From contig CAIKYB010000037.1 in assembly GCA_903831575.1 (NCBI GenBank), positions 142,398 to 206,397 of the forward strand: a stretch of DNA of 64,000 nucleotides. Reading direction: 5' to 3'. Below, one piece after another: positions 1 through 64,000 of the stretch. How positions within the stretch are numbered: the first letter of the stretch is position 1; each line of letters opens with the position of its first letter. The notes below the pieces were generated by a model. It saw only the letters and a program-made list of their open reading frames with translations. It did no database searches and had not been told where the DNA came from. The DNA is from an uncultured Bacteroidota bacterium. GTDB lineage: Bacteria; Bacteroidota; Bacteroidia; Chitinophagales; Chitinophagaceae. The translations under genes and the position numbers were made by a program.

Positions 1-2041
1 GGATGCCTAATTCATGTAATGCAGATTCAAATTTATTTCGGTTTTCAGCACGATCTAAATCTTCAAGAGACGTTCCCAGAATTTTTACTCCATGATAAGC
101 AAGTTTGTCGGCTAAATTGATCGCAGTTTGACCACCAAACTGAACTATCACTCCTTTTGGTTTTTCCAGTTCAATAATATTCATTACATCTTCCTCTGTT
201 AAGGGCTCAAAATATAATTTATCTGAAATAGAAAAATCTGTAGAAACCGTTTCCGGATTATTGTTGATGATGATAGCATCGTATCCCATTTCTTTAATAG
301 CCCAAACCGAATGGACTGTTGCATAATCGAACTCGACACCCTGGCCAATTCTGATTGGACCAGAACCTAATACAATTACTTTTTCATTATCCGAAGGGAG
401 ACTTTCGTTCTCCTCTTCATATGTGCCATAGAAATAAGGTGTTTCAGATTCAAACTCAGCTGCACAAGTGTCTACCATTTTATAAACCGGCATTATTCGG
501 TGTTCTTTTCGAAAATTAAAAATTGATCTGTGATCTGTTTGCCAAAGATGTGCAATATTGATATCGGAAAATCCGAGCTTTTTTGCTTGAAGTAAAATTT
601 CCGTATTGAATTTATTTGCTGAAATTGTATTTTCGAAGTCGACCAATTTCTTGAGTTTCCAAATGAAGAATCTGTCAATTTTACTCCATTCTGCAATAAT
701 TTCCCAGTCGTATCCTCTTCGTAATGCTTCACCAATAATGAACAGTCTTTCATCATCACAAACTTTGATTCTTCGTTCCATTTCTTCATCAGATAATTCC
801 TGAGATTGTTTGGTTTTTAATCCTAAATGCTGAATACCTGTTTCTAAAGAGCGAATGGCTTTCATTAAGGACTCTTCAAAATTTCTTCCGATGGCCATTA
901 CTTCTCCTGTTGCTTTCATTTGAGTAGAAAGTCTTCTGTCAGCTTTTTCAAATTTATCGAATGGGAATCTTGGTATTTTTGTTACTACATAATCTAATGC
1001 AGGTTCAAAACAGGCATAAGTTTTGCCTGTTACAGGGTTCAGCATTTCATCTAATGTTAACCCAATTGCAATCTTTGCAGCCAGTTTTGCAATAGGATAA
1101 CCCGTAGCCTTACTCGCTAATGCAGATGATCGAGAAACTCTTGGATTCACTTCTATTATATAGTAATCAAATGAATGAGGATCTAAAGCCAGCTGAACAT
1201 TACACCCGCCTTCAATTCCAAGTGCTCTTATGATTTTGAGTGATGCATTACGAAGCATTTGGTATTCTCTGTCTGAAAGTGTTTGCGAAGGCGCCACTAC
1301 AATGGAGTCGCCTGTATGAATTCCAACTGCATCAACGTTTTCCATATTGCAAACGACAATCGCGTTATCGTTGGCATCGCGCATTACTTCATATTCAATT
1401 TCTTTGAAACCAGCAATCGATTTTTCAATAAGGCATTGTGTTACAGGACTGTATTTCAATCCGTTTGCTGCTATTTCTTTTAGCTCAGCTTCATTTGAAG
1501 CAATTCCACCGCCTGTTCCACCCATCGTAAATGCAGGTCTTACAATAACAGGATAGCCGATTCTCTCAGCAAATTTCAAAGCAACATCAACGGTATTTAC
1601 AATTTCGGAATCTGGAACAGGCTCGTTAAGTTCTTTCATCAATGTTCGAAATAAATCCCGATCTTCTGCTTGATTTATAGCAGAAAGTTTAGTGCCGAGA
1701 ACTTCTACTTTATATTCGTCCAGAATACCTGATTTTTGTAATTCTACAGCCATATTGAGTCCGGTTTGTCCGCCTAGAGTTGGCAACAATGCGTCTGGTT
1801 TTTCTTTTCTGATAATATGACTGACAAATGGTAGCGATATCGGTTCTATATAAACTTTGTCGGCTATTTCCTTGTCTGTCATGATAGTGGCAGGATTGGA
1901 ATTGATAAGGATAACACTATACCCTTCTTCTTTTAGCGCCAAGCAAGCTTGTGTACCTGCATAATCAAATTCAGCAGCCTGACCAATAATGATGGGGCCG
2001 CTTCCAATTACTAAAATGGTTTTTATGTCGTTTCTTTTCAT
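1..2041 (-). CDS. carB: Carbamoyl-phosphate synthase large subunit, N-terminal ~680 codons (truncated by left window edge)
   Basis: Minus-strand frame opens at ATG 2041 ([67 protein letters not shown]...) and reaches position 2 in frame (...[13 protein letters not shown]). Absent from the ORF track because its stop lies outside the window. Confidence 0.95.
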
Positions 2042-2102
2042 TTTTTTAGACGCTATATTTTAAGTTCCCAGTTTTAGAAAATTCACTTCTGATACCTTAT
2101 GT

Positions 2103-3179
2103 TCATTTTTTATTGAAATCCTTCATCATTTCAATAAATTCATCAAAAAGATAATTGGCATCTTCCGGACCAGGACTTGCTTCAGGGTGATATTGCACAG
2201 AAAAACAAGAATGTATTTTATGTCGGAAACCCTCATTGGTTTTATCATTCAAAGCGATATGCGTTTCTTCCAAATCGGTATTTTTTAATGATTCCTGATC
2301 GACAGCATAACCGTGATTTTGAGAAGTGATTGCTACTTTATTGCTTCTAAGATCCAAAACAGGATGGTTTCCGCCTCTGTGTCCGAATTTCAGTTTGAAT
2401 GTTTTTGCACCGCAAGCCAAACCAATAAGCTGATGTCCAAGACATATTCCAAAAATGGGAACTTTTCCAAGCAGGCCCTGAATCATCTCTTTTGCTCCTT
2501 CTACATCCTGCGGATCTCCGGGACCGTTAGAAAGCATAATCCCATCTGGATTCATCATTAAAATTTCTGCTGAAGTAGTGTGATAAGAAACTACTGTTAT
2601 ATCGCAATCTCTTCTGGAAAGCTCTCTGATTATTCCCAGTTTAGAGCCAAAATCTATTAGTACCACTTTGTATCCTCTCCCCGGACTTGCATAAGCAGTT
2701 TTAGTTGAAACCTGTTGTACCTGATTTGTAGGTAAAGTATTATTTTTTAATTCTGCAATAACAGTTTCGTCAGTTCTTTCTATATCTACAATCTTTCCTT
2801 TTATTACACCATGGTTACGAATTAATCTAGTCAACTTACGGGTATCAATACCCGAAATTCCAGATATTTTTCTTTTTTGAAAGAATTCATCAACCGTCAT
2901 AATACTCCTGAAATTGGAAGGCAAATCAGAAACTTCTTTTACAATAAGTCCTTTTATCGCCGGCTCCATAGATTCGTAATCGTCTCGGTTGATTCCGTAA
3001 TTCCCAATAAGTGGATAAGTCATACAAACAATTTGTCCACAGTAAGAAGGATCGGAAATAAGCTCCTGATAACCTGTCATTCCGGTATTAAAAACTACTT
3101 CTCCTTCAATCTCCTGATTGAATCCAAAACTTTCTCCAAGGAAAATTTCACCCGACTCTAAAACTAATTTTTTCTTCAT
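2103..3179 (-). CDS. carA: Carbamoyl-phosphate synthase small subunit
   Basis: LVLESGEIFLGESFGF..., GNYGINRDDYES, class-I amidotransferase GICLGHQLIGLACG and QYHPEASPGP. Start moved from the track's 3206 to the internal Met at 3179, directly after the pyrC stop. Confidence 0.95.
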   Translation of the reverse strand: MKKKLVLESGEIFLGESFGFNQEIEGEVVFNTGMTGYQELISDPSYCGQIVCMTYPLIGNYGINRDDYESMEPAIKGLIVKEVSDLPSNFRSIMTVDEFFQKRKISGISGIDTRKLTRLIRNHGVIKGKIVDIERTDETVIAELKNNTLPTNQVQQVSTKTAYASPGRGYKVVLIDFGSKLGIIRELSRRDCDITVVSYHTTSAEILMMNPDGIMLSNGPGDPQDVEGAKEMIQGLLGKVPIFGICLGHQLIGLACGAKTFKLKFGHRGGNHPVLDLRSNKVAITSQNHGYAVDQESLKNTDLEETHIALNDKTNEGFRHKIHSCFSVQYHPEASPGPEDANYLFDEFIEMMKDFNKK

Positions 3180-3180
3180 T

Positions 3181-4458
3181 TTATTTTTTATAAACAATTT
3201 TTCCATTTACCAAAGTCATCACAGGCCAACCATAACACAACCATCCATCAAAAGGCGTATTTTTCCCTTTTGAAACAAATGCATTTTTATCCACTTTTTC
3301 GGCAATGTCAAGATTGATTAGGGTAAGATCGGCACAATAACCTGCTTTAATTTTGCCAATGTTGGAGAGTTTGAAAACGGCTGCAGGTTTTATTGTCATC
3401 CAATCAACCAACTGCTTCAATGTCCATTTTCCGGTCTTTACAAATTTGGTATAAAGAACAGGAAATGCGGTCTCAAATCCTACTATGCCGAAAGGGGAAT
3501 CATACATTCCCTTAGATTTTTCTTCTTCAGTATGTGGTGCATGATCCGTGGCGATACAATCGATTACGCCATCCTCAAGTCCTTTTATTAAAGATAATCT
3601 GTCTTCTTTGGATCGAAGTGGAGGATTCATTTTGTAATTCGTATCAGAAGAGATAATGTCTTCTTCTGTTAGCACCAGGTGATGAGGAGAGACTTCTGCA
3701 GTTACATTAATTCCTGCTTTTTTCGCATCAGCAATTACTCTAACGGATTCTTTGCTGGAAACATGACAAACATGATAATGTGCGCCTGTTGCCTCTGCTA
3801 ATAAAATATCCCGCGCAATATGCACTGATTCGCAAACACTTGGAATTCCTTTCAAGCCAAGCTCTTGCGCTTTTTTACCGTCATGAATACACCCTCCTAA
3901 TATCAATGAGTTATCTTCACAATGAGCTGCAATTGGCAATTGGATTTTTGCAACTTCCTGCATGGCTTTATACATTACTCCGGCCTGCTGAATTCCAACT
4001 CCATCATCAGTAAAACCTACAGCTCCTTTATCTTTCAGCACTTTAAAATTAGTTAATTTTTCTCCCTTTGAATCTTCTGTAATGGCTCCATAAGGTCTTA
4101 TTTTCACCACAGCTGATTCTTTAATCCTTAGCAAAAGATCATCAAAACGTTCTCCCCTATCTGGAACTGGTTTAGTATTGGGCATTGGGCAGATGGTAGT
4201 AAAGCCACCTTTTGCAGCTGCCATTGAACCAGTTTTTATCGTTTCTTTATGTTCACCGCCTGGCTCGCGAAGATGCACATGTACATCAATAAAACCAGCA
4301 CTTACAAATAAACCGCCTGCGTCTATCAATTCTCCTTCATAGGAAATACCAGAAGCAATCTCTGAAATAATTCCGTTTTCAATTTTAATATCAGTAGACA
4401 CAATATCTCCATTATCTGAAAGAATTTTAGCGTTTTTTAGAATTAAGATTTCTTTCAT
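3181..4458 (-). CDS. pyrC: Dihydroorotase
   Basis: [42 protein letters not shown] motifs. Confidence 0.95.
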
Positions 4459-4475
4459 TTTTAGTATAATCTGAT

Positions 4476-5372
4476 TTATTTTGTTATAAAATTGTAGCCT
4501 AGATTTTCTAGTGTGTCTTTCAAAATAGCCATTCTTGCATAGACACCGTTTTCCATTTGTTTAAAAATTCTTGAACGCGTACATTCAACAAGATTAGAAT
4601 CTATCTCTACATCTCTGTTTACTGGTGCAGGATGCATAATGATAGCATGGGATTTCATCCTCTTCTCTCTTTCTACTGTTAATCCATATTTTTTGAGGTA
4701 TTCGCTGGTATTAATTGTTGTTTTAGTGTCATGTCTTTCATGCTGGATCCGTAAAAGCATCAATACGTCAACAGTTTCTATTAAGTCATCTAACTCCTGA
4801 AAAACCCCACTACTAACCGACTCCGCATCAAACCATTCTTTAGGGCCAGAAAAGCTCACTTTGGCTCCCAATTTTTGTAAAGCTTCTGCGTTGGAATTGG
4901 CAACTCTACTGTGTTTTAAATCTCCTACAATACCAACATGTAGCCCTTCAAATTTGCCAAATTCCTGTTTGATTGTCATCAAATCAAGCATAGTTTGAGA
5001 GGGATGATTTCCTGTGCCGTCACCACCATTAATTATTGCGATTTCAATGCCTTGTAATTCATCAAAATAACGATCTTTTTTATGCCTGATAACTACTAAA
5101 TTTACACCTATGGCTTTCAGTGTTTTTATGGTGTCATACAAAGTTTCTCCTTTGTTCACAGAACTTTGATTGACATCAAAAGGGATTACATTTAATCCTA
5201 GTTTCCTTTCGGCTACTTCAAAACTAGTCTTGGTTCTTGTACTGTCTTCAAAAAATAAATTTGATACATACACATCACTATTTGGCCTCATGATTTTCCC
5301 TTCCGAAAATGACAAGGCCTCATCCACTATTTTGTATATTTTTTCGGTTGACAGTTCAGTTATGGTTAACAT
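4476..5372 (-). CDS. pyrB: Aspartate carbamoyltransferase catalytic subunit
   Basis: [48 protein letters not shown] motifs. Confidence 0.96.
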
Positions 5373-5378
5373 GACAAT

Positions 5379-5489
5379 TTAAAATTTGGGCAAAAAAAAA
5401 CGAAATCGTAAAAGATTTCGTTTTGAAAATATTTGATTAAGGCTTTTAAAGCCCGTGTAATGATTAATGAAAGGTATTTTTTTCTCCAT
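5379..5489 (-). CDS. Putative 36-aa pyr leader peptide overlapping the attenuator (MEKKIPFINHYTGFKSLNQIFSKRNLLRFRFFLPKF)
   Basis: Hand-translated from the minus strand: ATG at 5489, TAA at 5381-5379, 6 nt before the pyrB ATG. Reads through the hairpin and T-tract at 5392-5424. Confidence 0.45.
   Translation of the reverse strand: MEKKIPFINHYTGFKSLNQIFSKRNLLRFRFFLPKF
5392..5424 (-). terminator. Intrinsic terminator / attenuator in the pyrB leader
   Basis: Minus strand AAAACGAAATC-TTTTAC-GATTTCGTTTT followed by a continuous T-tract, ending about 20 nt before the pyrB start codon. Confidence 0.7.
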
Positions 5490-5495
5490 CGAATG

Positions 5496-5503
5496 CAAAT
5501 ATA
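5496..5503 (-). promoter_or_regulatory. Bacteroidota-type -7 element TATATTTG for the pyr operon
   Basis: Exact match to TAnnTTTG on the minus strand; no clear -33 TTTG seen. Confidence 0.45.
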
Positions 5504-5602
5504 CTACTTTTTTAAAACCTAAAAATTGTAATTCTGATTTTTTTTCAACATTTTTATTGGGTTCCCGTTAATAAGTGTGATTTGAGATTTTATTTGAGAT
5601 AA

Positions 5603-6400
5603 TTATTTAATTAAAGAGTCAATTGTATTGTCCAAGTCGTTGATAGTCGTTGGCCCTAATCCACTAACATAATATGATATGATTGAATTCTTATCAATTA
5701 TCAGATGAGTTGGAAAAGAGTTTACATTATATAGTTGTACTTCCTCCTTACTGTCTGGGATAATATTATATTTATAAGTATTAGTTTTTAGGAATGTATC
5801 AATTTTTCTTTTATCATTCATTGCAAAACCAAGAAAAACAACTTCTTTATCTTTATATTTCTCAACCAATTCATTTAACTCAGGCATTTCCATAACGCAA
5901 GGTTTACATTCCACAAACCAAAAATTAATTACAATTACTTTCCCTTTGAGATTTTGAAGAGAATACTTTTTTCCGAAAATGTCAGTAACATCAAATGGCA
6001 ATGCTTCTTTTCCTATGAAATCATTTTTGCTTTGCATATTGTCATCCATTTCAATCATTTGGCTTTTCTCTAAAGGTGTTGCTTTTCTTAACACAAATGC
6101 TTTTACTTCTCTATTACTGTCAATAAAAGGATCAGGAATATAGTCTCTGGACATCATCACTTTCATAAAATCATCTCCTTGAATTAACGAAAGACTTTCA
6201 GAATAAACAGGAGTTGTAACTCCATCTAACATTAAAGGTTTATCAGGATCAAGGTCTTTAAAGTCTGCTTTTTTTAAGCCTGTCAATGGATTATTTTTTG
6301 GTATTGCTAAAGTATCTTTTATTTTATTCGCTAACTGAGCATTGCTATAATTAAAACTAATTACAAGTGTAAAAGCAAGGATCCATTTTTTTTTAATCAT
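5603..6400 (-). CDS. TlpA-like thioredoxin-fold (redoxin) protein, exported
   Basis: N-terminal signal peptide; KGKVIVINFWFVECKPCVMEMPELNEL (CxxC) thioredoxin motif. Confidence 0.85.
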   Translation of the reverse strand: MIKKKWILAFTLVISFNYSNAQLANKIKDTLAIPKNNPLTGLKKADFKDLDPDKPLMLDGVTTPVYSESLSLIQGDDFMKVMMSRDYIPDPFIDSNREVKAFVLRKATPLEKSQMIEMDDNMQSKNDFIGKEALPFDVTDIFGKKYSLQNLKGKVIVINFWFVECKPCVMEMPELNELVEKYKDKEVVFLGFAMNDKRKIDTFLKTNTYKYNIIPDSKEEVQLYNVNSFPTHLIIDKNSIISYYVSGLGPTTINDLDNTIDSLIK

Positions 6401-6471
6401 TCTGATTTAGTTTATTCGTTTAATAAATGGTCAACATTATTCTTATCTCTGTTATATACAAAAACCTTTTG

Positions 6472-6488
6472 CCTAAATTTAATTTAGG
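6472..6488. repeat. 17-nt inverted repeat CCTAAATT-T-AATTTAGG
   Basis: Perfect 8-bp arms with a 1-nt centre, about 72 nt upstream of the 6400 start. Confidence 0.7.
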
Positions 6489-6550
6489 ATTGTAAAATAA
6501 GAAAAAAGTAAAGTAAAAAAGAAAATTGTTGATTAGAATTAATTAATATT

Positions 6551-7165
6551 TTACTTCCTGTAAAAAATTCTACATCCATAAGATTCCGTTTCAGGGGCTG
6601 AAACCTTTTTATTGTCAAGTAATTCATCAACAGCATTTGCAATATAAGGAGTTGCTAAATTAGGATGTTCTCCATTGTCATCAATAGCACCGGTGTATTT
6701 AATAATCCAGGTATTTTTCTCTTTCCATATTACATAGGCCTGTGGTGTATGTTTGGCTTCGAAATTTTTTCCAATAATTTGTTGCCCATCCTGCAAATAA
6801 TCGAAATTGAATTTTTCTGATTTTGCTCTTTTTTGCATGAGGTCAAATGTTTCTTCCTTGTATAATAAAGAATCCATTGAATTTACTGCTAATAATGGAA
6901 CATTTAATGGTTTGTACTTTTTATTAAGTGCATTTAATCTTTTTGTATACAATTTAGCAAATGGACAATGGTTGCAGGTGAATACGACTATAAACCCTTT
7001 TGCGTTTTTGAAATTTGATAATGATATTATGGAGTTGTCTGTGTTTCTTAATTTGAAATCATTTATAATTTTGCCTGCTTTTTTTGTATGGGGATCATTT
7101 GAACTAGTAAAACTATAAGCGATGGTTATAAAAATAAATACAAAAATATTTTTTGTTATTTTCAT
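6551..7165 (-). CDS. Thioredoxin-family (AhpC/TSA-like redoxin) protein
   Basis: Signal peptide; FTCNHCPFAKLYTKRLNALNKKY; KHTPQAYVIWK. Confidence 0.8.
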   Translation of the reverse strand: MKITKNIFVFIFITIAYSFTSSNDPHTKKAGKIINDFKLRNTDNSIISLSNFKNAKGFIVVFTCNHCPFAKLYTKRLNALNKKYKPLNVPLLAVNSMDSLLYKEETFDLMQKRAKSEKFNFDYLQDGQQIIGKNFEAKHTPQAYVIWKEKNTWIIKYTGAIDDNGEHPNLATPYIANAVDELLDNKKVSAPETESYGCRIFYRK

Positions 7166-7189
7166 TTCTAATGAATTTGAAATTGTTTG

Positions 7190-9247
7190 TTATTTGATTT
7201 TTACAAATTTCTTTGAAGCCACTTCTTTATTCCCATCATTCATAACTTTAAGAATATAAATCCCTTTTGATAACGGTGAAATATCTATACCATTTCCATT
7301 GGTTAAATCAATTGGATTGGGCCACATGTACATTGTTCTTCCTAGTTCATCGTATACCGTTGCGTAATATGCTTTATAATCAGAAGACGATAATTTTATC
7401 TTTAGAACATTGTCTTCTATTGGATTAGGCTGAATACTAAAATCAAATTTGATTTTAGTATTTAAAGTATTAGCATTAACTATTAAATTTAATGCACAAG
7501 TGTCTCCGCCAAAATTAACACTGAAATTAGCCGTGCCTATTGATGTTGGGGTTCCTGAAATTACAAATATTAAATTACCATTTCCGTTTGTTAAGGTGCC
7601 TGCTTGTAATGTTGCTGTCAATCCCAGTACACCAGTTGAAGGGATTGATGCCCCAGAATTATAACTTGAAGGGTTAGTAACAATACTAGAGCTTGTAAAA
7701 GGAATTGTTGCTGTTCCAGAAAAAGAAGTATTAATTATTGGAAGATTTGAAAATAAACTACTCGAACAATTTAAACCATTTGTAATAGGTATGCTCGTTG
7801 AAGAATCAGATCCTTTTACAACAAATTGTCCCATCATACCTCCATCTTCATGATTGGAGAAATGGCAATGATACATATAAGGATGAATTGAATCTGCATA
7901 GTCATCAAATTTTGCTACAAAAGTTACATTTTCATTTCTAGGAACATACATTACATCTTTCCATCCGGATTCATAATCTCCTACATTTGTTGCAATCCCA
8001 TTCCTGGCAACAATTTTAAATTCAACATCATGGATATGAAAAGTATGACCAAATACATTATTGTTAGTAACAGTCCATTTTTCTATATCATTTAATTTTA
8101 TATTCTTGTTAATCGTAGTTAGATTAAAAGCTGTATTATCAAACACAAATGGCAAATTAGTACCTGGGGTACCGCCTGTAATCGTTACACTTCTGTTCAC
8201 AGTGGATTGTGCTGCAGTAAAATAAATATTATTAGCCAATGTCGCAGGTACAGTTGTTACTGGATTTGATGTAGTAGCGCCTACATTTATATGTAACACT
8301 GTAAAATCTATATTGTTGAGTAAACTTCCAAATTGTCCATTATTTGCAGGTTCACCACCTGGGAATCCAAATGCTTGATTGGAATTATATGCTTTCAAAT
8401 CTAATGAACTTCCAAGAACATCATTCCCTAAGTTTACCAATATTTCTATTCGCTCTCCTACAAGAAGTTTTACTCGTGATACTGGAACGGGATTGTTTAA
8501 TAATCCTCCGTCATTTGCTATGATATAAAAAGTCCTGTTGTCACTAAAGCCAAGATTGTACCCTCTTTCGATTTCTACATTTAATATCCTTAATCTGACA
8601 TATTGTTTGGGTAAATTAATTTGTGCATTCGGCGTCCCATTGGTGAGCATGTAATCGCCATAAGCTGTGTTTTGAACAATAAATTGATTGCTTGCATCGT
8701 ATCTTCTGCTTGTAAGAACAAGAGGAATATCATCAATGCCATATTTTCTTGGGAGGGCTAATGATGATTCTAATGAATCTCTTACTATTATGAATCCACC
8801 AACACCTTTTGTTATTTGTTCTAAAGTCATTTCATGTAGATGAGGATGATACCAATATGTACCAGCTTGATTCGCGATTTTCCAGAATGGCTGCCATATA
8901 GTTCCCGGAGGAATAACCTGATGCGGACCTCCATCCATAATCGCAGGGAGATGCATTCCGTGCCAATGAAGTGTGGATGAATCATTCAGTTTGTTGGTAA
9001 CGTTCATGTGTACAGTTTCCCCTTTATTAAAAAATAAAGTAGGCCCCCAGAATGCACTATTATTTATGCCGCCTGTAATGGTTTGTTGTCCTGTGGGACG
9101 CAATTGCTTTAAAGTGTCTTTAAGTGTCAGATTAAAGACTGTTCCAGACAAGGTATCAGGAATCCAAAGGGTATTGTATTGTGCGTATAAGTTATTTGAA
9201 TTGCTTATTGTTAAAAACAATAAAAATAGGATGGTATTTTTTTTCAT
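7190..9247 (-). CDS. Multicopper oxidase with C-terminal T9SS type A sorting domain
   Basis: Copper motifs HWHG, YWYHPHLH, HTFHIHDVEF, YMYHCHFSNHEDGGMM; C-terminus FSIQPNPIEDN...YILKVMNDGNKEVASKKFVKIK. Start set at 9247 (MKKNTILFLLFLTISNSNNLYAQ signal peptide). Confidence 0.92.
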   Translation of the reverse strand: MKKNTILFLLFLTISNSNNLYAQYNTLWIPDTLSGTVFNLTLKDTLKQLRPTGQQTITGGINNSAFWGPTLFFNKGETVHMNVTNKLNDSSTLHWHGMHLPAIMDGGPHQVIPPGTIWQPFWKIANQAGTYWYHPHLHEMTLEQITKGVGGFIIVRDSLESSLALPRKYGIDDIPLVLTSRRYDASNQFIVQNTAYGDYMLTNGTPNAQINLPKQYVRLRILNVEIERGYNLGFSDNRTFYIIANDGGLLNNPVPVSRVKLLVGERIEILVNLGNDVLGSSLDLKAYNSNQAFGFPGGEPANNGQFGSLLNNIDFTVLHINVGATTSNPVTTVPATLANNIYFTAAQSTVNRSVTITGGTPGTNLPFVFDNTAFNLTTINKNIKLNDIEKWTVTNNNVFGHTFHIHDVEFKIVARNGIATNVGDYESGWKDVMYVPRNENVTFVAKFDDYADSIHPYMYHCHFSNHEDGGMMGQFVVKGSDSSTSIPITNGLNCSSSLFSNLPIINTSFSGTATIPFTSSSIVTNPSSYNSGASIPSTGVLGLTATLQAGTLTNGNGNLIFVISGTPTSIGTANFSVNFGGDTCALNLIVNANTLNTKIKFDFSIQPNPIEDNVLKIKLSSSDYKAYYATVYDELGRTMYMWPNPIDLTNGNGIDISPLSKGIYILKVMNDGNKEVASKKFVKIK

Positions 9248-9323
9248 TAATGCTATTAATTGATGGTAATTTAAAGTAAGTATTGTAAAATATTTATGTA
9301 GTTTTTTAATATTAATTTCTCCA

Positions 9324-10055
9324 TTATTCTTGAGGTGGAGGCCCTGGAGGTCTTCCATTCATTGGAGGCGGTCCATCATGTGGTCTATGAGGAGGGTGCT
9401 CTCCTGGCGGCGGTCCTGGAGGCCTCCCATAAGGCGGTGGCGGACCATCATGTCTAAATGGAGGATGATGACGAGGCCCTCCCTCAATAGGATCGTTATT
9501 ATGCTTTTTTAGGTTGTCGTCGTTTGAATGTGTATCAGCTTCTAATTGCTTCGTATCTGTGGCTTCATTTTCTCTGTTTTGAGGTCTTGGATTTGATTGT
9601 TGTTTTAAAAAATCGTTTTCAATAAAATAATTCAATTTTTCAAGTTGAGTTGGATTACAAATTGATTTAAGTTTTTTAAAATGGTTGAAAATTACAGTAT
9701 CAATTTCCATAGAAATTGCAGCAGTTTTTTTTGCAAAAAAATCTACAGTAACCTGGCTTGCAGTATCAGATTTTAATAAAGAGAAAAAATCATTTTTAGC
9801 ATGCATTTGTATTTCTCTTAAACTATCCATTTGCATATGATGTTGCTCGAATGCAGGAATGAATATTTTTTGTTGGTTACTATCTAATCCTAATTGATTA
9901 ATTAGGAACTGTCCATGGCCTGGTCTTTGAAGGGGATCTTCATTACTCATAGAAGGCTGGTTAGGCCTTAACCATAAAATAGAAGTGAATATGGTATTAG
10001 CAATCAGCAATACCATAATAAAAATCAGCAAGAATTTATTTTTGTTTGTAGTCAT
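9324..10055 (-). CDS. CpxP/Spy/CnrX-like periplasmic metal-sensor protein with Pro/His-rich tail
   Basis: N-terminal TM; helical PGHGQFLINQLGLDSNQQKIFIPAFEQHHMQMDSLREIQ; tail HHPPFRHDGPPPPYGRPPGPPPGEHPPHRPHDGPPPMNGRPPGPPPQE. Confidence 0.7.
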   Translation of the reverse strand: MTTNKNKFLLIFIMVLLIANTIFTSILWLRPNQPSMSNEDPLQRPGHGQFLINQLGLDSNQQKIFIPAFEQHHMQMDSLREIQMHAKNDFFSLLKSDTASQVTVDFFAKKTAAISMEIDTVIFNHFKKLKSICNPTQLEKLNYFIENDFLKQQSNPRPQNRENEATDTKQLEADTHSNDDNLKKHNNDPIEGGPRHHPPFRHDGPPPPYGRPPGPPPGEHPPHRPHDGPPPMNGRPPGPPPQE

Positions 10056-10362
10056 AATAATATGTTGAATGAGTATTTAAATCATACAGGTCTGAAAAAC
10101 TTTCTTTATACGAAGATGGATCAATTTCTTTTTGTTTTTTTGGGATATGTTGTTTTAAAATTAACGTGTTCATAAACAGTAATAAAAATAATGAAGTAGC
10201 AATAATGAAGAGTGATATTTTTGACGGCATTTCATTTATGCTTGGACTATTGTTTAATTTAACAGCTAGTTTCATGCTGAAAAAAGGGGAAGCTTCTGCC
10301 CTGTTGATAAGGTCTATACTATTTAAAGTGTCCTCTATTAAGTTTGTTGATTCGTTTTTCAT
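10036..10362 (-). CDS. Small single-TM protein, candidate anti-sigma factor
   Basis: 108 aa, one TM (ISLFIIATSLFLLLFMNTLIL), between the ECF sigma gene and the sensor; overlaps the sensor gene by 20 nt. Confidence 0.5.
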   Translation of the reverse strand: MKNESTNLIEDTLNSIDLINRAEASPFFSMKLAVKLNNSPSINEMPSKISLFIIATSLFLLLFMNTLILKQHIPKKQKEIDPSSYKESFSDLYDLNTHSTYYYDYKQK

Positions 10363-10371
10363 TATTAGTTC

Positions 10372-10938
10372 TTATTTAGAATAATAGGGTTTTAAAATAG
10401 TCCTCAAATTTTCTTTAGCTCTTTGTATTAAACCTTCAATACTTTTTAAGCTATTATTCATGATTTCACCAACTTCCTCATAACTCAATCCCTCTGCTTT
10501 AATAAGTGTAAACGCTAATCTTTGATTATCCGGTAGTTTTTTCAGGGCTTTGAAAAGTATCGCAGCTTTTTCTTTGTTCTGCAAAGTCACTCCAGGATGG
10601 TTGAAATCAGGCACCTGGATTTCATTTATTTCAAATCCTATGACATTTTTAAAATAATTAATTCGTTTTTGTGCTTTTTTCTTTCTTTCAAATTCAAAAG
10701 CTTTAGATAACGAAACTCGATAAATCCAGGTTGAAAGTTTTGAGTCCCCTCTAAAATCTTTTATACTTTTAAATATCTGTAAGAATACTTCCTGACATAT
10801 ATCTTCAACATCTTGATTTTGCTGGGTGATGCTTAAAACGGTATTAAAGACTTTGTGCTGGTACTTTTCAACCAATTCATTAAAGGCAAGTCGATCTCCA
10901 TTTTTTAGAAGTTGGATATATTCGGGTAATTCTGACAA
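10372..10938 (-). CDS. ECF RNA polymerase sigma factor
   Basis: Sigma70 region 2 (DVEDICQEVFLQIFKSIKDFRGDSKLSTWIYRVSLSKAFE) and region 4 (LPDNQRLAFTLIKAEGLSYEEVGEIMNNSLKSIEGLIQRAKENL). Confidence 0.93.
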   Translation of the reverse strand: MSELPEYIQLLKNGDRLAFNELVEKYQHKVFNTVLSITQQNQDVEDICQEVFLQIFKSIKDFRGDSKLSTWIYRVSLSKAFEFERKKKAQKRINYFKNVIGFEINEIQVPDFNHPGVTLQNKEKAAILFKALKKLPDNQRLAFTLIKAEGLSYEEVGEIMNNSLKSIEGLIQRAKENLRTILKPYYSK

Positions 10939-11029
10939 GAATATTATTTATGGTTAAGATGCAATTTAATAGAATATCCTCCGTTTTGACTCGTAATTTA
11001 ATATGTGGTTATTGGATAATAGCTAAATA

Positions 11030-11052
11030 GTATTAATAATTTGTATTAATAC
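11030..11052. repeat. 23-nt inverted repeat GTATTAATA-ATTTG-TATTAATAC
   Basis: Perfect 9-bp arms in the divergent sigma factor/DUF4199 intergenic region. Confidence 0.7.
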
Positions 11053-11116
11053 AATACTTTTGCTTTAATTTATTACAATTGAAATTAATTGTTCAAGTGA
11101 GTATTTCACATAAGAA

Positions 11117-11659
11117 ATGGAGAATAATTTCAAAGCAATATCAAGATTAAATTGTAAAAACAGAAGTATGCACTTTAACTCTATTAGTTCAACCAAAAAG
11201 GGAATTGTTATTTCCATAATACTTATTTCTTATTCCTTAATCTCTTTTTATCTGTTGGATTTGCCAGAAAATGGGAATAGTCAATATGTAGTATTGGGGT
11301 TATACATTACAGGAATGTTTTGGGTAATACTTTCAGGGAAGTATCAAGTTGAAAGTCCTGATATTAAAAAGTTGTTTTCAGAAGGATTTAAAGCATTTAT
11401 TGTGATTACGTTGTTTATGGCATTGTACACATTTATTTTTTATCGATTTAATCCACAAATACTTGAAAAAGGGATTTCTGAAAGTAATGCAATTATTATA
11501 AGTCAAGGAGATAAGACAGAAATGGAAATTAAAGAAAATGCAGAAAAACTAAGGGATATTTTTATGCCTATGATGCTGTCAATAAATATCATAAAATATA
11601 TTTTTTTAGGGGCTATTATTTCAATAGTTTCGGCTGGTTTTTTAACTCCAAAAAAATAA
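11117..11659 (+). CDS. DUF4199-like membrane protein
   Basis: Four predicted TM segments, size and position next to a GT2 gene. Confidence 0.6.
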   Translation: MENNFKAISRLNCKNRSMHFNSISSTKKGIVISIILISYSLISFYLLDLPENGNSQYVVLGLYITGMFWVILSGKYQVESPDIKKLFSEGFKAFIVITLFMALYTFIFYRFNPQILEKGISESNAIIISQGDKTEMEIKENAEKLRDIFMPMMLSINIIKYIFLGAIISIVSAGFLTPKK

Positions 11660-11707
11660 TTGAATTATAGTAGCAATTAATTCTTTTGAACCGATATAAA
11701 TAAATTC

Positions 11708-12652
11708 ATGATGGATATATCAATTGTAATACCATTATTTAATGAAGAAGAATCTCTTCCAGAATTACTTGCTTGGATAGAGCGAGTAGTAAATACTAAT
11801 CAACTAACTTATGAAGTCATTTTGATTGATGACGGCAGTACTGATGAATCATGGAGTGTTATTGAAAAGCTTCGTATGGCTAATTCAAATATTAAAGCTA
11901 TAAAATTTCAAAGAAATTACGGGAAGAGTGCCGCTTTAAATGAAGGATTCAAAGCGGCTCAAGGTGTAGTTGTGATTACTATGGATGCAGACATGCAAGA
12001 CAGTCCAGATGAAATTCCTGAATTGCGAAAAATGATTCTTGAAGGGAATTTTGATATCGTTAGTGGATGGAAGAAAAAGAGATATGATAATACATTTACT
12101 AAAAATATTCCAAGTAAGTTGTTTAATGCAGCTGCAAGAAAGATGAGCAAAATTCAACTCAATGATTTTAATTGCGGCTTAAAAGCATACAAACTAAAAG
12201 TTGTAAAATGCATTGAAGTTTATGGGGAAATGCATCGTTATGTTCCTGTATTAGCTAAATGGGCAGGGTTTAAAAAAATCGGCGAAAAAGTAGTGGAACA
12301 CAGAGCAAGAAAATACGGAGTAACGAAATTCGGATGGGAAAGATTTGTAAATGGCTTTCTTGATTTACTGACTATTTTTTTCGTTGGAAAATTTGGAAAA
12401 AGACCCATGCATTTTTTTGGATTATGGGGTACTTTATCTTTTTCATTTGGGTTGTTAATCTTTTCTTACCTCACTGTTTCTAAATTCTTCTTTGATGTAA
12501 CTGGAATGACACAACGCCCATTATTCTTTTTTGCCATTCTTGCAATGATTATAGGGACACAGTTATTTCTTGCTGGATTTATTGGTGAATTAATTTCACG
12601 AAACTCAGCCGAAAGGAATAATTATTTGATTGAGAAAAAGTCCGGTCTTTAA
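11708..12652 (+). CDS. Family 2 glycosyltransferase (DPM/GtrB-like) with C-terminal TM segments
   Basis: ISIVIPLFNEEESLPELLAWIE, VILIDDGSTDESW, VVITMDADMQDSPDEIP; two C-terminal TMs. Confidence 0.92.
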   Translation: MMDISIVIPLFNEEESLPELLAWIERVVNTNQLTYEVILIDDGSTDESWSVIEKLRMANSNIKAIKFQRNYGKSAALNEGFKAAQGVVVITMDADMQDSPDEIPELRKMILEGNFDIVSGWKKKRYDNTFTKNIPSKLFNAAARKMSKIQLNDFNCGLKAYKLKVVKCIEVYGEMHRYVPVLAKWAGFKKIGEKVVEHRARKYGVTKFGWERFVNGFLDLLTIFFVGKFGKRPMHFFGLWGTLSFSFGLLIFSYLTVSKFFFDVTGMTQRPLFFFAILAMIIGTQLFLAGFIGELISRNSAERNNYLIEKKSGL

Positions 12653-12682
12653 TTATTATTCTAAACTAAGTAACCTTATTCA

Positions 12683-13828
12683 TTGGTATCTTCTTCTAAA
12701 AATATTGTCATCATAGGTCCTGCTCACCCATTACGTGGTGGGCTTGCATCTTATAATGAGCGTCTGGCCAGGGCATTTCAACAACAAGGTCATCAAGTTG
12801 AGATTTATACTTTTTCTTTGCAATACCCTGGATTTTTATTTCCAGGGACAACACAATTTTCGACAGAACCACCTCCGAAAGATATTCACATTCATCTTGC
12901 TATTAATTCTATTAATCCATTTAATTGGATTAAAATTGGCAAGGAGTTGAAAAATAAAAAATCCGATTTAATTATTGTACGCTATTGGCTCCCGTTTATG
13001 GGCCCCTGTCTTGGTACTATACTTAGAAAAGTTAAAAAAAATAACCATACTAAAGTAGTCTGCATCGCCGACAATATTATTCCTCATGAGAAAAGAATCG
13101 GCGATGATGTATTTACAAAATATTTCGTAAAGCCTGTTGATGGATTTATTACTATGAGCCAAAAAGTACTTCAGGATTTGAAAAAATATTCAACAAGTGC
13201 GCCTTCGAAATATGTAGCTCATCCTTTGTATGATAATTTCGGAGATAAGGTTGATAAGGCTGCGGCAAGAAAAAATATTAATATTTCAAATGAATCTTCC
13301 ATTGTGCTTTTCTTCGGATTTGTCAGACAATATAAAGGGTTGGATTTATTGTTAGAGGCGATAAGTATCTTAGAAAAATCAACCAACAAAAATCATGGTA
13401 TTCGTTTTTTAATAGCTGGGGAATTTTATGAAGACAGAAAACCCTATGATGATTTAATCAAAAAATTAAACATTGAAGAGGCGTTGATTTTAAGAACTGA
13501 TTTTATTCCAGACAGTGAAGTGAAAAATTATTTATGTGCTGCTGATGTAGTGATACAGCCCTATCGTAATGCTACTCAAAGTGGTGTCACTCCCCTTGCC
13601 TATCATTTTGAAGTTCCTATGATTGTCACAAATGTTGGAGGATTACCTGCATTGGTTCCTGACCAGCTTGTCGGATTAGTAGCAGAGCCCAATGCGGAGT
13701 CAATTGCTCAAAAAATTAATGAATATTTTAATCTTGGTGCTGACAAATTCCTTCCTGGGTTGATTGAAGAAAAGAAAAAATACAGCTGGAATGTTATGAT
13801 TGAAGAAATTTTGAAGTTGGTATTCTAA
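12683..13828 (+). CDS. Family 4 glycosyltransferase
   Basis: IIGPAHPLRGGLASYNERLARAF, VVLFFGFVRQYKGLDLLLEA, QPYRNATQSGVTPLAYHFEVPMIVTNVGGLP. TTG start. Confidence 0.88.
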   Translation: MVSSSKNIVIIGPAHPLRGGLASYNERLARAFQQQGHQVEIYTFSLQYPGFLFPGTTQFSTEPPPKDIHIHLAINSINPFNWIKIGKELKNKKSDLIIVRYWLPFMGPCLGTILRKVKKNNHTKVVCIADNIIPHEKRIGDDVFTKYFVKPVDGFITMSQKVLQDLKKYSTSAPSKYVAHPLYDNFGDKVDKAAARKNINISNESSIVLFFGFVRQYKGLDLLLEAISILEKSTNKNHGIRFLIAGEFYEDRKPYDDLIKKLNIEEALILRTDFIPDSEVKNYLCAADVVIQPYRNATQSGVTPLAYHFEVPMIVTNVGGLPALVPDQLVGLVAEPNAESIAQKINEYFNLGADKFLPGLIEEKKKYSWNVMIEEILKLVF

Positions 13829-13875
13829 CCCAACATGTTTACTTATCAACCTTTTTTTCTTATTTTGCAATAATT

Positions 13876-14898
13876 ATGATTTACAGAAGCAAAGCGCCAT
13901 TGAGAATAGGATTAGCCGGTGGGGGTACTGATGTTAGTCCTTACAGCGACTTATACGGCGGTGCTATCCTTAATACTACTATTTCATTATCTGCCTATGC
14001 GAGTATTGAACCTATCAGTGATCAGAAAATAATTGTGGAAGCCCTGGATCGAAAGGAACAACAGATTCATGATTTAGCATCGCAACTTCCAATTGATGGT
14101 ACATTGGATTTATTAAAGGGTGTTTATAACAGAATCAATAGAGATTTTAATTTTCCTTCTACGGGTTTTCGTTTATCTACATTTGTAGACGCCCCTGCAG
14201 GATCAGGATTAGGGACTTCTTCAACATTAGTCGTTTCTATACTTGGTGCATTTGTAGAAATGCTGAAATTGCCTTTAGGGGATTATGATATTGCGCATTT
14301 GGCTTATGAGATTGAAAGAAATGATCTTTCCCTGGCTGGTGGCCGACAGGATCAGTATGCAGCCACTTTCGGCGGTGTAAATTTTATGGAATTTTACGAA
14401 AATGATAAAGTGATTGTAAATCCACTTCGTATCAGATCTCAATACATGCATGAGCTGGAGAATAATCTGGTACTGTATTTTACAGCTACTTCAAGAGAAA
14501 GTGCCACGATTATTAAAGAGCAGGTGAAAAATGTAACCAATAAAGATGAAAAAAGTATCGAAGCTATGCACCAGTTAAAGGAGCAGGCTAAGATGATGAA
14601 AGAAGCTTTACTAAAAGGAAGATTGGATGAATTCGGAGAAATACTTGATTTCGGATTTCAGCAAAAAAGAAAGATGGCTGCCAACATTAGTAATAGTTCA
14701 ATAGAGGAAATATATGAATCAGCGATAAAAGCAGGTGCCACAGGAGGTAAAATTAGTGGCGCAGGTGGTGGTGGGTTCATGATATTTTATTGTCCTGGGA
14801 ATACAAATTATGCCGTAAAAGAAGCCTTACTCAAATTTGGTGGGGAGATTAAAAATTATACTTTTACTAATTATGGGCTGAGTAGCTGGAGTCTTTAA
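13876..14898 (+). CDS. hddA: D-glycero-alpha-D-manno-heptose 7-phosphate kinase (GHMP kinase)
   Basis: APLRIGLAGGGTDVSPYSDLYGGAILNTTI; DAPAGSGLGTSSTLVVSIL; GATGGKISGAGGGGFMIFY; genomic context. Confidence 0.88.
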   Translation: MIYRSKAPLRIGLAGGGTDVSPYSDLYGGAILNTTISLSAYASIEPISDQKIIVEALDRKEQQIHDLASQLPIDGTLDLLKGVYNRINRDFNFPSTGFRLSTFVDAPAGSGLGTSSTLVVSILGAFVEMLKLPLGDYDIAHLAYEIERNDLSLAGGRQDQYAATFGGVNFMEFYENDKVIVNPLRIRSQYMHELENNLVLYFTATSRESATIIKEQVKNVTNKDEKSIEAMHQLKEQAKMMKEALLKGRLDEFGEILDFGFQQKRKMAANISNSSIEEIYESAIKAGATGGKISGAGGGGFMIFYCPGNTNYAVKEALLKFGGEIKNYTFTNYGLSSWSL

Positions 14899-14935
14899 AT
14901 TATAAAATTTTTATTTAAATAACATTTTTAATAGC

Positions 14936-15523
14936 ATGATAAACAATAAAATAAAGAATATTATACAGGAGTCGATAAATGTAAAAAATACATTACTTAC
15001 CAATGAAGATTTAATCTCAAGTCTATCTAAATGTTCTGCTGATATTGTACAAGCTTTCAAAAATGGCAATAAAGTACTTTTTTGTGGTAATGGTGGAAGT
15101 GCAGCAGATGCCCAGCATTTAGCAGCAGAATTCAGTGGCAGGTTTTATACTGACAGAGACGCTTTACCTGCTGAAGCTTTACATGTAAATACTTCTTACC
15201 TCACAGCAGTAGCGAATGATTATAGTTACGATGTAGTCTATTCCAGAATCATCAAAGGGATTGGAAAAAAAGGCGATGTACTTGTAGGCCTAAGTACATC
15301 TGGCAATAGCATCAATATTGTGAAGGCTTTCGAAATGGCCAAAGAAAAAGGAATGCTAACGATTGGATTAACTGGTGCTACTGGTGGCAAAATGAAAGAA
15401 TTAAGCGATTATTTATTAAATGTTCCTTCAACCGACACGCCAAGAATCCAGGAAAGTCATATTTTATTAGGACATATTATTTGCCAGCTTGTCGAAGAAC
15501 AATATTTTAATACTACTGCATAA
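14936..15523 (+). CDS. gmhA: Phosphoheptose isomerase (SIS domain)
   Basis: KVLFCGNGGSAADAQHLAAEFSGRF; GLSTSGNSINIVKAFE; QESHILLGHIICQLVE. Confidence 0.93.
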   Translation: MINNKIKNIIQESINVKNTLLTNEDLISSLSKCSADIVQAFKNGNKVLFCGNGGSAADAQHLAAEFSGRFYTDRDALPAEALHVNTSYLTAVANDYSYDVVYSRIIKGIGKKGDVLVGLSTSGNSINIVKAFEMAKEKGMLTIGLTGATGGKMKELSDYLLNVPSTDTPRIQESHILLGHIICQLVEEQYFNTTA

Positions 15524-15537
15524 TTTATTTCTGCTTA

Positions 15538-16284
15538 ATGAGTATTGTATTCCAATCAAATAAAGGCCCTACAGCAATTGAAATTGTTACTATTGAATGT
15601 ATTATTCTCGCTGGAGGTTTGGGTACAAGACTTCGTTCTGCTGTTCCGGATTTGCCAAAATGTATGGCTCCAATAAATGGCAAACCTTTTTTAAAATACC
15701 TAATCGATTATTTATTAGAACAAGGGGTTACGAAATTTATTTTCGCACTGGGTTATCTTCATGAAATTATTGAAGATTTTATTAAGAGCGACTACCCTGC
15801 TTTACAATATTCCATTGCATTAGAAACTGAACCGCTGGGAACAGGAGGTGCTATTTCATTAGCCTGCAAAAAAGCAACCACTAAAAATGTAATTGTACTT
15901 AATGGCGATACCATGTTTAAAGTACATGTAAAAGAATTGCTTCATTTTCATTTGCAGCAAGATTCCTCTTGTACACTTTCACTTAAGCCAATGCAAGACT
16001 TTGATCGGTATGGTGTTGTAGAAATCAATAAGGACTGCTATATTCAGGATTTTAAAGAAAAGCAGTTTTATCATTCAGGATTGATAAATGGTGGTGTTTA
16101 CGCTTTGAATATTGATCAATTAAATGAATTGCATTTTCCTGAAAAGTTTTCTTTTGAAAAAGACTATTTGGAAAAATATTTCTCCAATCAGAAAATGATG
16201 GGGCTTATTCAAGATGAGTATTTTATTGATATTGGAATTCCTGAAGATTTTGAAAGAGCTGGGAAAGAATTTTCAGCTTCCTGA
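15538..16284 (+). CDS. hddC: Heptose-1-phosphate guanylyltransferase-like nucleotidyltransferase
   Basis: CIILAGGLGTRLRSAVPDLPKCMAPINGKPFLKYL; ETEPLGTGGAI; FIDIGIPEDFERA; context. Confidence 0.85.
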   Translation: MSIVFQSNKGPTAIEIVTIECIILAGGLGTRLRSAVPDLPKCMAPINGKPFLKYLIDYLLEQGVTKFIFALGYLHEIIEDFIKSDYPALQYSIALETEPLGTGGAISLACKKATTKNVIVLNGDTMFKVHVKELLHFHLQQDSSCTLSLKPMQDFDRYGVVEINKDCYIQDFKEKQFYHSGLINGGVYALNIDQLNELHFPEKFSFEKDYLEKYFSNQKMMGLIQDEYFIDIGIPEDFERAGKEFSAS

Positions 16285-16303
16285 TTTTTAATAAATATTT
16301 ACA

Positions 16304-16858
16304 ATGATTCCTTTAAAAAATATAGATAAATCCTGGACACTTTTCTTAGATCGTGATGGTGTGATTAATCATGAAAAACACCTAGATTATATTCATACCT
16401 GGGATGAATTTGTTTTCTATGATGGCGTTACAGAAGCTATAAAAATTTTCTCTTCATTTTTTAATCGCATCATTGTAGTTACCAATCAGAAAGGGGTTGC
16501 TAAGGGACTAACAAAATTGGAAGATCTTAATCTCATACATATCAATATGAAAGCTGCGGTAGAATTTGAAGGTGGACATATTGATGCTGTTTATTTTTGT
16601 CCGGATCTTGATCAAAATAGTCCTGACCGAAAACCTAATCCTGGTATGGGTTTTAAGGCGAAGGCTGATTTTCCTGAAATCGATTTTTCGAAATCTATTA
16701 TGATTGGCAATACCATAAGTGATATGGAATTTGGTAGAAACATTGGTGCTTATACCGTATTTCTTCCAACTACAAGACCAGATGTAGCACTTGATGATCA
16801 AAGAATTGATTTGGTAACGGATTCTTTATTTTCTTTCTCAGCTTTTCTGCAATCATAA
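16304..16858 (+). CDS. gmhB: D-glycero-D-manno-heptose 1,7-bisphosphate phosphatase (HAD)
   Basis: LFLDRDGVINHE; VVTNQKGVAKGL; FCPDLDQNSPDRKPNPGMG; IGNTISDMEFGRN. Confidence 0.85.
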   Translation: MIPLKNIDKSWTLFLDRDGVINHEKHLDYIHTWDEFVFYDGVTEAIKIFSSFFNRIIVVTNQKGVAKGLTKLEDLNLIHINMKAAVEFEGGHIDAVYFCPDLDQNSPDRKPNPGMGFKAKADFPEIDFSKSIMIGNTISDMEFGRNIGAYTVFLPTTRPDVALDDQRIDLVTDSLFSFSAFLQS

Positions 16859-16994
16859 GATTTAGTTAATACAGGTCGAATGGATTTTCAGAATAACTAT
16901 AATTGCATAAATATTTTCCATAAAGATGAACATCTTCTAAGATTTCAAGAATGATTTATAGGAACTGTTTTTTAATTTAAATAATATTAGTCGT

Positions 16995-17939
16995 ATGAAA
17001 TTCCCTTACTTACTTTTCATTTTAATTTCTCTTCAATTTAATGCTTCAGCACAGCATATTAAAAAAGATGACCTTCGGTTGTTAAAAAGTAAGGAAGATT
17101 CTATGACTAAAAATGCTATTGAAATCCTTCAAGGAATAAATACAACTGACAGATTTATTGCAGATAGTACTTTTACAAAAATGCTTGTGCGTGCGTTAAA
17201 AACAAAAAATTCTTTTTATTACTCTTTCGATTCTTTATTCACGATATCTAAATTATATGCACCAGACAGCAGCTTTAAAATATTTACTTGGCAATTAGTG
17301 ATAGATGAAAATAAAACATGGCAACATGGCGCTATCCAAATGAAAACGGAAGATGGTTCATTGAAATTGATCCCCTTATTTGATAAATCTGATTTTATAG
17401 AAAACATAGAAGATACCATAGGCAATAATTTCTCTTGGATTGGTGCAGTTTATTATAAAATTGTATTAAACAAGCGGAATAATGAAAACTATTATACCCT
17501 TTTAGGTTACGATGAAAATGACATAAGAAGTAACCGGAAAATTATCGAGTTACTTCATTTTGAAAATGCTGTACCCATTTTTGGTGGAAAATATTTCAGC
17601 GTGCCAGATGACAATATAAAACCGAAAAATCATGCACGCTTTATCATGGAATATAAGAAAGAAGCTGGTCCCAGACTCACTTATGACGATGAGCTGGGGA
17701 TGATTATCATGGAGCATTTAATATCACCATCTAATGAGCCCAATAAAAAATTCACCCTGATTGGTGATGGAGATTATGAAGGATTTAAATGGTTAAATGG
17801 GAAATGGGTCTATATTTCAAAAGTATTCAATGAAGTTACTCCAGAAGGGAATGCGCCGATTCCAAATCCTATTCGAGATGATAATGGTAATATAGATGAC
17901 CAAAAACTTAAAGGAAGGGAATTGGACAAGAAAAATTAA
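16995..17939 (+). CDS. Hypothetical exported protein
   Basis: 314-aa ORF with signal peptide; no family recognised with confidence. Confidence 0.65.
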
Positions 17940-19753
17940 TCATCCAATTTCAATACTGCTAAAAATGCTTCTTGTGGAACTTCTATATTTCCAATCTGTC
18001 GCATTCTCTTCTTACCTTCTTTTTGTTTTTCTAATAACTTTCTTTTTCTACTGATATCACCACCATAACATTTTGCGGTAACATCTTTACGCATAGCGCT
18101 GATATTTTCTCTTGCAATAACCTTCGCACCAATAGCTGCCTGAATCGCAATTTGAAACTGTTGACGTGTTAATAGATCTTTTAATTTTTCGCAAAGTCTT
18201 CTTCCAAAGTCTTGTGCACGTGTACGATGTATTAATGCACTTAGTGCATCTACTTTTTCACCGTTTAATAAGATATCCATTCTTACAATATCGCTTTCGC
18301 GAAATCCAATTGGATGGTAATCAAACGAAGCGTACCCTCTTGTTTGAGATTTTAATTTATCATAAAAATCGAATACGATTTCTGTTAAAGGCATTTCAAA
18401 AGTAAGTTCTACACGAGTTGGGGTTAAATATCCCTGATGTATCAGCATTCCTCTTTTACCAATACATAATGTCATGATGTTGCCTATATAATCTGGTTTG
18501 GTGATAATCTGTGCTTTAATAAAGGGCTCCTCAATTCTTTCCGTTCTTGTAGGGTCAGGCAAGGTAGCTGGATTGTGCACATCAATTTTTTCTCCTTTAA
18601 CAGTATAGGCGATAAAACTTACGTTTGGAACAGTTGTAATAACAGTTTGATTGAATTCTCTTTCTAATCTTTCCTGAATAATTTCCATGTGTAACAAACC
18701 GAGGAATCCACAACGGAATCCAAAACCCAATGCCTGAGAGGTTTCTAATTCAAACGTAAGCGAAGCATCATTAAGTTGAAGTTTTTCCATACAATCGCGC
18801 AACTCTTCAAACTTATCCGTATCAACTGGAAATATTCCAGCGAATACCATTGGTTTCACATCTTCAAATCCATCAATTCGTTGATTCGTGGGATTGATTA
18901 CAGTAGTGAGCGTATCTCCTACTTTAACTTCTTTTGCATTCTTGATACCTGTAATAATATATCCTACATCTCCGCAATGCACTTCGTCTTTCTTTTCCAT
19001 CCCTAATTTCAATATGCCCACTTCATCTGCTTCATATTCTTTTTCGGTACTGAAAAACTTAACTTTATCTCCTTTCTTTATGGAGCCATTAAATATTCTA
19101 TAATAGATGATAATTCCTCTGAAGCTATTGAAAACACTGTCAAAAATTAAAGCTTGTAAAGGAGCATCTTGAGAGCCCTTTGGAGCTGGGATTCTTTCAC
19201 AAATAGCATGTAAGATTTCTTCAATTCCAATTCCTGATTTTCCACTTGCTAATAAAATATCTTCTTCCTTACAACCTACAAGATCTATAATTTGGTCTTT
19301 AACTTCAGGGATCATTGCCCCATCCATATCGATTTTATTAATTACAGGAATGATTTCTAAATCATTTTCAATAGCTAAATATAAATTACTGATAGTTTGA
19401 GCTTGAATTCCTTGAGTGGCATCAACTAACAGTAAAGCACCCTCGCAAGCAGCAAGCGCACGACTTACCTCATAGCTAAAATCCACATGGCCGGGAGTAT
19501 CTATTAAATTTAAAGTGTAAATTCCGTCAGGTGCTGCATTAGGAGAACCTAGATTCGAATAAGGATAATTAATCTGAATGGCATGACTTTTAATTGTAAT
19601 TCCTTTTTCTCTTTCCAAATCCATGTCATCCAAAACCTGAGACTGCATATCTCGTTCACTTATAGTATTGGTTGTTTGAAGCAACCTATCTGCTAATGTG
19701 CTTTTCCCATGATCAATATGTGCGATTATGCAAAAATTTCTGATATTCTTCAT
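17936..19753 (-). CDS. lepA: Elongation factor 4 (LepA)
   Basis: [39 protein letters not shown]-terminal [22 protein letters not shown]. Confidence 0.98.
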
Positions 19754-19933
19754 TTCCTTTCTTTCAGCTTTTGAGATTGCAAAAATAACTTATTTTAAGC
19801 GTAAATCACAATGATTAGAAATGAACTTACTGACATCTTTAATAATTATCATCAATTGAAAAAGTGAGATAATTTAGAATAATGCTGTGGTCAATCTTAA
19901 AGGTAGAATTTCGAAGAGGAAATGCTGTTTATT

Positions 19934-20695
19934 TTACTTTAAACTTTTAATTATAGTCAAAAACTCTGTTGCATTAAGACTTGCACCACCAATTAACCCG
20001 CCATCAACATCAGAGTTGTTGAAAATTTCTTCAGCATTTGACCCTTTTACACTTCCTCCATATAAAATGGAAATACTTTCTGCGGTTGTTATTCCAAATT
20101 GGGTAGACAATACTTTTCTTATGTGTGCATGCATTTCCTGGGCTTCTTCACTAGTTGCTGTTTTTCCTGTGCCAATTGCCCAAATTGGTTCATAGGCGAT
20201 TACGACTTTTTTTATTTGCTCTGTTGTTAATTGAAATAGACTTTCTCTCAATTGATGCTCAACGAAAGTGTTTTGATTATTGGATTCTCTTGTGCCTAAG
20301 GATTCACCGCAACAAAAAATGGGATGAATATTCGATTCTAAAGCAAGATCAACTTTTTGTTTCAGTACTTTATTGTCTTCATGGTTGTATAATCTTCTTT
20401 CACTATGTCCGATGATAACATATTTTATCCCAATTCCATCCAGCATTTCCGAACTTACTTCTCCAGTATAAGCTCCATTTTTTGTTGACGCACAATTTTG
20501 TGCAGCGACAAAAAATGAATTTTTATTTCCGATAATATTTTTAATATTTATTAGATAAGGAAAAGGTACAGCGAATACAACCTGTTGATTGTCTTTTAAA
20601 GAAAGAGTAGCTTTTAATATTTCATCAACTAAAGATTCCGCTTCAATGTTACTTAAATTCATTTTCCAATTTGCTACAATAATTTGTTTCCGCAT
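19934..20695 (-). CDS. tpiA: Triosephosphate isomerase
   Basis: IVANWKMNLS; YVIIGHSERR; IAYEPIWAIGTGKTATSEEAQEMH; SILYGGSVKG. Confidence 0.98.
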   Translation of the reverse strand: MRKQIIVANWKMNLSNIEAESLVDEILKATLSLKDNQQVVFAVPFPYLINIKNIIGNKNSFFVAAQNCASTKNGAYTGEVSSEMLDGIGIKYVIIGHSERRLYNHEDNKVLKQKVDLALESNIHPIFCCGESLGTRESNNQNTFVEHQLRESLFQLTTEQIKKVVIAYEPIWAIGTGKTATSEEAQEMHAHIRKVLSTQFGITTAESISILYGGSVKGSNAEEIFNNSDVDGGLIGGASLNATEFLTIIKSLK

Positions 20696-20698
20696 ATT

Positions 20699-21748
20699 TT
20701 ATTTTTCTTTAGAATATAATGATGTTAGTATTTCAATTTCAGCAGTTGTAATCGAATTGTTTTTCATTTTTTTCCAATTGTCAATATCACTGATTGCTTT
20801 ATCTAATTCATATCGTTTCTTACCCCAGCTAAAATTACTTGAATATTTTGGAGGAAAACCAGGTTCGAATATATTGCAACAAACTCCTACAATACTTCCG
20901 GTATTGAATGAAGTATTAATCGCACTTCGGCTAAAATCTCCCATAATAAGCCCAGCTTTATTACCAGCGGAAATAGGTTCAGCAAATGTATCTAATTGAT
21001 ACTTGACCTCACTGCCATTATTTTTTACATTACTGTTGCTGGTGCCTGCTCCCAAATTACACCATGCTCCTATTACACTATCGCCTAAATAGCCATCATG
21101 AGCTTTGTTGCTATTGTCCAGTATAATGGAATTCTTTATTTCTCCTCCAACAACGCAGTTTTGACCAATTGTTGTTGCGCCGTATATTTTAGTTCCCATC
21201 TTTACCACACTATTTTCACCTAATGAAAAAGGCCCACGAATTAAACTTCCTTCCATGATCTGCGTGTTCTTGCCAATGTAAATTGGTCCGCTTGATGCAT
21301 TTAAAGAACTGTATTCGATTTGAGCCCCTTCTTCCACGAAGATATCTTTTGTGTTGATGATATTATTGGATGAAGAAATAGGGGCTGATATTCTATTTTG
21401 TGTAAGATATTCAAAATCTTTTCTGAGTGCCCAATCGTTGTATTGAAAAATATGCCAGGGATATTTAATGATTTTTATTGCGGAGCTTTCATTGATTTCT
21501 TTATTAAAACTTGATAATTCAATTAGGTGTGTATAATTTTCATTTGTTGGAATAATATTCGCTGGAATTGAAATGTAATCTTTGCAGTTTTCTGTGGAAA
21601 TAATAATATGGTATCCTTTATTATGAACAAGTAATTCCCATTTTTCTCTTATGGAAGAAATGCCTATTCTAATCTCTGAAACATGTCTGGTTAGAGATAA
21701 AGGTGTTAGTGTTTTTTTACAAAGGTTATCATCTAAGAAAATGTTCAT
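20699..21748 (-). CDS. GlmU-like sugar nucleotidyltransferase family protein
   Basis: Left-handed beta-helix hexapeptide-rich C-terminal half (IGKNTQIMEGSLIRGPFSLGENSVVKMGTKIYGATTIGQNCVVGGEIKNSIILDNSNKAHDGYLGDSVIG). Confidence 0.8.
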   Translation of the reverse strand: MNIFLDDNLCKKTLTPLSLTRHVSEIRIGISSIREKWELLVHNKGYHIIISTENCKDYISIPANIIPTNENYTHLIELSSFNKEINESSAIKIIKYPWHIFQYNDWALRKDFEYLTQNRISAPISSSNNIINTKDIFVEEGAQIEYSSLNASSGPIYIGKNTQIMEGSLIRGPFSLGENSVVKMGTKIYGATTIGQNCVVGGEIKNSIILDNSNKAHDGYLGDSVIGAWCNLGAGTSNSNVKNNGSEVKYQLDTFAEPISAGNKAGLIMGDFSRSAINTSFNTGSIVGVCCNIFEPGFPPKYSSNFSWGKKRYELDKAISDIDNWKKMKNNSITTAEIEILTSLYSKEK

Positions 21749-21840
21749 GATAATAAAAGTAGTAAGTTATTAATAAAAATAAGGGTTTATGTTGTATCTC
21801 CATATTATTATTGGTATAAAATTGAGATTAGGTTTAATTG

Positions 21841-21872
21841 AAAAAAAAATCCCAACGATAAGCGTCGGGATT
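21841..21872 (-). terminator. Intrinsic terminator downstream of rpmE
   Basis: Minus strand AATCCCGACG-CTTAT-CGTTGGGATT followed by T-tract; the single G.T wobble favours the minus strand. Confidence 0.85.
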
Positions 21873-21896
21873 TTTAAATAGTATATAATAAAGCTT

Positions 21897-22154
21897 TTAT
21901 TTTGCTTTTTTCTCGTAACGTTTTTTGAATTTATCAATACGACCTGCAGTATCAACCAGTACATTTTTACCAGTATAAAAAGGGTGAGATGTGTTAGAGA
22001 TCTCCAATTTGATAACTGGATATTCTTGACCATCACCTTCAAACACTATTGTTTCACCAGTGTTAGCAGTAGAACGACTTAAAAAAGTGTGCCCATTACT
22101 CATGTCTTTAAAAACAACTGTTCTGTAATTTTTTGGGTGTATTTCTTGTTTCAT
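21897..22154 (-). CDS. rpmE: 50S ribosomal protein L31 type B
   Basis: [30 protein letters not shown]...[30 protein letters not shown]. Confidence 0.95.
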
Positions 22155-22169
22155 TTTTATTTTTTTTGT

Positions 22170-22187
22170 GTACGGGTTTTGCCGTAC
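22170..22187 (-). promoter_or_regulatory. Hairpin in the rpmE 5' leader
   Basis: GTACGG-CAAAAC-CCGTAC on the minus strand, 16 nt upstream of the ATG. Confidence 0.45.
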
Positions 22188-22250
22188 TTGTTATTTTTGA
22201 GATGCGAAAATAGGTAATTTTACTTTAAAATGGAAATTTTAATGGATAAA

Positions 22251-22742
22251 CTAACTCTTCATATTAATGTATTGAAGTGCCAATCCTATGTCCCAGGTCT
22301 TACTGAGAGCTATAACTTCCTGTAAATCATCTATTTTTTTGCCGGTTATCCTAATAATATCATCCATTATGGCAACTTGAACTTTCAAGCCACTTTCTTT
22401 TATTAATTTGACTATCTTCTTTGCATCTTCCTGTTTTATGCCATTTCTAACAGCAACTTCTTTCTTTGTAACTTTTCCACTTATAAAAGCATCTTTACTC
22501 AGATCATATATTTCAGCAGCGAGTCCTTGTTTGATACTTCTGCTAATTAGCACATCAACGATCTGGTCGATTTTCATTTCACTATCTGCTTCAAGATTTA
22601 ATTTAAATTCCTTTTTGTTGAGTTCAATCACAACATGAGAACCTTTAAAGTCAAAGCGGTTTGTGATTTCTTTATTTACAACGTTTATTGCATTATCTAG
22701 TGTTTGCAAATCTACTTTACTTACGAGGTCAAAAGAAGCCAT
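22251..22742 (-). CDS. yajQ: YajQ-family nucleotide-binding protein
   Basis: MASFDLVSKVDLQTLDNAINVVNKEITNRFDFKGS; QVAIMDDIIRITGKKIDDLQEVI. Confidence 0.93.
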   Translation of the reverse strand: MASFDLVSKVDLQTLDNAINVVNKEITNRFDFKGSHVVIELNKKEFKLNLEADSEMKIDQIVDVLISRSIKQGLAAEIYDLSKDAFISGKVTKKEVAVRNGIKQEDAKKIVKLIKESGLKVQVAIMDDIIRITGKKIDDLQEVIALSKTWDIGLALQYINMKS

Positions 22743-22754
22743 AATGTGTTAGGT

Positions 22755-24095
22755 TTAAGATTTAAAATTTAAGTTGTCTGCGTTTGAATATTTCAACTTG
22801 GAGTATACCATTAAGCTAATTCCTCCGATCATTAAGCATAATGCAATGAATTGAGCTTGTGTTGATTGAAAGCCCATAATCTCGTAAAATCTATTTACTC
22901 TTAAGCGTTCGATTAGGAGTCGTTCTGCACCATTAATAGTTAAGTAAATTCCAAACATCAACATAGGGGCTTTTATGCTACTACGTTTTAGCCACATTAT
23001 TAAAAAGAAAAATGAACAAATAATAGTCTCGAAAAGTGGCGTTGGAAATACTGGTTGTGGCAAAATGTGATTGTGTTCATCAGTAATACCTGGCATAATG
23101 ATTCCGTCTTTGTTTACATTTTGTGGATATGAATAAGCGAATAGCCAAGCTGGTAAAAATGAAGGAGCAACGAAAGGATAATGCGGCACTTGATCTAATG
23201 TTGGATAAACCCGGTCTGTGACATATATAGCTTTTGCAGCATCATTTACCATCCCTTGAAGATAGTAAGTCTCGTTATTTTTAAGATTATTTTTAAAGTC
23301 ATCCCCTTTAGCTAAAACAACTTTTCCTGTATTGTCGCTCACGTAAGCGCTATTGTATATTCCCCAATCTCCATCTCCAGAAATCTGACAACCAATTCTT
23401 CCGATAGCATATGCAATCATTAAAGCAGGTGCTGCAGCGTCAACTAAATATTTAAGTCTTATCCCTTTAGTATATGAATACCAGCATATTGCGATAGATG
23501 CCATAATTAATCCGCCGTAAAATGCTAGTCCACTTTGTGAAAATAAACGTTCTATAGGATGAGCCCAAAAATCGTCCCAATGTTCAAGATTATCAAAAAG
23601 TTTTGCGCCTAAAATTCCAAATATTAAACCGAGTATGATAATGTCGCCTACCCTATCATGTGGCCAAATTCTGATTGTTCTGTGTTCAGGTGTCTTTAAT
23701 TTTTGTTTATTCTTCTCCCACCATTTAATAAAAATCAAGACAAGGGCAAGAGCTATTCCTCCTTGTATGCTGCCTTGTTTTGAAAATATATATTCCTGAG
23801 GTGAAATGTCATCAGCTTTCGTTAAAAAAATCCCTAAAAACTTATATCCAAATATAAATCCTATTATACCATTGGTCAATAATTCAAAGAATGAAGCCGG
23901 ATTCCCTACAGTAATTATTTCTTCTCTTGGTAGAAATAATCCTTGTTTTTCTTTTCTTTTCAATTCAATAGATAAAACCCAGGCAGCTACTAAAAATCCA
24001 AGTGCAACCATTAAACCAAAAGTATTTAAAAAGCTTAACGATTTCCATTCTACACCGAATAGATCCTTAAAAACATAATATAAATTTGGATACAT
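22755..24095 (-). CDS. lgt: Prolipoprotein diacylglyceryl transferase (long Bacteroidota form)
   Basis: LAFYGGLIMASIAICWYSY; AIGRIGCQISGDGDWG; GAERLLIERLRVN. Confidence 0.92.
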   Translation of the reverse strand: MYPNLYYVFKDLFGVEWKSLSFLNTFGLMVALGFLVAAWVLSIELKRKEKQGLFLPREEIITVGNPASFFELLTNGIIGFIFGYKFLGIFLTKADDISPQEYIFSKQGSIQGGIALALVLIFIKWWEKNKQKLKTPEHRTIRIWPHDRVGDIIILGLIFGILGAKLFDNLEHWDDFWAHPIERLFSQSGLAFYGGLIMASIAICWYSYTKGIRLKYLVDAAAPALMIAYAIGRIGCQISGDGDWGIYNSAYVSDNTGKVVLAKGDDFKNNLKNNETYYLQGMVNDAAKAIYVTDRVYPTLDQVPHYPFVAPSFLPAWLFAYSYPQNVNKDGIIMPGITDEHNHILPQPVFPTPLFETIICSFFFLIMWLKRSSIKAPMLMFGIYLTINGAERLLIERLRVNRFYEIMGFQSTQAQFIALCLMIGGISLMVYSKLKYSNADNLNFKS

Positions 24096-24111
24096 TTGAA
24101 GTTTATTTTGT

Positions 24112-24528
24112 TTAGTTACAATAATTTTCGAATGCGCCCATTAAATTGTCTGCAATCATTTGCGCACTTCTGCCTTCAATATTGTGACGTTCTATAAAGT
24201 GAACCAATTGACCATCTTTAAACAATGCGATAGCAGGAGATGTTGGCGGATATGGCAAAAGATATTCTCTTACTTTTTTAACAGCATCAATATCAAAACC
24301 TGCAAAGCTGGTGGTAATGTGATCTGGTTTTTTAAGCGTATTTTTTACAGCCATCAATACTCCTGGTCTTGCAGTACCTGCACTACAGCCGCAAACTGAA
24401 TTAATCATAACTAAAGTAGTGCCTTTCTCATCCATTACTTTTTGAACATCATCTGCTGTTAAGAGTTCTTGAAAACCATTTTCGGTTAACTCTTCTTTCA
24501 TTGGGATTACAATTTCTGCGGGATACAT
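24112..24528 (-). CDS. BrxA/BrxB-family bacilliredoxin
   Basis: MINSVCGCSAGTARPGVLMAV (CGC motif); HFIERHNIEGRSAQMIADNL. Confidence 0.92.
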   Translation of the reverse strand: MYPAEIVIPMKEELTENGFQELLTADDVQKVMDEKGTTLVMINSVCGCSAGTARPGVLMAVKNTLKKPDHITTSFAGFDIDAVKKVREYLLPYPPTSPAIALFKDGQLVHFIERHNIEGRSAQMIADNLMGAFENYCN

Positions 24529-24579
24529 ATTTTTTAGTTTTTAAGATTTATTAGTTGGTTAGTTTATTGGTTGATTTGT

Positions 24580-25995
24580 TTAATAGCCTAAAATCTTCAA
24601 CATGCTTTGAGCAGTTTGTTCTTTTGCATAAACCCAATCTACTAATTTACCATTTTTATCATGGCCAATGATAATATGTTTTGGCGAAGGTATCATACAA
24701 TGTTTGATACCGCCATAGCCACTTATTTGATCCTGATAAGCACCTGTATGAAAGAATCCAACGTATAAGGGTTCTCCATCTTCTAATTTTGGAAGAAACA
24801 CTTCATTGATATGCTCTTCAGAATCATAATAATCATGGCTATCACAGGTGATTCCTCCCAATACTACACGGTGGTATTCATTATCCCATTTATTTATAGG
24901 TAGCATTAGAAATTTCTCTCCAATACCCCATGTGTCAGGTAAAGTTGTGATAAATGAAGAATCAATCATGTACCAGGTTTCCCTGTCATTCTGCATTTTC
25001 TGTCCTATAACACTATAAATGTGTGCCATGCTTTCTCCTACAGTGTAACTACCAAATTCTGTAAAAATATTGGGCATGGGGACTTTGCTTCTTGTGCAGG
25101 CAACTTTTATATTTCTAACAATTTCATTGATCATGAATTGATAATCGTATTCAAAACCCAGGGAATGTTTTATGGGAAAACCTCCACCAATATTGATGGA
25201 ATCCAATTCAGGGCAAATTTTCTTTAATTGACAATAAAGGTTGACCACTTTATTCAACTCACTCCAATAATAAATATCATCCTTTATTCCTTTATTCAAA
25301 AAGATATGAAGCATTTTTAATTGAAAACGATGCTCATTCCCTTCTATTTTATCAACATAAAATTCAAGTATATCTTTTGCACGTATGCCTAAACGAGATG
25401 TATAAAAAGGGAAGTTTGGCTCTTCTTCTGCGGCGACTCTTATGCCTAGATTAAATGGGACTCTGACAGATTTGATATAGGCCTTTAGCTCTTCTTTATT
25501 ATCAAGGATTGGTATTACGTTTTTAAACCCTCCATTTAATAATCCCGCAATTCTTTGTGTGTATGGTTTTTGTTTATAGCCATTGCAGATAATGAATATG
25601 TCCTTGTTTATTTTCTTTTTTTCATAAAGCTTTTTAATGATATCGATATCATAAGCATAAGAAGTTTCGAGATGAATATCGTTTTTTAGTGCTTCTTCAA
25701 CTACAAAAGAAAAGTGTGAACTTTTGGTGCAATAGCAATAATTATATTTTCCGGTGTATTTGTGTTTTTTAAAAGCATTGGCAAACATAGTTTTAGCTTT
25801 GTTAATTTGCTTGCCAATTTTCGGTAAATAACTAAGTTTGAGTGGTGTGCCGTATTTGTCTATTAAAGCCTTAATGTCTTGGTTGTTATATTGTAGATAA
25901 TTGTTTACTAATTTAAAATCCTCTTGAGGGAAATTAAATGTTTGATTTACCAAATCTCTGTAGGTATTGTTCATGCTTTCGTTGGTCATTCTCAA
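24580..25995 (-). CDS. Biosynthetic arginine decarboxylase (PLP-dependent alanine-racemase fold)
   Basis: KYNYCYCTKSSHFSFVVEEAL; SINIGGGFPIKHS; FTEFGSYTVGES; GYGGIKHCMIPSPKHIIIG. Confidence 0.82.
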   Translation of the reverse strand: MRMTNESMNNTYRDLVNQTFNFPQEDFKLVNNYLQYNNQDIKALIDKYGTPLKLSYLPKIGKQINKAKTMFANAFKKHKYTGKYNYCYCTKSSHFSFVVEEALKNDIHLETSYAYDIDIIKKLYEKKKINKDIFIICNGYKQKPYTQRIAGLLNGGFKNVIPILDNKEELKAYIKSVRVPFNLGIRVAAEEEPNFPFYTSRLGIRAKDILEFYVDKIEGNEHRFQLKMLHIFLNKGIKDDIYYWSELNKVVNLYCQLKKICPELDSINIGGGFPIKHSLGFEYDYQFMINEIVRNIKVACTRSKVPMPNIFTEFGSYTVGESMAHIYSVIGQKMQNDRETWYMIDSSFITTLPDTWGIGEKFLMLPINKWDNEYHRVVLGGITCDSHDYYDSEEHINEVFLPKLEDGEPLYVGFFHTGAYQDQISGYGGIKHCMIPSPKHIIIGHDKNGKLVDWVYAKEQTAQSMLKILGY

Positions 25996-26056
25996 AAATA
26001 AAGTTTAATAAAATTAAGTTTGTAAAGATATTATTTAAGAATAGAATCTAAATATA

Positions 26057-26086
26057 AAATCCGGATACCATACAGGACCCGGATTT
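26057..26086 (-). terminator. Terminator-like hairpin downstream of rplT
   Basis: Inverted repeat AAATCCGG...CCGGATTT followed on the minus strand by TTATATTTAG. Confidence 0.7.
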
Positions 26087-26110
26087 CAAATTATTATTTG
26101 TACAGTTTAT

Positions 26111-26455
26111 TTATTTAACTGAATCAACAAGTTTTTTGAAAGACTCGGGTTCATTCATTGCTAAATCAGCTAAAACCTTACGATTCAGATCAATTTTCTT
26201 TTCGTTTAGTTTATTGATGAACTGGCTGTAAGTCATTCCTTCAGCTCTTACAGCTGCATTAATACGAGCAATCCATAATGTGCGGTATTCACGCTTTTTT
26301 AATTTGCGTCCAACATAACTATAAGTAAGACCTTTTTCCATTACGTTTTTCGCAACGGTGTATACATTTTTACGTTTGCCGTAATATCCTTTAGCGGCTT
26401 TTAATATTCTTTTGCGGCGAGCTCTGCTGGCTACTGCATTTACTGAACGTGGCAT
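26111..26455 (-). CDS. rplT: 50S ribosomal protein L20
   Basis: [36 protein letters not shown]... Confidence 0.98.
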
Positions 26456-26503
26456 ATTTTAATTTTTTTAAGTTAATGATTGATAAATTGTTAATGGGAC
26501 TTA

Positions 26504-26701
26504 TTATTTCATACCCAATAAACGCTTAACAAAATGCATATTTGCGTCAGCAACTGTACCATCCATACGCATATTGCGTTTGCGTTTAGTTGATTTCTTA
26601 GTAAGGATGTGACGTTTAAAAGCTTTTTGAAAAGTGATTTTACCTGATCCGGTAACTTTAAAGCGCTTTTTTGCGCTGCTGTTGGTTTTAACCTTTGGCA
26701 T
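26504..26701 (-). CDS. rpmI: 50S ribosomal protein L35
   Basis: [45 protein letters not shown]. Confidence 0.97.
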
Positions 26702-26801
26702 TATATAACTTATTTTAGTTACTCCCTGCTGGCGTTCCGAACTGACGGAAACTTATGGAGCCTTGTGGGAAATGATTGAAAAGATTGCTCTTTTCGGGCT
26801 G
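26702..26801 (-). promoter_or_regulatory. Structured 5' leader of rpmI-rplT (candidate ribosomal-protein autoregulatory leader)
   Basis: GAAAAGA-GCAA-TCTTTTC hairpin (26778-26795), GTTTCCG/CGGAAC hairpin, TAACT/AGTTA hairpin next to the ATG. Confidence 0.45.
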
Positions 26802-26809
26802 CAAATATA
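26802..26809 (-). promoter_or_regulatory. Bacteroidota-type promoter -7 TATATTTG for rpmI-rplT
   Basis: Exact TAnnTTTG with an upstream TTG 18 nt away on the minus strand. Confidence 0.6.
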
Positions 26810-26937
26810 GTCTTTTATTGTAGATTTCAACAATAATACTTGATTTTTATTTTGGAGATGTTGATTAGGTAATTGCTGGGATTTCTAAGATTATGGCGAT
26901 ACATTGACTTTTGTCCATTGATTTTTCGTTAGTATTG

Positions 26938-26965
26938 TTGCCTTTTGTGGTTCGAACCAAGGCAA
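26938..26965. repeat. Nested inverted repeat TTGCCTT-TTG-TGGTTCGAACCA-AGGCAA
   Basis: 12-bp palindrome TGGTTCGAACCA (26948-26959) inside 7-nt arms TTGCCTT/AAGGCAA. Confidence 0.7.
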
Positions 26966-27076
26966 AAAAAGGCATTACACACCTTATTCTACAATAGAGT
27001 TTCGATAATGTGATTCGTACCACTTTGTAAGATTAGGTGAGGTGTTAAAGATTAAAAATAAATAGGAGGATGTTGA

Positions 27077-27622
27077 TTACTTAAAACTGTCCTCCCGCAT
27101 TTTTTTCATCTTTTCCAATCCTAATTGTTTCGCAGTAGAAATGTTCTTTTCAGGGATAGTTTCAGGGTTAGGATATTTTTTTAATACATTTTCTATTTGA
27201 TCTTCTCTTAATAGATGCAACATTGGATAAGGAGATCGATTGGTATAATTTTCAGCATCATTTTTATCTGATCCTGCAAATTGGTATAAAGGATGGAAAG
27301 AAGCCACTTGGTAAAGACCTTCGTAACCTTCTTTTTTTAAAAGAGCTTCACTTAAATCCACCAATTCTAAATACGTGTCAAATATTGGAAATTGATTTGG
27401 AAAAATGATTAATGCGGTATCAATCTTGATTTCGTTATCCATTTTCATACAGATCTTGATTAATGACTGAAGCGCTATATTAAGATCTGCCTTTTCTATG
27501 ACTTCATAATGAATTGATTTTTCACGAACTGGCTTTGATGCAAAAGGACAAAAGTTTAATGCGATAACAACTCTTTTTAACCAGTTTTCCGTTTGAAGAA
27601 TGATATGATTAGATTTTTCCAA
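27077..27622 (-). CDS. DUF1415 family protein
   Basis: TENWLKRVVIALNFCPFASKPVREKSIHYEV; FHPLYQFAGSDKNDAENYTNRSPYPMLHLLRE. Confidence 0.88.
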   Translation of the reverse strand: MEKSNHIILQTENWLKRVVIALNFCPFASKPVREKSIHYEVIEKADLNIALQSLIKICMKMDNEIKIDTALIIFPNQFPIFDTYLELVDLSEALLKKEGYEGLYQVASFHPLYQFAGSDKNDAENYTNRSPYPMLHLLREDQIENVLKKYPNPETIPEKNISTAKQLGLEKMKKMREDSFK

Positions 27623-27684
27623 AATTTTTCTTCAAAGATATGTCCTACTTGCTTAGATCTTACATTAAAATAGGAGAAGGAAAA

Positions 27685-28455
27685 TTATCGAATGGGAATC
27701 AATGGGATGTCCATTAATGTTAGAATGAATAAGGTTAGCCCAAGCAAAAAATAAGTAAATGAAAATAACAGCACTTGATTTTTCTTTTTGAAAGCATAAT
27801 AGCTTGTTAGCGACACAATAGGAAATGCAATTACGCCCATGAATTGAATAATTCTTAAATCACCATGTTTTACGCTCCAGTTTAAGAAGTACAATCCTTT
27901 TTCTCCATCCAAACCTCCTATAGTATGAGACATCATCGACATCATCATTATTCCAACAAAAGAAAATAAAACAAATAATAACAAGCCCATTCTTATACCC
28001 CATGTATAATGTTGGCTTATCGGCATTTTTTTTTGTCTGAAAAAACTAAGGGTAAGGAAGATCATCATGAGTAAAAAGACGATATCGAAACTCGCCAATA
28101 TAACATAGAGCATGGAGTTGAATGGAGTGCTTATATTATAATAGGATGGCATTCCTCTAAAGGATTGAAAAAATATAATAGAAACAACAACAAACATTGA
28201 AACCACATTCACCCAACTGAAAATAGAAATTATTTTTTTTGAACTGAGATGAAACAATATCCAACCCAGATTCCATGAAATTAATCCAGTAGAAAGTGCA
28301 TATTTAAATGGCTTGGCGTAAGCATGCTCTCCAGTAATAAAAGTATGGTCAAAAGCTAAAAATCCAAGACAAATAAAAGCTATGATGAAATTGTAAATGC
28401 CAAACCAAAATAATAAAGCATTTCTTCTTCTGAGTTCTAACAAAAAAGTTTCCAT
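27685..28455 (-). CDS. Hypothetical integral membrane protein
   Basis: 256 aa with about seven hydrophobic segments. Confidence 0.7.
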   Translation of the reverse strand: METFLLELRRRNALLFWFGIYNFIIAFICLGFLAFDHTFITGEHAYAKPFKYALSTGLISWNLGWILFHLSSKKIISIFSWVNVVSMFVVVSIIFFQSFRGMPSYYNISTPFNSMLYVILASFDIVFLLMMIFLTLSFFRQKKMPISQHYTWGIRMGLLLFVLFSFVGIMMMSMMSHTIGGLDGEKGLYFLNWSVKHGDLRIIQFMGVIAFPIVSLTSYYAFKKKNQVLLFSFTYFLLGLTLFILTLMDIPLIPIR

Positions 28456-28599
28456 TAAGACAAATCTAAAATGATGAATAATTTCTAAAAAAATAGAAAT
28501 CTGGGTTACGGTCTTTGTTAGGATAATTGGTTACAAATGAATATTTTCAAAGATAAGTAATTAATTTAATCTTTAGGAAAAAAGTTTGTTTGTAAAATA

Positions 28600-29340
28600 T
28601 CACTCGCCAAACCCTTCATCGTTTTGTTGTGAAGTTTTACTGCTATCTCTAAGCATGTCACTGATAGCGACTAATTCATTAGGAGTGAAATAACGCCATT
28701 TCCCGGGGGGGATCCCATTAAGAGTGATATTCATTATTCTTGAACGAGTTAACGTAATAACTTTATATCCAAGTGATTCACACATTCGTCTGATTTGTCG
28801 ATTTAATCCTTGTTTTAGTATAATCCTGAATCGTTTCTCTCCTTCTTGTTTCACAAAACATTTCATTGTTTCTTTTCCCAATATTTTGACTCCGTTTTTC
28901 ATTTGAAGAACGAATTGACCATCTATTGATTTATCAACAGTAACAACGTATTCCTTTTCATGACCATTTCCTGCTCGTAAGATTTTATTTACGATATCGC
29001 CATCGTTTGTTAAAAAGATCAGCCCGTCAGATAATTTATCCAATCTTCCAATAGGAAAAATTCTAGATTTGTGGTTAATAAAATCAATAATGTTTGTTTT
29101 ATCTTTTCTATCGGTAGTACAAGTAACACCTTTGGGTTTGTTGAAAGCCAAATAAATAGTTGATTTCTTTTTTCGTAATGGTTCGCCATCAATTTTTACA
29201 TCATCACCTTCCTGTACACGATTTCCTTTTTGTGCATCCTTCCCATTTATAGTAACTCTACAATCTTCAATGTATTTATCGGCTTCTCTCCGACTGCAAA
29301 ATCCTGAGTCGCTGATATATTTATTTAAACTTGTATCCAA
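28600..29340 (-). CDS. RluB/RluF-family rRNA pseudouridine synthase with S4 domain
   Basis: S4 region NKYISDSGFCSRREADKYIEDCRVTINGK; FPIGRLDKLSDGLIFLTNDGD; LKQGLNRQIRRMCESLGYKV. Confidence 0.92.
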   Translation of the reverse strand: MDTSLNKYISDSGFCSRREADKYIEDCRVTINGKDAQKGNRVQEGDDVKIDGEPLRKKKSTIYLAFNKPKGVTCTTDRKDKTNIIDFINHKSRIFPIGRLDKLSDGLIFLTNDGDIVNKILRAGNGHEKEYVVTVDKSIDGQFVLQMKNGVKILGKETMKCFVKQEGEKRFRIILKQGLNRQIRRMCESLGYKVITLTRSRIMNITLNGIPPGKWRYFTPNELVAISDMLRDSSKTSQQNDEGFGE

Positions 29341-29359
29341 TGTCTGATTTTTTGCATTA

Positions 29360-29388
29360 AAAAAGCCATCTATTAAAGACAGCTTTTT
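29360..29388 (-). terminator. Intrinsic terminator downstream of infC
   Basis: Minus strand AAAAAGCTGTC-TTTAATA-GATGGCTTTTTT; wobbles favour the minus strand. Confidence 0.7.
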
Positions 29389-29407
29389 ATGTATTTATTT
29401 TAAAAAA

Positions 29408-30067
29408 TTATTCAGGTTTATCAATAGTTGGAGATTCATCTGGTGTTTCTTCCGTTTTCTTTTCTACTAATTTGCCTAATTCAGATCCTCTTTTCTTTGT
29501 TTGTTGTGCCTTTGGTGCGAACATTACCAACATTCGCTTTCCTTCCATTTTCGGCAATCCTTCCAATGCACCAACATCTTTTAATCGATCGGCAAATTTT
29601 AATAGAAGTAATTCTCCTCTTTCTTTAAACATGATGGCTCTTCCTTTAAATTGAACATGTGCTTTTACTTTGTCGCCATCCGACAAGAATTTTTCTGCAT
29701 GTTTTACTTTAAATTCAAAATCATGATCATCCGTATTTGGCGTAAAACGAATTTCTTTAACCTCGCTGGTTTTAGATTTCGCTTTCATTTCCTTTTTCTT
29801 TTTCTTCTCGTCGTACAAGAATTTATTGTAGTCGATGATTTTACATACTGGAGGATTAGCACCTGGTGAAATTTCTACTAAATCTAATTGTTGAGACTGA
29901 GCGATTTTAAGTGCATCCGGTGTTGGGTAAATACCTGGTTCCAGATTTTCGCCTACAAGTCTTACTTCCAGTGCCTTGATCATGTAGTTGGTACGATGCT
30001 CTTGTTGTTGTTCTTTTTTAAATCGAGGATTAAATGCTCCTCTCGGTGGTCTTGGTGGAAATGCCAT
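29408..30067 (-). CDS. infC: Translation initiation factor IF-3
   Basis: YMIKALEVRLVGENLEPGIYPTPDALKIAQSQQLDLVEISPGANPPVCKIIDYNKFLY; KEIRFTPNTDDHDFEFKVKHAEKFL. Confidence 0.97.
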   Translation of the reverse strand: MAFPPRPPRGAFNPRFKKEQQQEHRTNYMIKALEVRLVGENLEPGIYPTPDALKIAQSQQLDLVEISPGANPPVCKIIDYNKFLYDEKKKKKEMKAKSKTSEVKEIRFTPNTDDHDFEFKVKHAEKFLSDGDKVKAHVQFKGRAIMFKERGELLLLKFADRLKDVGALEGLPKMEGKRMLVMFAPKAQQTKKRGSELGKLVEKKTEETPDESPTIDKPE

Positions 30068-30121
30068 TTAGTTGTTTTGGTTTACAATAGTGTTGTTTAT
30101 TAAAATCTTATACAAATTACG

Positions 30122-32056
30122 TTATTCTCCTCTTCTTTCTAATATTTCTGCGGATAATCCTGTAATAAATTCATTTACGTCTTTCACGCCCATATCTCCT
30201 TTGCCTTGTCTGCGAACGGCCACTTTATCTTCATTCATTTCTTTTTCGCCAATGACTAACATGTAGGGGACTTTCATCATTTCAGTATCACGAATTTTCT
30301 TTCCAATTTTTTCATTTCGGTCATCAATTTCTACACGAATATCAGCTTTTTTAAGCTTTTGCAAAATTGTATTGGCATAATCCATAAACTTATCGCTTAT
30401 GGGAAGGATTTTAACTTGTAAAGGCGAAATCCAAACGGGGAATTTTCCCGCATAATGTTCCAATAAAAATCCGATGAATCTTTCATGAGTTCCTAATGGT
30501 GCACGGTGAATAATTAACGGTACTTCTGGAGTGTTATGCTGGTTAGTAAATGACAATTTGAATTTATTGCCGCTGTTGAAGTCAACCTGATTCGTTGCTA
30601 AGGTGAATTCTCTTCCAATCGCACTCCAGATTTGTACATCAATCTTAGGACCATAAAAAGCGGCTTCATCTTGCACTTCGACAAAAGGAATATCAGAATC
30701 GATAAGTACTTGTCTTACCATCGTTTCAGTTTGTTGCCACAATTCTGGTTCATTCACATATTTCTGTCCAAGTTTTGCAGGGTCGTGCAAACTCAATCTC
30801 ATTACATATTTGTCAATGCCAAAGATTTTAAAATATTTTAGATACATTTCATTTACTGCTCTAAATTCTGATCCGAATTGTTCTTTATTACAATAAATAT
30901 GAGCATCATTCATGTGCAAGCATCTTACTCTCATGAGTCCAAATAATTCTCCACTTTGTTCGTATCTGTAACAAGTGCCGTATTCAGCAATTCGATAAGG
31001 AAGATCTTTGTAGCTTTTAGGTTCCGCATCAAATATTTTATGATGATGAGGACAATTCATTGCCTTTAAATAATATTTTGTGCCATCTAGTTCCATTGGA
31101 GGAAACATACTATCAGCGTAATATGGTAAATGGCCGCTGGTGAGATACATGCTTTCCTTAGCAATATGAGGCGTAACAACTCTTTTATAGCCTGCAACAG
31201 CTTCCGTTTCTTTTGCCAGCTTCTCTAGTTCTTCTATTATGATAGTACCATTTGGCATCCATAACGGTAAGCCTTGGCCGACATCATCATCCATTGTGAA
31301 AATAGATAGTTCCTTTCCTAATTTTCGATGATCTCTTTTTTTTGCTTCTTCGAGCATGAGCAAATATTCCTCAAGTTCTTTTTGATTAGGAAATGTAATG
31401 CCATAAATTCTTGTAAGTTGCTTATTCTTCTCATCACCTTTCCAATATGCACCTGCAACACTGGTTAGTTTTATAGCTTTAATAAAACCGGTAGAAGGAA
31501 TGTGCGGGCCACGACATAAATCGGTAAAACTACCTTGAGTATAGAAACTAATTTCTCCATCAGTCAGATTGTTCAGCAAGTCTAACTTGTACTCATCTCC
31601 TTTTTCTGAAAAATAATTTATAGCATCTGCTTTCGGCATCGCTTTTTTTACATAAGCATTGTTTTGTTTGGCAAACTCATTCATCTTCTTTTCAAGAGTG
31701 ATCAAATCATCTTCACTCATTTTAGTATCGCCTAAATCAATGTCGTAATAAAATCCTTTATCAATTGCAGGGCCAACCCAGAATTTTGCATGAGGGAAAG
31801 TAGTTTGAACTGCTTCAGCCATCAAATGTGCTGAGGAGTGCCAGAAAGTAGATTTCCCTTCTGTGTCATCCCAGGTAAGTAATTTGAATGTGGCATCAGT
31901 TTCTATTGGTTTTGTTATATCACAAACTTCCCCGTTAACTGTCGCTGCTAATACCTTTCTAGCCAATCCTTCACTTATAGACTTCGCAATATCCATTGCA
32001 GTAGAACCCTTTGAATATTCTCTGACAGAACCGTCGGGTAGTGTAATTTTTATCAT
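30122..32056 (-). CDS. thrS: Threonine--tRNA ligase
   Basis: N-terminal TGS domain; MNCPHHHKIF; class II motifs; anticodon-binding C-terminus. Confidence 0.98.
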   Translation of the reverse strand: MIKITLPDGSVREYSKGSTAMDIAKSISEGLARKVLAATVNGEVCDITKPIETDATFKLLTWDDTEGKSTFWHSSAHLMAEAVQTTFPHAKFWVGPAIDKGFYYDIDLGDTKMSEDDLITLEKKMNEFAKQNNAYVKKAMPKADAINYFSEKGDEYKLDLLNNLTDGEISFYTQGSFTDLCRGPHIPSTGFIKAIKLTSVAGAYWKGDEKNKQLTRIYGITFPNQKELEEYLLMLEEAKKRDHRKLGKELSIFTMDDDVGQGLPLWMPNGTIIIEELEKLAKETEAVAGYKRVVTPHIAKESMYLTSGHLPYYADSMFPPMELDGTKYYLKAMNCPHHHKIFDAEPKSYKDLPYRIAEYGTCYRYEQSGELFGLMRVRCLHMNDAHIYCNKEQFGSEFRAVNEMYLKYFKIFGIDKYVMRLSLHDPAKLGQKYVNEPELWQQTETMVRQVLIDSDIPFVEVQDEAAFYGPKIDVQIWSAIGREFTLATNQVDFNSGNKFKLSFTNQHNTPEVPLIIHRAPLGTHERFIGFLLEHYAGKFPVWISPLQVKILPISDKFMDYANTILQKLKKADIRVEIDDRNEKIGKKIRDTEMMKVPYMLVIGEKEMNEDKVAVRRQGKGDMGVKDVNEFITGLSAEILERRGE

Positions 32057-32152
32057 ATTTTAATCGTTCTTTCTTCTTAATTTTAGTCAAATTTAACGAA
32101 GTCTTGGCTAATTGCGTAAGAGATTTATATATTTTGACTAATAATTCATCAT

Positions 32153-32160
32153 TATTTTTG
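32153..32160 (+). promoter_or_regulatory. Bacteroidota-type -7 element TATTTTTG
   Basis: TAnnTTTG match 24 nt upstream of the 32184 start, with TTTTG upstream. Confidence 0.45.
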
Positions 32161-32183
32161 CGTGTTGCCAATTTATAAAGAAT

Positions 32184-33233
32184 ATGATTCGATTTTTTAC
32201 ATTTTTATTTTTCACGATTTCAACAAATTATTGCTTAAGTCAAAATCTAAATGGCCAATGGAAAGGTACTTTTGTTGATAAAAGCACTGGGGTTGGAAAT
32301 TATGCTGGGGATAAATGTGATTATGTGATAGAGCTAGATGTAAATGGCGTTATAATATCTGGTTCCTCCTATACTTATTTCACAGAAAATGGGAAACGTT
32401 TTTTCACTATTTGTAAATTAGAAGGATCATTTGATGTCAAAAAAAAATATTTAGAAATCAAAGAAACCGAAAGAACAAAAACTAATATTCCCATAAACAT
32501 TAGAAACTGTTTTCAAGTACACAGACTTACTTATTTCAAACAATCAGATACAGAGACTTTAGAAGGTAATTGGATTCCAGCGCCTCATCAAACAGGTAAC
32601 TGTGGCAATGGGTCTACAATATTAACACGTCGTTCTTTAATTAATAGTTATCCCAATGCTTTGTCGAAATCAAATAAAAATGAAGGGCCTGATAAAACCA
32701 ACTCTATAATAAATAATAATAAATCGGAAGAATCATTGAAGGCTGATTCTAAAAAGAAAATTTCTAATCTGAAAACTGAGGAAAGTACGCGAAATCAGAA
32801 ATCAACCGAGGATCCTGTTAAAATTTTAGGCAACACTATATCACCTGAATTAGAGAGTGCTAAGTTATCTACTCAGAAAATTGAAACCAGAAAAAATACG
32901 GTTTTGAAAACAATAGAAGTTGAAAATCATACTATAAAAGTTGATTTGTATGATAATGGTGATATTGATGGGGATAGTGTTTCCTTATTTTATAATGGGA
33001 AATTATTATTATCAAATAAAAGACTGACCGAAAAAGCAATTAGCTTTAATCTTAATTTAGAAAATAATGAATCTAATAATGAGTTGATTATGTATGCCGA
33101 AAATCTTGGTACAATTCCTCCTAATACAGCATTGATGGTTATTACAGATGGCCATCATCGATATGAAGTCAGGATTACTTCCGACTTAGAAAAAAGTGGC
33201 GTGATAAGATTTATGCAAAAAGAGAAAAAGTAA
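32184..33233 (+). CDS. Hypothetical exported protein
   Basis: Signal peptide (FFTISTNYCLSQ); C-terminal conserved-looking domain VDLYDNGDIDGDSVSLFYNGKLLLSNKRLT... Confidence 0.7.
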   Translation: MIRFFTFLFFTISTNYCLSQNLNGQWKGTFVDKSTGVGNYAGDKCDYVIELDVNGVIISGSSYTYFTENGKRFFTICKLEGSFDVKKKYLEIKETERTKTNIPINIRNCFQVHRLTYFKQSDTETLEGNWIPAPHQTGNCGNGSTILTRRSLINSYPNALSKSNKNEGPDKTNSIINNNKSEESLKADSKKKISNLKTEESTRNQKSTEDPVKILGNTISPELESAKLSTQKIETRKNTVLKTIEVENHTIKVDLYDNGDIDGDSVSLFYNGKLLLSNKRLTEKAISFNLNLENNESNNELIMYAENLGTIPPNTALMVITDGHHRYEVRITSDLEKSGVIRFMQKEKK

Positions 33234-33258
33234 TTGTTGGGAAATAATATTTATTTTT

Positions 33259-33768
33259 ATGTTTCAAAATAAACGTCCCATTATTTTTATTAATAAGGGT
33301 GCGATAGATTCCATACTTGATTATACTTCACTGGTAATAATTCTTTTTATTTGGGGATTTACTTTTATAAATTACAAACATCTTCCTGATATTATTCCTA
33401 CACATTTCAACTCAAATGGAGTTGTGGATGATTATGGCTCTAAAAATACAATTTGGATTTTACCTATTATAAGTACAGCTGTTTTTATTTTATTTACTGT
33501 TTTAAATAAGTTCCCTCACCAATTTAATTACATGGTGAAGATTACTGCTGATAATGCTGAAAAGCAATACAGGCTTGCAACAAGAATAATGCGAATTTTG
33601 AAATTTAATATTTCGCTTCTATTTTTCTGTATTATTATAAAAGTCGTTGGTTCAAGTTTGGATAAAAATTCAAGTCTTGAATGGTGGCTTATTCCTTTGT
33701 TATTGTTAACTATAATTACCCCAACCTTCTATTTAGTTATAGTTTCTGGATCGAAAAAAATGAGATAA
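33259..33768 (+). CDS. DUF1648-domain membrane protein
   Basis: LPDIIPTHFNSNGVVDDYGSKNTIWILPIIS motif plus TMs. Confidence 0.8.
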   Translation: MFQNKRPIIFINKGAIDSILDYTSLVIILFIWGFTFINYKHLPDIIPTHFNSNGVVDDYGSKNTIWILPIISTAVFILFTVLNKFPHQFNYMVKITADNAEKQYRLATRIMRILKFNISLLFFCIIIKVVGSSLDKNSSLEWWLIPLLLLTIITPTFYLVIVSGSKKMR

Positions 33769-33771
33769 AAT

Positions 33772-36135
33772 TTAAAATTTAAAATTCCAGGTTACTGCAG
33801 GTATGATTGGAAATATTGACACTTGTTTCCCTTGAATTTGAAGAGAACCGTCAAGTGGATTTCCTGTCTGATCAAAATAAATAAAATAAGGGTTCTTTCT
33901 GCTATATGCATTATAAACACTAAATACCCATTCTGTTTTCAACTTTCTATTTTGATTCTTTTTTGGAGTAAGGATTGCAGAAAGATCTAAACGATGGTAA
34001 GAAGGAAGTCTGTATTGATTTATTCGGCTATACTCTTGCGTTAGTACATTGCCAATAATATAAAACCGCTGTGGCAAGGTTGCTGCATTGCCAGTACCAT
34101 AAACAAATGATGCAGATATTTTCCATTTTTTATTCAATTCGTAAAGTGCTACAATGCTTAAATCATTTCTGCGATCATATTTTGCAGGATATTTATCTCC
34201 GGAATTAAGTTCTGGAAATTGTCTCCAGGTCCAGCTTAAAGAATAACCAATCCAACCCGTAAGTCTTCCTTTGATTTTATTAATAAACAATTCTGTTCCA
34301 TAACTCCATCCTTTTCCAAAAACAAATGAATTTTCTGTGTCATCCAAAGTATTCGGCGTGTACCCATCTTTATATTCAATTTGATTTTGCATCTGCTTAT
34401 AATAAACTTCAAATGAAGTTTCATAAGTATTGTTCTTGAAGTTCTTAAATAATCCTGCGGCATAAAGCCAGCTTATTTGAGGCTTTACTTTATAAGTACT
34501 AGGAACCCATAAGTCTGTAGGAAGTGTAGTGCCTGAATTGCTTACCAAATGAATATATTGTAAGTTTCTAGTGACAGAAGCCTTTACAGACATTTTTTCA
34601 TTGATGGAATAACGCAAAGTTAACCTTGGCTCTAAGCCTCCATAATATTTTACCTGCTGTCCTTTTGTAGTAATAATGCTATCGATTCTATTTCCATCTG
34701 CATCAGTATTATATATTTTATTAGGCCCAACCTGTTGAAAAAAACTATATCTGATTCCTGCATTTATTTGAAATTTAGGAGACAATTCCCAATCATCCTG
34801 AAAATAAGCCGCACCTTCACGAGCGTATTTTACCTGTGCATTTAAAGGGTTAAAAACGACGGAGTCTTGTTTTCCACTTATTACAGAAGGTGTGAATTTA
34901 TGAAAAGTATACAACGCTCCAAACTTGATTTTATGTTTAGCATATGGATAAAAATCAAAATCTTGTTTGATACTTAAATCTTGTATTCCAGATGCTAATT
35001 TTATTTCGAAGTTATTTTGCGTTGCTTTAAAAGTGAAATTGTAATTATTGAAAATTGCTGTTGTATTGGCAAATAATTTTTTATTGAAAACGTGGTTCCA
35101 TCTAATCGTACCTGTGGCATTTCCCCATGGGATATTTATTTTCAAACTTTGTCTTGAATTGGAGAAATCAAAAACATCTCTGCCAAAATAGCCGCTAAGA
35201 TACAATCTGTCTTTGTCATTAAATTGGTAATTCAATTTTGCATTTACATCATAAAAATAATAACCGGAACCACTGAATTGGCTTGATTTACTCATGAATG
35301 GTTTGGATAAAGCATCTATGTAAGTTCTTCTTGCTGAAACAATAAAAGATGATTTGTTTTTTACAATAGGACCTTGAATGGAAACCCTAGAAGCGATTAA
35401 ACCAATACCTCCATCTACCTGAAACTTTTTATTATTGCCATCTTTCATCGAAATATCTAGAACACTTGACAAACGGCCTCCATATTGCGCAGGCATTCCT
35501 CCTTTAATTAGAGATACATTTTTAATAGCATCTGCATTAAAAATAGAAAAGAAACCGAATAAATGACCGGTATTGTATACAGCTGCATCATCCAATAAAA
35601 TCAAATTTTGATCGGCTCCTCCCCCTCTAACGTATATTCCTGCACTGCCTTCTCCAGCATTTTTTACACCTGGTAATAATTGAATAACTTTTAGCAAATC
35701 TACCTCACCAAGAAAAGCCGGAACAGATTTGATTTGTTCAATCGGAAGTACAATTTTACTCATTTGAGCAGTCTTGACATTTTGTTCTCTTTTTTTTGAA
35801 GTAACAATAATTTCTTCAGACAAATTCTGCCCTGATATAAGCGATATGTTTAACGCTGTATCTGAATGAATTTCCAGATTAATAATTTCAGATTTGTATC
35901 CAACGAAAGTTGTTACAATTGTATAGGCCCCTTCATTAACTGTAATAGAATAAAATCCAAACAAATTAGTTGTAATGCCTTTTGAATTACCTTTTACAGA
36001 AACGCTAGCCCCTATTAAAGATTCGCCTGTTGACAAATCCCGAACATATCCATTAATTGTAAATCTTTTTTGAGCAACGCTTTGATTAAAAAAAACAATT
36101 AAAAAGAAAAAAAACAGAAGGTATTTGATTCGCAT
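33772..36135 (-). CDS. TonB-dependent receptor with N-terminal carboxypeptidase-regulatory-like domain
   Basis: Signal peptide; INGYVRDLSTGESLIGASVSVKGNSKGITTNLFGFYSI; plug LLPGVKNAGEGSAGIYVRGGGADQNLILLDDAAVYNTGHLFGFFS; beta-barrel. Confidence 0.93.
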   Translation of the reverse strand: MRIKYLLFFFFLIVFFNQSVAQKRFTINGYVRDLSTGESLIGASVSVKGNSKGITTNLFGFYSITVNEGAYTIVTTFVGYKSEIINLEIHSDTALNISLISGQNLSEEIIVTSKKREQNVKTAQMSKIVLPIEQIKSVPAFLGEVDLLKVIQLLPGVKNAGEGSAGIYVRGGGADQNLILLDDAAVYNTGHLFGFFSIFNADAIKNVSLIKGGMPAQYGGRLSSVLDISMKDGNNKKFQVDGGIGLIASRVSIQGPIVKNKSSFIVSARRTYIDALSKPFMSKSSQFSGSGYYFYDVNAKLNYQFNDKDRLYLSGYFGRDVFDFSNSRQSLKINIPWGNATGTIRWNHVFNKKLFANTTAIFNNYNFTFKATQNNFEIKLASGIQDLSIKQDFDFYPYAKHKIKFGALYTFHKFTPSVISGKQDSVVFNPLNAQVKYAREGAAYFQDDWELSPKFQINAGIRYSFFQQVGPNKIYNTDADGNRIDSIITTKGQQVKYYGGLEPRLTLRYSINEKMSVKASVTRNLQYIHLVSNSGTTLPTDLWVPSTYKVKPQISWLYAAGLFKNFKNNTYETSFEVYYKQMQNQIEYKDGYTPNTLDDTENSFVFGKGWSYGTELFINKIKGRLTGWIGYSLSWTWRQFPELNSGDKYPAKYDRRNDLSIVALYELNKKWKISASFVYGTGNAATLPQRFYIIGNVLTQEYSRINQYRLPSYHRLDLSAILTPKKNQNRKLKTEWVFSVYNAYSRKNPYFIYFDQTGNPLDGSLQIQGKQVSIFPIIPAVTWNFKF

Positions 36136-36145
36136 TATGATATAA

Positions 36146-36757
36146 TTATTCTGCTATAATAGAATCCTTAACTTCACCACAATGAAGCATAGTACCTTTA
36201 TAAACAGGGTGAGTCTTTCCTAAATAGGGGTTTACGATTTCATTGCTCTTGCTAATCCAATTGGCTGGAATAGAATCTTCTATTGCCATCGGACAATTCT
36301 GAAGATAAAGAGTTGGACCTTCATATTTAATCGCATAAAAAAATGACGGGAACATCATATCTGTCAAACTACTGAAATCTTTTCTCATTTCACTTATGGA
36401 AGTTTGATGATTTATAGATTCGGCATTCATACGAATGTCATTAATTGTAGCCATTACCGTTTCAAAAACAGAAGTAGTATCATTTTTTAATTCTGTAGTA
36501 TCAATTGTATTTAAAGCATCTATGAATTCGTTCGTTTTAATTCTGATAAGATTGGTATCAGATTCCACAAAAGCATCTTTTAAAACAAGATATGTATCTG
36601 TTACTTTAGCAACGGATGCATTGAAAGCGTTTGAATGTTTTTGAATATTTAGTGGTAGCACTTTTACATCTTCCTTATCTTTTTTCCTTAAAAAGAACCA
36701 ATATGTAGCTGTTAAAGACAATCCTACTATTAGTAATACTAGTATTTTACTTTTCAT
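36146..36757 (-). CDS. DUF3347-like exported protein
   Basis: VTDTYLVLKDAFVESDTNLIRIKTNEFIDAL..., C-terminal LYLQNCPMAIEDSIPANWISKSNEIVNPYLG. Confidence 0.65.
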   Translation of the reverse strand: MKSKILVLLIVGLSLTATYWFFLRKKDKEDVKVLPLNIQKHSNAFNASVAKVTDTYLVLKDAFVESDTNLIRIKTNEFIDALNTIDTTELKNDTTSVFETVMATINDIRMNAESINHQTSISEMRKDFSSLTDMMFPSFFYAIKYEGPTLYLQNCPMAIEDSIPANWISKSNEIVNPYLGKTHPVYKGTMLHCGEVKDSIIAE

Positions 36758-36969
36758 TTCTTTATTAGTTTATAAAGTTTAATTAACATTTTATAGATTT
36801 TATTATCATTAGTTGGTATGAAGCACACTTAATTGGCATCTCATATAAATAAAATCAACGCAAAAATAAGTCAAATGATAAATTTAATAGAGATAATATT
36901 TTAAGAATGAAATATTTGCTTAAAAGGAATAATAATGAAGCTTTCATCGAAGTAGTCGACTGAATAAAC

Positions 36970-36977
36970 TATTTTTG
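36970..36977 (+). promoter_or_regulatory. Bacteroidota-type -7 element TATTTTTG upstream of the ABC-F gene
   Basis: TAnnTTTG match; implies the gene starts at 37011, not the track's 36975. Confidence 0.4.
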
Positions 36978-37010
36978 TGCGAATTTTCAATATTAGATAA
37001 ATATATTATA

Positions 37011-38948
37011 ATGTTATTAGGATTACAAAACGTGACTTTTGAATTTGGGGCAAGAACAATTGTAGAAGATGCGACCTGGCATATTCAACCAAATGAACGG
37101 ATAGGATTAATTGGTTACAATGGAACAGGGAAGTCAACCTTACTCAAAGTCCTTACGGGTCAATATTCGCCTGCAAAAGGTGCTGTGGAAAAAGGCAGAG
37201 AAACGACTATCGGTTTCTTGCACCAAGATTTATTAGGATTTGATACGGAAGATTCCATTTTAGAAGTTGCCTTAGGTGCTTTTGAAAGAGTAAAACAACT
37301 GGAAAGAGAAATAGAGTTAATGGGTGAAGAACTTTCCAAAACAGGAGATGAAAAGCTAGCAAATGACTATGCAGATTTATTGCATGAAATGGATGTGCTT
37401 GATGGTTATAGTATTCATCACAAGACAGAAGAGATATTACAAGGACTTGGGTTCACAAACGCTGAATTACAAAAGCCGTATAAAAATTTTAGTGGTGGCT
37501 GGAGAATGCGTGTTTTGCTCGCAAAGATGATTTTACAACATCCTGATGTATTGTTGATGGATGAACCTACGAATCACCTTGACATGCCAAGTATAGAATG
37601 GCTTGAAAAATATCTGATGCACTATCAGGGAGCTGTGGTAATTGTTTCGCATGATCGATTCTTTTTAGATAGAATGACCAATAAAATTGTAGAGTTATAT
37701 CAACAGCAACTACATTTTTATACAGGTAATTATTCTTACTATGAAAAAGAGAAAGATATCAGAATAGATATGCAGAAGAAAGCTTTTGAAAACCAGCAGG
37801 ATTATATCAGACAGCAAGAACGATTTGTTGAAAGATTTAAGGCTAAGGCAAGTAAAGCGGCACAAGCACAAAGTATTGTAAAGAGATTAGACAAATTAGA
37901 TCGCATTGAAGATGTTGAAATTGAAAGACCAAATATGCGTATCAACTTTGCTGTAGAAAAACAGCCCGGAAAAATTATATGCACCTTAAAAAATATCACG
38001 AAAAAATTCAAGGATGTACAGATTGTGGAGAACACCGGAGCAGAAATTGATCGCGGAGATAAAATAGCTTTAATTGGTGCTAACGGTAAAGGGAAATCGA
38101 CATTACTTAGAATTATTGCTGGTACCGAACAATTTGAGGGAGAGCGTGAGTGGGGTTACAATGTGGTGGAGTCTTTTTATGCTCAACACCAACTGGAAGC
38201 TTTGAACCAGAATAATGATATTATGGAAGAGCTGAAAGATGCCAGAAGCGGTAAGAATGATTTGGAATTAAGAAGTTTATTAGGTGCCTTTTTATTTAGT
38301 GGCGATAGTGTAGAAAAAAAGATTAAAGTATTAAGCGGAGGAGAAAAAGCGAGAGTGGCCTTGGCTAAAACAATTGCAAGTAAAGCTAATTTCTTAATGC
38401 TTGATGAGCCTACGAATCACCTTGATATCCATTCGGTAGATTTATTGGTAGAGTCATTGAATAAGTATGAAGGAAGTTTAATTTTAGTAAGTCATGATCG
38501 TTATTTCATTTCGCGCATTGCCAATAAAATATGGGAAATCGATGATCAAAAAATAAGAGAATTTAAAGGTACTTATGCTGAATGGGAAGATTGGAAAGAG
38601 CGCAAACTAAAAGCAGATGCTGCTGCAAAAAAAAATGAAACACCTGTTCCAAATGTAGCGAAAGCAGAACCAAAAATCGAAAAAGCACCTCAAAGTAATT
38701 TATCCAATGATGCTAAAAAAGAACTTCAAAAAGTAAAATCACTTTTCAAACAATTGGAAGATAGTTTGATTAAACTAAATGCTAATAAATCAGAATTGGA
38801 AAACAAATTAGCAGATCCAACTATTTACGGAGATAAAGACAAGTTTCTACAAGCCGAAACGTCTTACAAAAAAGCTGTTCAGGAATTAGAAACAGCTAAT
38901 AAAGAATATGAAAAAGTATTTGAAAAAATGATGGAAATGGGAGGCTAA
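37011..38948 (+). CDS. ABC-F family ATP-binding protein
   Basis: Two ABC domains (GYNGTGKSTLLK, GANGKGKSTLLR), LSGGEKARVALAKT, linker, C-terminal coiled coil. Confidence 0.93.
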   Translation: MLLGLQNVTFEFGARTIVEDATWHIQPNERIGLIGYNGTGKSTLLKVLTGQYSPAKGAVEKGRETTIGFLHQDLLGFDTEDSILEVALGAFERVKQLEREIELMGEELSKTGDEKLANDYADLLHEMDVLDGYSIHHKTEEILQGLGFTNAELQKPYKNFSGGWRMRVLLAKMILQHPDVLLMDEPTNHLDMPSIEWLEKYLMHYQGAVVIVSHDRFFLDRMTNKIVELYQQQLHFYTGNYSYYEKEKDIRIDMQKKAFENQQDYIRQQERFVERFKAKASKAAQAQSIVKRLDKLDRIEDVEIERPNMRINFAVEKQPGKIICTLKNITKKFKDVQIVENTGAEIDRGDKIALIGANGKGKSTLLRIIAGTEQFEGEREWGYNVVESFYAQHQLEALNQNNDIMEELKDARSGKNDLELRSLLGAFLFSGDSVEKKIKVLSGGEKARVALAKTIASKANFLMLDEPTNHLDIHSVDLLVESLNKYEGSLILVSHDRYFISRIANKIWEIDDQKIREFKGTYAEWEDWKERKLKADAAAKKNETPVPNVAKAEPKIEKAPQSNLSNDAKKELQKVKSLFKQLEDSLIKLNANKSELENKLADPTIYGDKDKFLQAETSYKKAVQELETANKEYEKVFEKMMEMGG

Positions 38949-38955
38949 TTTTTTT

Positions 38956-39000
38956 GATTTGGATATTTGATAAATATTTTGATCATCAAATATCCAAATC
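38956..39000. repeat. 16-bp perfect inverted repeat between convergent ABC-F and parC genes
   Basis: GATTTGGATATTTGAT-N13-ATCAAATATCCAAATC. Confidence 0.85.
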
Positions 39001-39001
39001 A

Positions 39002-41515
39002 TTAAAAAAGTTCCCCCTGGTTATTTTCCTTATCAGTATTCTCCCACTCCATTTCTACAGTCTTGGAAAAATCCACCAATTTGGATCCTACTGCTTTCCA
39101 GCCCATGAGCTCTACTAATTTTGCGACCTTAAATTTCGCATTATTTATTTGCTGACCACGTCCACTTTTTACTCTCAATACAGGCTCATTTGAAGTGGTT
39201 ACAGCTTCTAGTACATTCCCTTTTCCTTCTTTGATAAAAAAGAATTTGGTATTAAGTGTAGTCGTTTCTATTTTAAATCTTTTGATATTATATTGAAGTT
39301 TGTCATTATCCAGATATACTGCAGTAATAATTTTTTCTTGGTTATATTTTTCAATTAATAACATTTTTTCAGGATCAAATCTTTGATTGAGTTCCTGGTC
39401 TGTTATTTCATAATTACCATCATTATAGATGACTAGTAAGCGATCTTCTGCATCAAACATACCCAAATACTCACCTTTCTCCTCTGCATTTAATCTGCCA
39501 AATTTATCATCAAACCATAATTTCTTAGCACTAAGCGTTGACTTACCAGCTTCTTTGAACTTAACCATTTTAATAGGATATTTGGTAACTTGATTCCCCA
39601 TACTGCTTCTTCCTTTGATTTCCATTTCTTCGAAATAAAAATCTAATTCTTTATTTCTTGCACTACAATTTGGACTAAGTATTATTTTAACCTGTTCAGC
39701 TTCCCCATTTGCATTTGCAGAGAAATAATGCACTTTACTTTTATCTGAACCTTTAGTTAATTCATATTCTTTTTCTCTGGTTACACCTGTAACGTTGAAT
39801 CGTTTAGCAAAACTTACACCTGTCTTACCATCTAGATAGATCATGTTATAAGTAGTCCTTTCATCATTTTTCTGAAAGAGTGCAACATGAATAATATCCT
39901 TTCCGATAAACACTTTGTCTGAAACACGAACTACTTTCATTGTGCCTCCTTTAGTAAAGGCAATGATATCATCCAAATCACTGCACTCGATAATAAACTC
40001 ATCTTTTTTCAAAGAAGTACCAATAAATCCATCTTCAAAATTTGCATACAACTTTGTATTGGCGATAGCTACAGACTTTGCTTGAATCGTATCGAAAAGT
40101 TTTATTTCAGTTTTGCGTTCTCTTCCTTTTCCGTATTTCTTTAATAAATTTTCATAATACGCGACTGTAAAATCAACAAGATTATTTAAATCACTTTTAA
40201 CCTGTTTTATTTCTGCTTCTAAATTTTTTATTTGATCATTGAGGTCATCAATATCTAATTTATAGATTCTTCTTACAGGTTTTTCTGTAAGTTTTAAGAT
40301 GTCATCTTTAGAAATTTCTCTTTTTAATTTCTTTTTAAAAGGTTCAAATGCTTTGTCAATAGCAAGAATTACTTTGTCCCAAGTCTCATGCTTCTTTTCC
40401 AGTTCTTTGTATATCTTCTCTTCAAAGAATATTTTTTCTAAAGAAGTATAATGCCACTTTTCAAGTAACTCAGCTAATTTAATTTCTAGTTCTTTTTTGA
40501 GAAGATCTTTTGTGTTTTCAGATGAAATTTTAAGCAATTCTGTAACGGAAAGGAATTGTGGTTTTTTATTTACAATTACACATGCGTTAGGAGAAATGCT
40601 TACTTCACAATCTGTAAAAGCATAAAGCGCATCTATTGTAATATCTGGAGAAATCCCAGGAGCTAATTCGATAATAATTTCAACATCTGCTGCAGTATGA
40701 TCGGTAACTTTTTTTATTTTTATTTTCCCTTGATCATTTGCTTTTACAATACTCTCCATCAATTGAGTCGTAGTAACCGAAAATGGAACACTTCTAATCA
40801 CAAGTGTCTTTTTATCTTGTTCTTCTATTAAAGCACGAACTCTGATTTTACCTCCTCTTTTTCCATCCAAATAGTTGCTAGAATCCATCGTGCCTCCAGT
40901 TTGGAAATCAGGTAATATTTCAAACTTTTTTCCGCGAAGATTTTTTATAGATGCTTCAATTAATTCACAGAAATTATGAGGTAGAATTTTTGTAGCTAAA
41001 CCCACTGCAATACCTTCAGCACCCTGAGCCAATAATAAAGGAAATTTCATGGGGAGTGTTACTGGTTCATTTTTACGGCCATCATAACTCAATTGCCAAT
41101 TGGTAGTTTTAGCATTGAATGCAACTTCTAAAGCAAATTTACTCAATCGTGCTTCAATATACCTGGCAGCAGCTGCATCATCACCAGTACGAACATCACC
41201 CCAGTTTCCTTGTGTATCAATTAATAAATCTTTCTGACCTAAATTAACAATTGCATCACCGATACTGGCATCTCCATGAGGATGGTATTGCATACTCTGA
41301 CCGATGATATTAGCAACTTTATTGTAACGTCCATCATCCATTTCCTTCATCGCATGTAGGATTCTTCGTTGCACAGGTTTCAAACCATCCTCTACAGCAG
41401 GCACAGCTCTTTCTAATATAACATAGCTTGCATAATCTAAAAACCAGGTTTTATATTGTCCACTCACTCCTTTATCACTATGAGTGTATTCTTCTTTAAC
41501 TTTTTTTGTAGCCAT
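39002..41515 (-). CDS. parC: DNA topoisomerase IV subunit A
   Basis: LDYASYVILERAVPAVEDGLKPVQRRILHAM; YHPHGDASIGDAIVNLGQ; AARYIEARLS (catalytic Tyr). Confidence 0.92.
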   Translation of the reverse strand: MATKKVKEEYTHSDKGVSGQYKTWFLDYASYVILERAVPAVEDGLKPVQRRILHAMKEMDDGRYNKVANIIGQSMQYHPHGDASIGDAIVNLGQKDLLIDTQGNWGDVRTGDDAAAARYIEARLSKFALEVAFNAKTTNWQLSYDGRKNEPVTLPMKFPLLLAQGAEGIAVGLATKILPHNFCELIEASIKNLRGKKFEILPDFQTGGTMDSSNYLDGKRGGKIRVRALIEEQDKKTLVIRSVPFSVTTTQLMESIVKANDQGKIKIKKVTDHTAADVEIIIELAPGISPDITIDALYAFTDCEVSISPNACVIVNKKPQFLSVTELLKISSENTKDLLKKELEIKLAELLEKWHYTSLEKIFFEEKIYKELEKKHETWDKVILAIDKAFEPFKKKLKREISKDDILKLTEKPVRRIYKLDIDDLNDQIKNLEAEIKQVKSDLNNLVDFTVAYYENLLKKYGKGRERKTEIKLFDTIQAKSVAIANTKLYANFEDGFIGTSLKKDEFIIECSDLDDIIAFTKGGTMKVVRVSDKVFIGKDIIHVALFQKNDERTTYNMIYLDGKTGVSFAKRFNVTGVTREKEYELTKGSDKSKVHYFSANANGEAEQVKIILSPNCSARNKELDFYFEEMEIKGRSSMGNQVTKYPIKMVKFKEAGKSTLSAKKLWFDDKFGRLNAEEKGEYLGMFDAEDRLLVIYNDGNYEITDQELNQRFDPEKMLLIEKYNQEKIITAVYLDNDKLQYNIKRFKIETTTLNTKFFFIKEGKGNVLEAVTTSNEPVLRVKSGRGQQINNAKFKVAKLVELMGWKAVGSKLVDFSKTVEMEWENTDKENNQGELF

Positions 41516-41539
41516 TCTATTTATATAATTCGTGTAATA

Positions 41540-42355
41540 TTATTCTGATTTAGAATGATATTTTAATTCAAAGTCTTTCATGTTTCCTATTTTCCCTTGT
41601 ACATCAAACTGATCCATAGCCAACAATGTTTTTAATCTCCAAAGCAGGTAAGCGTCACCAGTTGTATGCTTAGATTTACCTAAAAAATTATGAATAATTT
41701 TCTGAGCCTTTTGCCAATCAGGCATAATAAATTTCTTTAAATCACTGTCATAAAAATCGTAATCGTGTTGTGCCAATTTTTTTCCGCCTTCAAGAATTCT
41801 AACCCCTTTATTTTCTGCGCAAATTTTTGTCCATTCATCAGGATCTACTTCAAATTCGCTTAATGTAATATCCCTGGCTAGTTTTTTTGCTTTTAAAAAT
41901 TCTCTTGCTGGAATTTCAGATAGCCAAACAGGGTAAAAAATATTTCCTTTCTCGTTGATAAAGGGAAGATTGTTGAGATAAAGAATTGAAACGCGCCCTT
42001 GGAATTCTTTCATGAAAGGAAGTAACCAATAGTAACCTGATACATCGTGTTTATTTTGAGCAGCCCAAATCCAGATGGTTTCAGTCTCATATGTCTTCAT
42101 GGCTTCTACAACACGACTGATAGTCTCCGTGTCATCATATGTTTCTGATAACTTATTTTCATAATCACCTCCAGCTAAAACACTTTGCCACCAATGGTTA
42201 CGCGCGGCAATCCCATCTTCACTATAAATATTTTCCAGTGGACCAACTGCGAAATCATCTCTGATTAATACAACTTCTCCATGTATGGTTTCATCCATTG
42301 CAATTGCTGCTTTCAATTGAGCAACATCGGGTTCATTAAAAACAATATGTATCAT
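41540..42355 (-). CDS. DUF1835 domain protein
   Basis: MIHIVFNEPDVAQLKAAIAMDETIHGEVVLIRDDFAVGPL. Confidence 0.8.
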   Translation of the reverse strand: MIHIVFNEPDVAQLKAAIAMDETIHGEVVLIRDDFAVGPLENIYSEDGIAARNHWWQSVLAGGDYENKLSETYDDTETISRVVEAMKTYETETIWIWAAQNKHDVSGYYWLLPFMKEFQGRVSILYLNNLPFINEKGNIFYPVWLSEIPAREFLKAKKLARDITLSEFEVDPDEWTKICAENKGVRILEGGKKLAQHDYDFYDSDLKKFIMPDWQKAQKIIHNFLGKSKHTTGDAYLLWRLKTLLAMDQFDVQGKIGNMKDFELKYHSKSE

Positions 42356-42377
42356 TTATCTATTTTTCTAGTTAGGG

Positions 42378-43817
42378 TTAAATAAATTTCACTTTCCATA
42401 AAGCAAACCAGCACATGCGTAAAAGCATGATACCGTGTTTAAATCTTGAAATATTAGTGCTGCCATAAACTCGTTCTCTGTATCTGATTGGTAAATCAAT
42501 GATTTTAAGATTTAATTTATAAGCGCCGAAAAGTAAATCAAAATCACCAAATGGATCAAATTCTCCAAAAAAGCTTCTGTTTTGAACGAGTTTTTCATAA
42601 TCTTTTCTAAACATGACTTTAGTTCCGCAAAGTGAATCTTTTATGGGCTGCTGTATTAACCATGAAAATGCAGCACCAAAAAATTTATTGCCTAAAGTAT
42701 TTAAGAATTGCATAGCATTGTCATCCATTGGGTAGACCAATCTTGAACCATTTATAAACTCCGCTTTACCTGTAGCAATGGCATTATAAAACTTAGGCAA
42801 CTCTTCAGGGGGAACCGTAAGATCCGCATCTAAAATCATCAATATATCGCCAGTTGCGATGGAATAACCCTTTCTAACGGCATCACCTTTTCCCTTCCCT
42901 TCTTGCTGCGTTATTACAATATTATGTGAGTGACTATATTTCTCTTTTATCTGTTGAATAACTTCCCAGGTATTGTCGGTACTATTCCCTTCAACAAAAA
43001 TAATTTCTTGTTTAGAACCAAATTGAGGTAATCGAAGAATAGCATTCTCAATATTACCTGCTTCGTTGCGCGCAGGAATCACAATAGTAGTTGAATATTG
43101 TGATTCCTGGTTGTTTTCCTGAGGGAGAAGAACCGGTCTTGCAAAAACGAATTGACTTAAACACAAATGTTTGATAAGAGGTAATTGTGCAATGTATTTA
43201 TTGAAAAGCCACGACAGCAAAGGGATATTCACAGGAATCAACATCCTTTTACTTTCTCTGTAAGTATCAAAATTAGCTAGCATTAATAAATTGGTGATGT
43301 CCTTTCTGGAGAGCCAGTTTTGCTGTGGACTTTTTTTCTTGAGCCCAATAAACTCTGCGAAATGCAAAATAGATTCCCATAAATAATTATAATGCGTAAT
43401 TATAATTCTTGTTTGCGGATGCGAAACTTTTCTGATTTGAAGAAGTACATCCTGTACATTTTCCAAATATCCAATTACGTTAGATATGATAATGACGTCA
43501 AATTTTCGATCAATCGTAAGATCTTCTGCATTCATTACATAGAAATCAACTGATGGGCAATTGATTTTGGCTTCGGTAATCATCGTTTCAGAGAAATCAA
43601 TCCCTGCTTTATAACTTCCTTTTATTTTAGAAATAGTTTGACCTGTAGAACAACCGATTTCCAATACACTGTTATCAGGATGAATAAAATAGTTGCAGTA
43701 TTTTACAAGGTCGTTGTAATAGTAGTTAAATTTTCTTCGGTATGTTTTATATTCTCGTGCTATGCCTTCGAAATAGTCGTGAATTTTTTTTTGATGATTT
43801 GTGGGTGAAATATTCAT
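42378..43817 (-). CDS. Fusion protein: SAM-dependent methyltransferase + family 2 glycosyltransferase
   Basis: N-terminal VLEIGCSTGQTISKIKGSYKAGIDFSETMI; C-terminal TTIVIPARNEAGNIENAI...GDILMILDADLTVPPEELPKF. Confidence 0.88.
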   Translation of the reverse strand: MNISPTNHQKKIHDYFEGIAREYKTYRRKFNYYYNDLVKYCNYFIHPDNSVLEIGCSTGQTISKIKGSYKAGIDFSETMITEAKINCPSVDFYVMNAEDLTIDRKFDVIIISNVIGYLENVQDVLLQIRKVSHPQTRIIITHYNYLWESILHFAEFIGLKKKSPQQNWLSRKDITNLLMLANFDTYRESKRMLIPVNIPLLSWLFNKYIAQLPLIKHLCLSQFVFARPVLLPQENNQESQYSTTIVIPARNEAGNIENAILRLPQFGSKQEIIFVEGNSTDNTWEVIQQIKEKYSHSHNIVITQQEGKGKGDAVRKGYSIATGDILMILDADLTVPPEELPKFYNAIATGKAEFINGSRLVYPMDDNAMQFLNTLGNKFFGAAFSWLIQQPIKDSLCGTKVMFRKDYEKLVQNRSFFGEFDPFGDFDLLFGAYKLNLKIIDLPIRYRERVYGSTNISRFKHGIMLLRMCWFALWKVKFI

Positions 43818-43836
43818 AATTCTTTATTAATAGATT

Positions 43837-45489
43837 TTAATATTGTAACTCATATAGAACAGCATCGGTATCAGGTGTTGTGCCAATTCTTTTTTTCTCT
43901 TTTAACATTGCCGGATAAGCATTGTTAATCACACTTAAATAATTGGTGACTGTGCCAAAAATATGGTCTTGTAGAACGTATCGTATGTGATCCCTTTTAT
44001 AAGAATTTAAAATAGAATCTGCAGTTTGATTTTTATCTGGAGATTTATAAACACCAGCAAATAAATATCCATCGCTAACTACATAGCCCATTTCTTGTTT
44101 GCGTACCAAAATCTTTTCTTTTGTGGAAATGTTTTTACTACACCATTCACACATGGCTAAATAATTTTGCCAATTAGGATCGAATCCTGCATACTTATCC
44201 CCATTATTGAAATCACTCATTATGGATGATTTCTCATCAAACAAACCGACTGACTTTACAGTAGTGGTGATGAGGGATAAAGAAAACAAAATGATGTATA
44301 GCGAACTTCCGATTCCTTTTAAAAAAGTAGTTGAGAGTTGATAGAGGGCATAAAGTAATCCTATAATCCAAAAGGGGGAAAATATCAGGATCAATCTGTC
44401 TTGATCCCAAAAAGCCTGAAGAATTAAAAATGTGGCAAGACTTAATGCAAAAGCGAATAAGTAATTAATAATAATTATTAAATCCTTTTTTCTGTAAGCT
44501 ATATAAAGTCCAAATAACATCAGCGCATACATAAAAATTGTTGCGATTGGGGAGTTGCTTAATGGAGCATCAGTATCTGTGGGAGCTTTTCTCAATCCCA
44601 TACTACTAAGCATATGCTTGGAAAGGTACTGATTTGAATTGTCCACTACTCTTCCAAAAAATCCTGCTAAATCTTCTTTACCATCAGCATCTGAGTAAGC
44701 ATTCTTATTTAATAGAATCTTTAGCTGGCTATCAAGCTGAGGTGGTGCAGCAAATTGTGATTTGTATACATAGAATGCACCAAACATTAATAAAAAACCG
44801 ATCACTGTTATTAAAGCAGCTTTGTAATGTTTAAATAATAACATGGGGGCAATAACTAGTGGGAAACTTATTATGCCTATGTTTCTCGTAATCCCCAAAG
44901 TGTAGATAAAAACACCTAATAAAATACAAGGGATTAAAAAATGAATCCATGGTTTGTTATTATCAGACAAACAAAATTTAAACAAAATAAAAAAACAAAT
45001 TGATTCCAGCAGAAGATAAAATGATTCTGATAATAAATAACTGGAGTAAATAAGTTCTAAGCTATTGAAAGCATATAAAGCAATGAAAGGCAATAGTATC
45101 ATGGGCTTCAGCTTTCCTTTTAATGCAAAAAAGAAAAAAGGGATACTTGTAATAAAAGATACAAACGAAACCATTTTAAGCAACTGGATATCAATTACGC
45201 CCTTAAGTTTAATCATTAATGCAAGAACCATAGGAAAAAATGGACCTTGATAACTTGGGAAAGTATGATTTTTTAAAAACTCATTTGCTCTCATTACATA
45301 TGAAGAGTCATCGCCGGATAATGAAATTCTCGGGTCAAATATTTTCCAGCTGAATAAGATAGCTAAAGCCAAAATGAAATAAAAAATAAAGTTTTGTTTA
45401 TTTTGAAGAGCATCATTCATCTTGTCAATAAAGGAGTTTCCTTCTTGTTTAAGATTTGGATGTGGCTTAGTTTTTTCTTTGTTTTTCAT
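43837..45489 (-). CDS. GT39/ArnT-like polytopic glycosyltransferase
   Basis: Many TMs; SLSGDDSSYVMRANEFLKNHTFPSYQGPFFPM resembles the first periplasmic loop of GT-C enzymes. Confidence 0.7.
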   Translation of the reverse strand: MKNKEKTKPHPNLKQEGNSFIDKMNDALQNKQNFIFYFILALAILFSWKIFDPRISLSGDDSSYVMRANEFLKNHTFPSYQGPFFPMVLALMIKLKGVIDIQLLKMVSFVSFITSIPFFFFALKGKLKPMILLPFIALYAFNSLELIYSSYLLSESFYLLLESICFFILFKFCLSDNNKPWIHFLIPCILLGVFIYTLGITRNIGIISFPLVIAPMLLFKHYKAALITVIGFLLMFGAFYVYKSQFAAPPQLDSQLKILLNKNAYSDADGKEDLAGFFGRVVDNSNQYLSKHMLSSMGLRKAPTDTDAPLSNSPIATIFMYALMLFGLYIAYRKKDLIIIINYLFAFALSLATFLILQAFWDQDRLILIFSPFWIIGLLYALYQLSTTFLKGIGSSLYIILFSLSLITTTVKSVGLFDEKSSIMSDFNNGDKYAGFDPNWQNYLAMCEWCSKNISTKEKILVRKQEMGYVVSDGYLFAGVYKSPDKNQTADSILNSYKRDHIRYVLQDHIFGTVTNYLSVINNAYPAMLKEKKRIGTTPDTDAVLYELQY

Positions 45490-45499
45490 TTGTTAAAAA

Positions 45500-47380
45500 T
45501 TAGTCTTCAATTAATTCTAATTCTACTCTTAAATTCTCAATGATGAAATCCTGACGTTGAGGTGTATTTTTTCCCATGTAATATTCAAGTAGGTTTTGAA
45601 CATGCTCACCATGATCCATTATTACTGGTTGTAATCTCATATCAACTCCAATGAAACGAGCGAATTCATCCGGGCTGATTTCTCCTAATCCCTTAAATCT
45701 TGTAATCTCTGGTTTTGAGCCCAATTTTTTAATCGCTGCTTTTTTTTCTGTCTCATCATAGCAATATATAGTTTCTTGTTTGTTTCTTACTCTGAATAAA
45801 GGTGTTTCAAGAATATAAATATGGCCATTTTTTACAAGGTCTGGAAAGAATTGGAGAAAGAAAGTCATTAATAATAATCTTATATGCAAACCATCAACAT
45901 CCGCATCAGTAGCAATGATAATATTATTATAACGCAACCCTTCATAACCTTCTTCAATATTTAATGCATGTTGCAATAAGTTAAATTCTTCATTTTCATA
46001 AACAATCTTTTTAGTAAGACCATAACAATTCAATGGTTTACCACGAAGACTAAATACGGCCTGAGTATTTACACTTCGAGCTTTTGTAATAGAACCACTT
46101 GCACTATCTCCTTCTGTAATAAATATTGAAGACTCTTTTTGTTTTTCAATAATTAAATCTTTTTCTTTTCCTGTAGGTTCATCATTATAATGATATTTGC
46201 AATCTCGTAATTTTTTATTATGCAGATTTGCTTTCTTTGCTCTTTCATTAGCTAACTTTTTAATTCCAGCTAATTCTTTACGTTCTCTTTCATTTTGTTC
46301 AATTCGTTTTTTTATGGAGTCTGCAATAGTTGGATTTCGATGAAGATAATTATCTAATTCTTTCATTAAAAAATCGCCAACGAAATTTTTCATACTTGGG
46401 CCATTCTCATAAACCGTTTGAGAGCCTAATTTTGTTTTTGTCTGGCTTTCAAACACTGGCTCTTGAACTCTAACTGAAATAGCAGCGCAAATACTTCCTC
46501 TTATATCAGAAGCATCATAATCCTTTTTGAAAAAATCTCTGATTGTTTTTACAAACCCTTCTCTGAATGCCGCAAGATGTGTTCCTCCTTGCGTTGTAAA
46601 CTGACCATTTACAAAACTATAATATTCTTCGCCATACCCGTTGCCGTGAGTAAATGCAACCTCGATATCATCCCCTTTTATATGAATAATAGGATACCTG
46701 ATTTCATCTTCATTAGTTTTACGTTGAAGTAAATCTAATAAGCCATTTTTGCTGACGTATCTTTTACCATTTAAATTCAAAACCAAACCTGCATTCAAAT
46801 AGCAATAATTCCAAAACTGGTTATCCAGATATTCCTGAACAAAGTGAAAATTTTTGAATACTGTTTCATCAGGTATAAAAGTTACGAAAGTGCCGTTACT
46901 TTCTTTTGTAGCTATTTCTTTGTGTTCTTTTTTAAGAATGCCTCTTTCAAATTCTGCAGTCTTCTCCTTTCCTTCTCTATATGCCGTTACTTTAAAATAA
47001 TTACTAAGCGCATTTACTGCTTTTGTACCCACTCCATTTAAACCCACACTTTTTTGGAATGCTTTACTATCGTATTTAGCACCTGTATTTATTTTACTTA
47101 CTACATCAACTACTTTGCCTAATGGAATGCCACGACCAAAATCTCGGATGGTAATTGTTTTCCCTTCAATATTAACATCAATATGTTTGCCATAACCCAT
47201 CGTATGCTCGTCAATACAATTATCTATAACTTCTTTTATAAGAACATAAACACCATCATCGGCACTACTGCCATCTCCTAATTTACCAATATACATTCCC
47301 GGACGAAGACGAATATGTTCTCTCCAATCCAGGCTTCTTATACTGTCTTCGTTATAATCAAATATTTCCTTTTCCGCCAT
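45500..47380 (-). CDS. parE: DNA topoisomerase IV subunit B
   Basis: [72 protein letters not shown]. Confidence 0.93.
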
Positions 47381-47474
47381 TTTGATAATTTAGTTTTCTT
47401 ATTTTTCTGGATAAAAAATATGCTTTTTAAACTTGCGAATATAACAGAATGGCTTGATTTTTACTAGTATACAT

Positions 47475-47483
47475 TTATCCACA
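47475..47483 (+). promoter_or_regulatory. Consensus DnaA-box 9-mer TTATCCACA
   Basis: Exact match in the parE / YkgJ divergent intergenic region. Confidence 0.25.
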
Positions 47484-47624
47484 TCATTAATATAATGTGT
47501 GTAAACTTTGTTTTTCTGTTTTAAATAGCTTTTACGTCCCTTATTTATGGCTTTTAGATATTGAAAACCTCAAATCGTACTTATTTTATTAGCTTTGTCA
47601 ATTCATTTATAATACTAAATATAA

Positions 47625-48143
47625 TTGTCTATTTATATAGAGTCAAATAAAGAAACCATTGCAAGTCTTGCAAATACTCGTCAGGAGGAGAATATTACTT
47701 TCCGGAGTTTTTTAAAAAAGAGAGATGCCGCTTCCATTGACAATTTGGTATTCAAGATCAATGAAATTGTAGAAGATAAAATAGATTGTACGGATTGTGG
47801 CGCTTGTTGTAATGGACTAATGATTAATGTTACTGAATTAGAATCAGAACGAGTTGCGGAACATTTATTAATGAGTAAAACTGATTTCAAAGAAAAATAC
47901 ATTGAGGAAAGTTTGGGAGGCCAGTTAATTATAAACACCATCCCTTGTCATTTTTTGAATGAAAAAAAATGCACTATTTATGAAAATAGATTTAAAGAGT
48001 GCAGAGAATTCCCTCATTTGAATAGACCTCATTTTACGGATCGTTTGTTTGGTACATTGATTCATTACAGTATTTGTCCGATAATTTATAATGTAGTAGA
48101 GCAGTTAAAAATAGAAACAAATTTTATAGAAAATAAAAAATAA
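47625..48143 (+). CDS. YkgJ-family cysteine-cluster protein
   Basis: [42 protein letters not shown] start. Confidence 0.88.
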
Positions 48144-48151
48144 CACATCAT

Positions 48152-48940
48152 ATGGATTTAAATTTAAATGGTAAATCTGCATTGGTTTGTGGAAGTACTC
48201 AAGGACTTGGATTAGCCTCGGCTATTGAGATTGCTTTGCTTGGAGCGTCTGTGATTCTTATGGCAAGAGATGAAGAGAAATTAAAATCAGTAATAGGATT
48301 ATTGGATGTTTCTTCCGGGCAAAAGCACAGCTATATAGTTGCGGATTTCTCTAATCATCAATCTGTTAAGATTGCTATTGATAATTATTTATTAGGTAAC
48401 CATTCCATTCATATATTGGTTAATAATACCGGAGGACCAGTTGGTGGGACTGCCATGAATGCAAATATTGATGAGTTTTTGCAAGCATTTAATAACCATT
48501 TAATTTGTAATCATATTTTAGTGCAGGCAATTGTACCAGGAATGAAGACAAGCAACTTCGGAAGAATCATTAATATCATTTCTACTTCTGTAAAACAACC
48601 TATTCAGGGATTAGGCGTTAGCAATACTATCAGAGCTGCTGTAGCTAATTGGAGCAAGACCTTGGCAACAGAACTTGGTCAATATGGTATTACCGTAAAC
48701 AATGTATTGCCAGGATTTACTCAGACTGGAAGAGCAGATTATATCATCAAGAAAAAAGCAGCCTCTACTGGCCATACCGAAAAAGAAATAATAGATGACC
48801 TTGTTAAAGAAATTCCTGTAGGCAGAATAGGACAGCCTAACGAATTAGGTGCTGCAGTTGCATTCCTTTGTTCACCAGCGGCTTCTTATATAAATGGAAT
48901 CAACCTTCCTGTTGATGGAGGAAGAACAGGTTGTTTGTAA
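48152..48940 (+). CDS. Short-chain dehydrogenase/reductase
   Basis: [75 protein letters not shown]. Confidence 0.9.
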
Positions 48941-48951
48941 TAAGTATTGCT

Positions 48952-49851
48952 TTATTGATTGTCAACTCTAACTTCTAAAGTATTTTGCAAAGATGTAGAC
49001 AAGTTGCTAAGTAAATTATAAGTCGAAAGTGTTTCAATATCTCTAACTGAGGTACGATAAGTTCTCCATTTAGTATCGACATCATTATTATTAGGCATGA
49101 TAACACTAATTACTCTGGTATTAGTATTTACTCTGGCTAAATCACCTCCTCCATTTGATAACACTACAATTACTTTCCAAACAAAAGCAGGAACAGCTAT
49201 TCGGTCATTGTCAATACTATTAATAATATTTCCTCCAGTAACATAAGAACCACCATTACCAGAAGCACCAGAAATAATATACAACTCTTTCCCTAATCCA
49301 ACCAAAGAGTCTCTACAATAGTTTTCTAGACCTGCCCAAGTAATTTGATTATTGCGAGGTGCCTGAGGAACTATATTAGTCATGAAAAAGGTTGAATTAT
49401 TTGCATCAAGAGAAGTGGTTCTATCTGCTGAAGGGCACATATGTCCTCTATCGAATCCTGAGTTGCTATAACTAGTTGATGTAACTTGATACCATCCAGA
49501 AGGAAGGTGGTCGTTAGGAGCAAAAGAATTTTGTCTAGAAACCGAACCTAAATCAGAAGCAGATAAATGCCAACTCACCCAATTGGGAATACCACGATCA
49601 CGATTATACGAAACCGAATAAAAGCCTTCTTTAATAAGATAATTATCAATATCTAAAATATTTAAGGTAGCACCGCTTGGATTTCCCATAACTAAAGTGC
49701 TATCAGTGGCTGCTGATGGAGGAGCTACAGGAGATACAATTATTGTTGCACCAACAGGATTAGTAGTAGTTACCAAATTTGGATCTTTCTTACAAGAAGT
49801 TATTAATACTAGTATCGAAAGAGCCGCAACAGTTAATTTAATATGCTTCAT
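48952..49851 (-). CDS. DNA/RNA non-specific endonuclease (NUC1-like), lipoprotein
   Basis: Lipobox LVLITSCKK; DRGHMCPSADRT catalytic motif; NNQITWAGLENYCRD. Confidence 0.92.
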   Translation of the reverse strand: MKHIKLTVAALSILVLITSCKKDPNLVTTTNPVGATIIVSPVAPPSAATDSTLVMGNPSGATLNILDIDNYLIKEGFYSVSYNRDRGIPNWVSWHLSASDLGSVSRQNSFAPNDHLPSGWYQVTSTSYSNSGFDRGHMCPSADRTTSLDANNSTFFMTNIVPQAPRNNQITWAGLENYCRDSLVGLGKELYIISGASGNGGSYVTGGNIINSIDNDRIAVPAFVWKVIVVLSNGGGDLARVNTNTRVISVIMPNNNDVDTKWRTYRTSVRDIETLSTYNLLSNLSTSLQNTLEVRVDNQ

Positions 49852-49917
49852 AAAGAAGATTTATTTAAAATTTAAGTACCAAAACTAATCAATTCTATTG
49901 AATTTCATCATATATCT

Positions 49918-51603
49918 TTAAATCCCAATCTTATTGTTGACGATAGATAAAATTTCAGCCTCAAGGGCAATGGTAGCCGATTCTATTTTTCGCCCTTTTA
50001 AAATAATATCCTCCACAAAAGTTTTATCCTCAAAATCTTTAGCATTGATGCGCACATTCATAAAGGCACCCATTACGGCAGTTCTTGCACAAAGGGCACC
50101 TACCCCTGCATCTGAAACGGAATTTGGGTTACCAATAGTTGCCATTGCTTTAATAATCTCCAAGCTTTCAAATGCAAGCTGCATAACGGAGAAAGGTACA
50201 TGAATGGCATTTTTGGTTGCTGTTTGTATGGCGTTTGTTCTAATTGTTTTTTCTTCTGGAGAGCCCTTTGGTAATCCAAAAGCAGTCATAATATTATTAA
50301 ATGCTCTGGTGTCTTCATCAACCAATTTTAAAAGTTGTTGTTTGATATACTGACCTTTTTCGGCCCATTGACTAAACTCTTCCCATTTGTCATCCCAACC
50401 TTTTTTATGAGAGGATAAATTGGCGACCATAGTAGCGAGTGAAATTCCTAATGTTCCTACATAAGCTGAAATAGATCCTCCACCGGGCGCAGGGCTTTCA
50501 CTTGCAGTTTCATCTGCAAATGCGGTCAAGGTCATATCGATTAATATAGTATCAGTTTTATTAGCCAGCATGTATTCAATGATACGTTCTTCCGGATTAA
50601 AAGGTGATAATTCATCTAAGCCCATTGATTTTACCGCAATTTTAATCAGTTCTTTTTCACTAACGCCAATTGATCTTTGTTGTTTATTCAAAAAGTATTT
50701 TCCAGCATCAGTCATTGCTTTTAAAGGAATTAAACCCACTAATTCACTTCCTGTTACCCGCATTCCTCTGTCATTGGCTTTTTTACATGCTTCATCAAAT
50801 GCAATATGTACAGGAGTTACATTTATATTAGTAAGGTTAATGGAAATTTGAGTAATACCATATTCTTCAATAAACCATCCAATAGCTTTTACAGATTTTA
50901 AACTTCCAGGAATATTTACAGGGTTACCATGCTCATCATTTACAATTTTGCCATTTTCACGTTTAACCCTACCCGCTTCTCTGATATCAAAAGCAATAGC
51001 ATTTGCTCTTCTTGTTGAAGTAGTATTAAGATTAACATTATATGCAACAAGGAAATCTCTTGCACCAATTACTGTAGCACCTCTTTTCGCATCAAATATT
51101 GCTGGGCCAAAATCTGGTTTCCATTCTGGTAATAAAATTTTCTTTGCAAATCCTTCATATTCTCCAGCTCGAATTATAGATAAATTGTTTCGTTCTTTAT
51201 TGGGCTGTGCTGATTCGTATAAATAAACAGGAAGATCTAATTGTTCACCAACACGCTTTGCCAATTGCTGCGCAAAAATTGCAGTTTCTTCCATGCTAAT
51301 ATTTGCGATAGGTATCAGCGGACAAACATCTGTAGCACCCATTCTTGGATGCTCACCTTTGTGCTTACTCATGTCAATTAATTCGCCAGCTTTTTTTATA
51401 GCTCTGAAAGCCGCATCAATTATAGCTTCGGGTTGACCCACCATAGTAACAACGGTTCTATTCGTCGCTTTCCCTGGATCAACATTTAATAGCCTTACCC
51501 CTTCAACAGATTCAATCTGATCAGTAATTTGTTTGATGATAGTTAAATCATTTCCTTCAGAAAAATTAGGTACACATTCAATTAGTTGTTGCATAAAATT
51601 CAA
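49918..51603 (-). CDS. ftcD: Glutamate formimidoyltransferase / cyclodeaminase (bifunctional FTCD-like)
   Basis: QQLIECVPNFSEGNDLTIIKQI; KHKGEHPRMGATDVCPLIPI; C-terminal cyclodeaminase ESPAPGGGSISAYVGTLG. Confidence 0.93.
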   Translation of the reverse strand: MNFMQQLIECVPNFSEGNDLTIIKQITDQIESVEGVRLLNVDPGKATNRTVVTMVGQPEAIIDAAFRAIKKAGELIDMSKHKGEHPRMGATDVCPLIPIANISMEETAIFAQQLAKRVGEQLDLPVYLYESAQPNKERNNLSIIRAGEYEGFAKKILLPEWKPDFGPAIFDAKRGATVIGARDFLVAYNVNLNTTSTRRANAIAFDIREAGRVKRENGKIVNDEHGNPVNIPGSLKSVKAIGWFIEEYGITQISINLTNINVTPVHIAFDEACKKANDRGMRVTGSELVGLIPLKAMTDAGKYFLNKQQRSIGVSEKELIKIAVKSMGLDELSPFNPEERIIEYMLANKTDTILIDMTLTAFADETASESPAPGGGSISAYVGTLGISLATMVANLSSHKKGWDDKWEEFSQWAEKGQYIKQQLLKLVDEDTRAFNNIMTAFGLPKGSPEEKTIRTNAIQTATKNAIHVPFSVMQLAFESLEIIKAMATIGNPNSVSDAGVGALCARTAVMGAFMNVRINAKDFEDKTFVEDIILKGRKIESATIALEAEILSIVNNKIGI

Positions 51604-51609
51604 TTTATA

Positions 51610-52854
51610 TTAATTCAAAAATTGTCCGTTAATCATAACCTTATCAATTAAATTAGTTCCGAAAGAATAAGGAAGATATGCTAAAGATGGTATAGGTTTG
51701 GTAAAAATAAAATTTGCTTTTTTGCCTATAGAAATACTTCCCAGTTCTTTCTCCACTTCCATTGCAAAAGCACCGTTTGTAGTGGCGGCATTTATAGCTT
51801 CTTCAGGAAGCATTTTCATTTGAATACAACTAAGTGATACAACGAAATTCATATTGCCACTTGGTGTAGAGCCCGGATTAAAATCAGATGCAATAGCAAT
51901 GGCACAATTGGCATCTATTAATTTTCTTGCCGGTTGGTATGGCATTCGTAAAAAGAAGGCTGCGGTTGGCAATAACGTTCCAATTGTAGTTGATCTTGAT
52001 AAATCTTGAATATCCTGGTCAGTCATAGTTTCTAAGTGATCTACAGATAATGCATTCATTTTTATAGCAGATTGAATGCCTCCAATGCTATTTAACTGGT
52101 TGATATGTAATTTAGGTTTTAAGCCATATTGTAGTCCAGCATTGCAAATTTGCTCCATTTCTTCAGCAGAGAAAAAACCTGATTCACAAAACACATCTAT
52201 ATAATCTGCTAATTTTTCTTGAGCAATTACAGGCAGCATTTCGTTGATGATTTCATTGATATATCCCTGATGATTTTCTTTGAATATTGTCGGAAAAGTA
52301 TGTGCGCCTAAAAAAGTTGATTTAATCTTTATAGCAGATTTTTCTTTAAGCTTTTTTATTACCCTGAGCATTTTTAATTCAGAAGCTATTGTTAAACCAT
52401 AGCCGCTTTTTATTTCAACAGCACCAGTTCCTAATCTAGATAATTCTTCAAGCCTTTTCCAAGCATCAATGAAGAGCTGGTCTTCTGATGTATCGTTTAG
52501 TTTGCGTGCAGAATTCAAGATGCCTCCACCCTTTTCGGCTATCTCTGCATAGGTTAATCCTTTTATTTTATCAATGAATTCATTTTCTCTGCTTCCTGCA
52601 AATACAAGATGTGTATGACTGTCGCACCATGTTGGTAAAATAAATTGTCCACTTGCATCAATAATATGATCGGGCATATTTTTTATTTCATGTGGCAGTT
52701 TTTTCATTTCGCCATATGCCGCGATGATACCATCTTCAACCAATACATAGGCATCATTTATATTATGGAGTTGTGATAAAGCATTCCCACGAAGCAATAG
52801 ATGCTCTTCACGAATATTTACCAGTGACTTTATATTTTTTATTAGTGTAGCCAT
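51610..52854 (-). CDS. hutI: Imidazolonepropionase
   Basis: CDSHTHLVFAGSRENEF; KSGYGL; FLGAHTFP; AIASDFNPGSTPSGNM. Confidence 0.95.
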   Translation of the reverse strand: MATLIKNIKSLVNIREEHLLLRGNALSQLHNINDAYVLVEDGIIAAYGEMKKLPHEIKNMPDHIIDASGQFILPTWCDSHTHLVFAGSRENEFIDKIKGLTYAEIAEKGGGILNSARKLNDTSEDQLFIDAWKRLEELSRLGTGAVEIKSGYGLTIASELKMLRVIKKLKEKSAIKIKSTFLGAHTFPTIFKENHQGYINEIINEMLPVIAQEKLADYIDVFCESGFFSAEEMEQICNAGLQYGLKPKLHINQLNSIGGIQSAIKMNALSVDHLETMTDQDIQDLSRSTTIGTLLPTAAFFLRMPYQPARKLIDANCAIAIASDFNPGSTPSGNMNFVVSLSCIQMKMLPEEAINAATTNGAFAMEVEKELGSISIGKKANFIFTKPIPSLAYLPYSFGTNLIDKVMINGQFLN

Positions 52855-52872
52855 CTTTTATTTCATAAAAAA

Positions 52873-54252
52873 TTATAGCGCTTTAAATAAATCTTTACTG
52901 AAATATTCCAAGCTTGGATCCCTCGCCCCCATCATCAATAATACACAATTATCCGTAAGATGCGGACGTACCACTTCCAGGAAATCATTTCTATGCTCAA
53001 TGAAAAAGGCATTTTTCCCCTGTAATCGAATTTCTTTTATTAAATCATCAGATGAAATGTCTTTTACGGCTGTTCCTCCTGCATAAAAAATCTCACTCAT
53101 CCATATTTCATCCTGTGGTCTCAATGCTTTAACAAATTCGCTGATAAAATCCTGTTTAAGAAATCGGGTTGGCCCATAACCATGTGGTTGAAACCATGCA
53201 ATAACTTTTGGTGCAATATGCTGACAAGCTTCAATAGAAGCAGCACATTTTACAGGATTGTGTGCATAATCATCTACCACATATACACCATTTTTTATCC
53301 CCAATAATTGATGTCTTCGGTAAATACCTTCATAATTTTTTAATCCATTTGAACAATCTTCTAATGATACACCCAATTGGTTTGCAACAGCTACAGCAGC
53401 TAAAGCATTTTCCATATTATGTTTGCCAATGGTATGCATGTTGAAAAGCTGGTTGTGAACTAGGAAAGAAATATCCAATCCGTCTTGTTTGAAATTTGTA
53501 GCAAGGTATCCAGATGATTTGTTTTCATCGGAAGAAAAATCATTAGACTGGTTAACACTTAATGAAGCTGACAAAGCATTACATTGATTAACAATGAATA
53601 AATCTTTTGTATTTTTTTTAAATGACCCGAATATAGAAAGTAGCTCGTCAATTTCTTGGTGGTCTTTGTCGATATTTAAGAGCAGCCCAACTTCAGGCGT
53701 ATAATTAACAATAGAACCGTCACTTTCATCGGCCTCTATAATCAACCATTCTCCTTTTCCTACTTTTGCATTACCAATTTTTCCTTCTTTTATAATACTG
53801 ACTAAACCAGCCCCACTGATGATGCTTGGATTCATTTTAGCAAATTCAAGAATATCAAACAACATCGCACTTGTTGTGCTTTTTCCAGAAGTGCCTCCAA
53901 CTGCTATTGTTTTTTTACTCTTTGCAATAATAGCTAGCAATTCGCTTCTTTTTACAATTGGGATGTTTAATGATGTTGCTTTCTGAACTTCCAAAACAGT
54001 ATCTTCTATTGCAGTAGAAACTACTACAAGAGAAGTTTCATTGCTTATGCCATCACCGTTTTGTTCAAAACATTTGATACCGGATTTTTCCAGTTTATCA
54101 CGAGTGTCATTAAATTCATTATTGATAAAGTATCTATCGCTGCCGCTTACCTGCTTTCCAATTCCAGATAAATATTGAGCAATTGCACTCATGCCAGTTC
54201 CGGCAACTCCGATAAAAAAAACATTACTAAAGTCCTCTATTTTTTTAATCAT
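52873..54252 (-). CDS. MurC/Mpl-like Mur ligase paralogue
   Basis: VFFIGVAGTGMSAIAQYLSGIGKQVSGSDR; IAVGGTSGKSTTSAML; YRRHQLLGIKNGVYVVDDYAHNPVKCAASIEA. Confidence 0.8.
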   Translation of the reverse strand: MIKKIEDFSNVFFIGVAGTGMSAIAQYLSGIGKQVSGSDRYFINNEFNDTRDKLEKSGIKCFEQNGDGISNETSLVVVSTAIEDTVLEVQKATSLNIPIVKRSELLAIIAKSKKTIAVGGTSGKSTTSAMLFDILEFAKMNPSIISGAGLVSIIKEGKIGNAKVGKGEWLIIEADESDGSIVNYTPEVGLLLNIDKDHQEIDELLSIFGSFKKNTKDLFIVNQCNALSASLSVNQSNDFSSDENKSSGYLATNFKQDGLDISFLVHNQLFNMHTIGKHNMENALAAVAVANQLGVSLEDCSNGLKNYEGIYRRHQLLGIKNGVYVVDDYAHNPVKCAASIEACQHIAPKVIAWFQPHGYGPTRFLKQDFISEFVKALRPQDEIWMSEIFYAGGTAVKDISSDDLIKEIRLQGKNAFFIEHRNDFLEVVRPHLTDNCVLLMMGARDPSLEYFSKDLFKAL

Positions 54253-54719
54253 AACAATTCTACTTCTTTTTTGTAATCGTATTGTAAATCTTCGTGCATG
54301 CTGCTAATGGCAATATTTATTTTTTTTACTAATGAGGCATAAATATTAGTTAGTGCCTGGCTTTTATTTAGTTCTAATCCTGATTCATTTATTTTATTAC
54401 AAACGTAAATAAGCAATGTAACTAAAGTTGATTCTTTTTCACTATATTTTATATATCGATTGGCAATTCTGATGATTCTCCTGATGTTTTTCTTTGCAAT
54501 GTAAATACTGACAAGGTTAAGCGATTCAAATGCAAGATCGATTTCAGATTTTACACTGGCTATATAAGATTCTTCATCTTGTTCCTCAAACAACAAATAC
54601 GTAACGAGTTCTTTGTTTTCTTTTTTGAATTTCGACAATTTTAAGCATAGAGATAATAACTCTTTTGGAGGCAAATTTTCCAAAGTTGTTTTTATTTCTT
54701 TTAAAGATGCCGCTCTCAT
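54249..54719 (-). CDS. Hypothetical protein, translationally coupled to the Mur ligase
   Basis: 156-aa helical ORF with a 4-nt ATGA overlap with the Mur-ligase start. Confidence 0.65.
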   Translation of the reverse strand: MRAASLKEIKTTLENLPPKELLSLCLKLSKFKKENKELVTYLLFEEQDEESYIASVKSEIDLAFESLNLVSIYIAKKNIRRIIRIANRYIKYSEKESTLVTLLIYVCNKINESGLELNKSQALTNIYASLVKKINIAISSMHEDLQYDYKKEVELL

Positions 54720-54771
54720 GTATAAATTTTTTTACTGGCACATTATTTAAAGACTATCCTTTTCAATAAAC

Positions 54772-54796
54772 AAAAAGCCTTCGATTGAAGGCCTTT
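54772..54796 (-). terminator. Intrinsic terminator downstream of the cyclophilin
   Basis: Minus strand GCCTTC-AATC-GAAGGC-TTTTT. Confidence 0.85.
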
Positions 54797-54814
54797 GATT
54801 AGATTGCTAAAGTC

Positions 54815-55264
54815 CTAATTGGTAAGAATAACTTTTTCCATTTTATCACCTGTTGCTATACTATCTATGAGTTCTATTCCATCGATCACTTTCCCAAAAC
54901 AAGTATGTACGCCATCAAGATGTTTGGTATTCGTTCTGCTATGACAAATGAAAAATTGAGATCCCCCTGTATTTAAACCTCTGTGAGCCATAGAGAAAAC
55001 GCCTCTGTCATGGATTTGTTTCACTCCTTTAGTTTCGCAAGGAATCGAATAACCAGGGCCACCTGCACCAGTCCCATCAGGACAGCCACCCTGTACTACG
55101 AAATCAGGAATAACTCTGTGAAATGCAAGTGAATCATAATAACCCGAGGCTATTAGTTTCTTGAAATTCTCTACTGTTTTCGGTGCGTCATCATCATACA
55201 ATTCAAATGTAATTACTCCATGCTTTGTATGTATTTCTCCTTTAGTTAGATTTATTGCTGACAT
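54815..55264 (-). CDS. Cyclophilin-type peptidyl-prolyl cis-trans isomerase
   Basis: FHRVIPDFVVQGGCPDGTGAGGPGYSIPCE; GVFSMAHRGLNTGGSQFFICHSRT; CFGKVIDGIE. Confidence 0.96.
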   Translation of the reverse strand: MSAINLTKGEIHTKHGVITFELYDDDAPKTVENFKKLIASGYYDSLAFHRVIPDFVVQGGCPDGTGAGGPGYSIPCETKGVKQIHDRGVFSMAHRGLNTGGSQFFICHSRTNTKHLDGVHTCFGKVIDGIELIDSIATGDKMEKVILTN

Positions 55265-55497
55265 TTTATAATTTTATTTTTTATTAAAGGTCAAAAATAT
55301 TGAATGAATTCTAATTCCAATAAATTATTTAGTAAAACTTTGCCATGAATCCTATCAAGTAATCAATATCGTAAGGGAAGTAATTCCACCGTTATTTTAA
55401 TAAACTTCTGTAATTGTAATCAATTTCAAGTTAAAATAATGACGATAATGCTTTTATTAGAAAAATAAGTTCTGTAATTTCGTACAAAATTGAAAAC

Positions 55498-55836
55498 ATG
55501 AAGATTTTTGTAGCAGGATTACCTTATGATTTGGATGATGCAGAGTTGGAAGAAATTTTTGAGAAATTTGGCCCCGTAGTATCAGCAAAAGTAGCTTTAG
55601 ATAAAGAAACAGGTAAAAGCAAAGGATTTGCATTCGTAGAAATGCAGAATAATGACGAAGGCCTTGAAGCAATTGAAAGTCTTAATGATATTTCTTTAGG
55701 AAAAAAGCCTTTAGTGGTTAAACAAGCTGAAGACAGACCATCTACTAGACCACCATCCACTCGTCCCTCAGGCGGAGGCTTTAACAGAAGTAATAATGGT
55801 TCAAATGGTGGAGGGTATAATAACAGAAGAGATTAA
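55498..55836 (+). CDS. RRM-domain RNA-binding protein with Gly/Asn-rich tail
   Basis: RNP2 KIFVAGLPYD; RNP1 KSKGFAFVEM; tail GGGFNRSNNGSNGGGYNNRRD. Confidence 0.95.
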   Translation: MKIFVAGLPYDLDDAELEEIFEKFGPVVSAKVALDKETGKSKGFAFVEMQNNDEGLEAIESLNDISLGKKPLVVKQAEDRPSTRPPSTRPSGGGFNRSNNGSNGGGYNNRRD

Positions 55837-55845
55837 TTTCAGCTC

Positions 55846-56961
55846 TTATTGTACATTTTCTCTATTGTAAATATCCTCTCTAATTTCTAATTTACCCCAT
55901 TCATTTACCCATGTGGTAAAATAACAGGTTTTAATTGGTATTGTGGAGGATAATTTTATATACATCTCTTTCCCGCTTTGTATACCTCGATCTATTTTTA
56001 CTTCATTCCAATTCCTGTCATTCCTCAATAAATACAGCGCAAGTTTTTTAGGTTGTTCAATTCTTATACAACCATGACTTAGTGCACGAATACTTTTTTG
56101 GAATAATGATTTTACAGGTGTATCATGCAGATAAACATGATAAGGGTTTTCAAAAACAAATTTTATTCCTCCTAATGCATTATCGCTCCCAGGCATTTGT
56201 CTCAGCATTTTTCCATTCCATTCCATATGATGAACTTGTAAATAATTAGGATATTTTTTTAGTAGTGGAGCAATTTCCTTTTCAAGAATACTTGTAGGAA
56301 TATTCCAGTAAGGACTTAAAACGACGTATTCTATTTCGCTTTCCAATAAAGGAGTTTTATTTTTACTTTTTCCTACGATAACTTTCATATCCATAATACA
56401 ACTGTCATTTCTAATTACAAAAAGTTTAAAGTCAGGTATATTAATAACGATGTGTTCATTTTTTGAATCTTTTGGAGACGCATTCCATTCAATAATATTT
56501 GCTTTTATTTTATTAATAATCTTATCAATGGGTGTATTTAATTTCCTGATCAGCGTTTGATCAATAATTGCTTTCGATTCTAACCCATTTCTTTTTTGAA
56601 ATTGATTAATTCCTACAATCAAATCATTATCGAAATCATTTTTTTTATTATCAAATTTTAAATCTTCCAATAAAAACAATCTTCTTCTGACTAATCCAAT
56701 GATAAAAGAAGTATCAATATTCCTTATTGATTTTTTTGGAATAGGAATAGGATCCCATTTTTCAATCATTTTTAATTGAGCGTATTTGAGTAAAAAAAAA
56801 TGTAGTAACGCAGACTGTTTGTTTAGTATGGTGTCTTTTGAACGGGAGCTTATTATCGTATCCACATCTGGACAAATCGTTTTGAAATTGGATAATGTGA
56901 AACTATTAATTGTGTGAAAAATAAAAGGTATAAATAATACAATTAAACTTTTCATGTGCAT
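55846..56961 (-). CDS. L,D-transpeptidase (YcbB-like)
   Basis: VVLSPYWNIPTSILEKEIAPLLKK; HDTPVKSLFQKSIRALSHGCIRIEQP (HxxSHGCIR). Confidence 0.92.
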   Translation of the reverse strand: MHMKSLIVLFIPFIFHTINSFTLSNFKTICPDVDTIISSRSKDTILNKQSALLHFFLLKYAQLKMIEKWDPIPIPKKSIRNIDTSFIIGLVRRRLFLLEDLKFDNKKNDFDNDLIVGINQFQKRNGLESKAIIDQTLIRKLNTPIDKIINKIKANIIEWNASPKDSKNEHIVINIPDFKLFVIRNDSCIMDMKVIVGKSKNKTPLLESEIEYVVLSPYWNIPTSILEKEIAPLLKKYPNYLQVHHMEWNGKMLRQMPGSDNALGGIKFVFENPYHVYLHDTPVKSLFQKSIRALSHGCIRIEQPKKLALYLLRNDRNWNEVKIDRGIQSGKEMYIKLSSTIPIKTCYFTTWVNEWGKLEIREDIYNRENVQ

Positions 56962-57104
56962 ATATTTATAATTACACTTTTCCTAAATAATTATTAAAGA
57001 TTGATAAGTTGAAGTCGTAGTATAAACTTAACGAAATAGGTAAAACAATTACCATGCCATCCTATGAAAATAGAAGATGATTTACCACAAGAAAGAGATG
57101 ATAC

Positions 57105-58016
57105 TTATTTGGACAAGGCAACAGCAATTTTAGCAGCAAGTGAAGCATTCTGATGGATCAATGCAATATTTGCTTCAAGGCTCTCTCCTTTTGAATTTTC
57201 TGCTATGTATTTGAGTAAGAAAGGAGTGACTTCTTTTCCAGTTATTTTATTATTTGATGCAGCCGAAAGTGCATTTTGAATATGAGATTCTATGATTTCA
57301 GGAGCGACTTCAAATTCTTTTTGAATAGGATTGGCAATTAATACAGTGCCATTTAAACCTAAATTCCATTTTGTATTGATCAATTCAGCAATAGCGTCTG
57401 GCTCGTCTATTCTTAGTGGAGAGTTAAAGCCACTTTTCGTTGAGTAAAAACTAGGAAATTCATCTTGACCAAAGGTAACAACAGGGATGCCCATCGTTTC
57501 CAAATATTCAAGTGTCAGCCCTATATCAAGAATAGACTTGACGCCTGCAGAGACTACCGCTACATTTGTGTGAGACATTTCTGTCAAATCTGCAGATATA
57601 TCCATAGTGTGTTGGGCTTCCCGATGTACGCCGCCAATACCGCCTGTAGCAAAGATTTTAATTCCGGCCATAGATGCGATTCTCATTGTCGCAGCAACTG
57701 TAGTTGCACCTGGAAGTTTATTTGAAATCACATAGGGCATATCTCTAAGACTAACTTTCCAAACGTTTTTTGTTTGTCCAAAAAATTCAATCTCTTCGAC
57801 AGATAATCCTATATGACATTTTCCATTTTTTATAGCAATAGTTGCAGGCACAGCTCCTTCTTTTCTTACTGCATTTTCAACAGAAATAGCCGTCTCTACA
57901 TTTCTGGGCCATGGCATCCCATGAGAAATAATAGTTGATTCTAATGCGACTACTGGGCGATTATTTGAAAGCGCTTCTTTAACCTCAGGTTGTATTACTA
58001 AAAAATCATTTTGCAT
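57105..58016 (-). CDS. psuG: Pseudouridine-5'-phosphate glycosidase
   Basis: VVALESTIISHGMPWPRNVETA; ATGGIGGVHR; VVSAGVKSILDI. Confidence 0.95.
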   Translation of the reverse strand: MQNDFLVIQPEVKEALSNNRPVVALESTIISHGMPWPRNVETAISVENAVRKEGAVPATIAIKNGKCHIGLSVEEIEFFGQTKNVWKVSLRDMPYVISNKLPGATTVAATMRIASMAGIKIFATGGIGGVHREAQHTMDISADLTEMSHTNVAVVSAGVKSILDIGLTLEYLETMGIPVVTFGQDEFPSFYSTKSGFNSPLRIDEPDAIAELINTKWNLGLNGTVLIANPIQKEFEVAPEIIESHIQNALSAASNNKITGKEVTPFLLKYIAENSKGESLEANIALIHQNASLAAKIAVALSK

Positions 58017-58935
58017 CTTTATAATATTTATTTCGCGATTCTAAAAGTGAAGAAAATTTTATATGGTGATTTACGGCTCCTTTAATTTGTAATACTTCGA
58101 ATGCTAAAGTATGACCTAGTTGTAAGCACTCTAATTCATTGTAATTATTGAGATAACCCACAATCCAGCCAGCCAACGCAGCATCACCTGCACCTGTACT
58201 GTCTATTATTTCAATTTTTACAGCAGCAAGGGAAATCTCCTTTTCATTATTGTATTTGATGGATCCAGAAGCCCCCTTTCTTAACCATATATTTTGCACA
58301 CCTCTTGAGAGCAAGGTTTTAATCATGTCAGATTCCTTTTCTTTTGTATTCTGGCAGATTGAAAAAAGTTCATCCTCATTTGGTGTTATCATGAAAACAT
58401 TTTGGATATCGAGTGCAGCTAATTTCCTGGATTTCGCAACTGAGACAGGTTCAATAATTAAAGTTTTATGATGAATAGTTGAAAAATCAATTAACCATTT
58501 TATGGATTCAATTGAAATGTTGGTATCAGTAATTATGATATCCCCAGTTAATAATGTTTCAACTTTCCCCTCTAGGAATGAAGGATTTAAATATTTCTCA
58601 CAAACATCTACACAAGCAGCTGCATGTAAAGAACCATCTGCATTTAAAAAAGAAACATACTTCCCCGTGGGATCATTAACTAATGCTACATTTTCAATTT
58701 TAATTCCGGCTTTATGCAATTCGTCCATAACCCATTTCCCCTCAGCATCATTTCCTAATACAGTGATATATTCTATGTCCACATCAAGATATGCAAGATG
58801 AAAAGCTACATTAGTTAATACCCCACCTATATTACGGGATAAATTTGCAGGATTGGAAGTTCCAGCAATAACATTTTCATTACAGAAATACAGCTCGTCA
58901 ATTAAAGCCGAACCGATACAAATAACAGAAGGCAT
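58006..58935 (-). CDS. psuK: PfkB-family carbohydrate kinase, probable pseudouridine kinase
   Basis: IGSALIDELYFC; NIGGVLTNVAFHLAYL; DSTGAGDAALAGWIVGYL; 11-nt overlap with psuG. Confidence 0.85.
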   Translation of the reverse strand: MPSVICIGSALIDELYFCNENVIAGTSNPANLSRNIGGVLTNVAFHLAYLDVDIEYITVLGNDAEGKWVMDELHKAGIKIENVALVNDPTGKYVSFLNADGSLHAAACVDVCEKYLNPSFLEGKVETLLTGDIIITDTNISIESIKWLIDFSTIHHKTLIIEPVSVAKSRKLAALDIQNVFMITPNEDELFSICQNTKEKESDMIKTLLSRGVQNIWLRKGASGSIKYNNEKEISLAAVKIEIIDSTGAGDAALAGWIVGYLNNYNELECLQLGHTLAFEVLQIKGAVNHHIKFSSLLESRNKYYKDAK

Positions 58936-58939
58936 TTTA

Positions 58940-58947
58940 CAAATATA
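58940..58947 (-). promoter_or_regulatory. -7 element TATATTTG directly abutting the psuK ATG
   Basis: Minus strand TATATTTGTAAAATG. Confidence 0.4.
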
Positions 58948-59013
58948 GAAAATGAAACTTGTTTGAGTCTGTTGATTTTTGAAATAATTTCAAATGATTA
59001 AATGGTATAAATT

Positions 59014-59043
59014 AAAATGAACCCCGATTATAGGGTTCATTTT
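59014..59043. terminator. Bidirectional terminator-like hairpin AAAATGAACCC-CGATTATA-GGGTTCATTTT
   Basis: Perfect 11-bp stem with A-rich/T-rich flanks. Confidence 0.7.
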
Positions 59044-59144
59044 GTATGGCTCCATTGTGAAATTTAATTTTTTTATTGTTTTCAACAGGATTTGGAAGCC
59101 ATTGGTTTTTTCATTTGTTTGGATAATTGAGTTTGGATAGGGGG

Positions 59145-59315
59145 ATGAAAAACGAACCTTTTTCTTTTGTTCATGTATTATACGATAAAATGGCAATGAT
59201 ATTGTTTGAGATTTTATTAGGTTTAATTTTAGCGTATTTAAGTATAATGATGATAGGTGTAATTACGTATAAGATTGGTAAAGAAATATTAATAATCAAT
59301 GGGATGTTCTTGTGA
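59145..59315 (+). CDS. Possible 56-aa single-TM small membrane protein
   Basis: ATG preceded by AGGGGG; MKNEPFSFVHVLYDKMAMILFEILLGLILAYLSIMMIGVITYKIGKEILIINGMFL. The TTG start in the track is less likely. Confidence 0.3.
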   Translation: MKNEPFSFVHVLYDKMAMILFEILLGLILAYLSIMMIGVITYKIGKEILIINGMFL

Positions 59316-59374
59316 TATAGGTGAAAATAAACTAAAGAAAATTAAGTGAATTAATTTGTTTAATACTTTATCGT

Positions 59375-59392
59375 ATTCGCAATATTGCGAAT
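59375..59392. repeat. 18-bp perfect palindrome ATTCGCAATATTGCGAAT
   Basis: Direct reading; followed by a further half-site-like TTGCAATAT. Confidence 0.9.
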
Positions 59393-59476
59393 TTGCAATA
59401 TCAATATAGTCCTCAAGCTAAAATATTGCTAACTGTTATTACATTCTACTTTTAATATACTTACTTGATTTCTATA

Positions 59477-59510
59477 TAAAACAAAACCCTGGTAAATACC
59501 AGGGTTTTGT
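59477..59510. terminator. 14-bp perfect terminator-like hairpin AAACAAAACCCTGG-TAAATA-CCAGGGTTTTGTTT
   Basis: Perfect stem ending in TTTTGTTT; no confident gene adjacent. Confidence 0.75.
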
Positions 59511-59773
59511 TTAGATTTTCAATAATAGATTTAATTAAATCTTTTTAAGAAACTAAATTTTTCATTGGATTGGATGGTTTGGATAATTTTTGTTTTCATG
59601 GTTCAGTTTAAAAACTTGGTTTGTAGGATATTGGATATTTGGATAATTGTTTGCACATATCCTAGACGTTTTTTTTAAAGAAATATTATTAAGAAAGTAT
59701 TGGTCTTTTCAATTTCAAGTATATAAATGGAAATTAAGTAAGTAGTTCCACTTAATTTACTCTTATGCTATAG

Positions 59774-59793
59774 AAGTCTTTATATAAAGACTT
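59774..59793. repeat. 20-bp perfect palindrome AAGTCTTTATATAAAGACTT
   Basis: Direct reading in non-coding DNA. Confidence 0.9.
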
Positions 59794-60011
59794 TTATGGC
59801 AATGTATACTATAGAATATTATTATCTTTAGTAGATATTAAAATTCAGCAATTGAAATTTTTTGGTTGGATATTGGTTAAAACGGGTATGTAAATCTAAT
59901 ATCCTAATCATGGGAATACTAACAATAGAAAAGATAATTTTATAAGATTTGGGTTTATCCTGAATAAAGTTAAGTAGCTACACTTATAGTGATAATGGAA
60001 TTACCAAAAGA

Positions 60012-61010
60012 TCAGATAAACCAAGCCGTATTTCTGTTAAAGGAAAAGCTAACCAACTCCCCTACTGTATAAGTGTTTTCAATAGTAGCAATGTCTATTA
60101 ATTGATCATGTGTTGATACTGTGACAATATTGTAATTAGGTCTATGATTAATTTCTTGCACGATCCCTTTAATAGAATTATTTGTAGAGGTATTAAAAGA
60201 AAAATAATTTGGACGTATAAGCATTTGCCTTTTTTCTGAATGATTTCCGAGTGGCAAAAGCCATTGAAAAAATGTACTTTTATAATCAAGTAATTGATAT
60301 TCGCCTAATACATTCGCACAATACTTATTTAGTGGTTGATGGTATAACTCAATTGGATTTCCAAACTGTTCAATTTTGCCATCTTTTAATATAATTAAAT
60401 CATCTGCCCAGGATAGTAAGTCTGACGAATCGTGCGAAACCATTATGCAGGAGATCTTCAGCATATCCATCAAGTCATTTATTACTTGCTTAATGATATT
60501 CTTGTTATAATAATCTAAATTAGAAAATGGCTCATCCAATAAAAGTAAATCTGGTTTTGCAGTTAATAATTTCGCTAAGGCTACACGTTGCTTTTCACCC
60601 CCTGATAACTCATCGGTCCATCTGTCAAAAAGATGATTGATTCTGCATAATTCATATAGATTTGAAGATTCCATTTCACTCATCTCATTTGCATAGGAAA
60701 GGATTTCATGAATTTTATAATTATTTCTTAATTCAAAATGCTGGCTTAAATATGCAATCTTTGGATGCCCTGCTATCAATGTTTCATTAGGGCCTTTTAT
60801 TTTTTCGCCTTTGTAAAGGATATGTCCAGCATCAAGCTGTTCTAATCCAGCAATTAATTTCAGAAAAGTACTTTTACCTGAACCTGTCTCCCCCATTATA
60901 GCAATTTTCCTATCGGCATACAAATTAATAGAGATGCCATCAATAGCTGGTTTTGAAATCAATATTTTTACAGCGCCAGTAATTGAAATAAGAGTTGAGG
61001 AATCAATCAT
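60012..61010 (-). CDS. ABC transporter ATP-binding protein (no permease in window)
   Basis: GETGSGKSTFLKLIAGLEQL; LSGGEKQRVALAKLLTAKPDLLLLDEPFSNLD; C-terminal TOBE-like region. Confidence 0.9.
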   Translation of the reverse strand: MIDSSTLISITGAVKILISKPAIDGISINLYADRKIAIMGETGSGKSTFLKLIAGLEQLDAGHILYKGEKIKGPNETLIAGHPKIAYLSQHFELRNNYKIHEILSYANEMSEMESSNLYELCRINHLFDRWTDELSGGEKQRVALAKLLTAKPDLLLLDEPFSNLDYYNKNIIKQVINDLMDMLKISCIMVSHDSSDLLSWADDLIILKDGKIEQFGNPIELYHQPLNKYCANVLGEYQLLDYKSTFFQWLLPLGNHSEKRQMLIRPNYFSFNTSTNNSIKGIVQEINHRPNYNIVTVSTHDQLIDIATIENTYTVGELVSFSFNRNTAWFI

Positions 61011-61051
61011 TTTTTAATTTATGCACAAATTTAAGTGTATAAATTCAAGAG

Positions 61052-63532
61052 TCATTTTCTTTTTAAGAATTTTATAGGCTCAATCCAAAATGTAGATATT
61101 ATTGCAACTACTATACAAAGTGTAATCTGATTGATAGTGATTAAATTTAATTCAAATAAATTTCTTGCAAATGGAACGTAAATCAAAATGATAATCAAGG
61201 TTAAAGTAATGGCAGTAATAAACGGGACCAGTTTGTTTTTATATTTTATGGTTTTTAAAACTGTATATATAAATGATCTGTTTATTAATGTAAGAAAAAT
61301 ATTACTCAATAATAGTGTTATAAATACGATTGTTCTGACAATATTCTCTGATAATCCAAGATTTAAATAATAATAGCCTAAACCTAAACATCCTGATGTA
61401 ATAATCAATCCCTGTATTATACTTGTACTCAATTGAGAAACTGATAAAAAAGTAGTCCCTAATTTTAATGGAGGTCTATTCATTGTATTTGGCTCCATCG
61501 GTTCATTTTCGTAAATGATAGAGCATGTTGGACCCATAATTAGTTCAAGAAAAATAACATGAACGGGAGAAAATAAATTTGAAAATTTCCAATCTAACAT
61601 TATTGGTATAATAACAATAAGTATGATAGGAATATGAATTGAAACAATATATTGAATAGCTTTTTTTAAATTGTCATAAATTTTTCTTCCAAGTCCTATC
61701 GCGTCTGTCATATGGAATAAGTCATCATCAATGATTATCAACGCTGCTGAACTCTTGGCAACTTCACTTCCCCTATTTCCCATTGCAATACCAATATCAG
61801 CAGCTTTCAATGCAGGTGCATCATTAACACCATCTCCTGTCATGGCTACGACTTCGCCATTTTCTTTTAATGCCATTATTACTTTTAATTTTGCTTCCGG
61901 AAACATTCTTGCAAAAATATTGACGTCTTTTACTTTCTTTCGTAATTCAATGGCATTAAGCTTTAAGATTTCATCCCCAGTACAAACGCTTTCATTATCA
62001 CCTAAATTAATTTGCTGAGCAATAGAGGTTGCGGTTTCAGGAAAATCACCAGTTATCATTTTCACAACAATGCCTGCATCTTTGAATCTTTTAATTGTTT
62101 GAGTAATTGAATCCTTAGGTGGATCCTGAAATGCAATCAGACCTATAAATTTAAAATTAAATTCCTGTTGGGATACAGGCCATTTTTTTTCATGCCAATT
62201 ACTTTTTCCAATGCCTAATACACGAAATCCATTTTTTGCATAGCTCCTTGACTGATCTAGTATTTTATTTTTAGCTTCTTCATCTAAATCACATTGATTT
62301 AATATTCCTTCAGGAGCACCTTTAACAGCAATAATAATATCACCTAAATCACTTTCGAAAATATGAGTCATAATTGGAGGAACTCCTCCTAGAGGATATT
62401 CGTGAATTTGAGCAAATGATTTTTTTTTAGTTATTAAAGTATCGTACAAATTGTGAATGGCTTTTTCCATTGGATCAAATGGGATTATTTCACTACTCCA
62501 CATGGCGTATTCTATTATTTCAATAGGTATGTCTTTCGCAAAATTAATATGGTATGATTTTTTAGTAACCACATCATAAACATATTCAATACTCATTTTA
62601 TTTTGAGTAATTGTTCCTGTTTTGTCTACACAAATAACAGTAGCAGAACCTAATGTTTCAACATATTGAGGCTGTTTTACAATTATACTATTTCTTTTCA
62701 ATAATCTGAAAGCCCCTAAAGCCTGAAATGTACTAAATGCAACCGGTATTTCTTCAGGGAATATACTCATCGCAACAGTAAGTCCTTTTATAAAAGAATC
62801 AATCATATTTGATGATTGTATGTAATTGAAAATAACAATAACAAGAAAAGCAATAGCCCCTATTATGATCATATTTCTAACAAATGATCTAATTTGATTT
62901 TGTAAGGGAGTTTTCGAAATGTCAATTTTTTCCAAAGACAATCCAATCTTTCCAAACATTGTATTTAATCCAACTCTTGTTATTTGTATGATTGCAGAAC
63001 CACTGGAAACTAATGCTCCTCTGTATACTTGATTATTCGCTGTTGAATTTTTAAAAATAGGGAATGATTCACCTGTTAGAATGGATTCGTTTACTGAAAA
63101 ATCATTAGCCAAAACTATCAAGCCATCTGCGGATATGATTTCTCCTTCTACTAATTTCAATAAATCATTAACAACAATTTCATCAATTAAAATCTGAATT
63201 TCAAATCCATTTCTAATTACTTTGACTTTAGATGTAGCTATTTTTTTTAAAACTAAAATTGCATTCTTACTTCTATATTCCTGAAATATTGAAATACCAC
63301 TAACGATAAGAATAGAAATCATCATGATCATGCCTTCCTTAATTTGGCCGACAGTGAAATAAATGATACATGAAATAAGCAGTATTATAAACATTGGTTC
63401 GAGCAGTATTTCTCGTAGAATGTTTATTAAAATACTATCCTCTGAAAATTGCAAGGAATTATTACCAAATTTTGATCTGTTTAATTCAACTTGTTTATCA
63501 TTAAGACCGATATGAGATTCAGGAATTGACAT
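61052..63532 (-). CDS. Cation-translocating P-type ATPase
   Basis: TGES, DKTGTIT, MTGDGVNDAPALKAADIGIAMG motifs; N-terminal cation-ATPase domain. Confidence 0.95.
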   Translation of the reverse strand: MSIPESHIGLNDKQVELNRSKFGNNSLQFSEDSILINILREILLEPMFIILLISCIIYFTVGQIKEGMIMMISILIVSGISIFQEYRSKNAILVLKKIATSKVKVIRNGFEIQILIDEIVVNDLLKLVEGEIISADGLIVLANDFSVNESILTGESFPIFKNSTANNQVYRGALVSSGSAIIQITRVGLNTMFGKIGLSLEKIDISKTPLQNQIRSFVRNMIIIGAIAFLVIVIFNYIQSSNMIDSFIKGLTVAMSIFPEEIPVAFSTFQALGAFRLLKRNSIIVKQPQYVETLGSATVICVDKTGTITQNKMSIEYVYDVVTKKSYHINFAKDIPIEIIEYAMWSSEIIPFDPMEKAIHNLYDTLITKKKSFAQIHEYPLGGVPPIMTHIFESDLGDIIIAVKGAPEGILNQCDLDEEAKNKILDQSRSYAKNGFRVLGIGKSNWHEKKWPVSQQEFNFKFIGLIAFQDPPKDSITQTIKRFKDAGIVVKMITGDFPETATSIAQQINLGDNESVCTGDEILKLNAIELRKKVKDVNIFARMFPEAKLKVIMALKENGEVVAMTGDGVNDAPALKAADIGIAMGNRGSEVAKSSAALIIIDDDLFHMTDAIGLGRKIYDNLKKAIQYIVSIHIPIILIVIIPIMLDWKFSNLFSPVHVIFLELIMGPTCSIIYENEPMEPNTMNRPPLKLGTTFLSVSQLSTSIIQGLIITSGCLGLGYYYLNLGLSENIVRTIVFITLLLSNIFLTLINRSFIYTVLKTIKYKNKLVPFITAITLTLIIILIYVPFARNLFELNLITINQITLCIVVAIISTFWIEPIKFLKRK

Positions 63533-63585
63533 ATATTCAAAAATTCTGTTTATAAATCTAAAACAGTAATTTAAATGTAATTTAT

Positions 63586-63966
63586 CTAAAGCTTATCAGA
63601 AATGTAGCATACGAAATCTTTACTTAATTCATTAATGTCTTTTTCGAATGAATAAATAATATTTTCAATATTTTTATTATGACTTGATAATTGCTCTAAT
63701 CTCGCATCTTCATTTTTTACTAATTCTTTAGTAATTATATAATCATGGTTGACTATATTTTGTTTAATCTCAGTAATCATATTCTGCTTACTTAAAAATT
63801 CGTTTTGAAAAAATAAAGATTCTAATGTAGAAATACTATTATTATTTTTCTCATTTACTTCTTTCAGCATATTATCTAATGCTTTTATTTGTGATTCATA
63901 AAAATTTACAATTTTAAGAAATTCGAAATTTTTATTGTTTAAAATATTCGATTTAACATGCTTCAT
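63586..63966 (-). CDS. Hypothetical coiled-coil protein
   Basis: 126-aa ORF, Asn/Lys/Glu rich, helical; upstream of the P-type ATPase on the same strand. Confidence 0.5.
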   Translation of the reverse strand: MKHVKSNILNNKNFEFLKIVNFYESQIKALDNMLKEVNEKNNNSISTLESLFFQNEFLSKQNMITEIKQNIVNHDYIITKELVKNEDARLEQLSSHNKNIENIIYSFEKDINELSKDFVCYISDKL

Positions 63967-64000
63967 AAATGAGTATTGTTTAAATTTTCAATGTTTCCAA

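Follow-up and report, generated by a model that had tools for sequence, protein, structure and literature searches.

How is pyrimidine biosynthesis controlled in a member of the Chitinophagaceae whose pyr operon is preceded by a short open reading frame running through a terminator? The window, that is, the whole stretch of 64,000 nt analyzed here, carries on its reverse strand pyrB, encoding an aspartate carbamoyltransferase of the Bacillus/Weeksellaceae type (4476–5372), followed by pyrC (dihydroorotase, 3181–4458), carA (carbamoyl-phosphate synthase small subunit, 2103–3206) and carB (2–2041), which is incomplete and runs off the left window edge. A first-pass annotation had read these genes as a pyrB-pyrC-carA-carB operon under a leader-peptide attenuator; pyrB, pyrC and carA are confirmed, while carB remains open at the edge. 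Two co-oriented thioredoxin-fold genes with ResA-like matches lie upstream of the operon (5603–6400 and 6551–7165).

Ahead of pyrB and on the same strand, a promoter −7 box, TATATTTG, can be read directly at 5496–5503, with a T-rich −33 region at ∼5519–5525. A 6-nt spacer and the ATG of the leader ORF follow (5487–5495, the ATG itself at 5489–5487). This ORF of 36 codons (5379–5489) crosses an intrinsic terminator and stops at a TAA (5381–5379), leaving a gap of 6 nt (5378–5373) before the pyrB ATG at 5372. The terminator, our candidate attenuator, occupies 5392–5424 including its T tract, with a stem-loop at 5424–5397 of 11 bp and a 6-nt loop. Between start codon and terminator lie a central hairpin, GGGCTT-TAA-AAGCCT (5440–5454), proposed as a pause hairpin from the predicted fold and comparison with relatives, and an AU-rich tract, CAAATATTTTC (5425–5435), proposed as a site where RNA polymerase pauses at U addition. 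The promoter, ORF and stop position given by the annotation were correct base for base, and both the terminator and the second small hairpin that it described were recovered.

By itself, the window sequence appears to prove little. Its terminator has the longest stem among eight terminator-like sites in 12 kb, and because shuffled sequence reaches a mean of 5.8 such sites, its presence alone is weak evidence. The predicted fold of the leader contains both hairpins, with a z of −1.67 against shuffles that is unremarkable for one sequence, and an Rfam scan of the leader region returned chance matches only. Evidence beyond chance comes from relatives.

We collected 154 pyrB upstream regions and set apart nine, with PyrB ∼52% identical, that carry a different leader. 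The remaining 145 regions, all of the window's PyrB type and representing 110 distinct leaders, share one layout without exception: a TAnnTTTG promoter, the ATG, the central hairpin, a U-rich tract, the intrinsic terminator and pyrB. Carriers are Weeksellaceae plus four Chitinophagaceae metagenome-assembled genomes (MAGs), and most leaders come from the one family of Chryseobacterium, Kaistella, Riemerella, Bergeyella and kin. The nine regions set apart (L259–L267) mostly have a frame of ∼58–92 codons between stops that passes through another terminator (AACATCTTA..TAAGATGTTTTTTTT) and reaches within ∼25–50 nt of pyrB, with a promoter box ∼250–310 nt upstream. They may represent another leader of this kind that was put together independently; L261, without a matching terminator, is doubtful.

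In the common layout, a T-rich peak lies 21–23 nt upstream of the −7 box across the 110 leaders. The distance from TTTG to ATG is 6 nt in 103 of them, 5 nt in six and 7 nt in one; offsets were tried from 5 nt upward, so the search order did not favor 6 nt. The two bases preceding the ATG are pyrimidine-purine in 109/110 leaders. Since the flavobacterial −7 box occupies −12 to −5 (PMC9723704), transcription is predicted to start ∼1–2 nt before the leader ATG, and the leader mRNA would be essentially leaderless, with a 5′ UTR of ∼1–2 nt. Such a conserved arrangement is unusual, as the leaderless share of F. psychrophilum mRNAs was put at only 5.5% (PMC9723704). The annotation had listed the near-leaderless start as a caveat; it is a conserved feature.

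We built a covariance model of the leader (R1), which mainly scores sequence because its RNAalifold structure contains the terminator only. In each carrier genome, R1 gave a single strong match, located at pyrB; a same-genus genome with a native pyrR gave none. Over 396 genomes of the class, its only matches were the window genome and two members of one other family; of these two, G555 has a Chryseobacterium-type leader at pyrB and a PyrB of Weeksellaceae type. Among other Bacteroidia lacking PyrR, ten of which have a PyrB match, the leader was found in none except G555. One genome of this PyrR-less group (G657, locus L272) appears to carry, immediately ahead of pyrB, a sequence resembling pyrR that may be frameshifted.

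The distribution of PyrR sets the carriers apart from the window's own family. PyrR exceeds the cut-off in 59 of 61 Chitinophagaceae genomes, and in many of them pyrR lies close to pyrB by coordinates. It is absent from the window genome (best match 1.8e-4), from its three same-genus relatives (G284, G258 and G283, one of them with a completeness of just 73%) and from each of the 249 sampled Weeksellaceae genomes. The PyrR-binding RNA (RF00515) was detected in none of the carriers tested, only in the Bacillus controls L072 and L077. The annotation had seen neither a pyrR gene nor a PyrR-binding loop, and both absences hold up. Near a native Chitinophagaceae pyrB, we observed a match to the Flavo-1 RNA (L126, 3067–3155).

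PyrB itself points to a foreign origin of the operon. The window PyrB is only ∼42% identical to that of its own family, compared with 81%–86% to three same-genus MAGs, up to 72% to Chryseobacterium and kin and 60%–64% to Bacillus. In the PyrB tree, the window sequence and those of the three MAGs group together in a clade (95/93) that joins Weeksellaceae inside the Bacillus-type group, while native Chitinophagaceae PyrB is separate. This PyrB type occurs in only 4 of 94 same-genus genomes. The simplest history indicated by these comparisons is that the Chitinophagaceae carriers acquired the operon horizontally together with its leader. The element is not general in Chitinophagia, where the annotation had proposed to look for it, and belongs to Weeksellaceae and to this acquired operon. 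Gene order differs between versions: carA directly follows pyrB in Chryseobacterium (L042, 4001–6059), and a 425-codon gene, pyrC in the window, lies between pyrB and carA in the Chitinophagaceae version (L039, L040 and the window). No PyrB match was found in 33 of the 249 Weeksellaceae and 6 of the 94 same-genus genomes, which are perhaps pyrimidine auxotrophs or incomplete assemblies.

The reading frame departs far from chance. In all 110 distinct leaders it stays open at least until 13 nt before the terminator, against 4 and 29 for the other frames, with a joint chance of ∼1e-15 over 30 representatives under 75% identity. The stop codon falls 2 nt inside the terminator stem (+2) in 66/110 leaders; elsewhere it ranges from −13, as in L213, to beyond the terminator, and in the window and the three relatives closest to it the frame continues through the terminator. 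In these three relatives (L039, L040 and L041), the leader frame also extends over the pyrB start codon, hinting that translation of leader and pyrB is coupled.

In principle, the terminator could simply end transcripts of the upstream gene, which in the window is co-oriented, or act as a constitutive roadblock, the ORFs being due to chance. But in 22 of 29 relatives this gene is oriented divergently, and ending its transcripts cannot be the terminator's general role. The terminator also lies downstream of the conserved promoter and the frames are open far beyond chance, and we give this explanation the least credence of all. Two of the outcomes listed in the annotation as refuting its own reading, a terminator serving only the upstream gene and an ORF not conserved while the hairpin is, are not what the relatives show: in most of them the terminator cannot serve that gene, and the ORF is conserved.

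While the frame is kept, the peptide is not. Leader peptides are unrelated between clades, and within clades there is no synonymous excess in leader codons (23 of 116 substitutions synonymous versus 28.2 expected). The alignment check proposed by the annotation was therefore satisfied for the frame, conserved together with the terminator, and not for the synonymous bias that it had anticipated. Because the frame is maintained without such a bias, the act of translating the leader, rather than its product, appears to matter, and the peptide sequence seems to be under no detectable selection. This weighs against an arrest-peptide attenuator, in which the nascent peptide would sense a ligand in the ribosome tunnel: while the ORF is short and often ends at the terminator base, as such a peptide might, peptides from different clades are not related and no purifying selection is seen, and leaders L050, L057 and L210, which extend to the terminator or beyond, end differently. 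We regard that possibility as very slim.

The leader region folds better than shuffles across 30 lineages (Stouffer z −8.5), modestly in each. The central hairpin, whose end lies a median 49 nt from the leader ATG, occurs as 45 different helix sequences with variable loops. In an alignment of 21 leaders selected for equal length, four of its six pairs change on both sides in a compensatory manner, and its covariation was 0.301, compared with 0.179 (SD 0.030) when shuffled and ≤0.19 when slid. Some lineages, among them those represented by L068, L069, L219 and L242, have only a weak hairpin. Such covariation would also be expected if an unknown RNA-binding protein or ligand acted on the hairpin to control termination, as PyrR does, with the ORF being incidental. 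A binding site is hard to reconcile with so many helix sequences and loops; there was no Rfam match, although PyrR sites were detected in the Bacillus controls, PyrR is absent, and the 110/110 open frames would be left unexplained. We consider such a factor quite improbable.

A hairpin-stabilized pause of the his/trp type would place the RNA 3′ end 9–16 nt past the hairpin. U makes up 65% of the bases at positions 9–16 after the central hairpin, and the motif TATTT is located 5–12 nt past it in 101/110 leaders. More broadly, U accounts for 53% of the last 20 nt before the terminator versus 28% earlier, with the caveat that U-rich tracts are easily found in AT-rich leaders.

A search for an antiterminator found nothing convincing. 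In general, the terminator has no stable pairing to compete with, which disfavors an antiterminator model, and alternative pairing with a terminator arm is weak (∼−4 versus ∼−12 kcal/mol). This bears on the rival that keeps translation coupling and replaces UTP by another signal, such as amino-acid or charged-tRNA shortage, growth rate or general ribosome supply. Frame conservation requires translation only, many leaders end in Asn/Asp-Ile-Tyr/Phe codons, and attenuation by amino-acid leader peptides has been suggested for F. psychrophilum (PMC9723704). Yet by inspection the leader peptides contain no run of codons for one regulated amino acid, conserved or otherwise, and the window leader lacks the Asp/Asn-Ile-Tyr ending. 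Without an antiterminator for a stalled ribosome to favor, an amino-acid stall would lead to more termination, the opposite of what a response to starvation needs. What is conserved is a U-rich tract, and the operon makes UTP. A signal other than UTP is thus unlikely, though it is the alternative we take most seriously.

Altogether, we think it probable that a UTP-sensing, translation-coupled transcription attenuator of the pyrBI/pyrL type controls pyrB-pyrC-carA-carB. No expression data are available; the support drawn from sequence comparison consists of the shared layout, a frame kept without peptide conservation, the covarying hairpin and the lack of an antiterminator and of PyrR. The annotation's leader-peptide attenuator remains the best-supported reading, with frame and terminator kept together in ∼30 divergent lineages and UTP sensing inferred. 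In the model that we propose, transcription would start within 1–2 nt of the leader ATG, a site we infer, and a ribosome would load on the 5′ end upon its emergence. RNA polymerase would pass the small hairpin and then meet the U-rich tract 9–16 nt beyond. At low UTP, it would pause there, an inferred step like UTP sensing itself, allowing the leading ribosome to catch up and follow. Once it has reached or passed the stop codon at the base of the terminator, a ribosome would cover the 5′ arm, leaving the terminator unfolded and the operon transcribed, although this ribosome-dependent readthrough is inferred, and translation and termination likewise lack experimental data. With plentiful UTP, polymerase would outrun the ribosome, the terminator would fold and transcription would stop.

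We lean, by a small margin over even odds, toward a history in which this self-contained UTP sensor, combining a leaderless ORF with a hairpin-timed pause, had its own origin within Bacteroidota, separate from that of enterobacterial pyrL. It would have taken the place of PyrR once Weeksellaceae had received a pyr operon of the Bacillus type, and a few Chitinophagaceae would later have gained sensor and operon together, at the expense of their pyrR-pyrB system. This suggests that a repressor-free control can replace a dedicated RNA-binding protein and travel with its operon by horizontal transfer. If true, transcription and translation would be tightly coupled from a leaderless start in a phylum with little Shine-Dalgarno use, and the leader would offer a natural, compact reporter of ribosome/RNA polymerase coupling in Bacteroidota from a leaderless mRNA. 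We found no prior description of a pyrB leader in Bacteroidota in the open-access papers searched, subscription papers being outside our scope.

Among known systems, PyrR attenuation in Bacillus also controls pyr genes by a terminator, and PyrB is Bacillus-like here. Unlike Bacillus and native Chitinophagaceae, which carry PyrR, the carriers have neither PyrR nor an RF00515 site, and translation appears to replace the RNA-binding protein. The his/trp/thr attenuators share a short leader ORF, an early pause-type hairpin and a terminator, but here there is no antiterminator fold, regulatory codon run or peptide conservation. The closest parallel is E. coli pyrBI, where at low UTP polymerase pauses and the ribosome blocks terminator folding (PMC10135430; PMC5021804). 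There, the 44-codon pyrL crosses its intrinsic terminator and ends 3 nt before pyrB, compared with 6 nt in the window; the leader is likewise U-rich, without a separate antiterminator, and the regulated gene is again pyrB. A hairpin pause has been described for pyrL (PMC10135430), while the pause mapped in another study was not hairpin-dependent (PMC9291695). The anatomy of the leaders examined here agrees with the pyrL mechanism at each point, and on current evidence they would work as pyrL does. The systems differ in that the start is leaderless here, whereas E. coli has a 5′ UTR with GGAGG; ATG and terminator are 65–84 nt apart here and 88 nt in E. coli; the stop usually lies at the terminator base in Weeksellaceae; and a small hairpin precedes the U tract by 5–12 nt. 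PyrB is of a different type, and the genes after it are pyrC-carA-carB or carA in place of pyrI. The peptides show no visible similarity to pyrL, although they vary even within Weeksellaceae. Since PyrB type and promoter differ from the enterobacterial ones, independent origin seems more likely than shared ancestry, which these sequences cannot decide. Bacteroidota would join the groups with a pyrL-type attenuator, and on the best reading their version would add to this known kind a leaderless start, a stop at the terminator base and a hairpin-timed pause.
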